Shown here: one piece after another, positions 1 through 37,966 of the stretch
How positions within the stretch are numbered: the first letter of the stretch is position 1
Layout of the letters: each line of letters begins with the position of its first letter
From: Shouchella rhizosphaerae
Lineage (GTDB): Bacteria > Bacillota > Bacilli > Bacillales > Bacillaceae_D
Length of the DNA stretch: 37,966 nucleotides
Assembly: GCF_900142675.1 (NCBI RefSeq)
Contig: NZ_FRBS01000011.1
Span: forward strand, 1-37,966
Reading direction: 5' to 3'
Notes under the pieces: generated by a model
Seen by the model: only the letters and a program-made list of their open reading frames with translations
Told to the model about the DNA's origin: nothing
Databases searched by the model: none
Program-made: the position numbers and the translations under genes

Positions 1-60
1 TTTTACGCTTGGCTTTTGTTCAGTTTTCAAAGGACTCGTTTGTCGCCGTTCTCTCTTGGC
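1..60 (-). promoter_or_regulatory. rRNA operon leader with boxA-like antitermination element
   Basis: On the minus strand this stretch reads as the leader of an rRNA operon whose 16S gene lies beyond the left edge. It contains CTTTGAAAACTGAAC (about 24-38), which matches the boxA-like sequence found just upstream of 16S genes in Bacillus. An imperfect hairpin (GTCGCCAAGAGAGAACGGCGAC) lies just upstream of it. The 16S itself is not in the window. Confidence 0.75.
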
Positions 61-69
61 GACTCAATT

Positions 70-99
70 AATATATCATGTTTCCGCCAATAAAGTCAA
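70..99 (-). promoter_or_regulatory. rRNA operon promoter P2 (sigma-A)
   Basis: The minus strand shows TTGACT (94-99), an 18-base spacer and TATATT (70-75), followed by the rRNA leader. Position and tandem arrangement with a second promoter about 80 bp upstream match the P1/P2 layout of Bacillus rrn operons. Confidence 0.7.
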
Positions 100-151
100 T
101 ATCTTTTTCAAAAAAACTTTAAAACTACTGTTCTTTTGTGGCGCAAGAAGT

Positions 152-181
152 AATATAACATGGATTAAATGAGGAATGCAA
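152..181 (-). promoter_or_regulatory. rRNA operon promoter P1 (sigma-A)
   Basis: The minus strand shows TTGCAT (176-181), an 18-base spacer and TATATT (152-157). It lies just past the bofA terminator and about 80 bp upstream of P2, as expected of the first of two tandem rrn promoters. Confidence 0.65.
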
Positions 182-191
182 TAAGAAATAA

Positions 192-233
192 CAAAAAAAC
201 CGCTGGAAAAAGATAGAATCATTTTTTCCGCGG
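192..233 (-). terminator. Rho-independent terminator after bofA
   Basis: Minus-strand hairpin CCGCGGAAAAA / TTTTTCCAGCGG followed by a run of seven T. It starts right after the bofA stop and separates the dnaX-bofA cluster from the rRNA promoters. Confidence 0.85.
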
Positions 234-235
234 TT

Positions 236-499
236 TCAAAGAATGAGTTGTTGCACAGCTACAAGCAAAAGCATCCCTGGCAAACCAAGTAGCGCGACAG
301 TCGTTGCTGTAATGGCATTAATAGGAATAAACAAACCCGTTGCGGTTGCAAATGAGTTTAGCAAGAACAACAACAGTGTGGCGATAATCAACCGGACGCC
401 GATTTGTCCAGCTACTCGCAATGGCTTTACTGGCGCTCCTATAATCAAGAGCAAAACGACAATACCACCTAATATGGACAATATAAGCCAAGATTCCAT
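236..499 (-). CDS. bofA: Pro-sigma-K processing inhibitor BofA
   Basis: An 87-residue membrane protein made almost entirely of hydrophobic segments (about residues 4-21, 30-50 and 58-85). The C-terminal stretch GLPGMLLLVAVQQLIL is typical of BofA. In Bacillus sporulation BofA sits in the outer forespore membrane with SpoIVFA and holds the SpoIVFB protease inactive until the forespore signals, so that pro-sigma-K is not cut early. Length matches the family (87 aa in B. subtilis). The start is set by GAGGTGAT just upstream. It is the last gene of the dnaX-ebfC-recR-yaaL-bofA series, directly before an rRNA operon, exactly as in B. subtilis. Its presence implies an endospore former. Confidence 0.93.
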   Translation of the reverse strand: MESWLILSILGGIVVLLLIIGAPVKPLRVAGQIGVRLIIATLLLFLLNSFATATGLFIPINAITATTVALLGLPGMLLLVAVQQLIL

Positions 500-531
500 C
501 CTATCACCTCAAAGAGAGCTCGTCTTGCTTT

Positions 532-539
532 ACTGTATG
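532..539 (-). promoter_or_regulatory. Possible sigma-E -10 element for bofA
   Basis: The minus strand reads CATACAGT, matching the sigma-E -10 consensus CATACANT, about 33 bp upstream of the bofA start. bofA is a mother-cell gene in B. subtilis. The -35 region is not convincing, so this is tentative. Confidence 0.35.
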
Positions 540-550
540 ATCGACACAAC

Positions 551-580
551 AAAAAAAGACCCTAAATCAGGATCCTTTTT
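551..580 (-). terminator. Terminator after yaaL
   Basis: Minus-strand hairpin AAAAAGGATCC / GGGTCTTTTT (with G-U pairs) followed by more T. It overlaps the yaaL stop codon and would separate bofA from the recR-yaaL transcript. Confidence 0.55.
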
Positions 581-794
581 GTTTTCGCCTATGGCGGACT
601 CGCGCTTCCCGTAGAAGGAGGGAATAAAGCGCCTCGGCTCGTTTCACTTGATTCACTAATTCTTCAGAAGGGTCTACACTATGCGCTAACAGCTTCTTTT
701 GATAATCGATCGATTCTTTTTGGCGTTCCAACATTTCGTACAACATTGCTTCTTCTTCTTTACGAAGAACGCCTTTTTTTCGAAAACCTAACAT
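567..794 (-). CDS. yaaL: YaaL family protein (DUF2508)
   Basis: A 75-residue, highly charged, probably helical protein (starts MLGFRKKGVLRKEEE; basic tail RHRRKQKGS). It matches the YaaL family by length, composition and position between recR and bofA. No enzymatic motif is visible and the function is unknown; the pairing with recR is widely conserved in Bacillus. The ATG at 794 is preferred over the adjacent TTG because AAGGTGG lies seven bases upstream of it. Confidence 0.85.
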   Translation of the reverse strand: MLGFRKKGVLRKEEEAMLYEMLERQKESIDYQKKLLAHSVDPSEELVNQVKRAEALYSLLLREARVRHRRKQKGS

Positions 795-806
795 CAAGAT
801 GCCACC

Positions 807-1406
807 TTACAATTCGCGTCTACCTTCAATTGCTTTAGAAAGCGTTACTTCATCAGCATATTCCAAATCGCCACCGACAGGCAAACCATGGGCTAGGCGC
901 GTCACTTTAATGCCAGTAGGTTTAATTAAGCGTGAAATATACATCGCCGTTGCCTCTCCTTCAATGGTTGGATTGGTGGCAACAATGACTTCTTTTACGC
1001 TCTCGTCATCCTGCAAACGTTTGATCAGTTCCGCGATTTTAATATCTTCTGGCCCGATTCCATCCATCGGCGAAATCGCCCCGTGTAAAACATGGTAAAG
1101 CCCGGTGTATTCCCGCATTTTCTCCATTGCAATTAAATCTCGTGATTCTTGGACAACACAAATCGTTGTACGGTCTCTATGCTTATCTTCACAAATTTGG
1201 CATGGATCCGTATCTGTGATGTTATGGCATTGAGAGCAGTAAGTTAAATCCCGTTTTGCATGGACAAGGGCTTTCGCAAACTCAAGCACATCGTCTTCCT
1301 TCATATCAAGGACATGAAAGGCAAGGCGGCTTGCTGTTTTTGGCCCAATTCCCGGGAGCCTCGTGAACCCTTCTATTAATTTTGCAATCGGTCTCGGGTA
1401 TTGCAA
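807..1406 (-). CDS. recR: Recombination mediator protein RecR
   Basis: A 199-residue protein with the RecR layout: N-terminal helix-hairpin-helix ([17 protein letters not shown], about residues 17-33), a C4 zinc finger ([16 protein letters not shown], about 57-72), then a Toprim domain ([13 protein letters not shown] and [15 protein letters not shown]). RecR works with RecF/RecO to load RecA at gapped DNA during recombinational repair. The start codon is TTG, with GGGGG nine bases upstream, and no better ATG is available. It follows ebfC with a gap of about 12 bp, so it is probably cotranscribed with dnaX and ebfC. Length is normal for the family. Confidence 0.95.
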
Positions 1407-1418
1407 TCTCTTAGCCCC

Positions 1419-1736
1419 CTAGAACATTCCTGGCATGTTCAGTCCTTTAGTGAATTTCCCAAGGTCTTGTTCAACCAATTCGTCGACTTTCTTCAGCGCT
1501 TCATTTGTTGCGGCAATAATAAGATCTTGTAGCATTTCAACATCATCAGGGTCAACGACATCTTCAGAAATGTTCACTTCCAAAATCCGTTTGTCCCCGG
1601 AAGCAATAACAGTCACCATTCCGCCGCCGACAGTTGCTTCAACAGTTTTTTCTTTTAACTCCTCTTGTGCTTTCATCATTTGTTTTTGCATTTTTTGCAT
1701 TTGCTTCATCATATTACCCATGTTCTTCATTTCCAT
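1419..1736 (-). CDS. ebfC: Nucleoid-associated protein YbaB/EbfC family
   Basis: A 105-residue protein with the methionine/lysine/glutamine-rich N-terminal helix ([17 protein letters not shown]) and the core motif [16 protein letters not shown] of the YbaB/EbfC family. These are small dimeric DNA-binding nucleoid proteins. It lies between dnaX (9 bp upstream) and recR, the standard order. The ATG at 1736 is only four bases from AAGGAG; the ATG at 1730 ([10 protein letters not shown]) has better spacing and may be the real start. Confidence 0.92.
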
Positions 1737-1745
1737 CCATCTCCT

Positions 1746-3428
1746 TTAGGAATCAATGATTTCAATCAAATCTTCGCCAACTAGCTTAACTGCCTCATCA
1801 ATCAACGGATCAGCTTCTTGCGGATGATCAGTTTGTTTGTCTTTCATATATTCAGCCTTTATTTGCTGCCATTGTTGGTTCAGCAATGTCACAAAATCAT
1901 GGCGATTGCCAAATGTTTGCTTTAGCACTTGGCAAAGAACGCCTCGAAACTTTGTATCCATCATATCACGATGCATTTCATTTTGAAACGCTAACAGTAC
2001 CTTCGTGTCCGAAGCGGCAACGGGTTTAGAGTCGCTTAGCCATGCATGGGCAGGCACACTCTCCCCTTTTATTTTCTCCATAATCGTGCCCCACTGGCTT
2101 ACCGTCTCTTGCAAATCGGCTTTATTGGCGTTTTCTAATAGTTCACGCGCAGCGGCAGGAGTCGCCTTTCCTTGCTGTGGCGCCCTTGGCTGCACACGCC
2201 GCCGTTCCTTTTGGGCAGGCGCCGGCTCGCTTTTATCAAATGTGTTTCCCTGTTTGACTGAGGCAAGCTCCTCTTCAAGGCGCTTCACTTTTTCTTGCAG
2301 TGCGCGCATTTCTTCATTGCCCACTTGCGCCGTGTCTTGAGCAGGTGCAAGCTGCATCAATTTCATCACAGCCATTTCAAGCACGATCTTTGGCTGGAGC
2401 GCCCATTTCATTTCTTGTTGGCTTTCCGAAAGGCTCTGAATGGCAGCATAAATAAACGGCCTGCTATAAGATTCGGCCACTTGAACAAATGCATCATCAA
2501 GCACAGCTCTTTCAAACAAATCGGCTGTTTCAGGCGCTGTTTTATACAACAACAAGTCTCGATAGTATAACAGCAAATCTTCCAAAAGCCTTTTCGGGTC
2601 TTTTCCGCCTTTGAGCGTTTCGTCAATGGTTTCCAGGACGAGGCGCGCATTTTGCTTTTCCAACGCTGCTGCCAATTGATGCAGCGCTTCTCGGGAAACA
2701 GCGCCGGTAATTGTTAAAACATCTTCGGTAGAGACTTTTTCATCTGAAAAGGAAATGGCTTGATCAAGCAAACTAAGGGCATCACGGGCGCCTCCATCAG
2801 CTGCTCGGGCAATCAGCTCAATCGCCTCTTCTTCATAAGGCTGTTGGTTGCTGTCAAGTATGAACTTCATCCGATTGATTAGCGCTTCATTTGAGATTGG
2901 TTTAAAATCAAAGCGTTGGCACCGCGAAAGAATCGTTAACGGAATTTTGTGGGGCTCCGTCGTTGCCAAAATAAAAATCACATGAGCTGGCGGTTCTTCT
3001 AATGTTTTTAAAAGGGCATTAAAAGCCCCTGTTGAAAGCATATGGACTTCATCTATAATATACACTTTATAGGCAACTTCGCTCGGCGCAAATTTCACTT
3101 TGTCGCGTATATCACGTATTTCATCTACGCCATTATTGGAAGCCGCGTCAATTTCAATCACATCGACAACCGAACCAGTCGTAATTCCTACACAGGCATC
3201 GCACTCATTACAAGGTTCTGCGACTGGAGCTTGTTTGCAGTTGATCGCTTTGGCGACAATTTTCGCTGCACTCGTTTTCCCCGTCCCCCGTGGGCCTGAA
3301 AACAAGTAGGCGTGCGCAAGCTTTTGTTGCAAAAGTGCGTTTTTAAGTGTTTTTGTAATATGTGATTGCCCAACAACATCTTCCAGTAACTGTGGGCGCC
3401 ACACACGGTAAAGGGCTTGATAGCTCAT
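1746..3428 (-). CDS. dnaX: DNA polymerase III subunit gamma/tau
   Basis: A 560-residue clamp-loader ATPase. Visible elements: Walker A GPRGTGKTS (45-53), zinc-binding cysteines at 64, 73, 76 and 79, Walker B VYIIDEVHM (about 121-129), the SRC motif in LSRCQRF, then the collar domain and a charged, proline-rich tau region from about residue 370. It assembles with HolA/HolB-type subunits to load the beta clamp on DNA and tethers the polymerase. The length matches Bacillus DnaX (563 aa in B. subtilis). The start is supported by AAGGGGGGAG upstream. It heads the dnaX-ebfC-recR cluster. No slippery frameshift site was sought in detail. Confidence 0.97.
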   Translation of the reverse strand: MSYQALYRVWRPQLLEDVVGQSHITKTLKNALLQQKLAHAYLFSGPRGTGKTSAAKIVAKAINCKQAPVAEPCNECDACVGITTGSVVDVIEIDAASNNGVDEIRDIRDKVKFAPSEVAYKVYIIDEVHMLSTGAFNALLKTLEEPPAHVIFILATTEPHKIPLTILSRCQRFDFKPISNEALINRMKFILDSNQQPYEEEAIELIARAADGGARDALSLLDQAISFSDEKVSTEDVLTITGAVSREALHQLAAALEKQNARLVLETIDETLKGGKDPKRLLEDLLLYYRDLLLYKTAPETADLFERAVLDDAFVQVAESYSRPFIYAAIQSLSESQQEMKWALQPKIVLEMAVMKLMQLAPAQDTAQVGNEEMRALQEKVKRLEEELASVKQGNTFDKSEPAPAQKERRRVQPRAPQQGKATPAAARELLENANKADLQETVSQWGTIMEKIKGESVPAHAWLSDSKPVAASDTKVLLAFQNEMHRDMMDTKFRGVLCQVLKQTFGNRHDFVTLLNQQWQQIKAEYMKDKQTDHPQEADPLIDEAVKLVGEDLIEIIDS

Positions 3429-3527
3429 CGGCTCCCCCCTTCTTCTTCATTCGGTATCATTATTATAGCCTTTTCTATTTCTGGTTTAAAGAGCGCTCCA
3501 CAAAAACTTGTTTTGCCCGTATCCTTT

Positions 3528-3556
3528 TTGCTCGCAAGAACGTTCTTATTTATATA
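3528..3556 (+). promoter_or_regulatory. Sigma-A promoter of the sigma/ClpP operon with palindromic spacer
   Basis: TTGCTC (3528-3533), a 17-base spacer and TATATA (3551-3556), about 27 bp before the sigma gene. The spacer contains the perfect 12-bp palindrome AAGAACGTTCTT (3536-3547), a natural position for a repressor or autoregulator to block RNA polymerase. It resembles a LexA site (GAAC and GTTC arms), but the four-base gap of a LexA box is absent. Confidence 0.55.
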
Positions 3557-3582
3557 GAAAGCAAAAGAAAGGAGGTGCTTCG

Positions 3583-4248
3583 ATGACAAGCAACCGCACA
3601 GCTGACTTTCAAAAGGCTTGGGATAAATACGCCCAAAGTACAAAGAATCACTGTTTGGCTTTAACAAAAAATCGCTGGGAAGCGGAAGATTTATACCATG
3701 ACACATGGCTCAAAGCTTGGTCCCATTGGCACAAAGCAGGCTTAACTCGACTCACAAATGCTTATTTCACTACGATTGCCAAGCATACATTTATCGACCG
3801 CTGCCGTAAAACCAAAAGGCAGCCTTCGCAAAAACCTTTGGTTGAGGGAAGTGCTGCCATGTTTAACGCCGGCTCAGACATTGATTATTTGCTTAAACCG
3901 CTTGTATCAAGCCTGACAGTCAAGCAACTAGGCATGTTTTTGCTTGCAGACGTGTACAAATGGCCGTTAAAAGACATTGCCCAGGCGTGCCAGCAGTCAC
4001 TAGGATCTGTGAAAGCCACTCTGTTTCGGGCACGGCAAAACGTATCCAAACATGTGCGCGGACATTTGGAGAAGGACTGGCAACTGGCAGACGAGCAAGC
4101 TTTGCATGTCCAACTGCTTGTAAAAGCACTGACTGAAGAAAATACCGCATTGATTGTGCAATTGGTAAATGAGACCGTTCCAGCGTCTGTTTTGTATAGC
4201 AAGGATATGAAAATGCAAACGCCAGCACCACAGGCGCTGGCTGCTTAA
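3583..4248 (+). CDS. ECF-like sigma-70 family factor ending in an SsrA-like ALAA tail
   Basis: A 221-residue protein. Region 2 is visible at about 22-76 (CLALTKNRWEAEDLYHDTW... YFTTIAKHTFIDRCRK) and region 4 helix-turn-helix at about 105-157 (LTVKQLGMFLLADVYKWPLKDIAQ... GSVKATLFRARQNV), with no region 3, as in ECF sigma factors. About 60 extra C-terminal residues (LVKALTEENTALIVQLVNE) recall the start of a SnoaL-like extension and end in PAPQALAA. The last four residues equal the end of the SsrA tag read by ClpXP. The ATG at 3583 is chosen because GGAGGTG lies seven bases upstream. The gene is on the opposite strand to its neighbours and runs 19 bp before a clpP paralogue, so the two probably form an operon. 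Target promoters are unknown; no anti-sigma gene is adjacent. Confidence 0.85.
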   Translation: MTSNRTADFQKAWDKYAQSTKNHCLALTKNRWEAEDLYHDTWLKAWSHWHKAGLTRLTNAYFTTIAKHTFIDRCRKTKRQPSQKPLVEGSAAMFNAGSDIDYLLKPLVSSLTVKQLGMFLLADVYKWPLKDIAQACQQSLGSVKATLFRARQNVSKHVRGHLEKDWQLADEQALHVQLLVKALTEENTALIVQLVNETVPASVLYSKDMKMQTPAPQALAA

Positions 4249-4267
4249 GTAAAAAGGAGCGACTTTG

Positions 4268-4849
4268 ATGAACATACCGATTCCATATGTGATGGAACAA
4301 ACCCATTACGGGGAGCGGAGTTACGACATTTACTCTCGTCTCTTGAAAGACCGGATTATTTTTATCGGCGATGAAATTACCGACACTCTTGCGAACAGCG
4401 TCACAGCCCAACTGCTTTTCCTTGCCTCTACCGATCCTGAAAAAGACATTTCCATTTACATTAACAGCCCTGGCGGCTCCGTTTCTGCGGGCTTTGCCAT
4501 CCTCGATACGATGCTCTACATCAAACCAGATATCCAAACGATTTGCACCGGGATGGCCGCCTCATTTGCAGCTGTTCTTCTAGTAGGAGGGACCAAAGGC
4601 AAACGCTGCGCTTTGCCCCATGCAGAAGTCATGATTCATCAACCTCATGGCGGCATGAAAGGGCAAGCGTCTGATATGGACATTTACGCACAGCGGATTT
4701 TGAAACAACGCAAAGAAATTAACCACTTCATCGCGGAAAGGACTGGACAAACGCCTGACAAAATCGCCACCGACAGCGAACGTGACTACTTTATGAGCGC
4801 TGCGGAAGCAAAAGACTATGGCGTAATCGATAACATTCTTCCAGTCTAA
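4268..4849 (+). CDS. ClpP-like serine protease subunit (paralogue)
   Basis: A 193-residue ClpP peptidase. The catalytic triad is intact: Ser99 in GMAASF, His124 in MIHQPHGG, Asp173 in SERDYF. The oligomerisation and substrate-channel motif [11 protein letters not shown] is at 66-75. ClpP forms a tetradecameric barrel that degrades proteins fed by a Clp ATPase. The start ATG at 4268 has AAGGAG eight bases upstream. It is probably not the housekeeping clpP, which normally stands elsewhere in Bacillus; the divergent stretch [20 protein letters not shown] and the coupling to a sigma gene support a specialised paralogue. The nearest upstream gene, the sigma factor, ends in a ClpXP-type degron, suggesting that it is a substrate (inference). 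No Clp ATPase is encoded nearby, so it would borrow ClpX or ClpC. Confidence 0.9.
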
Positions 4850-4857
4850 CTTGTATC

Positions 4858-4890
4858 GAGCGGCGGCAGGTCACTGCCGCTCGTTTCTAT
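4858..4890 (+). terminator. Terminator after the clpP paralogue
   Basis: GC-rich hairpin GAGCGGC / GCCGCTC with a T-rich tail (GTTTCTATAT) starting nine bases past the clpP stop. Confidence 0.75.
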
Positions 4891-4925
4891 ATAATATTGC
4901 CAAGTATGAAAAGTCTTTGGCTAAA

Positions 4926-4969
4926 ATAAAAACGCCCCATTCAGCCAGGCAATACTGACCGATGGAACG
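4926..4969 (-). terminator. Terminator of the SRP RNA transcript
   Basis: On the minus strand CGTTCCAT pairs with ATGGGGCG (two G-U pairs) and is followed by TTTTTATTTT. The loop holds a second small stem. It lies about 65 bp beyond the mature 3' end of scr, consistent with a precursor that is trimmed. Confidence 0.6.
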
Positions 4970-5034
4970 TCGTTTCATTCATTTCGTTTTTAAGCTATGC
5001 GGCACACATTATCTCGCATCTACAAAAATATAGT

Positions 5035-5310
5035 AAATACCGTGCACCTTTCCTCGATAACAGCGCCACAAGCGTTACCTGAGCAGTTAGCTCGATCCAG
5101 GCACCTCTGCGGCACACGGAAGGGTCCACTTACTGCTGCTTCCTTCCGGACCTGACAGGGTTCATGGGTTTCCGTTGCGCAGAACCCAAACGTCAACACC
5201 ACTTACTCAGGGCAGGCCTTGCAGCACCGAAACCTCAAAAAGGGATTCAACCTCGCTATAGCGGATTGCGAGTTACAGGGCACCGCTACCTCCCCATCTA
5301 GCACGGCAAA
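5035..5310 (-). ncRNA. scr: Signal recognition particle RNA (large Bacillus type, scRNA)
   Basis: The minus strand shows the hallmarks of the roughly 270-nt Bacillus SRP RNA. Near the 5' end is the Alu-domain segment GGGGAGGTAGCGGTGCCCTG. In the middle is the universally conserved Ffh-binding hairpin (CAGGTCCGGAAGGAAGCAGC, about 5130-5149). The closing helix is GCCGTGC (5301-5307) with GCACGG (5041-5046). The RNA scaffolds Ffh and HBsu in cotranslational targeting of membrane and secreted proteins. It lies between tadA and dnaX as in B. subtilis. The ends are estimated from the closing helix and may be off by a few bases; a 5' leader of about 35 nt is probably removed by RNase III. Confidence 0.95.
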
Positions 5311-5352
5311 TTGTAAATAAAGGTAAGCACCTAAAGGTAAGGTGCAAGTTCA

Positions 5353-5381
5353 AGTATACTAGATCGACTAGACAAATGCAA
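5353..5381 (-). promoter_or_regulatory. Sigma-A promoter of scr
   Basis: Minus-strand TTGCAT (5376-5381), 17-base spacer, TATACT (5353-5358). The start would fall about 35 bases before the mature SRP RNA, in front of a small hairpin (GCACCTTACCTTTAGGTGC). This fits a precursor processed at its 5' end, as known for B. subtilis scRNA. Confidence 0.75.
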
Positions 5382-5384
5382 CCG

Positions 5385-5891
<507 letters not shown>

Positions 5892-5943
5892 TCACACTCC
5901 TGATCGTGTTAAACGATTCCTTGTTATCACTATATAATGATAA

Positions 5944-5972
5944 AGAAAAACACGGCCACTCCAGTGGTCGTG
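5944..5972 (-). terminator. Terminator after tRNA-Ser
   Basis: Minus-strand hairpin CACGACCACTGGAGTGGCCGTG followed by TTTTTCTTT, 15 bases past the tRNA 3' end. Confidence 0.85.
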
Positions 5973-5986
5973 TGTATATGCGAATA

Positions 5987-6079
5987 TGGCGGAGGAAGAG
6001 GGATTCGAACCCCCGCGCGGTGTGACCCGCCTGTCGGTTTTCAAGACCGATCCCTTCAGCCAGACTTGGGTATTCCTCC
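5987..6079 (-). tRNA. tRNA-Ser (anticodon UGA)
   Basis: A 93-nt class II tRNA with a long variable arm. The acceptor stem is GGAGGAA / TTCCTCC. The anticodon loop CTTGAAA gives UGA and reads UCA and other UCN codons. The T arm is GGGGGTTCGAATCCC, and the discriminator G is followed by an encoded CCA. The same tRNA-Ser lies downstream of serS in B. subtilis; here about 26 kb of other genes intervene. Confidence 0.97.
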
Positions 6080-6097
6080 GTTTAACTGACAGGAAAT

Positions 6098-6126
6098 ATC
6101 ATATCAGATAACCTTGTAAAACACAA
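6098..6126 (-). promoter_or_regulatory. Sigma-A promoter of tRNA-Ser
   Basis: Minus-strand TTGTGT (6121-6126), 17-base spacer, TATGAT (6098-6103), 19 bases before the tRNA 5' end. Confidence 0.65.
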
Positions 6127-6507
6127 GTACAGGGAAACCAAAAAAACAGCCTGTAGTCAAAAATGATTGTAATGTTTTTCCTTAGATTGTAGACAAAATT
6201 TCAGAAAATGATTCTCATAGGCGTTTTGTTGATCATAAAGATTTAAATGTTTTTGAGTGTGGAGGAGTGTTCCTCCTCCAACTCTTGGTGGCTTTTTCAA
6301 GTTTCATCGTAGTAACAAACATCGTCTACATTTCATTGTTTCGGCCTTTTTAGATTAGTACAATGAATCTAAAACCAACGGTAGGCTTACCCTGTACACT
6401 TTTTTCTATCTTTTATTATAAGCAAGACTACTCGATATTACCGAGACTTGGTCAATAGCTAAATGTTTTTACTTACAACTAAAAACAATCTTCTAGACAT
6501 GTGATGA
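6127..6507. other. AT-rich stretch without a clear gene, probably scarred
   Basis: No convincing reading frame on either strand. It contains a hairpin GGAGGAG / CTCCTCC at about 6263-6281, and at 6375-6388 the sequence AACCAACGGTAGGC, which recurs at 8287-8300 inside an IS1182-type remnant, where on the minus strand it lies over the transposase motif AYRWF. The stretch may therefore hold a few tens of bases of another IS fragment. Confidence 0.4.
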
Positions 6508-6753
6508 ATGCTTACTCACATTCTATTGATAAATTGTTTATTACAATATTCCCTATATTTAGCATGGTTATCAAATAACTCGGCATGCAAGGTCAAATAT
6601 CATCCAAATGCAACGGGGAAAGCCAAAATAATTTATGATGAAATAATAAAGAAGCTTAATTTAGGTGTGTCAGTCATGGACATTCATCGTGACACTGATC
6701 TTTCAAGAGACACAATCTGCCGTATTAAGCGAGATTGGGAAGGGAGAAAATAG
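6508..6753 (+). pseudogene. Truncated serine recombinase: C-terminal HTH only
   Basis: The 81-codon frame ends in a typical resolvase/invertase-type DNA-binding segment: KYHPNATGKAKIIYDEIIKK followed by LNLGVSVMDIHRDTDLSRDT and ICRIKRDWEG (about residues 29-78). In serine recombinases this follows a catalytic domain of about 120 residues, which is absent. The first 28 residues are hydrophobic and unlike the family, so the frame probably begins by chance after a deletion. A genuine stand-alone HTH protein is the alternative. The gene is AT-rich compared with the backbone. A second small gene follows three bases later, so the two may be the remains of one transferred unit. Confidence 0.55.
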
Positions 6754-6755
6754 TT

Positions 6756-6926
6756 ATGAAATGGATACAAACGCACGATCAAGGTTACACTCACGAATTT
6801 GAATTGGAAGGTGACAGGTCTATCACGAGAAAAATTGTAGGAATAATTGATAGTGCAAAATCTAAATTACGTTCGTTATTTGGTTCTGACGTTGAAATTG
6901 ATACATTTGATGAGATGGATGAATGA
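6756..6926 (+). CDS. Small protein of unknown function
   Basis: A 56-residue acidic protein (starts MKWIQTHDQGYTHEFELEGD; ends VEIDTFDEMDE). No family is recognised and no membrane segment is visible. The ATG at 6756 has AGGGAG nine bases upstream and begins three bases after the recombinase-HTH frame, suggesting translational coupling. A strong terminator follows. The protein may be a real short gene of the mobile remnant, or a fragment. Confidence 0.5.
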   Translation: MKWIQTHDQGYTHEFELEGDRSITRKIVGIIDSAKSKLRSLFGSDVEIDTFDEMDE

Positions 6927-6950
6927 AGTTACTAGCGGACACTACATAGA

Positions 6951-6986
6951 AATAAACAAGACTAGAGAACTCTAGTCTTGTTTATT
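6951..6986. terminator. Bidirectional terminator, 17-bp perfect stem
   Basis: AATAAACAAGACTAGAG (6951-6967) and its exact complement (6970-6986) face each other across two bases, with a T-rich tail on the plus strand. It lies between the convergent small gene and the lipoprotein gene. Confidence 0.85.
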
Positions 6987-7005
6987 TTGTTTTATGATAC
7001 GCCAA

Positions 7006-7740
7006 CTAATTGTTTGAGATAAACTCTTCTAAATCAGAAATACTGTCAATATCTGCATTTCCAAGATAGTCGTCAAATACTTGATACTCTTGATGAACGT
7101 CTACAGATATATCATCTCTATGTTCAGTAACTCGATTTATGAACGTAACATCACCTTCAGTTTCAACTTCTAAATCTGAATCCAGTTGTCCCTGCATTCT
7201 TTTAGTATTGAATTCGACGCTTCCATCTTCTTCAATCTCTATTACATGTGCGCTCCAAGCACCTGTATAAAGACCTTCTTCAATATAACTACTGTCTTGA
7301 AGTAACAAAACATACTCTTTATCCATATCAATTTCTTCGTAATCAATCATTTCGACTACAACTTCTCCCAAATCTTCTCCGTTGTCACTTAGAATAGGAA
7401 TTGTGTCGGAAACACCTATAGCAGTTAGAATGGTATCTGAAACGTCTCCTTTTAATGACTCTGTTACCTCGAAGTCATAAAAGTGCCCCTCTGCATACAA
7501 CTCATCAGCAGGTTGAGTAGGATCATCAGCCGTGCGAATAAGATTTTCAGTTTTTATAAATTCAGTAAACTTTCCTTTGACAATAACTTCGGTGTCTTGA
7601 ATGATTTCTTCTAAGCTTCCCGGAATGTATTCATCTGAATCGTCATTCATCTGGTAAACCGTTTCTTCTGAATCATTACAAGCAACTAAAGTGCTAATTA
7701 ATATAATTGATCCTAAAGTAGTTATAAATTTTTTATTCAT
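7006..7740 (-). CDS. Lipoprotein of unknown function
   Basis: A 244-residue protein with a lipoprotein signal: MNKK basic start, hydrophobic core, lipobox LVAC with the cysteine at residue 21. The mature part is very acidic (many E and D, as in TVYQMNDDSDEYIPGSLEEI), which suits a surface protein of an alkaliphile. A central beta-rich region runs about 50-190 (VIVKGKFTEF; FEVTESLKGDVSDTILTAIG; DMDKEYVLLLQDSS). This resembles small Bacillus lipoproteins with an OB-like fold that have no known role. The start is supported by AGGAGG. It lies 19 bp downstream of a truncated metalloprotease on the same strand, so the two were probably cotranscribed. Confidence 0.75.
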   Translation of the reverse strand: MNKKFITTLGSIILISTLVACNDSEETVYQMNDDSDEYIPGSLEEIIQDTEVIVKGKFTEFIKTENLIRTADDPTQPADELYAEGHFYDFEVTESLKGDVSDTILTAIGVSDTIPILSDNGEDLGEVVVEMIDYEEIDMDKEYVLLLQDSSYIEEGLYTGAWSAHVIEIEEDGSVEFNTKRMQGQLDSDLEVETEGDVTFINRVTEHRDDISVDVHQEYQVFDDYLGNADIDSISDLEEFISNN

Positions 7741-7759
7741 TCTATGTCCTCCTATTCAT

Positions 7760-8092
7760 TTATCTTCTATTTACGTTAGCTATATCAGTTGCAGTACCTT
7801 GTATCAATGTACTGCGATTACGATTTGTATTCATTATTGAATTACCACTCGTACGATCAGCAAGCCCCAACATGTGACCAAGTTCATGAGAAGCCACGCT
7901 CTCTCTAACATTAGCATTATTGCGAATTTGGCTCAAATGAGTGTTTAGATACGTATGGAAAGGCGTTGTGCGACCAGCTCGACCTTGATAAAGGATCCTA
8001 CCATAAGTATTAGGTCTTGCAGGATCACTGTAGGCAGTCATTAAACTTGAAGATGAAGCGCTATATCTAATTATATGCCTATTTTGATTATT
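7760..8092 (-). pseudogene. 5'-truncated metzincin-type zinc metalloprotease
   Basis: The frame ending at 7760 contains HELGHMLGLAD, a full HExxHxxGxxD metzincin zinc motif, followed by SIMN, a Met-turn. This is the matrixin/M10-like catalytic end. From the first ATG (8041) it gives only 93 residues with no signal peptide. The frame is open upstream to a stop at 8092-8094, reading RHIIRYSASSSSLMTAYSD, which looks like more of the same protein but lacks a start. Just beyond lies transposase-derived sequence, so the 5' half appears to have been replaced or cut off by an insertion sequence. If translated from 8041, the product would be cytoplasmic and probably inactive. Confidence 0.65.
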
Positions 8093-8094
8093 AG

Positions 8095-8516
8095 ATCATT
8101 TTGTGTAAGCGTTACTTTAATCGGCGTCGAATCGAACCTATTTCTGGCACACAAATCCTTTGTCCCATAGCATTTGAATGTGATAAAAGATTTGATACAA
8201 ACACGTCGCTATTCCGAATCAACACGTATAATTTTCCCTAAACGTAGAAAAATGTGTAATCTATTCCCCCAAAGCCAACTTAAATAACCAACGGTAGGCA
8301 CAATGGTTTTAACTTCTTTGATCGTATGGTGTATCGGAGAAATGCCAAAGATGTATTAGATGTACACTATTCTAATCAACACCCCAGGACCGACACTCGA
8401 ACGGCCGAATCCTTTGAGTAAGATCTTCGACTAGTTCCATGAAATCAAAGTCAAAGGCCGCATCGAGCCTCATCCTCTGTTACCAGCTAATCAGTCCACA
8501 CCATTTCCATTTGCAT
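8095..8516 (-). mobile_element. Decayed IS1182-type transposase
   Basis: Translating the minus strand while changing frame gives ordered matches, from memory, to IS1182-family transposases. From 5' to 3': QMEMVWTD*LVTEDE, then LDAAFDFDFMELVEDL, then GVLIRIVYI*YIFGI and HHTIKEV, then a segment recalling PHFSTFGKNY (HIFLRLGKII), then FDSTPIKV at about 8112-8131. Internal stops and several frameshifts make it nonfunctional, and the C-terminal catalytic half is missing. The remnant ends where the truncated metalloprotease begins. No terminal inverted repeats or target duplication were identified with confidence. Confidence 0.6.
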
Positions 8517-8589
8517 AAGCTTATCTTCCAACTATTTGGACAACGTCCTTCATCACCCTGCACCTTTTCTCCCCTTTTAAATATAAAAA

Positions 8590-8635
8590 AGCCTGTCGAC
8601 TGTCTCGGTAAAAACCGATACATTGTCGACAGGCT
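8590..8635 (-). terminator. Terminator of the peptide-binding protein gene
   Basis: An 11-bp perfect stem AGCCTGTCGAC (8590-8600) / GTCGACAGGCT (8625-8635), with an inner stem TCGGT / ACCGA, followed on the minus strand by TTTTTTATATTT. Confidence 0.8.
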
Positions 8636-8667
8636 GGAAAGCTGCCAACATTGGCAGCCCTTCATTT

Positions 8668-10272
8668 TTATTGCTCAATATACGTGTCGTGGAACAAGAA
8701 GTCGCCTGCAGGCGAAACGGCAATGTTTTTCACTTCATCGCGGACGCCATTCAAATATTTTTTCGTTGTTGTAAACACAACTGGCACTTCTTCATTTAAG
8801 ATTGTTTGTGCTTCAGCATAAAGCTCATTACGCTTATCTTCATCTATTTCTTTGGCAGCTTCATCTAAAATCGCATCCAAATCAGGATTTGAGTAGAACG
8901 AACGGTTGCCTGGCTCACCCATGCTATCAGAATGGAAGAGCGGCGCTAACGCGTAGTCTGCATCTCCTGTAGCTGAGCTCCAGCCAAGGATAAACATTTC
9001 ATGTTCACCGTTTGCCGTTGCATCCAAATATGTTGCCCATTCTTGGATATTGATGTCAACCGTAATGTTCAGATCAGCTAGTTGATTTTGGATGTATTGC
9101 GCTAAATCAACACGTGCCGCTGTATCATTCGTAGAAAGTGTTACTTCAAAGCCATCTTCATAGCCTGCTTCTGCAAGCAATTCTTTCGCAGCTTCTACAT
9201 CATAAGAAAGCGGCTCTGCATTTGGATCATGGCCAATAACGCCAGGAGAAACTGGGCTTGTTGCCGGAAGTTCATAGCCGTCTAAAATATCGTTAGCAAT
9301 TACATTTTTATCAATCGCCATTGCAATTGCTTGGCGGACGCGGACATCATCAAAAGGCTCTTTCTCAGTATTAAAGCCAAAGTAAGAAGCAGAAATGCTT
9401 TCCGTTTCTAACAAATGTGCGCCGTCTGTTGCTTGCAATTGAGCAACACCTGACACGTCAAGCGGTTCAATAAAATGAGAGCTTCCTGTTTCCAGTTCCG
9501 CTAAACGCGTGTTGCCATCTGGAACCGTTTTGAACGTGACAGAATCAAGTTTTGCTGGCTCGCCCCAATACTCTTCGTTTTTCTTAAAGACAAGTTCAGA
9601 AGAACCGATTTGGCCGCTTTCATATTTAAAATAACCTGTTCCTGCTGGGTTTGCATTCACTTCAGTCGAAGGTTGCTCGCCGTTTTCCATCGCCTCATAG
9701 TCAGCGTCGATAACGTCAGGGCTAATCATAAAACCAGCGTTATGAGCAAAGCTATAAATGAGTGGCGCAAACGGTTCTTCCGTCACGAACTCAATTTCAT
9801 AGTCGTTGATGACGTTAATTTCTGAAATCTCTTCAAATAAAAACGCCCGTGGTGAGGCAAGTGCTTCATCGGTAATACGTTCAATATTCTTTTTAACGGC
9901 TTCTGCATTGAATTCCGCGCCGTCATGGAATTTAACACCTTCTTGCAATTTGAACGTCAACGCTGTTCCCTCGTCATTCCACTCATAACCCGTTGCCAGA
10001 CTTGGTTGTAGTTCCATGTTTTCGTCAAAATCGACTAATGTTTCATAAACTTGCCCTTGGACTTGGCCAGATGGCACGTCATTGACTTGGTGCGGGTCTA
10101 AGGCAACAATGTCAGAGTTCATTGCTACAACAAGATCGCCGCCTTGTCCGCTTTCTTCTGCGCCTTCTCCGCCGCCCGTGTTTGTGTTTTCATCTGGTTC
10201 ACTGGAGCATGCAGCGAGTCCAGCAGCTACAGTTAAAGCCATAACACCGTATAACGGTTTTTTTACATTCAT
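8668..10272 (-). CDS. Peptide/glutathione-type ABC transporter substrate-binding lipoprotein
   Basis: A 534-residue extracytoplasmic solute-binding protein of family 5. It has a signal peptide with lipobox LAAC (cysteine about residue 22), a short Gly/Glu linker, then typical SBP_bac_5 stretches (LDPHQVNDVPSGQVQGQVYE; LQEGVKFHDGAEFNAEAV; FDDVRVRQAIAMAIDK). It captures oligopeptides or a related ligand such as glutathione outside the membrane. The ATG at 10272 is chosen because AAGGGGGA precedes it and a proper signal peptide follows. It is divergent from the matching permease and ATPase genes starting at 10768, which is unusual, since the binding protein normally lies in the same operon. The exact substrate cannot be read from sequence. 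Confidence 0.9.
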   Translation of the reverse strand: MNVKKPLYGVMALTVAAGLAACSSEPDENTNTGGGEGAEESGQGGDLVVAMNSDIVALDPHQVNDVPSGQVQGQVYETLVDFDENMELQPSLATGYEWNDEGTALTFKLQEGVKFHDGAEFNAEAVKKNIERITDEALASPRAFLFEEISEINVINDYEIEFVTEEPFAPLIYSFAHNAGFMISPDVIDADYEAMENGEQPSTEVNANPAGTGYFKYESGQIGSSELVFKKNEEYWGEPAKLDSVTFKTVPDGNTRLAELETGSSHFIEPLDVSGVAQLQATDGAHLLETESISASYFGFNTEKEPFDDVRVRQAIAMAIDKNVIANDILDGYELPATSPVSPGVIGHDPNAEPLSYDVEAAKELLAEAGYEDGFEVTLSTNDTAARVDLAQYIQNQLADLNITVDINIQEWATYLDATANGEHEMFILGWSSATGDADYALAPLFHSDSMGEPGNRSFYSNPDLDAILDEAAKEIDEDKRNELYAEAQTILNEEVPVVFTTTKKYLNGVRDEVKNIAVSPAGDFLFHDTYIEQ

Positions 10273-10296
10273 TATTTTTATCCCCCTTGTTCTCTT

Positions 10297-10311
10297 AAAT
10301 TTCTGTAAAAC
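10297..10311. promoter_or_regulatory. Possible CodY box
   Basis: AAATTTCTGTAAAAC matches 11 of 15 positions of the CodY consensus AATTTTCWGAAAATT and lies in the 5' untranslated region of the binding-protein gene. CodY commonly represses peptide transporters in Bacillus. Four mismatches make this weak. Confidence 0.25.
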
Positions 10312-10318
10312 AAATTTC

Positions 10319-10347
10319 ACTATATACTATTTTACACAAATAAACAA
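10319..10347 (-). promoter_or_regulatory. Sigma-A promoter of the binding-protein gene
   Basis: Minus-strand TTGTTT (10342-10347), 17-base spacer, TATAGT (10319-10324), about 47 bp before the start codon. Confidence 0.6.
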
Positions 10348-10698
10348 TGTCCTGCTTTAAACATTCACATTAATCGGGACTTTAGTCATAATTATTTATA
10401 CTAATATATTGATTTACTTGATTTTAATGGTAATATACTATGTTTTATTGCTTTCTTCAGCGCATTTCTTTTATTTTCCTATTATAATAGCGACCATTTT
10501 CCACTCTTGGTTCACAAGAGTGGATCGGAAAGTATGTTCCCATTCGTTTCATAATCGGTCTCAAGGATGCCAACTGGATTTATAGTGACTCACCCCTGAT
10601 TCGATAAATCTCCATAAAACTGTGTTCAAATCCGAAAATTCCCTTTGCATATGTCGACATTATTCGCTAAAATACTATATTAAGATTGCTATTTTAGA
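10348..10698. other. AT-rich divergent regulatory region
   Basis: No coding frame is supported between the two divergent transporter promoters. It contains a perfect 9-bp hairpin CCACTCTTG / CAAGAGTGG (10501-10523) that lacks a T tract on either strand, so it is not an obvious terminator. Several AT-rich segments could bind regulators. Confidence 0.5.
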
Positions 10699-10728
10699 TT
10701 GTTTTCGTTTTAAAACGTGTTGTATAAT
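10699..10728 (+). promoter_or_regulatory. Sigma-A promoter of the transporter operon with palindrome
   Basis: TTGTTT (10699-10704), 18-base spacer, TATAAT (10723-10728). The spacer includes the perfect palindrome CGTTTTAAAACG (10706-10717), a candidate operator. Confidence 0.6.
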
Positions 10729-10767
10729 CAGATGATGCGTATAAGTTGAAAAGAAAGGAAGTTGAAT

Positions 10768-11658
10768 ATGTCTCAGGATACTGCAAGTCAGCCAATCGGC
10801 CAAGTTGCACAAAAGCCTTGGGTGCGAAATTGGAAGGCTTTTTTAGGTCGTTTGTTGTCGAACAAGTCTGCCGTCTTTGGCGGATCGCTGATTATTATTC
10901 TAGCAATCTTAGCCGTCATCGGTCCTTGGATTGCTCCACAAGGCATTAATGAACAAGACTTTGCACTTAAATTACAAGGACCTACTACTGAACATTGGTT
11001 CGGCACCGATGATTTTGGCCGTGATGTGTTCTCACGTATTTTACACGGTTTAAGCATTACGTTTCGTATTGGTTTCGTTTCCGTCGCCATCGCCGGCACG
11101 GTTGGAACCGTTATTGGCATTATTTCTGGCTACTATGGCGGTAAGCTCGATGCGATTATTATGCGGATTATGGATATTCTTTTAGCATTTCCAAGCATTA
11201 TCCTTGCACTTGCAATCGTTGCGACACTCGGGCCTGGCTTGAATAACATTATTCTTGCGGTAGCAATCAGCGCATTTCCAGTATTTGCACGGATTGCAAG
11301 AGGCTCAACACTATCTGTCAAAAAATTAGAATATATCGATGCTGTAAAAGCGCTGGGTGCTAGCGATACTCGCATTATTTTTAAGCATATATTACCAAAT
11401 ACAATGTCGCCATTAATTGTACAATCGACTTTATCGATTGCAACTGGTGTTTTATCTGCCGCAGGCCTCTCTTTTCTTGGTTTAGGCGTTTCGCCTCCTA
11501 GCCCTGAATGGGGTGCGATGTTAAATAGCGGAAAAGTATACATGTTCCAGGCTCCGCATATGACCTACGCCCCTGGACTAGCAATTGTCTTGTTTGTCCT
11601 CGCCTTTAACCTGTTCGGCGATGGGCTTCGTGATGCGCTTGATCCAAAGACAAAGTAA
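10768..11658 (+). CDS. Peptide ABC transporter permease, DppC/OppC type
   Basis: A 296-residue membrane protein with an N-terminal transmembrane helix (about 30-50), the GTDDFGRDVFSRILHG motif of DppC-like permeases, and a cluster of about five further helices. The cytoplasmic EAA loop (EYIDAVKALGASDTRIIFKHILPN) contacts the ATPases. It forms the translocation channel with the DppB-type partner encoded next. The ATG at 10768 is chosen over the nearby TTG because AAAGGAAG lies about seven bases upstream. It is the first gene of a C-B-D-F operon; many homologous operons place the B-type subunit first. Confidence 0.92.
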   Translation: MSQDTASQPIGQVAQKPWVRNWKAFLGRLLSNKSAVFGGSLIIILAILAVIGPWIAPQGINEQDFALKLQGPTTEHWFGTDDFGRDVFSRILHGLSITFRIGFVSVAIAGTVGTVIGIISGYYGGKLDAIIMRIMDILLAFPSIILALAIVATLGPGLNNIILAVAISAFPVFARIARGSTLSVKKLEYIDAVKALGASDTRIIFKHILPNTMSPLIVQSTLSIATGVLSAAGLSFLGLGVSPPSPEWGAMLNSGKVYMFQAPHMTYAPGLAIVLFVLAFNLFGDGLRDALDPKTK

Positions 11659-11680
11659 TTTATAGAAAAGAGGTGCACCT

Positions 11681-12631
11681 ATGTTTAAGTTTTTAGTCCG
11701 CAGATTGCTCCAGCTCATACCTGTTATCATCGGGGTAACATTAATTGTTTTTTCATTAATGCATTTTATTCCTGGCGACCCCGCTCAAGTACTTGCAGGC
11801 GAATCGGCTACGCCTCAACAAATCGAAGCCATTAATGAACGACTCGGTCTAAATGACCCTTATCCAGTTCAATATTTTCGTTATATGACCAACTTAGTTC
11901 AATTCGATTTAGGGAATTCTTTACGGAATGGACAGCCTGTTTCTGATTTAATTCTTCAGCGAATAGGCATAACGCTCGAACTTTCGATATACAGTACGAT
12001 TCTCAGTATTTTTCTTGGCTTGATTGCAGGTGTCCTGTCTGCCACAAAGCGTGGTTCATTCCGTGATTCTGCGATTATGGTGTTGGCTTTGTTTGGGATG
12101 TCCATGCCAAACTTTTGGCTTGGCCTTGTGCTGATCCAATGGTTCGCATTAGGAAACATTCCATTTATCGGAAAATTCATCGATACAGCTTGGTTTCCTC
12201 CTTCTGGGTGGGGCAGCTTTGAGCAACTTGTGCTACCTGTATTTATGCTTGGCATTTCAGGGGCAGCGATTGTTGCCCGGATGACTCGTTCCAGCATGCT
12301 AGAAGTTATTAACCAAGACTATATTCGCACGGCCCGTGCCAAAGGGGTTAGGGAGCGGATTGTTATTTATCAACATGCTTTAAAAAACGCGTTAATTCCA
12401 GTTATTACCGTAGTCGGTTTGAGCTTTGGCAGCTTGCTTGGCGGTGCCGTTCTCGCCGAGAGCGTGTTTGCCATTAACGGAATGGGCCGGCTAATTTACG
12501 ACGCGATTAACAACCGTGACTTTCCTGTCATGCAAGGTGGCATTTTAGTTGCTTCGCTTTTATTCGTCCTTGTTAACTTGCTTGTAGACATTGCCTATCG
12601 ATTCGTAAACAAACGGGTTGAAACGGAATAA
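11681..12631 (+). CDS. Peptide ABC transporter permease, DppB/OppB type
   Basis: A 316-residue integral membrane protein. It starts with the typical RRLLQLIPVIIGVTLIVFSLMH helix region and the following HFIPGDPAQVLAGESATPQQ segment of DppB-like permeases. Further features are about six membrane helices, the EAA loop QDYIRTARAKGVRERIVIYQ (about 208-227) and the GAVLAESVFAINGMGRL motif near the C-terminus. It pairs with the DppC-type subunit 22 bp upstream. The start follows AAGAGGTG. Length is normal for the family. Confidence 0.93.
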   Translation: MFKFLVRRLLQLIPVIIGVTLIVFSLMHFIPGDPAQVLAGESATPQQIEAINERLGLNDPYPVQYFRYMTNLVQFDLGNSLRNGQPVSDLILQRIGITLELSIYSTILSIFLGLIAGVLSATKRGSFRDSAIMVLALFGMSMPNFWLGLVLIQWFALGNIPFIGKFIDTAWFPPSGWGSFEQLVLPVFMLGISGAAIVARMTRSSMLEVINQDYIRTARAKGVRERIVIYQHALKNALIPVITVVGLSFGSLLGGAVLAESVFAINGMGRLIYDAINNRDFPVMQGGILVASLLFVLVNLLVDIAYRFVNKRVETE

Positions 12632-12658
12632 ATCGTTTAAGAGAAAGGAGTGAGACGA

Positions 12659-13681
12659 TTGGCTAATGATCCGATCTTGCAAATACGTGATCTACGTACT
12701 TCTTTTTTCACAAAGGAATTAGAAGTAAAAGCGGTAGATGGTGTGACATTTGATGTGGAAAAAGGAAAAACGCTTGGCATTGTTGGGGAATCGGGTTCTG
12801 GTAAAAGCATTACGTCCCTATCAATATTAAATTTGCTCTCACATCCAGGAAAAGTGGTCGGTGGGGAGATTTTGTTTAAGGGCGATGATTTGTTGAAAAA
12901 AACGCCTGCGCAAATGCGGAAAATTCGCGGCAACGAAATTTCGATGATTTTCCAGGAGCCGATGACATCGTTAAACCCGACCTTTACAGTCGGGCAGCAA
13001 ATTAGTGAGTCTTTTCGCATTCACGAACATTTATCCAAAAAAGAAGCACGCGCTCGTTCCATTGAGATGTTGAAACTGGTTGGCATTCCTTCTCCTGAGA
13101 AACGGATTGACCAATACCCGTTTGAGCTTTCAGGCGGAATGCGGCAACGTGTCATGATTGCAATCGCTCTTGCGTGCAACCCACACTTGCTCATTGCGGA
13201 TGAACCGACAACCGCACTCGATGTGACGATTCAAGCGCAAATTCTTGAGTTAATTAAAGACTTGCAAAATCGCCTTGGCATGTCTGTTATTATGATTACT
13301 CATGACCTTGGGGTTGTAGCGGAGACATGCGACAACGTCGCCGTGATGTACGGTGGACAAGTCGTGGAGTACGCCTCTGTCCATGACTTGTTTACAAAAC
13401 CGCGCCACCCATATACAGTCGGCCTTATGCAATCGTTGCCGCGCCATGATGAAGACGTAGAAGGCGATCTGTCTATTATAAAAGGTTCTGTGCCAGCGCC
13501 AGCCGATATGCCAAAAGGCTGCCGTTTTGCGCCTCGCTGCCCATTTGCAAGCGACATTTGCAAAGAGCTGCCTGAACTCGAAACAAATGAAGACGGCAGC
13601 CAAATCCGCTGCTGGATTTACACGGATAAATGGGATAAGCCGGAGGTGAATGTACGTGAGCAATACGCTACTAAAAGTTGA
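12659..13681 (+). CDS. Peptide ABC transporter ATP-binding protein, DppD/OppD type
   Basis: A 340-residue ATPase with Walker A GESGSGKS, Q-loop FQEPMTSLNP, signature LSGGMRQRV, Walker B LLIADEPTTALD and switch histidine THD. The C-terminal oligopeptide-transport extension carries the cysteine cluster CRFAPRCPFASDIC, which in OppD/DppD relatives can hold an iron-sulphur cluster. It powers transport together with the next gene product. The likely start is TTG at 12659, eight bases after AAAGGAG. A GTG at 12650 overlaps the ribosome binding site and is less likely. The end overlaps the next gene by 26 bp. Confidence 0.93.
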   Translation: MANDPILQIRDLRTSFFTKELEVKAVDGVTFDVEKGKTLGIVGESGSGKSITSLSILNLLSHPGKVVGGEILFKGDDLLKKTPAQMRKIRGNEISMIFQEPMTSLNPTFTVGQQISESFRIHEHLSKKEARARSIEMLKLVGIPSPEKRIDQYPFELSGGMRQRVMIAIALACNPHLLIADEPTTALDVTIQAQILELIKDLQNRLGMSVIMITHDLGVVAETCDNVAVMYGGQVVEYASVHDLFTKPRHPYTVGLMQSLPRHDEDVEGDLSIIKGSVPAPADMPKGCRFAPRCPFASDICKELPELETNEDGSQIRCWIYTDKWDKPEVNVREQYATKS

Positions 13682-14669
13682 CCATTTAAAGCAATATTTC
13701 CCGATTAAAGGGGGCTTCTTAGGACGGACGGTCAACCATGTCAAAGCGGTTGATGACATTTCGTTTGAAGTCAAAGAAGGCGAAACGGTCTCGATTGTAG
13801 GTGAGTCCGGCTGCGGAAAGTCTACAACTGGCCGGGCAATTCTCCGTCTTGACGAACCGACTTCAGGAAAAATCCAGTTCCAAGGCGAAGATTTGCTCTC
13901 ATTGAACCGTAACCAAATGCGGAAAAAACGCAAAGACTTGCAAATTATTTTCCAAGATCCGTATGCATCGATCAACCCGCGGCAAACGGTTCGCCAAGTG
14001 CTTTCAGAAGCGATGGCCATCCAAGGCGTTGCGCCTGCCAGGGATCATGATCGGCTTATTCGCGAACTAATGAAAACGGTCGGTTTAGGCGAACACCAAA
14101 TTGATCGCTTCCCTCACGAATTTAGTGGCGGCCAGCGTCAACGCGTTGGAATCGCCAGAGCCTTAGCTGTGAATCCAAAATTGATCATTTGCGACGAAGC
14201 GGTTTCCGCGCTTGATGTATCGATCCAAGCACAAGTCATTAACTTGCTCAAAAAATTGCAACGGGAACTAAAATTAACGTATTTGTTTATTTCCCATGAC
14301 TTAGGTGTCGTCCGTCATATTTCAGACCGCGTCATTGTCATGTATCTTGGCCGCATTGTGGAAATGGGCGATAAAAAATCGGTTTTCGATAATCCTCAGC
14401 ATCCGTATACAAAAGCGTTGCTGTCTGCGATTCCAAAACCGGATCCGAGCATAAAAAAAGAGCGCATCATTTTGCAAGGCGACGTGCCATCGCCAATTGA
14501 TCCCCCAAGCGGATGCCGTTTTCATACACGTTGTCCATTTGCAACAGAAAAATGCAAAACAGAAGTCCCTGAATTGCGGACAACCAAAGGAATGGCAAAT
14601 AGCCATGCCGGAGCATGCCATTATATGGAGGAAATTTCTTCTGGCGAACACCAACCTGCTTATTCTTAA
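13656..14669 (+). CDS. Peptide ABC transporter ATP-binding protein, DppF/OppF type
   Basis: A 337-residue ATPase with Walker A GESGCGKST, Q-loop FQDPYASINPRQT, signature FSGGQRQRVGIARAL, Walker B LIICDEAVSALD and ISHDLGVV. It has the same C-terminal oligopeptide extension with CRFHTRCPFATEKC. It forms the nucleotide-binding heterodimer with the DppD-type subunit. The GTG at 13656 lies six bases after GGAGGTGA and is preferred to the ATG at 13650, which is adjacent to that site. It begins inside the previous gene, so translation is coupled. A strong shared terminator follows. Confidence 0.93.
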   Translation: MSNTLLKVDHLKQYFPIKGGFLGRTVNHVKAVDDISFEVKEGETVSIVGESGCGKSTTGRAILRLDEPTSGKIQFQGEDLLSLNRNQMRKKRKDLQIIFQDPYASINPRQTVRQVLSEAMAIQGVAPARDHDRLIRELMKTVGLGEHQIDRFPHEFSGGQRQRVGIARALAVNPKLIICDEAVSALDVSIQAQVINLLKKLQRELKLTYLFISHDLGVVRHISDRVIVMYLGRIVEMGDKKSVFDNPQHPYTKALLSAIPKPDPSIKKERIILQGDVPSPIDPPSGCRFHTRCPFATEKCKTEVPELRTTKGMANSHAGACHYMEEISSGEHQPAYS

Positions 14670-14678
14670 AAACGCGTT

Positions 14679-14722
14679 AAAGCCTGCTTTTGGCCATTTT
14701 GATGGCCGAAAGCAGGCTTTTA
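14679..14722. terminator. Bidirectional terminator between convergent ABC operons
   Basis: Stem AAAGCCTGCTTT..GGCCAT / ATGGCC..AAAGCAGGCTTT, with T-rich tail on the plus side and AACGCGTTTTTA on the minus side. Confidence 0.85.
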
Positions 14723-14725
14723 TGT

Positions 14726-15448
14726 TTACAAGACTTTGCTTAAAAACGATTTTGTCCGCTCGTTTTTCGTTTGTTCAAAAATCTCTACAGGCGTGCCCTC
14801 TTCAACAAGGCGACCCTCATCCATAAAGAAAACGCGATCACCGACTTCACGGGCAAACCCCATTTCATGTGTGACGACAATCATCGTCATCCCTTCCAAT
14901 GCCAATTCTTTCATGACAGAAAGGACGTCGCCGACAAGCTCAGGGTCCAGTGCGGACGTCGGTTCATCAAACAGCATCACTTTCGGATTCATTGACAACG
15001 CTCTTGCAATCGCCACACGCTGTTTTTGTCCGCCTGACAAGCTGGCCGGGTAAGCATCTGCTTTATCCTCTAAACCGACTTTCTCAAGAAGCTTCTTGGC
15101 TGCCGCCACCGCTTCCCCTTTTTCAATGCCCCGCACTTTCAATGGCGCAAGTGTGATATTTTCCAATACTGTCTTGTGAGGAAACAAATTAAAATGTTGA
15201 AACACCATGCCCACTTCCTGGCGCACAGCGTTAATATTCGTTTTCGGGTCGGCAATATTGACGCCATCAATGACGACTTCCCCAGATGTGATGTCTTCAA
15301 GCCGGTTTAAACAGCGGAGAAACGTACTTTTCCCAGAGCCAGACGGGCCAATAATGCAAACGACTTCCTTTTCGCGAATGTCCGTCGTAATTCCCTTTAG
15401 TACTTCATGGTCTCCAAACGATTTATGCAAATCCGTTACTTTAATCAT
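14726..15448 (-). CDS. Polar amino-acid ABC transporter ATP-binding protein
   Basis: A 240-residue ATPase of the GlnQ/ArtR type. Motifs: Walker [10 protein letters not shown] (about 33-41), Q-loop FQHFNLFPH, signature [15 protein letters not shown], Walker [13 protein letters not shown] and H-loop VTHEMGF. The whole N-terminal stretch ([20 protein letters not shown]) resembles the B. subtilis arginine transporter ATPase ArtR (YqiZ), but glutamine or cystine cannot be excluded. It overlaps the permease gene by 4 bp, so the two are translationally coupled. It is the last gene of a binding protein, permease, ATPase operon. Confidence 0.93.
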
Positions 15449-16083
15449 GTCCGTTCCAGTCTCCGTTCTGTGTAGCGTAATAAAAGGGAAGCCGGAATCG
15501 TGATCGCTAAGTAAAACAGGCAGACAAGCAAGTATGTATCAAAATACGAAGCAGATAAGCCAGTATACGTTCTGCTTTGATACATTAAATCGGCAACGGC
15601 GATCGTCGATAAAAGCGACGTATCTTTTAAACTGATAATAAATTGGTTGCCGAATGGAGGGATCATCACTTTAATGGCTTGAGGCCAAATAATATAGCGC
15701 ATTGTTTGACTCCCTGTTAAACCTAGCGACCTGCCAGCTTCCATTTGCCCTTTGTCTATCGATTGTACCCCGCCGCGGACAATCTCGGCAATATAGGCGC
15801 CTGAGTTAATCGCAATGACAAAAATACCAGTATAAAGCGGATCAAACCGTAAATCCAACAGACCTGGAATCCCGAAATGGATAAAAAAGATTTGCGCCAG
15901 CAAAGGCGTCCCTCGAATAGCTTCCACAAAAATCGCTGCGATTGCTCTCACAAATCCAATACGAGATAGGCGCATTAATCCGAAAATCGAGCCAACGATA
16001 CTTCCTAAAAAAACACCGACGAGCGTAATTAAAACCGTGTATTTCAAACCTTCCCATAAAAAAGGCAATGCCCCAAAATCCAT
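15445..16083 (-). CDS. Polar amino-acid ABC transporter permease
   Basis: A 212-residue HisM/GlnP-family permease with about five membrane helices. It shows the family motifs [18 protein letters not shown] (about 53-70), [20 protein letters not shown] with [10 protein letters not shown] (EAA loop), and [20 protein letters not shown]. It forms the channel, probably as a homodimer since only one permease is encoded. It sits between the binding protein and ATPase genes, overlapping the latter by 4 bp. GAGGTGAG lies a few bases before the start. Confidence 0.92.
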
Positions 16084-16124
16084 TTTTTATCTCACCTCTT
16101 GATGAAAGCTGGCATAGCGATGTT

Positions 16125-16925
16125 TCACATGCCTTCTGGTCGTTCTCCGAAGTACTTTTCATAAATATCGCCGTACGTGCCGTTTTCCATGAGCGTCGCC
16201 AGCGCTTCATTTACTGGTTCAACGAGGTCTGAGCCTTTTGGAAAGGCAATCCCATATTCCTCACCTGTTAAACGCTCGCCTACCATTTTCATTTGTCCTT
16301 CTCCTTGCTGTTGCATGAAATACTGCACATTAGGCATGTCATATAAAACGGCATCGACGTGGCCAGCAAGCAACGCTTGGTAGGCTTCTGTAATTTCAGG
16401 GTAAGCATCCACTTGCGCCTCCGTATTATCTTCTAAATACGTTTGGCTCGTCGATGACAGCCTTGTCGCCACTTTTGTGGACGAAGTAATGTCGTCTATC
16501 GATTCGATCACATCATCCTCTTCTGCTACCGTAAGGACTAAGCCCGATTCATAATAAGGGTCGGAAAAATCAATGTTTTCTTTACGTTCTTCGGTAATGG
16601 TCATCCCATTAATGGCAGCGTCATAACTTCCTTGTTCAATCCCCGACAATGCCCCAGAAAAATCCATTTGCTGAAATTCAACAGCAAAACCAGCTTCTTC
16701 AGCGATCGCTTTCATTAATTCGATGTCAAAGCCTGTTAGTTCATTTGTCTCTAAATCAATAAACTCAAATGGGACAAAATTATTATCGGTAGCCACTTGG
16801 TAAGTTTCAACATTGTCACCATCCGCCCCGCCTGTATGGTCGCTCGTCCCTGTTTCACTATTATTACAAGCTGCGAGGACGAGAACAGCACTTGCTACAA
16901 AGGCAGTCCCTATTCGTATGGTCAT
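16125..16925 (-). CDS. Polar amino-acid ABC transporter substrate-binding lipoprotein
   Basis: A 266-residue family 3 solute-binding protein. It has a signal peptide ending in lipobox LAAC, an acidic linker, then TDNNFVPFEFIDLETNELTG with FDIELMKAIAEEAG and the signature DAAINGMTITEERKENIDFS. The ligand is probably a basic or polar amino acid (arginine or glutamine class); ectoine is also conceivable given the nearby catabolic operon, since EhuB-type ectoine receptors belong to this family. The ATG at 16925 has AAGGGGG at six bases; the ATG at 16931 is adjacent to that site. The gene is first in its operon and has a clear promoter. Confidence 0.92.
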   Translation of the reverse strand: MTIRIGTAFVASAVLVLAACNNSETGTSDHTGGADGDNVETYQVATDNNFVPFEFIDLETNELTGFDIELMKAIAEEAGFAVEFQQMDFSGALSGIEQGSYDAAINGMTITEERKENIDFSDPYYESGLVLTVAEEDDVIESIDDITSSTKVATRLSSTSQTYLEDNTEAQVDAYPEITEAYQALLAGHVDAVLYDMPNVQYFMQQQGEGQMKMVGERLTGEEYGIAFPKGSDLVEPVNEALATLMENGTYGDIYEKYFGERPEGM

Positions 16926-16963
16926 AGCCATCCCCCTTTTTCTTTTTTTCTGTTAATTATGCT

Positions 16964-16992
16964 AGTTTAGCATGTTGGTATTGTTAGTACAA
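16964..16992 (-). promoter_or_regulatory. Sigma-A promoter of the amino-acid ABC operon
   Basis: Minus-strand TTGTAC (16987-16992), 17-base spacer, TAAACT (16964-16969), lying in a small palindrome (ATGCTAAACTAGCAT) that might be an operator. Confidence 0.6.
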
Positions 16993-17133
16993 AAGCGTTT
17001 ATCCTTGTTCTCCCTCGGTGAGCACAAGCTTGGTTAAGGAATACCTCGCTTTTCTAGTTCATTCGCTATTTAGCAGCCAATAGACCACTCATTCATATGA
17101 TATCATTCTTACAAAAACAGGCGGTGGCCGTAA

Positions 17134-17580
17134 TTGGTTTTTAAAAGCGAAAAAGGAATCACTTATTCAGTGATCATGTATTCCCTCATGATCGTATTAA
17201 GCATCGATATTGTCTTTGACTTGAATGTAGCCGCTTTCCCAGTGCAAAACGCTTTTATAAAAAAGCCCGTATTGGTACTGTTTTTGCTCCTGATTGTTTC
17301 GATATTTTTCAGGACAAAGTATGTCCTTAAACCAAAGTCAAAAACCATCGTCGTTGTGTTTGGTTTTTATAAGAAAACAATCAACATCAATACAATTAAC
17401 GCGATGAGGTTTACAAAGGATTTTTTCGCTTCCCCTGCGCTCTCAAGCAACAAAATTGAAATCGAATACAGTCACTCTAATCTTATTCGAATTTCTCCTA
17501 AAGAGAAGCAGTTATTCATAGAACAAGTGAAAAAAATCAATCCTGACATACACATAAAGCAAACAAAAAGAAAGTACTAG
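17134..17580 (+). CDS. Bacterial PH-domain membrane protein (bPH_4/YyaB-like)
   Basis: A 148-residue protein with two membrane helices (about 11-30 and 44-60) followed by a small PH-like beta domain. The pattern ITINTI..MRFTKDFFASPALSSNKIEIEY with IRISPKEKQLFIEQVKKINP matches the bPH_4 (DUF1200) family, whose members have a terminal helix and SPK motif of this kind. Function is unknown. The start is TTG at 17134, supported by the family-like opening FKSEKGITYS; the ribosome binding site is weak. It stands alone between divergent and convergent neighbours. Confidence 0.7.
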   Translation: MVFKSEKGITYSVIMYSLMIVLSIDIVFDLNVAAFPVQNAFIKKPVLVLFLLLIVSIFFRTKYVLKPKSKTIVVVFGFYKKTININTINAMRFTKDFFASPALSSNKIEIEYSHSNLIRISPKEKQLFIEQVKKINPDIHIKQTKRKY

Positions 17581-17723
17581 GATGCTAAAAATCCAGTTCG
17601 ACGGCGAATTTCTAAGACCGGCTTAACGTTAAAAATCTCTTTCCCACTGAAGCGGCTTATCTACCTATACTTAAAAACCAATCACATAGCCTAATAGAAA
17701 ATCCGAGGCTTAGGCTATAAGCT

Positions 17724-17752
17724 GAGGTTGGGAACAATCTGTTCCCAACCTC
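17724..17752. terminator. Hairpin between convergent genes, likely terminator
   Basis: A 13-bp perfect stem GAGGTTGGGAACA / TGTTCCCAACCTC with a 3-base loop, directly past the aldehyde dehydrogenase stop. T tracts are short on both sides. Confidence 0.6.
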
Positions 17753-17753
17753 T

Positions 17754-19199
17754 TTACCCATTATCGCGTAATTTAAAACAAACCACTTTCTGTTCTGTCA
17801 TCTCTAATATAGAAAACTTTACGCCTTCTCGTCCTAATCCTGATTGCTTTGTTCCTCCAAATGGCATCGCATCAATGCGGAAATCGGAGCTATCATTGAC
17901 CATGACACCGCCTGCTTCCAGCTCTCGAATTGCCTGAAAAACAGCATTCATATTCTCTGTAAATAAGCCCGCATGCAAGCCATAGTCCGATTGGTTGGCC
18001 CTTTCAATTCCCTCTGCAAGAGACTTGATTTTATAAAGCAAGACCACTGGCCCAAAGACTTCTTCTTTAGCGAGCATGCACTCATCTGGAACGTTTTCAA
18101 GTACAGTCGGTTCATAAAAAGCGCCGCGCCTCTTGCCTCCGCATAAAAGGGCTGCGCCCATCCGCAGGGCATCGTCTACCATGAACGCAACACGCTTTGC
18201 TTCTTTTTCAGATATAAGGGGGCCCATATCGGTCTTTTCAGATAGTTTCTCACCCATCAAGTAAGCACAGGACTGTTTGACAAACAGCTCCTTAAAGCGG
18301 TCATAAACCTCTTCGTGGACGTACAAGCGCTGCACGCCTATGCAGTTTTGCCCCGCTGCCCAGAAGGCACCGCTCACATTTGCTTTTACTGCGTCTTCAA
18401 TCTGGGCATCCTCAAGGACGATGACTGGTGAATTAGAGCCAAGTTCCATGCTTTTTTTCTTCAAACCTGCCTTTTTGGCAATTTCAAGCCCAGCCTCCAT
18501 TCCCCCTGTGAAGGAAACCATTCGCACGTCAGGATGGGTGATGAGCACATCGCCAACTTCACTGCCCAATCCGGTCATAACGGACAGAATCCCTTTTGGC
18601 AAACCTGCTTCCATAAAGGCTTCGGCTAACAAGAGTGCGCTTAATGGCGTTGCTGTTGCCGGTTTTAGCACAATCGCATTGCCTGCAGCAATAGCTGGGC
18701 CAATCTTATGGGCGACCAAATTCAGGGGATCGTTAAAAGGCGTAATGGCGCCAATGATGCCAAGAGGATGTCGTTCATAATAACCAAAGCGCCCTGTTCC
18801 CCCTGGGGACTGGTCAAACGGAATCGTTTCACCGGTTATTCGGCGTGCCTCTTCCGCGCACAGTCGCAATGTCTCGACACACCGCCCCGTCTCCTTCCGT
18901 GCTTCGCGAATCGTTTTGCTCCCTTCTGTAGCAATGGTCCGTGCAAATCGTTCTTTGTGGGCATCAACAAAATCGGCAGCTCGATTTAAAATGGCCATTC
19001 GCTTGTAAACAGGAAGAGAAGCCGATGCTTTCGCCCCCTCCTTTGCACGAGCAATTGCCTGCTCCATATCTGTTTTTGATGCTTTTGGGACAATTGCGAC
19101 CAACTGATCATTTTCTGGATTTCGGACTTCCATTGTTTCGGTCCGGTCTACCCATTCGCCTGCGAGCAGCATTTGTTGCCGCCTTAAATCCAGTTTCAT
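17754..19199 (-). CDS. NAD(P)-dependent aldehyde dehydrogenase, possible DoeC-like
   Basis: A 481-residue aldehyde dehydrogenase superfamily enzyme. Catalytic Glu lies in MELGSNSP (about 253-260), nucleophile Cys in GQNCIGVQR (about 284-292), and the cofactor loop is FTGGMEAG. It oxidises an aldehyde to the acid; the substrate is not certain. Fifth and last gene of a tight operon with a DoeA-like ectoine hydrolase, so aspartate semialdehyde to aspartate, the DoeC step of ectoine breakdown, is a reasonable guess. A lactaldehyde or phosphonoacetaldehyde type is the alternative. It starts 13 bp after homoserine dehydrogenase, with AAAGGAGG upstream. A hairpin follows the stop. Confidence 0.88.
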   Translation of the reverse strand: MKLDLRRQQMLLAGEWVDRTETMEVRNPENDQLVAIVPKASKTDMEQAIARAKEGAKASASLPVYKRMAILNRAADFVDAHKERFARTIATEGSKTIREARKETGRCVETLRLCAEEARRITGETIPFDQSPGGTGRFGYYERHPLGIIGAITPFNDPLNLVAHKIGPAIAAGNAIVLKPATATPLSALLLAEAFMEAGLPKGILSVMTGLGSEVGDVLITHPDVRMVSFTGGMEAGLEIAKKAGLKKKSMELGSNSPVIVLEDAQIEDAVKANVSGAFWAAGQNCIGVQRLYVHEEVYDRFKELFVKQSCAYLMGEKLSEKTDMGPLISEKEAKRVAFMVDDALRMGAALLCGGKRRGAFYEPTVLENVPDECMLAKEEVFGPVVLLYKIKSLAEGIERANQSDYGLHAGLFTENMNAVFQAIRELEAGGVMVNDSSDFRIDAMPFGGTKQSGLGREGVKFSILEMTEQKVVCFKLRDNG

Positions 19200-19212
19200 T
19201 GGACCGCCTCCT

Positions 19213-20271
19213 TTACTGATTCGTCACTTTTCTATTCTCCTCCATAAAAAAGTGGCAATCGACCAAATCACTTAACAAGGCATAGCCAGTTTCCTTCTTG
19301 CCTGCCCCTGCCCCTGTCAACGTAATATCCCCCGCTAGGTCGCAGCTGTACGTAATCGCATTTGTGGCGCCGGCAATTGATGAAAGGGGGTGGCTTGAAT
19401 CAAGCAATATCGGTTTGACAGCCGCCTTCATACCGTCAGCGGTTCTTCGAATTGTGCCAAGCATTTTCCAGGTCTTCCCTTGCTGTTTCGCGGTTTGAAT
19501 CTCGGCAGCTGATAACGTCTTTAAACCGACCCGTTCCACATCGTCAGGCGTCAGCGCTTCTCCCATAACGGTATTGGCCAGAATGACAATTTTGTATAAA
19601 GCATCGTAGCCTTCCACATCGCTTGTCGGATCGGCTTCAGCGTACCCTTTTTCCTGAGCTTGTTTTAAAGCGTCATGATAAGACATCCCGTCTTCCATCT
19701 GTGTTAACATATAATTCGTTGTCCCATTTAAAATTCCGTTCACTTCCGTAAACGTATTTCCAATGAGTGCTGTACGGGCTAAGCGTAAAGCCGGCGTTCC
19801 GCTCATAACCGTGCCTTCAAAACCAAGGTAGACACCGTTTTCAGCCGCTAACTCTGACAGTTGTTTGTAAGCCATTGCTATCGGCCCTTTATTTGTCATC
19901 ACTACATGCTTTTTTGCCGCAAATGCCGTTTTGCAGTGTGTGATGGCTGGTTCGCCTGTTTTGATATCCGTAAACGTTGCTTCAACAATGACATCCGCAT
20001 TGGTCTGCACGATCGTCGTCATTGCATCAAGACCCCTCACAAGCGTAGCGGAGTTAGGATAGTCTTCTAATGAGCCAACGGTTGCTGCCAAGTGAAGCAC
20101 TTTATCGAGATCGAGACCATTTGGATCATACAATGACCCAATTTTAAAATCGGAAATTGCCACTACTTTAGGCGCCATTCCCGTTTGCTGCCTCGTTTTT
20201 TCACATTGATTGGCCAAAATTTCTGCCAACCCTTGGCCGACAACGCCAAAACCAAGAATCGCCAATTTCAT
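19213..20271 (-). CDS. Homoserine dehydrogenase (short form)
   Basis: A 352-residue homoserine dehydrogenase with the Rossmann motif GFGVVGQG near the N-terminus, NKGPIA, the signature NGILNGTTNYMLTQMEDG, and the catalytic-site region YAEADPTSDVEGYDALYK. It interconverts aspartate semialdehyde and homoserine. It lacks the C-terminal ACT domain of the biosynthetic Bacillus Hom (433 aa), so threonine feedback is not expected, which fits a catabolic or specialised role. The ATG at 20271 is chosen because AAAAGGAG lies eleven bases upstream; a GTG at 20283 overlaps that site. It lies 8 bp after the M20 amidohydrolase gene. Confidence 0.9.
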   Translation of the reverse strand: MKLAILGFGVVGQGLAEILANQCEKTRQQTGMAPKVVAISDFKIGSLYDPNGLDLDKVLHLAATVGSLEDYPNSATLVRGLDAMTTIVQTNADVIVEATFTDIKTGEPAITHCKTAFAAKKHVVMTNKGPIAMAYKQLSELAAENGVYLGFEGTVMSGTPALRLARTALIGNTFTEVNGILNGTTNYMLTQMEDGMSYHDALKQAQEKGYAEADPTSDVEGYDALYKIVILANTVMGEALTPDDVERVGLKTLSAAEIQTAKQQGKTWKMLGTIRRTADGMKAAVKPILLDSSHPLSSIAGATNAITYSCDLAGDITLTGAGAGKKETGYALLSDLVDCHFFMEENRKVTNQ

Positions 20272-20279
20272 GGTCGCAC

Positions 20280-21473
20280 TCACTCCTTTTTATTTAAGGC
20301 ATCCGCGCATACGCCTGCCATAAGCGCAGCTCCTTTTGAAAGGCAAGCTTCATCGATTTGGAACTGTGGCGTATGCAAATCAAACTCGCCATGTCGAGGC
20401 TGGCAACCTAAGAAAAACATCGCCGCTTTTGTCGTTTTGGCCATATGAGCAAAATCCTCACTTCCTAACCCGTAAGGCCCAGTAACAATACGGTCATTTG
20501 GATAAAGATGGTGGGCCGCCTGTTTGATTAGCGCAATCGCCTCACTGTCATTCACGAGCGCCGGCTCGCCTCGTTTGACTGTACATGCGCCTTCACCGCC
20601 AAATACATTGGCTACAGCAAAAGCATTGCTTACTTCTTCCGTAAGTTTTTTGCGAACATCGTCGTTGTAACAACGGATCGTGCCTTCTACTTCAACGATT
20701 TCAGGGATGACGTTGTTTGCTTTGCCGCCATGGATTTGGCCAATGCTAATCACGGCCGGTTCAAGCGGGGAGGAAAAGCGACCAGTCAGTCCGTAAATCG
20801 CCGGCAGCACTTGCGAAAGCAACCATATGGCGTCAACGCCTAAATGAGGATACGCGCCGTGCCCCCCGCTGCCTGTAATCGTCCCTTTAAATGCATCAAA
20901 GCTGGCCATGCTCGCACCGCTATGGACTTGAATCGCATTTGGACGCAGCCACGGACACATATGAAGCGCAAAGGCGATATCGGCTCCAGCCATCGCCCCT
21001 GCTTCTATCATATAGATAGCGCCAGTCTTCCCGGCTTCATCCATCTTCTCTTCGGCTGGCTGAAACAAAAACCGAACTGTGCCGTTTAGGTATCCTGCCT
21101 GGTGCCGCTCGCTTAAAATCGTCGCTGCGCCAAGTAAAATCGCCGTATGGGCGTCATGCCCACAAGCGTGCATCGTCCCTTTTTTGATGCTAGCAAATGA
21201 ATGTGGCAGTTGTTCCTCGATCGGCAATGCATCCATGTCAGCGCGCAAAACCACGGTTTTTCCTTGCTTTCCGGCAAGTTCAGCAACGACGCCATATCCA
21301 CCGACTTGTTCCGTTACGACCATCCCAGGCAAACGCCTAAGCACCTGGGCCACAAAAGCAGCGGTTTCCTTTTCTTGAAAGCTACGTTCTGGATGTTTAT
21401 GCAGGTGCCGGCGCCATGTCATAAGCTGATCTTGCAATTGTTCAGCTCGCTCTCGGATTCCAACAACATTCAT
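20280..21473 (-). CDS. M20 family amidohydrolase (possible N-acetyl-diaminobutyrate deacetylase)
   Basis: A 397-residue M20D metalloamidase. Metal-binding and catalytic motifs are visible: MHACGHDAH (about 100-108), PAEE (about 139-142), HMCPW and the C-terminal GSEDFAHM. The dimerisation domain includes GSGGHGAYPHLGVDAI. Such enzymes remove acyl groups from N-acyl amino acids or hydrolyse related amides. Directly between genes for a DoeA-like ectoine hydrolase module and homoserine dehydrogenase, it could do the DoeB job (N-acetyl-2,4-diaminobutyrate to diaminobutyrate), although classical DoeB belongs to another metallopeptidase family. That is inference. It starts only 2 bp after the PLP enzyme gene. 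Confidence 0.88.
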   Translation of the reverse strand: MNVVGIRERAEQLQDQLMTWRRHLHKHPERSFQEKETAAFVAQVLRRLPGMVVTEQVGGYGVVAELAGKQGKTVVLRADMDALPIEEQLPHSFASIKKGTMHACGHDAHTAILLGAATILSERHQAGYLNGTVRFLFQPAEEKMDEAGKTGAIYMIEAGAMAGADIAFALHMCPWLRPNAIQVHSGASMASFDAFKGTITGSGGHGAYPHLGVDAIWLLSQVLPAIYGLTGRFSSPLEPAVISIGQIHGGKANNVIPEIVEVEGTIRCYNDDVRKKLTEEVSNAFAVANVFGGEGACTVKRGEPALVNDSEAIALIKQAAHHLYPNDRIVTGPYGLGSEDFAHMAKTTKAAMFFLGCQPRHGEFDLHTPQFQIDEACLSKGAALMAGVCADALNKKE

Positions 21474-21475
21474 GT

Positions 21476-22675
21476 TCAGGCCTCTATTTTGGCAGCCTCG
21501 AATGCCTGCTTAAAGTCAGCGATGATGTCCTCTCCATCCTCAATGCCACATGATACGCGAATTAATCCTTCAGGAATGCCCATGGCTGCACGCTCTTGTG
21601 GCGTGCATTCGACATGGCTTGTTGTCCGTGCCGGTCCTACTGTCGTCTCAACCGCCCCTAAATTTGCAGCTCGATTGGCAAATGCTAGCTTTGGCAATAA
21701 GTGGCGCACTGTATCGACACCGCCAGCAACAGCGAAGCTCAGCATGCCGCCGAAACCAGACATTTGCGCTTTGGCGATTTCGTGGTTAGGGTGGTCAATG
21801 AGGCCAGGATAAAAAACAGTTTCGACCTCTTCGACCGTTTGCAAATAAGCAGCGAGCTTCTCGGCATTTTCAGCTTGCCGTTTCACTCGTAATTCAAGTG
21901 TTTTCATACCGCGCAATATCAAATAAGCGGCCCAAGGATCCATTGTTGCCCCGTTGATTTCCCGATAGTGGTAAATTGCTTCAATCAGAGACTCATCTAA
22001 ACCGACGACAACCCCTCCAAGGGCATCTGCATGGCCTCCTAAAAATTTTGTTGCGCTATGGAGAACGAGATCAGCGCCGAGGGTGAGTGGATTTTGATTA
22101 ACTGGCGTCGCAAACGTATTGTCGACGACAACAAGTGCGCCAACTTGTTTTCCAGCTTCTGCGCAAGCGCGGATGTCAGTAATTTTTACAGTTGGATTGG
22201 TGGGCGTCTCTAAATAAACGATCGTGCAGCCTTTAGCCGTTTCTTTTTTGATTTGCTCAACATCCCCTGTTTCACAAAAAACAACATCGATATTTAACTT
22301 TGGCAGAAATTCAGTGAAAATTTTATTGGTGCCGCCATATGTGTCTTTAATTGTCACAACGCGGTCTCCTGGCCTTAAAAACGTATAAAGCGTGTTGGAA
22401 ATAGCCGCCATACCCGTTGAGAAACTAGTTGCTGCATTCGCCCTTTCCAGCACTTTGACTTTATCTTCAAACGCTTGCACGGTCGGGTTTGTATTGCGGC
22501 CATAAATGTGGCCTTTTTTTCTGCCAACGGCCACTTCATACCATTCGTCCATATCGTCATAGCCAAAAGCCACACTCGGAATAACCGGCACTTGTGTCGC
22601 TCCGTGGACCAAATAGTCTTTTTCTCCTGCCCATACTGCTTTCGTAGCAAACTTGGCGTTGTTCATTTTTGTCAT
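21476..22675 (-). CDS. PLP-dependent Cys/Met metabolism enzyme (cystathionine gamma-synthase/lyase family)
   Basis: A 399-residue gamma-family PLP enzyme. PLP lysine in SATKFLGGH, the aspartate in VVVDNTFATP that holds the pyridine nitrogen, and the family opening YGRNTNPTV are all visible. Members perform gamma-replacement or elimination on C4 amino acids such as O-acetylhomoserine, cystathionine or methionine. In this operon the substrate could be a homoserine derivative made from ectoine carbon, or possibly diaminobutyrate itself, but sequence does not decide this. The ATG at 22675 follows GGGGGG; an upstream TTG frame is rejected. It lies 18 bp after the doeA-like gene. Confidence 0.88.
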   Translation of the reverse strand: MTKMNNAKFATKAVWAGEKDYLVHGATQVPVIPSVAFGYDDMDEWYEVAVGRKKGHIYGRNTNPTVQAFEDKVKVLERANAATSFSTGMAAISNTLYTFLRPGDRVVTIKDTYGGTNKIFTEFLPKLNIDVVFCETGDVEQIKKETAKGCTIVYLETPTNPTVKITDIRACAEAGKQVGALVVVDNTFATPVNQNPLTLGADLVLHSATKFLGGHADALGGVVVGLDESLIEAIYHYREINGATMDPWAAYLILRGMKTLELRVKRQAENAEKLAAYLQTVEEVETVFYPGLIDHPNHEIAKAQMSGFGGMLSFAVAGGVDTVRHLLPKLAFANRAANLGAVETTVGPARTTSHVECTPQERAAMGIPEGLIRVSCGIEDGEDIIADFKQAFEAAKIEA

Positions 22676-22693
22676 GATAAGCCCCCCAATCAA

Positions 22694-23884
22694 TTATGAA
22701 GCAGATGCATTTGGATCATTGGTCAACAGCTGACGCGGAAAATCACAAAGAAGCTCACAGCCATTTTCCGTCACCCGTACCGATTCACTAATTTCGACGC
22801 CAAAGTCGTCGTACCACATGCCAGGGATGATATGGAACGTCATATTGGCTTGCAGCACCGTTTTATCTCCCTTTCGAATGCTTGCCGTATGTTCGCCCCA
22901 ATCAGGTGGATAATTCAATCCAGCTGAATAACCAATACGCGCTTCTTTTTCCAGTCCGTAGCGCCCAATTGTCTTCCTCCAGACGGCTTCCACTTCTTCG
23001 CACGTGACTCCAGGCTTCATCCATGCAAGCACTTCATTGAGCCCTTCAACGGCAATTTTGGCTACATCTACAACACGCTGTTGCGGTTTTCCAATCGTCA
23101 CTGTTCTTGCGAGTGGAGCATGGTAACGTTGATAGCAGCCAGCTAACTCAATGATGACTGTATCTTCGCTCGGATAGCGTTGGTCAGACCACGTAATATG
23201 TGGAGCACTTGTTTTCACGCCTGACGGCAAAAGTGGGACAATCGCCGGATAATCGCCGCCAAACTCCTCTGTCCCGGCAATTTGTGCGTGGTATATGGCT
23301 GCAACGACATCGCTTTCCCGTGCGCCCGCATTAATGGCATTCATACCGGCATACATCGCCTTGGCCGCAATTTTGCCTGCGCATTTCATATAATGGATTT
23401 CCATGTCTGACTTGATGATGCGCACATAGTTGACAAGGTTAGTCGCGTCGACAAACCGGGCGTCCGCCAAGCGTTGCGTCAGGCGTTCATGTGCTTTTGC
23501 CGTGTAGTAATACGTATCTGATTCGACGCCAATGCGGCGGTTGCCTTGGCCAATATCAGCCAGAACTTTGGCAATAAAGTCCATTGGGTGGCGATCATCC
23601 GATTGCACATAATCGTCAGGGTACGGAATAATCCGTTCATGCATCAACCAAGTTGTCTGCTTGGCAACGTTCGCGTCCATGCCCCGCCCAATCCAAATCG
23701 GCTGGTCCTCATCAATTAAGACGACTAGCATTTGATGGACATAAAAGCACCAGCCATTATAACCGGATAAATAATTCATATTGGCTGGGTCAGTGAGCAA
23801 CAGCACGTCAATGCCTTTTTCACTCATGCGTTCCTTTGTTTTTGCCAAGCGGACCTGATACTCCTCCAATGTGAACGGGAACAT
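22694..23884 (-). CDS. doeA: Ectoine hydrolase DoeA-like (M24 family)
   Basis: A 396-residue M24 (creatinase/aminopeptidase P fold) protein. It carries stretches I associate with DoeA/EutD ectoine hydrolases: LTDPANMNYLSGYNGWCFYV in the N-terminal domain, ELAGCYQRYHAPLARTV, GYSAGLNYPPDWGEHTASIR and NMTFHIIPGMW. DoeA opens the ring of the compatible solute ectoine to N-acetyl-diaminobutyrate. The general M24 alternative, a Xaa-Pro dipeptidase, is less likely: several metal ligands of true aminopeptidases are replaced (E for D in IIELAG). The ATG at 23884 lies nine bases after AAAGGAGG. It is first of a five-gene operon, with its own promoter. Confidence 0.78.
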   Translation of the reverse strand: MFPFTLEEYQVRLAKTKERMSEKGIDVLLLTDPANMNYLSGYNGWCFYVHQMLVVLIDEDQPIWIGRGMDANVAKQTTWLMHERIIPYPDDYVQSDDRHPMDFIAKVLADIGQGNRRIGVESDTYYYTAKAHERLTQRLADARFVDATNLVNYVRIIKSDMEIHYMKCAGKIAAKAMYAGMNAINAGARESDVVAAIYHAQIAGTEEFGGDYPAIVPLLPSGVKTSAPHITWSDQRYPSEDTVIIELAGCYQRYHAPLARTVTIGKPQQRVVDVAKIAVEGLNEVLAWMKPGVTCEEVEAVWRKTIGRYGLEKEARIGYSAGLNYPPDWGEHTASIRKGDKTVLQANMTFHIIPGMWYDDFGVEISESVRVTENGCELLCDFPRQLLTNDPNASAS

Positions 23885-23924
23885 GTAAACCAGCCTCCTT
23901 TTGAGTAGGTCATTCGTTTCTTTC

Positions 23925-23952
23925 ATTCTACTCATAAGCTGAAGCTATGCAA
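23925..23952 (-). promoter_or_regulatory. Putative sigma-A promoter of the doeA-like operon
   Basis: Minus-strand TTGCAT (23947-23952), 16-base spacer, TAGAAT (23925-23930), about 40 bp before the doeA-like start. Confidence 0.45.
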
Positions 23953-24027
23953 TATTTTGAATGTATGAAAATTCGATCGCTTCTGTAGACATTTTGGCGG
24001 ATCCCTCGTGTGACTTGCCTCCATCTG

Positions 24028-24055
24028 AAAAAGATGGCGTTTCTTACCCGCCATC
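24028..24055 (-). terminator. Terminator after the DUF3953 gene
   Basis: Minus-strand stem GATGGCG / CGCCATC with 9-base loop followed by TTTTTCAG. It lies between the DUF3953 gene and the doeA-like promoter. Confidence 0.75.
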
Positions 24056-24103
24056 ATCCACCGAGACAAAGATAACTTTTAGTCGATACTCCAACTATCA
24101 GGG

Positions 24104-24340
24104 TTAACTTATAAACGTAAAAATTCCAACATAAATACAAAAACCAGAAAGAACAAATACAAAGCAAGCTAAAAATGGCCTCTCTTTTTTAAACTCCGAA
24201 AGACCAATCGTCAAAATCATTAACCCACTGAAGAGTGTAGCTAAGGGCTGCAAATAATAGGTATTACTAAAATAACCAATTAGTGCAAAGATGGTTGTAA
24301 GTAAGGCAAAAAGTACGCGCCAAGCAAATAACCGATTCAA
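24104..24340 (-). CDS. Small membrane protein, DUF3953 (YczI-like)
   Basis: A 78-residue protein with three hydrophobic segments (about 6-24, 32-49, 56-76) and a short basic loop (SEFKKERPF) between the second and third. The pattern FALIGYFSNTYYLQPLATLFSGL followed by a LTIGLSEFKK turn resembles the DUF3953 family typified by B. subtilis YczI. Function is unknown. The start codon is TTG with AGGGGGA seven bases upstream. It has its own promoter and terminator, so it is a monocistronic gene. Confidence 0.7.
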   Translation of the reverse strand: MNRLFAWRVLFALLTTIFALIGYFSNTYYLQPLATLFSGLMILTIGLSEFKKERPFLACFVFVLSGFCIYVGIFTFIS

Positions 24341-24370
24341 AAAAATCCCCCTAAAAAAACATTAGCTCAC

Positions 24371-24400
24371 AGTATAACAACCTTATCACTCTTTTCACAA
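24371..24400 (-). promoter_or_regulatory. Sigma-A promoter of the DUF3953 gene
   Basis: Minus-strand TTGTGA (24395-24400), 18-base spacer, TATACT (24371-24376). Confidence 0.6.
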
Positions 24401-24564
24401 CTGTCATCCAGAAATAGATAGAGAATCTCTCTTATTTTTGGGTCAACTCTCATTCTCTGTATATTAAAAAACTCCAGATAGACGATTTAAACACATGTCC
24501 ACCTAAAGGGGATATGCCTATACAATTCGAATGATACGGGGAGACGGCCATGGCGTTCGTTTCT

Positions 24565-25983
24565 CTAGATTGTCTTTTCTGTTTGCTTTAAATGAGCTGT
24601 TGTTTTATTCGGATGACGGTATATAATGGATTTTCCAAGTAAAGTTAAGATAATCGATAGGAGCGGTACAGTGAAATTTAATATAGCGTATGGTGCATAT
24701 TGAAAAGCATGTACGCCTAATGTAGCAAAGATAAATACCCCACATGTATTCCATGGCACAAAAACAGACGTCAATGTCCCTCCATCTTCTACGGCGCGAG
24801 ATAAGTTTTTCGAATGCAACTGGTGGTCCTCATACGATTTTGCATACATTCTAGCAGGAACAACGATCGAAATATATTGTTCCGAACAAGAAACATTGGT
24901 GGCAAAACTGGAAAGAACCGTCGTGATAATTAAGCGTTTCGCTGTCTTTGCCCATTTTAAAATTTGCTGAACAATTGCCTGGAGCATGCCAGTGTTTTCA
25001 AGTACGCCTCCAAACGTCATCGCCACAATCGTTAAAGAGACGGTGTACATCATGGCCTCCATTCCACCGCCGTTGAATAATTCATCTACCATATGATTAC
25101 CTGTGTCAATCACGTAACCGTTCTGAAGTGTGGAGACAGCAATACTCCATGCATCTCCTTGGACATAGATTTGACTGAAAAATCCTAATACGATTCCTAC
25201 ACCCAATGCTGGAATTGCTGGTACTTTAAACATCACGAATACGATTACTGCTAGTGGTACAATTAATAGCCAAGGAGAGAGCACAAAGTTTTCTTGAAGT
25301 GAAGCCATTGTTCTTTCTATGTCAGCAAAACTGGCTGTATTTCCCTCTACCTCGTTTCTGCCAAGAAACCAATAAACAATTAGCGAGATCAGAAGTGCAG
25401 GAATCGTGGACACAAGCATACATTTAATATGTTCAAACAAGTCTGTCCCTGTTAAGCCAGCAGCAAGATTCGTTGTATCGGATAATGGCGAAAGTTTATC
25501 TCCAAAATACGCTCCTGAGATCACTGCCCCAGCGACCATTGCCACCGGTATTCCCATACTTAAACCAATCCCCATGCCAGCTACGCCAATCGTTGCCATC
25601 GTAGACCATGAACTGCCAATCGACAGAGACACGGCAGCGCATATGACACAGATTGAAACTAAAAAGAAAGACGGACTCATTATTTTTAATCCGTAAAAGA
25701 CCATTGTTGCGACAATTCCCCCACCTATCCATGCACCGATCGTTAATCCGACAAGAATAATAATGACAACGGCTGGTAAAGCAAGTTTAATCCCTTTATA
25801 CATGCTTTCTTCAATTTCATTCCATTTAAAACCTGCTTTCATTGCCATTAATGCAGCTACGGCGGTTCCAATCATCAATGGAATGTGAGGGTCTCCTTCT
25901 AATCCCACGATTGTCACAGCCATTGCTGTAATCATGGTAATGAGTGGCAACAGTGCGAACCAAAACGAAATGTCTTTCTTCAT
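24565..25983 (-). CDS. NhaC-family sodium/proton or amino-acid antiporter
   Basis: A 472-residue polytopic membrane protein with about 11-12 helices. The motifs SLSIGSSWSTMATIGVAGMG and GAYFGDKLSPLSDTTNLAAG are hallmarks of NhaC-type transporters. In B. subtilis relatives exchange sodium or protons with organic anions (MleN) or amino acids. It lies downstream of rocD and the decayed glutamate dehydrogenase on the same strand, so import of ornithine or arginine, or sodium coupling of that pathway in an alkaliphile, is plausible. The start follows AAGGGGGAG. A good cre-like site stands in its upstream region, suggesting carbon catabolite repression. Confidence 0.88.
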   Translation of the reverse strand: MKKDISFWFALLPLITMITAMAVTIVGLEGDPHIPLMIGTAVAALMAMKAGFKWNEIEESMYKGIKLALPAVVIIILVGLTIGAWIGGGIVATMVFYGLKIMSPSFFLVSICVICAAVSLSIGSSWSTMATIGVAGMGIGLSMGIPVAMVAGAVISGAYFGDKLSPLSDTTNLAAGLTGTDLFEHIKCMLVSTIPALLISLIVYWFLGRNEVEGNTASFADIERTMASLQENFVLSPWLLIVPLAVIVFVMFKVPAIPALGVGIVLGFFSQIYVQGDAWSIAVSTLQNGYVIDTGNHMVDELFNGGGMEAMMYTVSLTIVAMTFGGVLENTGMLQAIVQQILKWAKTAKRLIITTVLSSFATNVSCSEQYISIVVPARMYAKSYEDHQLHSKNLSRAVEDGGTLTSVFVPWNTCGVFIFATLGVHAFQYAPYAILNFTVPLLSIILTLLGKSIIYRHPNKTTAHLKQTEKTI

Positions 25984-26016
25984 TTTTCTCCCCCTTGTAT
26001 GTCTCTAACAAATCCA

Positions 26017-26030
26017 GGCAAGCGCTTACA
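26017..26030 (-). promoter_or_regulatory. cre-like site (CcpA) upstream of the NhaC gene
   Basis: Minus-strand TGTAAGCGCTTGCC agrees with the cre consensus TGWAANCGNTNWCA at nearly all positions; only the last few bases deviate. It lies about 35 bp before the start codon, a position suited to repression. Confidence 0.55.
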
Positions 26031-26089
26031 TTTATGTAGACACTAGAAACAGTAAAAAGCTAAGCCCACGCCCTAAAATGTGTAGCTTC

Positions 26090-26355
26090 AGCTGCTTTTC
26101 GAATCCCGACCATATGAAGCCAGTCGCATGTTTACGCAAATAGTCAATACGGATAAGGCTCTATTTTCATCCATGCCATCATTTGTGCGTTTGTAAAGGC
26201 GTCTGGCGCTGAAATGCCTTTGGTCGGGCCAACAGCATCATTGTGCTGGGCCCGATGGCCTGTAAATCCTTTTGTTTTTCCATTATCCATGCGGATTAGC
26301 TCTTTTAATCATTCATACATTCCATCTGAATCGCCTAGACCGCAACTGCTTCCAT
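26090..26355 (-). pseudogene. Decayed glutamate dehydrogenase (rocG/gudB type)
   Basis: Directly after rocD on the same strand, the minus strand holds pieces of an NAD-glutamate dehydrogenase in the correct order. LGDSDGMYE*LKE comes first, then IRMDNGKTKGFTGHRAQHND with AVGPTKG, then an abrupt jump to SAPDAFTNAQMMAWM, then, in another frame, DYLRKHATGFI. The segment between AVGPTKG and SAPD, about 100 residues in intact enzymes and including the catalytic lysines, is missing, and stops and frameshifts are present. The C-terminal nucleotide domain is also gone. It was probably the second gene of a rocD-rocG operon. Confidence 0.75.
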
Positions 26356-26365
26356 TTGTCACGCC

Positions 26366-27580
26366 TTATTTAACAGGCTTCTCTTTTGATAAAACATAAT
26401 TTATTTTTTCAATAGCCCAATCTAATTCTTCTTTTGTAATGACGAGCGGCGGAGCAAAGCGGATCGTGTTTTCATGTGTTTCTTTGCATAATACCCCTGC
26501 TTCTTTCAACTGTTCACAATACTTACGGACAGGATGATTGAATTCAACGCCGATAAATAATCCCCGTGCTCGAATGGCTGTTAAATCATCATTATCAATT
26601 GCCCGCAACGCTGTTGTGAAATACTCTCCTAATTCTAATGATTTCTTCACTAGATTTTCTTCCTCAATCACTTCAATGGCAGCTAGAGAAACAGCACAAG
26701 CTAGTGGATTTCCTCCAAAAGTAGAGCCATGTGAACCTGGCGTAAATACATCCATAATGTCTTTGTCGGCAGCAATAGCTGATACTGGAAAAACGCCGCC
26801 CCCCATTGCTTTTCCCATCACATAAATATCTGGAACGACATTTTCCCATTCACAGGCAAACATTTTTCCAGTCCGTGCAAAACCTGTTTGCACTTCATCA
26901 GCAATAAAGAGAATATCGTTTTCCGTACAGAGATCGCGAACAGCTTGTAAGTAACCTTCAGGCGGGATGATGATGCCTGCTTCTCCTTGAATGGGCTCTA
27001 TAATCATAGCCGCTGTATTTGGAGTAATGGCTTCACGAATCGCTTCCACATTCCCATACGCTACCTTTTTTATCCCTGGCACAAAAGGGCCGTAATGTTT
27101 GGTCGCTCCCGGATCATTCGATAAGGAGACCGCATTTAATGTCCGCCCATGAAAATTGCCTTTGGCCGCAATAATTTCTGCTTTGTTTTCTTCGACTCCT
27201 TTGACTTCATAAGCCCAGCGACGAGCTGCTTTAATCGCTGTCTCAACCGCTTCTACCCCTGTATTCATCGGCAACACTTTATCTTTTCCTGTCAATTCCG
27301 CCACGCGCTTGGTCCATGGACCAAGCTGGTCATTATGGAAAGCACGGGAAGTCAATGTTACTTTATCAGCCTGTTCCTTTAATGCCTGGATGATCTTTGG
27401 ATGGCGGTGTCCCTGGTTCAAAGCTGAATAAGCGCTAAGCATATCCATATATTTATTTCCTTCAGGATCCTTCACCCACACGCCTTCTGCCTCAGCAATC
27501 ACAACTGGCAGCGGATGATAGTTATGCGCCCCATAAGCATTTGTTTGTTCCATAATGTGATCTGATTTTTCAATCGCCAT
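26366..27580 (-). CDS. rocD: Ornithine aminotransferase RocD
   Basis: A 404-residue class III aminotransferase. PLP lysine lies in [10 protein letters not shown], the aspartate in [14 protein letters not shown], and the ornithine aminotransferase features [20 protein letters not shown] and [17 protein letters not shown] are clear. It moves the delta-amino group of ornithine to 2-oxoglutarate, giving glutamate semialdehyde. Start by AAAGGAGG at seven bases. It is preceded by a textbook sigma-54 promoter and lies divergent from a RocR-type activator, so arginine or ornithine induction is expected. The glutamate dehydrogenase that would complete the route to 2-oxoglutarate is decayed. It could also serve as diaminobutyrate transaminase for the ectoine operon (speculation). 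Confidence 0.95.
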
Positions 27581-27646
27581 AAAAACATTCCTCCTTTATA
27601 GGTTGTGAATCACACTCGTTTCCATTCTGTACTCACTGTTTCTATA

Positions 27647-27662
27647 TGCAAACATCATGCCA
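27647..27662 (-). promoter_or_regulatory. Sigma-54 (SigL) promoter of rocD
   Basis: Minus-strand TGGCATGATGTTTGCA matches the -24/-12 consensus TGGCAC-N5-TTGCW. GG and GC are ten bases apart. It lies about 70 bp upstream of rocD and opposite an EBP regulator, as in the B. subtilis roc system. Confidence 0.85.
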
Positions 27663-27700
27663 ACCGATGAACCCAGATGCTGAAACGGTTTTAACAAGAT

Positions 27701-27720
27701 TGCAGAAAAAATTTTTTGCA
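27701..27720. promoter_or_regulatory. Candidate RocR upstream activating site 1
   Basis: TGCAGAAAAAATTTTTTGCA is an imperfect 20-bp dyad with TGCA ends, resembling RocR activating sequences. It lies about 40 bp upstream of the rocD -24 element. Confidence 0.55.
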
Positions 27721-27734
27721 TGGTGAGAAGGATA

Positions 27735-27754
27735 AACGAAAAATTTTTTTGCGC
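27735..27754. promoter_or_regulatory. Candidate RocR upstream activating site 2
   Basis: AACGAAAAATTTTTTTGCGC is a second, weaker dyad of the same kind about 15 bp further out. It overlaps the likely -35 of the rocR-like gene, which would allow RocR to repress itself. Confidence 0.4.
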
Positions 27755-27777
27755 TTTATCGGTTTATCGATTACACT
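27749..27777 (+). promoter_or_regulatory. Sigma-A promoter of the rocR-like gene
   Basis: TTGCGC (27749-27754), 17-base spacer, TACACT (27772-27777), about 20 bp before the start codon. Confidence 0.5.
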
Positions 27778-27798
27778 CACTTTTAAAGGAGGGGTATT

Positions 27799-29190
27799 TT
27801 GAAAAAAAATAAAACACAAAAAAATTTAGCACAACTGAATCACCTATATCAAATGCTAATAGACGAAATAAATGTGGGTATCCACGTTATTGACCAAAAT
27901 GGAAATACGATTATATACAATAAAAAAATGATGGAAATCGAATCGATGGTAGACACCGATGTACTCCATAAAAATCTTTTAGAAGTTTTTACATTTCACG
28001 ACGATGAACGCAGTACACTTGTACAAGCATTAAAGACAGGGAAAGTAACGAAGGATGTCAAACAAACGTATTTTAATAATAAAGGGGAAGAAATCACAAC
28101 CATTAACAATACCTTTCCTTTTATCGAAAATGGAAAAATTACGGCTGCCGTGGAAATAGCGAAAGATATGACCCAATTGGATCATGTCATTAAGAAAAAC
28201 GTGCTGCGAAAAAGAGAAAGCCATTATACCTTTGACCAAATCATCGGCAACAGCAAAGCCTTTTTAGCGGTTATAGAAGAAGCAAAACGAGCCGCCCGCA
28301 CGTCGTCTTCTGTGCTAATCGTTGGAGAAACAGGGACAGGGAAAGAGTTATTTGCCCAAAGCATTCACTATGCTAGCCCGAGATCACACGCCCCTTTTCT
28401 AGCACAGAATTGCGCAGCGATCCCTGAAAATTTAATGGAAAGTTTATTATTTGGAACGAAAAAAGGAGCATTTACCGGGGCATTGGACACGCCAGGCTTA
28501 TTCGAGCAAGCTGATGGCGGAACATTGCTTCTGGACGAAATAAATTCTCTCGACCCTGCGTTACAGGCGAAATTATTACGCGTTATTCAGGAAAAAACCA
28601 TCCGTCGCATCGGCGATACCAAAGACAAAAAAGTCGACGTTCGAATCATTGCTACCATTAATGAAGATCCGATAGATATGATTGCAAAGCAGCGCTTACG
28701 CAAAGATTTGTATTATCGTCTCAGCGTCGTCACTTTATTTATCCCGCCCTTGCGTGAAAGAAAAGAAGACATTCTTCCGCTTATCGAGGAATTCATTCAC
28801 AAGTATAACACGCTATTTCAGATGAATGTGAAGACGATTAGCGAAGAGGCAAAGGCGATTCTGTTCCAGCACGATTGGCCAGGAAATGCGCGAGAACTGG
28901 AACATACAATTGAAGGCACAATGAATTTCATTAGTGATGAAACAGAAATTCACATACACAACCTGCCGTTTCGATTGCGCAATCGCTATCAGAAAGAAGT
29001 GAAAGACACAGAAACAGGCAACTTACCTGCAAAAACATTACAAGAAAAAATGGCAGAGGTCGAAAAGCTCTATATTTTACAAGCGTTAAGAGAAAACAAC
29101 AACAACGTTTCCCAAACTGCAAAAAATCTTGGCATGAGCAGACAAAATCTCCAATATCGGCTGAAAAAGTTTCACCTTTCATTGAAGTAA
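27799..29190 (+). CDS. rocR: RocR-type sigma-54-dependent transcriptional activator
   Basis: A 463-residue enhancer-binding protein. An N-terminal PAS-like sensor runs about 20-130 (GIHVIDQNGNTIIYNKKMME). The AAA+ domain spans about 145-375 with Walker A GETGTGKE (176-183), the sigma-54 loop GAFTGA (223-228) and Walker B GGTLLLDEI (240-248). A Fis-type helix-turn-helix lies at the C-terminus (VSQTAKNLGMSRQNLQYRLKK). It hydrolyses ATP to open sigma-54 promoters, probably in response to ornithine or citrulline. B. subtilis RocR is 461 aa. The start codon is TTG, preceded by AAAGGAGGGG. It is divergent from rocD and faces its sigma-54 promoter. Confidence 0.92.
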   Translation: MKKNKTQKNLAQLNHLYQMLIDEINVGIHVIDQNGNTIIYNKKMMEIESMVDTDVLHKNLLEVFTFHDDERSTLVQALKTGKVTKDVKQTYFNNKGEEITTINNTFPFIENGKITAAVEIAKDMTQLDHVIKKNVLRKRESHYTFDQIIGNSKAFLAVIEEAKRAARTSSSVLIVGETGTGKELFAQSIHYASPRSHAPFLAQNCAAIPENLMESLLFGTKKGAFTGALDTPGLFEQADGGTLLLDEINSLDPALQAKLLRVIQEKTIRRIGDTKDKKVDVRIIATINEDPIDMIAKQRLRKDLYYRLSVVTLFIPPLRERKEDILPLIEEFIHKYNTLFQMNVKTISEEAKAILFQHDWPGNARELEHTIEGTMNFISDETEIHIHNLPFRLRNRYQKEVKDTETGNLPAKTLQEKMAEVEKLYILQALRENNNNVSQTAKNLGMSRQNLQYRLKKFHLSLK

Positions 29191-29439
29191 TTACGTTGGC
29201 CTACAGTCATCCACTAGTTCGGGTGTGAACTTGGCTTGACATGAAGAACAGGAGAGATACGAAAAGGAGTCAAAGTGGCCTCCCCGCCAGGAGATACGCT
29301 CGCCTCTCCATGAAAGCCATTGTTTACAGGTAGTGGTCAACAACGCCGCCGATATTAATTAGACTGATAGAAAGTGCCTGGAGACGAGAACAGTGTTTCG
29401 TTTCGTATCCGTTTTAACGCGTTCGCGCGAGGCAACGGT
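29191..29439. other. Intergenic gap between convergent genes, nothing clear
   Basis: No convincing frame and no strong terminator is seen on either strand. A GC-rich element, CGCGCGAACGCG, lies just past the PucR-type gene. Confidence 0.4.
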
Positions 29440-31128
29440 CTAGGAGTTAGGCGTTTGCATGTGGTGTTGGATCATCGATATACGAATGCTAAGATCAAGC
29501 AAAAAGACATCATCAGGATTCGCTAAAGATAAATGAGTCAGCGCCTCAATTTTCCGAAGTCGATATAACAGCGATTGGCGGTGCAAATGAAGAAATCGCG
29601 CTGTCTGCGTCACTTTGTTTTGGTTTCTTTGGTATGCGACAAATGTGCCGACCAAGTCCATTTGCCTTTGTTCATCGTAGGCAAACAACGGTGCCGCATA
29701 ATCTAACACGAGGCTTCGCAGTTCTCGCTCTTGCCCTATTTTATAAAGGACACGGTCAATGCGCGTATCTGTATAAAAGATCCGGCTTCCTTGCCCTTTC
29801 CTGCCGATACCAAGCAATAGTGCCTGTTTCGCTTCTTGGTACCGGTCTTCAAATGCATAGGTGTTTATTTGCTGGTCACCGATTCCCCACGTTATTTCGA
29901 CATCGGGAAGCAAATGGGCCAAACGGCGATCAAGCAAGTCAAGAAATCCATTGACCGTCGTCCGGTAATCTTCACAGGGAACGGCTAAATAAATCAATAG
30001 CTGCCCATCCATAAACGTCGACATCGTTTCCCGTTCAACCGTTACGCCTGCATAGTAGATCTCTTCTTCGATATAATGGACCATGCTTAGTTGCCAGTCT
30101 TTAAAGGAGGCTACTTGATCAGAACGGCTATACAATTCTTCCATATTGTGCAGCATGCCTACTATCGCGATGTATGGCACAGAAACCTCATATCCTAGCG
30201 CTTCAGCCCGTGTTTTTAGTTGTGCTTCCGTTTCAATCAACCCTTGGGCCAAATCGGCGACGAAATGATTGCGCATACGTGCTTCTGTTTCTTGCACTGT
30301 GTTCTCTTGCAGAAACCAAAATGCAGCGGCTGTCCCGGCATGTTCGAGCAATATAAAGGCTGTCGCTAGGTCGCTTGTATCCATTTTATCCCTATTAACA
30401 GCAAATACATAGCCTTGAATTTGCTCATTTGCTTGGATGATCGGCAATATATGGACGTCTGTGCCATCTGTATGGAGCGTTTGGATTTTTCGTTCAAGGG
30501 GGTGATGCTCACTTTCCTGGCCGCTAGTGCGCATGTGTTTGTACACTTTACTAACTAGGCCTACCACCGGTTCAGCTCCATGGCTTTTCCCTTTTATTCG
30601 CCCTTGGGCATCCGTTATAACAATGGGTACGGCGGCATAGCCAGCAACATGTTCTGCTAGAGCAGACAAATGGTTCCCAGCAAGCATTAAAGACAAGAGT
30701 TCCTGTTGTACCTTTTGGGTAAATTGCCAATCGTCCTGCTTTGAATCAACAAGCTTGGCCGTTACTGCCTGTGTAATGTCGGCAAAGCGGATCTCCCATG
30801 GCAAAAAAAGAATCGGAAACTGCTCATTCTCAGCAAGGGTGCGGACATCTTCGGACAATTCGAACACAAACCGGCCGATCGCCACTGCAAGCCCTGACGC
30901 TTCCGACTTAATCACATCTTGCACAAAGGCATAAAACGCCTTCGGCTCTTGGTTGCAGCCGATGCCAGTCGTAAGGACAAGCTCATTTTGCCTGATAAAG
31001 TTTTCCACTGGTGCTTCCGTAATCGAAACCCATTCAACTTGTCGGTATGGCAACTGTTCTTGTGCAGTCTTAATGATGGCAGGCTTCATAATGTCCAATT
31101 CCATTACTTGCGCCAATGTAATCTTCAT
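29440..31128 (-). CDS. PucR-family transcriptional regulator
   Basis: A 562-residue regulator. The N-terminal PucR domain is at about 8-125 (ITEAPVENFIRQNELVLTTG, with EASGLAVAIGRFVFELSEDV). A middle GAF-like part follows, then a GGDEF-like linker region (EVTWGIGD-type segment near residue 420). The C-terminal HTH_30 is at about 500-545 (YQRNQNKVTQTARFLHLHRQ with SLLYRLRKIEALT). PucR-type proteins respond to small molecules, classically in purine catabolism, and usually control neighbouring operons. It is 23 bp downstream of a nitrilase-family amidase gene, probably cotranscribed. The next catabolic operon on the same strand is that of rocD/nhaC. Its target is not known. Confidence 0.88.
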   Translation of the reverse strand: MKITLAQVMELDIMKPAIIKTAQEQLPYRQVEWVSITEAPVENFIRQNELVLTTGIGCNQEPKAFYAFVQDVIKSEASGLAVAIGRFVFELSEDVRTLAENEQFPILFLPWEIRFADITQAVTAKLVDSKQDDWQFTQKVQQELLSLMLAGNHLSALAEHVAGYAAVPIVITDAQGRIKGKSHGAEPVVGLVSKVYKHMRTSGQESEHHPLERKIQTLHTDGTDVHILPIIQANEQIQGYVFAVNRDKMDTSDLATAFILLEHAGTAAAFWFLQENTVQETEARMRNHFVADLAQGLIETEAQLKTRAEALGYEVSVPYIAIVGMLHNMEELYSRSDQVASFKDWQLSMVHYIEEEIYYAGVTVERETMSTFMDGQLLIYLAVPCEDYRTTVNGFLDLLDRRLAHLLPDVEITWGIGDQQINTYAFEDRYQEAKQALLLGIGRKGQGSRIFYTDTRIDRVLYKIGQERELRSLVLDYAAPLFAYDEQRQMDLVGTFVAYQRNQNKVTQTARFLHLHRQSLLYRLRKIEALTHLSLANPDDVFLLDLSIRISMIQHHMQTPNS

Positions 31129-31151
31129 TCAACCCACCCCCATTGGAATCG

Positions 31152-31946
31152 TTACCGATATAAATCAGGTCGCCTGCTTGAAAACACCGGCACTCTTTCC
31201 CGCACTTCAGCAGCTTTGCTAAAATCAACTTTACATTGAAGCCATTCTTCTTCAGTGCTGCTACCTTCGACAATAATTTCCCCCCATGGGTCAATCACCA
31301 TCGATGTGCCTGCATAATCGGTTCCGTTGTGGCTGCCGACGCTATTGCAAGAAAGGAGATAAAACTGATTTTCGATCGCTCTGGCTTGCTGCAATGCCTT
31401 CCAGTGCATCGCCCGCGCCAACGGCCATTCAGCAACAATAAAAAGCACTTCTGCCCCTTCTAATGCAAGACGGCGCGCCAACTCGGGAAAACGCAAATCA
31501 TAGCAAATCAGGACCGCCATTTTGACACCATCTAATTCAAATAAGGCAGGGGGCACGCTTCCGCCTTGCATGTAAGCAGGTTCATTCAGCATAGGGACAA
31601 GGTGGACTTTGTCATACGTATAGACAAGCTTGCCCTGGGCATCGATGACAAGCGCTGTATTGTAAATGCCACCGTCTTTCTTTGTCGCAATCGAACCGGC
31701 AACCATATGAATGCGATGCGCTCGGGCGAGTTGTTGCAAAAATGCAATCGTCTCCACTCCCTCTTCTTCCGCCAGTTCGCCAAGGTCCTCAAGCTGGTAC
31801 CCAGTCGTCCATAACTCAGGCAACACGATCGTGAGCGGCCGCTCTAGTTGCTCACGGCATAGTTGCTCAACCCACGTTTTAACACGTTCTCGGTTCTGGT
31901 CTGGCTTTCCTGCTAATACTTCCATTTGGAAAACAGCGACATGCAT
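31152..31946 (-). CDS. Nitrilase-superfamily carbon-nitrogen hydrolase (omega-amidase-like)
   Basis: A 264-residue amidase of the nitrilase superfamily. The Glu-Lys-Cys triad is visible: Glu in VLPELWTTGY, Lys in YDKVHLVPML, Cys in LICYDLRFPELAR. The layout resembles omega-amidases such as B. subtilis MtnU, which hydrolyse 2-oxoglutaramate-type amides. The ATG at 31946 follows AAAGGAG at nine bases; a longer in-frame version from 31979 would overlap the serS terminator and is rejected. Methionine-salvage genes are absent here. A PucR-type regulator follows 23 bp later and may control it. The substrate is not determined. Confidence 0.9.
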   Translation of the reverse strand: MHVAVFQMEVLAGKPDQNRERVKTWVEQLCREQLERPLTIVLPELWTTGYQLEDLGELAEEEGVETIAFLQQLARAHRIHMVAGSIATKKDGGIYNTALVIDAQGKLVYTYDKVHLVPMLNEPAYMQGGSVPPALFELDGVKMAVLICYDLRFPELARRLALEGAEVLFIVAEWPLARAMHWKALQQARAIENQFYLLSCNSVGSHNGTDYAGTSMVIDPWGEIIVEGSSTEEEWLQCKVDFSKAAEVRERVPVFSSRRPDLYR

Positions 31947-31963
31947 CGTTTTTAGCTCCTTTG

Positions 31964-31988
31964 TAAAAAGCTGCAGCACGCTGCAGCT
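31964..31988 (-). terminator. Terminator after serS
   Basis: Perfect 8-bp stem AGCTGCAG / CTGCAGCT with a 4-base loop and T-run TTTTT on the minus strand, immediately after the serS stop. Confidence 0.8.
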
Positions 31989-31992
31989 CTCT

Positions 31993-33267
<1,275 letters not shown>

Positions 33268-33295
33268 CTAAACGACCTCCTCGTTACTCCTATCC

Positions 33296-33304
33296 ATTTT
33301 ACCA
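33296..33304 (-). promoter_or_regulatory. Extended -10 promoter for serS
   Basis: Minus-strand TGGTAAAAT carries an extended -10 TG motif and a TAAAAT box about 30 bp upstream of serS. The -35 region is poor (TTTTCT-like). Confidence 0.4.
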
Positions 33305-33319
33305 AAATTCATAGGAGAA

Positions 33320-33355
33320 AGAAAAGCACACAAGCAGGGCATGCGCCCTGCTTGT
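33320..33355 (-). terminator. Terminator after dacA
   Basis: Minus-strand stem ACAAGCAGGGC / GCCCTGCTTGT with GCAT loop, followed by GTGCTTTTCTTTCT. Confidence 0.8.
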
Positions 33356-33406
33356 GATCGACTTGTTCGTTGTTTTCTTATCCCATGATGCTATTTGTCC
33401 ATTCGC

Positions 33407-34735
33407 TTAACTGAACCAACTGCTAATGGTGTCAGAAACGCTGGACCATAAATTTGAAAAGAACCCGCCAATTCCTCTCATGGACATGGTGAACCAGCCT
33501 GCTTCTTCCACATCTGCTGCTGCAACAAGTTCAATCCCGCTTTGCTGGCTGCCTGGAAGATAATCAACTGGCTCGTCCATGATGACTTTTAATGTCCCAA
33601 CCGTTTCCCCTTCTTCTATAGGAGCGACAAGTTCTCCATTTTCATTCGTTTTGCTTTCATCCAGTTCAATTTCAACGGAGTAGTTTTCGTTCTGCCCTTT
33701 TCCGAGCATAAAAGTTAAATCACGGTTTGTCACGAGTTGGACTTCTTTTTCTTTCCCACGCGCTACGGGAACGACACCGCCTTCCGGTTCCGTTCCAGCA
33801 TCGATGATCCGATGCTCTTCAAATTGATTAAACCCATAATCGAGCAGTTTTTTCGTCTCGTTAAAACGGTCATCCCGGGTATCCGTTCCCATTACTACAG
33901 TAATAAGGCGGACACCATCGCGTTCAGCTGTTGCCGTAAAGCTATTGCCTGCAGCATCCGTATATCCTGTTTTCAGGCCATCTACCCCTTCATAATAATG
34001 AGGGCTGTTTGGTAGCATCCAGTTCCAATTTTGCATATCAATTTTTTCATCTGGGCCAGAATCAAATACCGCTTCAGGCACACTTGCCGTATCAAGCACT
34101 TCAGGGAAATCTTTCAACAGATGATACGCAAGTTGGGCAACAGAACGGGCAGAAAGCGTTGTTTCCCCATCGGCTGGAGTCCCCTCTGGATGTTCACCTT
34201 GCAAGTCAGCATTGTTTAGGCCGCTCGCATTAATAAACTCATACTTTTCTAGCCCTAGCTCTTCTGCTTTTTCATTCATCTTGGCGACAAACTGAGCTTC
34301 CGTACCAGCCACATGCTCCGCTAACGCCATCGTCGAAGCGTTTGCCGAATAAATCGCCATGGACTCGTACAAATCTTTTACCGTATACGTATAATCCTGG
34401 CGCAATGGAACATTGGATAGCTCTCTTTGGTGGGACAATGGAAGCAAATGATCGGTGATCGTTACTTCATCTTCCCAAGAGATGTCACCATTGGCGATTG
34501 ATTCAAGCACTATGTACTCGGTCATCATTTTTGTCATGCTGGCAATCGCCAATTGTTCATCGCTATTTTGTTCAAATAAAATTTGTCCAGTATCGGCATT
34601 AACGACAATCGCTGCACTGGCATCTACTGTTAAAGACTGCGCACTGGCAGGCTTAATTGGTCCTAGTACGAAAGCAAGCATAGCCAATGCAGCCATTATA
34701 CGCATTGTCCAGCTTGGTAAACCCTTTTGTTTCAC
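33407..34735 (-). CDS. dacA: D-alanyl-D-alanine carboxypeptidase DacA (PBP5)
   Basis: A 442-residue penicillin-binding protein 5 type carboxypeptidase. A signal peptide ends in PASAQS (about residues 29-34). The serine-peptidase motifs are SMTK (66-69), SAN and KTG (KTGYTD). A second, beta-rich PBP5 domain follows, and the C-terminal amphipathic segment (FSNLWSSVSDTISSWFS) anchors it to the membrane. It trims the terminal D-Ala from peptidoglycan side chains. Length matches B. subtilis DacA (443 aa). The start GTG at 34735 is preceded by GGGGGTG; the frame continues upstream but without signal peptide logic. It follows guaB as in B. subtilis; pdxST, which normally come next, are missing. Confidence 0.95.
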   Translation of the reverse strand: MKQKGLPSWTMRIMAALAMLAFVLGPIKPASAQSLTVDASAAIVVNADTGQILFEQNSDEQLAIASMTKMMTEYIVLESIANGDISWEDEVTITDHLLPLSHQRELSNVPLRQDYTYTVKDLYESMAIYSANASTMALAEHVAGTEAQFVAKMNEKAEELGLEKYEFINASGLNNADLQGEHPEGTPADGETTLSARSVAQLAYHLLKDFPEVLDTASVPEAVFDSGPDEKIDMQNWNWMLPNSPHYYEGVDGLKTGYTDAAGNSFTATAERDGVRLITVVMGTDTRDDRFNETKKLLDYGFNQFEEHRIIDAGTEPEGGVVPVARGKEKEVQLVTNRDLTFMLGKGQNENYSVEIELDESKTNENGELVAPIEEGETVGTLKVIMDEPVDYLPGSQQSGIELVAAADVEEAGWFTMSMRGIGGFFSNLWSSVSDTISSWFS

Positions 34736-34793
34736 CTTTACACCCCCGCTTGTATAACACACATTTGCTATTTTAACATGGTGGCACCAAAAA

Positions 34794-34819
34794 AAATAGA
34801 TAGGGAAGTCCCTATCTAT
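34794..34819 (-). terminator. Terminator after guaB
   Basis: Perfect 11-bp stem ATAGATAGGGA / TCCCTATCTAT followed on the minus strand by eight T. Confidence 0.85.
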
Positions 34820-34841
34820 CGGTAAAAAAATGTGGAATTTT

Positions 34842-36299
<1,458 letters not shown>

Positions 36300-36339
36300 T
36301 CAGATTAGCTCCCCTCAAACGCCTGAAAATATTATTAGT

Positions 36340-36368
36340 AGCTTAACAATTGGGCAAACTACTGTCAA
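36340..36368 (-). promoter_or_regulatory. Sigma-A promoter of guaB
   Basis: Minus-strand TTGACA (36363-36368), 17-base spacer, TAAGCT (36340-36345), about 40 bp before guaB. The -10 box is weak. Confidence 0.5.
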
Positions 36369-36430
36369 GACAAGGGTTTAAGTACTACTTTTCTGAATTC
36401 AGTGTGCAAAAAAATGGGAGTGTATATAAA

Positions 36431-37378
36431 GTGGAGCGTTTAACTTTTTTTGATTCAGCATCTTTCACGCGGAACTATTTATTTGAGTGTTATCAAAGCC
36501 ACTCATACGATGATGCATCCTCTATGAGCTACCAAAATTGTTACCGATTTATGTACCAACTGCAGCATGGTTGTTTGTACTTAGCCCAAGCGCAAATCGC
36601 TCCTTTTGCGATCAAGCCAATGCTTTTATTTTATGGCCTTTCACAGCTAATCAAGTCCTGTGTTTTATCGGTCGACCCTTATTACCCTGAAAATGCTGCT
36701 GTGCTCGCCCATGGCATCACAACAAGAAAAAGAAAGAAGCAAGGCTACTCTTTTTTAGATGACGAAGTGAAGGAGCAACGAAACGGCCTTTATCCTCATA
36801 TGATAAAAAAATTGTTTCACATGGAACATTCGGAGAATAAATACACAATGAAAGTTTTACTTAAGCAACTTCCTGATATGCATGCTTGTTTTGCATTCCT
36901 CGTTAATGAAGAACCTTTTATGAAAGGAAAATGGGCTGCCACCGATAGAATGGTTTTTGAGCCGATCTTGCTTGACTTGTATCATATGACTGCTAGCCGC
37001 TTTCAACAATATGCACTTGAGCAAATGCGTAAGCTCGTGCCAAAAACGCAAGCAATTACCGTAGTAGAAACAAAACAACAAGTCGAAATCCGCTTTGCCA
37101 ATGCCCAAGCAGCCAGAAATGCGGCTCCCCCTTTTCATTTTGATAAAGATGGCTCCCCCCTCATCCACCGTTTGAAAGCCAATCACTTGCCATTGCCTGA
37201 ATTGGCTATTTACTATCTCGTGCTGTACAACTTGAGCATGATCTGCCGGTATGAAACGGAATGGTGGGGAGAACGAATCCATACAATGGATTGCGATGAG
37301 ATCCCTTTTATTAAACAATTTCTAGAGACCGTCCAAGCACGGACAAAGAAGCTTGTCGAATGTCAGCTATTTCAATAA
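36431..37378 (+). CDS. yaaC: YaaC-like protein
   Basis: A 315-residue protein matching the YaaC family in length (315 aa in B. subtilis) and position, divergent from guaB and next to an rRNA operon. Recognisable stretches are LTFFDSASFTRNYLFECYQS near the N-terminus, ALKPMLLFYGLSQLIKS-like IAPFAIKPMLLFYGLSQLIK at about 68-87, and TARKRKKQGYSF-like TTRKRKKQGYSFLDDEVKEQ. Function is unknown. The GTG at 36431 is chosen because GGGAG lies about ten bases upstream and the length then agrees with the family. A longer TTG start at 36350 has no ribosome binding site and would run through the guaB promoter. Confidence 0.88.
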   Translation: MERLTFFDSASFTRNYLFECYQSHSYDDASSMSYQNCYRFMYQLQHGCLYLAQAQIAPFAIKPMLLFYGLSQLIKSCVLSVDPYYPENAAVLAHGITTRKRKKQGYSFLDDEVKEQRNGLYPHMIKKLFHMEHSENKYTMKVLLKQLPDMHACFAFLVNEEPFMKGKWAATDRMVFEPILLDLYHMTASRFQQYALEQMRKLVPKTQAITVVETKQQVEIRFANAQAARNAAPPFHFDKDGSPLIHRLKANHLPLPELAIYYLVLYNLSMICRYETEWWGERIHTMDCDEIPFIKQFLETVQARTKKLVECQLFQ

Positions 37379-37425
37379 AGCTGCACGGTGTTTGAACAAT
37401 GCTTTTATAAGACGGAAACGATTGC

Positions 37426-37576
37426 TTCTGCATGACAACGAGGCTTTTCGAATGAAGCTTATTCATGGAGCCTATTTATATTTAACTCTGCTTCTTCGAA
37501 GCAGCCCTCTTTTGCTTCCTGCCCATAACAAAAAAGACACCTCTTCAGGTGTCTTGCTGTTGCCCGGCAACGTCCT
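37426..37576 (-). repeat. Duplicated rRNA operon tail, copy 1 (with 5S 3' end)
   Basis: This segment repeats the end of the rRNA operon at 37674-37848. Shared blocks in order are GAGGCTTTTC, AAGC(C/T)TATTCA, CTTCTTCGAAGCAGC, CTCTTTTGCTTCCTGC, a terminator hairpin, and GCCCGGCAACGTCCT, the 3' end of 5S rRNA on the complementary strand. After 37576 the homology to 5S stops. It is a remnant, not a gene. Confidence 0.75.
37531..37556 (-). terminator. Terminator in copy 1 of the rRNA tail
   Basis: Minus-strand AAGACACCTGAAGAGGTGTC followed by TTTTTTG; near-identical to the functional terminator at 37798-37827. Confidence 0.7.
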
Positions 37577-37673
37577 GGCTCCGGGATTATTTCCTACGGG
37601 GAAGTGGGGCATGAAGCTTTTTCAAGATGTTTTTCATGTTGTTTTACGAAAATGATCCCTACGTCTCGCAGGA

Positions 37674-37833
37674 GGGCATGAGGCTTTTCCAGTGAAGCCT
37701 ATTCACGTAGTTTTTTATATGAGCTTATCTCCATATACTCCTAATAAGCATTTAACTCGGCTTCTTCGAAGCAGCACTCTTTTGCTTCCTGCACAAACAA
37801 AAAAAGACACCTATTCAGGTGTCTTTAGTATTT
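37674..37833 (-). repeat. Duplicated rRNA operon tail, copy 2
   Basis: Spacer beyond the intact 5S gene, matching copy 1 at 37426-37561 with an insertion of about 30 bases in the middle (TATGAGCTTATCTCCATATA region). Confidence 0.7.
37798..37827 (-). terminator. rRNA operon terminator
   Basis: Minus-strand AAAGACACCTGAATAGGTGT with closing CTTTTTTTG, seven bases past the 5S 3' end. Confidence 0.85.
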
Positions 37834-37949
37834 GCCCGGCAACGTCCTACTCTCGCGGGAGGAAGCCTCCAACTACCATCGGCGCAAAAGAGCTTAACGG
37901 CCGTGTTCGGCATGGGAACGGGTGTGACCTCTTTGCCATTGTCACCGGA
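37834..37949 (-). rRNA. rrf: 5S ribosomal RNA
   Basis: A complete 116-nt 5S rRNA on the minus strand. Helix I is CCGGTGAC / GTTGCCGG. The conserved internal segments AAGAGGTCACACCCGTTCCC, ATGCCGAACACGG and GTTAAGCTCTT, and the GAGAGTAGGACG loop, are all present. The 23S gene lies beyond the right edge. The rRNA operon ends here and runs toward the guaB locus. Confidence 0.97.
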
Positions 37950-37966
37950 CTCTACTTCAGATAAGC

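What the first reader, a model, noticed from the sequence alone, without database searches (positions are those of the whole stretch)
3583..4849. Sigma factor with an SsrA-like ALAA end, cotranscribed with its own ClpP paralogue
Seen: an ECF-like sigma gene ends in codons for QALAA and is followed 19 bp later by a clpP paralogue with intact Ser-His-Asp triad; both lie on the strand opposite to the dnaX and scr genes between which they are inserted. Known: ClpXP recognises the ALAA end of the SsrA tag in Bacillus. Inferred: the sigma factor is a built-in ClpXP substrate and the operon encodes both an unstable regulator and the protease core that removes it, a possible self-limiting switch without an anti-sigma factor. 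I know of no described system of this design.
Basis: partly seen in the sequence, partly recalled or inferred. Interest (0 to 1): 0.8.

Follow-up and report, generated by a model that had tools for sequence, protein, structure and literature searches.

The report
Self-destructing sigma factor controlling spare ClpP
Many Bacillus-type bacteria carry a two-gene unit: a transcription switch whose tail ends like the cell's own 'destroy me' tag, and a spare copy of the protease core, so the unit probably turns itself on when the cell runs short of protein-degrading capacity.

Summary
Confirmed: in a Shouchella clausii-group genome an ECF sigma gene (3583-4248) ending QALAA precedes a clpP paralogue by 19 bp; the genome's tmRNA tag ends FALAA. 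All four alanine codons occur at both positions. A shared promoter, CCGTATC-17/18-CGTT, precedes the operon; in two genomes where clpP lies elsewhere beside the sigma, clpP has its own copy. Housekeeping clpP has a CtsR box and not this promoter (24 of 24); linked sigma genes have no CtsR box (0 of 90). In B. anthracis a like-arranged operon rises 200-300-fold without clpX (PMC8419472, passages). Best reading: ClpXP destroys the sigma; when ClpXP is short, the sigma survives, fires its own promoter and makes more ClpP. Precedents exist (ECF115, sigma-AntA, PopR/clpP3P4, the B. anthracis operon); the clpP-tracking degron and shared promoter appear new within the papers searched.

The parts
3517..3523 (+). 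-35 element CCGTATC of the conserved promoter
   Evidence: Pattern CCGTATC-16/18-CGTT found once in the window, expected 0.04, 3 of 100 shuffles with one or more; same element upstream of linked homologues
3541..3544 (+). -10 core CGTT, 17 nt after the -35
   Evidence: spacer 17 nt in 53 and 18 nt in 23 of 76 sites
3570..3575 (+). ribosome-binding site AGGAGG of the sigma gene
   Evidence: Sequence
3583..4248 (+). ECF sigma factor gene, 221 aa
   Evidence: Pfam regions 2 and 4; ECF superfamily TIGR02937 43.6 bits, cut-off 42.9
4234..4245 (+). codons for the C-terminal ALAA, the proposed ClpXP degron
   Evidence: [A/V/I]-A in 84 of 89 intact linked homologues, 5 of 53 unlinked; own tmRNA tag GKENNNFALAA
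4255..4259 (+). ribosome-binding site AGGAG of clpP
   Evidence: Sequence
4268..4849 (+). clpP paralogue, 193 aa
   Evidence: Pfam 267 bits; PRK00277 302 bits, cut-off 249; sigma-linked ClpPs split from the others in a tree
4857..4883 (+). terminator-like hairpin after clpP
   Evidence: 10-pair stem followed by TTTCTATATA; 5 terminator-like sites in the stretch against 1.7 in shuffles

Best explanation
A proteolysis-controlled sigma/clpP homeostat. The sigma factor recognises its own promoter (CCGTATC-17/18-CGTT), from which it and the ClpP paralogue are made. No anti-sigma gene is in the operon; the C-terminal [A/V/I]-A, here ALAA as in the SsrA tag, delivers the sigma to ClpXP, so the operon stays off while ClpXP has capacity. 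When ClpXP is lost, inhibited or saturated, the sigma survives, amplifies its own operon and supplies extra or substitute ClpP core, which restores degradation and shuts the loop. Shown by sequence: the degron pattern, its link to clpP, the promoter, its presence at relocated clpP genes, and separate CtsR control of the other clpP. Shown by others in B. anthracis: strong induction without clpX. Inferred: direct ClpXP degradation of the sigma, autoactivation, the paralogue's role, and saturation as the natural trigger.
For: 84 of 89 intact clpP-linked sigmas end [AVI]A, 5 of 53 unlinked ones do; after clustering at 40% identity 16 of 18 against 3 of 18, Fisher p=3e-5. In the 75 ending AA, codons GCT, GCA, GCC and GCG are all used at both positions, and positions -3 to -12 vary more, -3 being Met in 51 of 90. 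Background 1 of 343. Own SsrA tag ends ALAA. Promoter in 58 of 70 linked genes found by sigma similarity alone, against 1 of 43 unlinked, with 3 A-ended unlinked ones counted apart (2 of 3); 76 of 90 in the enlarged set, 0 of 90 in reversed strings. In L074 (clpP upstream) and L120 (clpP divergent) clpP has its own copy of the promoter. 24 of 24 clpP loci outside the operon (the 24 best-scoring of 26 genomes) have a CtsR box and none has this promoter; CtsR boxes at 0 of 90 linked sigma genes. B. anthracis: clpP2 over 300-fold by QPCR, and sigma-70 and clpP2 nearly 200-fold by microarray (Claunch 2018, as cited), up in the clpX mutant (PMC8419472, passages).
Against: No half-life, binding or transcription data for any of these proteins here. 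clpX loss is pleiotropic. Five intact linked sigmas lack the [AVI]A end (four end AS, one SV), and three [AVI]A-ended sigmas have no clpP in the stretch held (L041, L159, L171). 14 of 90 operons miss the promoter pattern and 5 miss a relaxed one (the relaxed form had no control). In B. anthracis each clpP mutant alone is more sensitive to several antimicrobials and swapped complementation failed for penicillin (PMC8419472, passages), so ClpP2 matters with ClpX present and is not purely a back-up.
Confidence: 0.8

Rival explanations
1. One reading: the sigma is a ClpXP substrate and mainly the co-encoded ClpP paralogue removes it, giving a self-limiting pulse after an unknown inducing signal.
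For: Same operon and degron data; catalytic triad kept in 88 of 88 linked ClpPs.
Against: All 26 genomes checked have a ClpP match away from the sigma gene (in G502 only a 131-codon piece) that could serve ClpX; the like-arranged operon is kept low when clpX is present in B. anthracis (PMC8419472, passages).
Confidence: 0.1
2. ECF115 proposal: the C-terminal extension is an inhibitory domain, and Clp proteolysis of it activates the sigma factor.
For: Extension of about 70 residues and Clp neighbour fit the published description (PMC8999054, passages).
Against: Conservation lies in the last two residues more than in the extension; loss of clpX raises the like-arranged operon instead of silencing it (PMC8419472, passages).
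Confidence: 0.05
3. The alanine end is chance, or a by-product of translational coupling or an RNA hairpin, and the sigma is controlled otherwise.
For: In the window the last codons lie in a weak hairpin (z -1.97).
Against: Codon diversity at both positions, clpP-specific conservation over 24 families, low background.
Confidence: 0.03

Closest known systems
B. anthracis / B. thuringiensis sigma-70 - clpP2 operon (PMC8419472, passages; Fedhila 2002 only as cited there)
   Same: Putative two-gene operon, sigma first, second clpP; strongly induced without clpX; clpP1 promoter has a CtsR site, clpP2 none
   Different: No degron, promoter or mechanism in the passages seen (terms ssrA and autoregul: 0 occurrences); sequence not compared here
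ECF115 group (PMC8999054, passages; the classification paper itself not held)
   Same: ECF group, example from Bacillus sp., with a C-terminal extension of about 70 residues and Clp protease neighbours
   Different: Listed under activation by proteolysis of the extension; the terminal di-alanine end is not mentioned in the passages seen
Sigma-AntA, ECF282, Streptomyces (PMC7142297, passages)
   Same: ECF without anti-sigma, C-terminal Ala-Ala in 67 of 71 orthologues, ClpXP substrate in vitro and in vivo
   Different: Controls antimycin genes; no clpP link described in the passages seen
PopR / clpP3clpP4, Streptomyces (PMC9765437, passages)
   Same: Activator destroyed by the housekeeping ClpPs drives a second clpP set when the first fails
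   Different: A ClgR paralogue, not a sigma factor; other phylum (recalled)

Membership tests
ECF sigma factors | Sigma70 regions 2 and 4 only, above cut-offs | tested here: met
   (TIGR02937 43.6 against 42.9)
ECF115 | C-terminal extension of about 70 residues | tested here: met
   Region 4 match ends at residue 152 of 221
ECF115 | Clp protease gene in the neighbourhood | tested here: met
ECF115 | Match to the ECF115 model | not testable with these tools
   Classification paper not held; its models are in none of the libraries offered
PRK06704 sigma (NF005217) | Score at least 256 bits | tested here: not met
   68 bits
ClpP protease | PRK00277 subfamily cut-off and catalytic triad | tested here: met
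   302 against 249 bits; triad
ClpP equivalog TIGR00493 | Score at least 308.6 bits | tested here: not met
   293.5 bits, as for a diverged paralogue
Directly proteolysed ECF (sigma-AntA type) | Conserved C-terminal di-alanine | tested here: met
   AA in 75 of 89, [AVI]A in 84 of 89 intact linked homologues
Directly proteolysed ECF (sigma-AntA type) | Degradation by ClpXP | not testable with these tools
   Needs a bench assay
PopR-like back-up logic | Second clpP induced on loss of the first protease | tested here: inconclusive
   Published for clpX loss in B. anthracis only; not tested here

The most novel reading that the evidence does not exclude
A widespread, previously unrecognised ClpXP-capacity sensor of Bacilli: an ECF sigma factor with an SsrA-like end competes with tagged proteins for ClpXP, so its level reads out free degradation capacity and rebuilds the protease core through a dedicated paralogue, without any anti-sigma factor.
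Probability: 0.6. Interest if true: 0.75.

Novelty: new variant of a known kind. Interest (0 to 1): 0.64.

Why it matters
It offers a simple mechanism for the 200-300-fold induction of a second clpP when clpX is lost, for which the passages seen give no cause, and a reason why Bacilli with this operon keep two ClpPs under different control. It predicts that ClpXP inhibitors or an overload of tagged proteins switch on a spare ClpP, which bears on ClpP-targeting antibiotics. It would also extend sigma-AntA-type control from one Streptomyces pathway to a broad class of Firmicutes sigma factors.

Tried and rejected
Rejected: chance ALAA (background 1 of 343); RNA or coupling constraint (all four Ala codons used); a broad regulon in this genome (strict motif 4 hits against 6 for the backward control, only the operon site having the run of T after it). 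Extra motif sites: 20 of the 67 order-wide hits were opened: 8 preceded further sigma genes of this kind, all ending AA; 2 an NAD-dependent epimerase-like gene, 1 a VOC-family gene, 1 an MFS-type transporter (these three names come from reading the translations, no profile search); 8 had no convincing gene start. So up to 8 of the 76 motif-bearing operons were chosen by the motif itself; the count without them is (58 of 70).

Led nowhere: the plasmid search gave 39 records, all under 60% identity; two of the 39 were opened and had no clpP annotated nearby. NF005217 found no member above cut-off in 398 and 32 genomes, so the B. cereus-group sigma could not be read. Fedhila 2002 and the ECF classification paper are not held. 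PMC8103513 (passages), PMC2654142 (one passage) and PMC9753991 (no hit) held nothing on this operon. A first CtsR count scanned one strand of the linked genes and was replaced. No structure prediction was run.

Literature searches behind 'appear new': (open-licence PMC only; listings, with passages read in six papers).

Full report
What is there. The window comes from a Shouchella clausii-group genome: the two named relatives found are S. clausii and S. tritolerans at 90% sigma identity. Between divergent dnaX and the SRP RNA lies a two-gene unit on the + strand: a promoter at 3517-3544, an ECF sigma gene at 3583-4248, a clpP paralogue at 4268-4849 and a terminator-like hairpin at 4857-4883. 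The sigma ends PAPQALAA; the genome's own tmRNA tag is GKENNNFALAA.

Relatives were gathered by sigma similarity in the family (41 genomes, 29 with a match), the order (397 genomes, 396 with a match, listing cut), the class (398 genomes with NF005217, 17 with a match) and 32 chosen genomes (16 with a match). From the order list I read the 30 loci returned plus 60 places, most of them unread hits with open frames of about 215-292 codons, and later 20 promoter-motif places. Over all loci held, after removing identical proteins, there were 143 sigma ORFs; 90 had clpP downstream on the same strand, in 89 genomes and 24 families (the family labels are the anonymous ones of the tables, typed in). 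The gap, estimated from the ClpP alignment, is 14-196 bp and at most 35 bp in 81 of 90. One sigma (L034) is frameshifted. Of the other 89, 75 end AA, 8 VA, 1 IA, 4 AS and 1 SV. Of 53 without downstream clpP, 5 end [AVI]A: L074 (clpP just upstream), L120 (clpP divergent), and L041, L159 and L171 with no clpP in the stretch held. Three more unlinked ones end in SA or CA. Clustering at 70, 50 and 40% identity keeps the contrast (54 of 58 against 5 of 40; 42 of 46 against 4 of 27; 16 of 18 against 3 of 18).

Protein-level constraint. Among the 75 ending AA all four alanine codons occur at both positions (GCT 49, GCA 12, GCC 8, GCG 6; and GCA 50, GCT 15, GCG 6, GCC 4); stops in the 90 are TAG 46 and TAA 44; the preceding residues are more variable, though Met stands at -3 in 51 of 90. 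In the first 12 aligned homologues the tails align poorly before the end. In 400 kb of this genome 1 of 343 ORFs ends AA.

The promoter. Upstream of the sigma start codons lies CCGTATC-17/18-CGTT, often CCCGTATCTTTT followed by CGTTTATA. It was found in 58 of 70 linked genes collected without using the motif, 48 of them in the strict form, and in 1 of 43 unlinked; 3 A-ended unlinked ones were counted apart, 2 with the motif. In the enlarged set 76 of 90, reversed-string control 0 of 90; a relaxed form 85 of 90, without a control. In 249 genomes of the order the long form has 67 hits in 58 genomes against 6 for the backward control. In L074 and L120, where clpP is not downstream of the sigma, clpP has its own copy. 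That natural rearrangement is the best sequence evidence that the sigma drives clpP.

Two clpP genes, two controls. Of 26 genomes with the sigma, 25 have at least two ClpP matches; in G502 the one away from the sigma is a 131-codon piece. The exception, G209, has one, and its sigma (L041) has no clpP beside it. In the 24 loci of the highest-scoring ClpPs away from the operon, one for each of 24 of the 26 genomes, 24 of 24 have a CtsR box (at most 2 mismatches) upstream and none has the sigma promoter. No linked sigma gene of 90 has such a CtsR box. In a tree of 118 distinct ClpPs the 28 others form one group, support 0.93, into which three linked ones (L044, L165, L166) fall; all 88 linked ones keep Ser, His and Asp. 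L044 is also the one linked sigma ending SV, yet its promoter region is close to the consensus, so this case is unexplained.

Mechanism. In B. anthracis clpP2 lies in a putative operon behind a sigma-70 gene; without clpX, clpP2 rises over 300-fold by QPCR and both genes nearly 200-fold in an earlier microarray cited there (PMC8419472, passages). No cause is given in the passages seen. A ClpXP-destroyed, self-activating sigma explains it directly. That this is the same kind of operon is inferred from gene order and description; I could not read that sigma's end.

What is known. Sigma-AntA sets the precedent for a di-alanine ECF degron (PMC7142297, passages). PopR sets the precedent for a protease-destroyed activator of spare clpP genes (PMC9765437, passages). 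ECF115 records the sigma-Clp neighbourhood (PMC8999054, passages). New here, as far as the searches show, are the conserved degron that tracks clpP linkage, the shared promoter, and the loop they imply; the classification paper behind ECF115 could not be read.

Limits. Nothing here measures stability or transcription. Whether housekeeping ClpP, the paralogue or a mixed core destroys the sigma, and which natural stress triggers the loop, is open. The genome samples are not a census: the order list was cut, so prevalence is a lower bound.

Noticed in passing
L179 and L180 near the middle; L119 downstream of the sigma gene: An NAD-dependent epimerase-like gene carries the same promoter in two genomes (G200, G225), and a similar gene lies just behind the clpP-less sigma in a third (G209): a possible second regulon member. 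Names from reading the translations.
   Followed up: partly
L045 and L194: The same promoter motif precedes a long (319-codon) ECF sigma relative in L045 and a VOC-family-like gene in L194, so neighbouring ECF families may share promoter specificity.
   Followed up: no
L008, L034: Two sigma genes of this kind appear frameshifted; in L034 another frame just before clpP ends MVA.
   Followed up: no
L058, L168, L232, L236: Four linked sigmas end in Ala-Ser instead of Ala-Ala: perhaps a weaker or adaptor-dependent end.
   Followed up: no
L165, L166, G570: Two linked sigmas of another family end AVA and their ClpPs group with the ClpPs outside such operons; G570 has four ClpP matches.
   Followed up: no
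window 1746-5882: The place between dnaX and tadA holds the operon only in the loci of the window's own genus among those held; elsewhere the operon sits at other sites.
   Followed up: partly
window 4221-4241: The last sigma codons form an inverted repeat that reads as a terminator-like hairpin on the minus strand; weak on the plus strand (z -1.97).
   Followed up: partly
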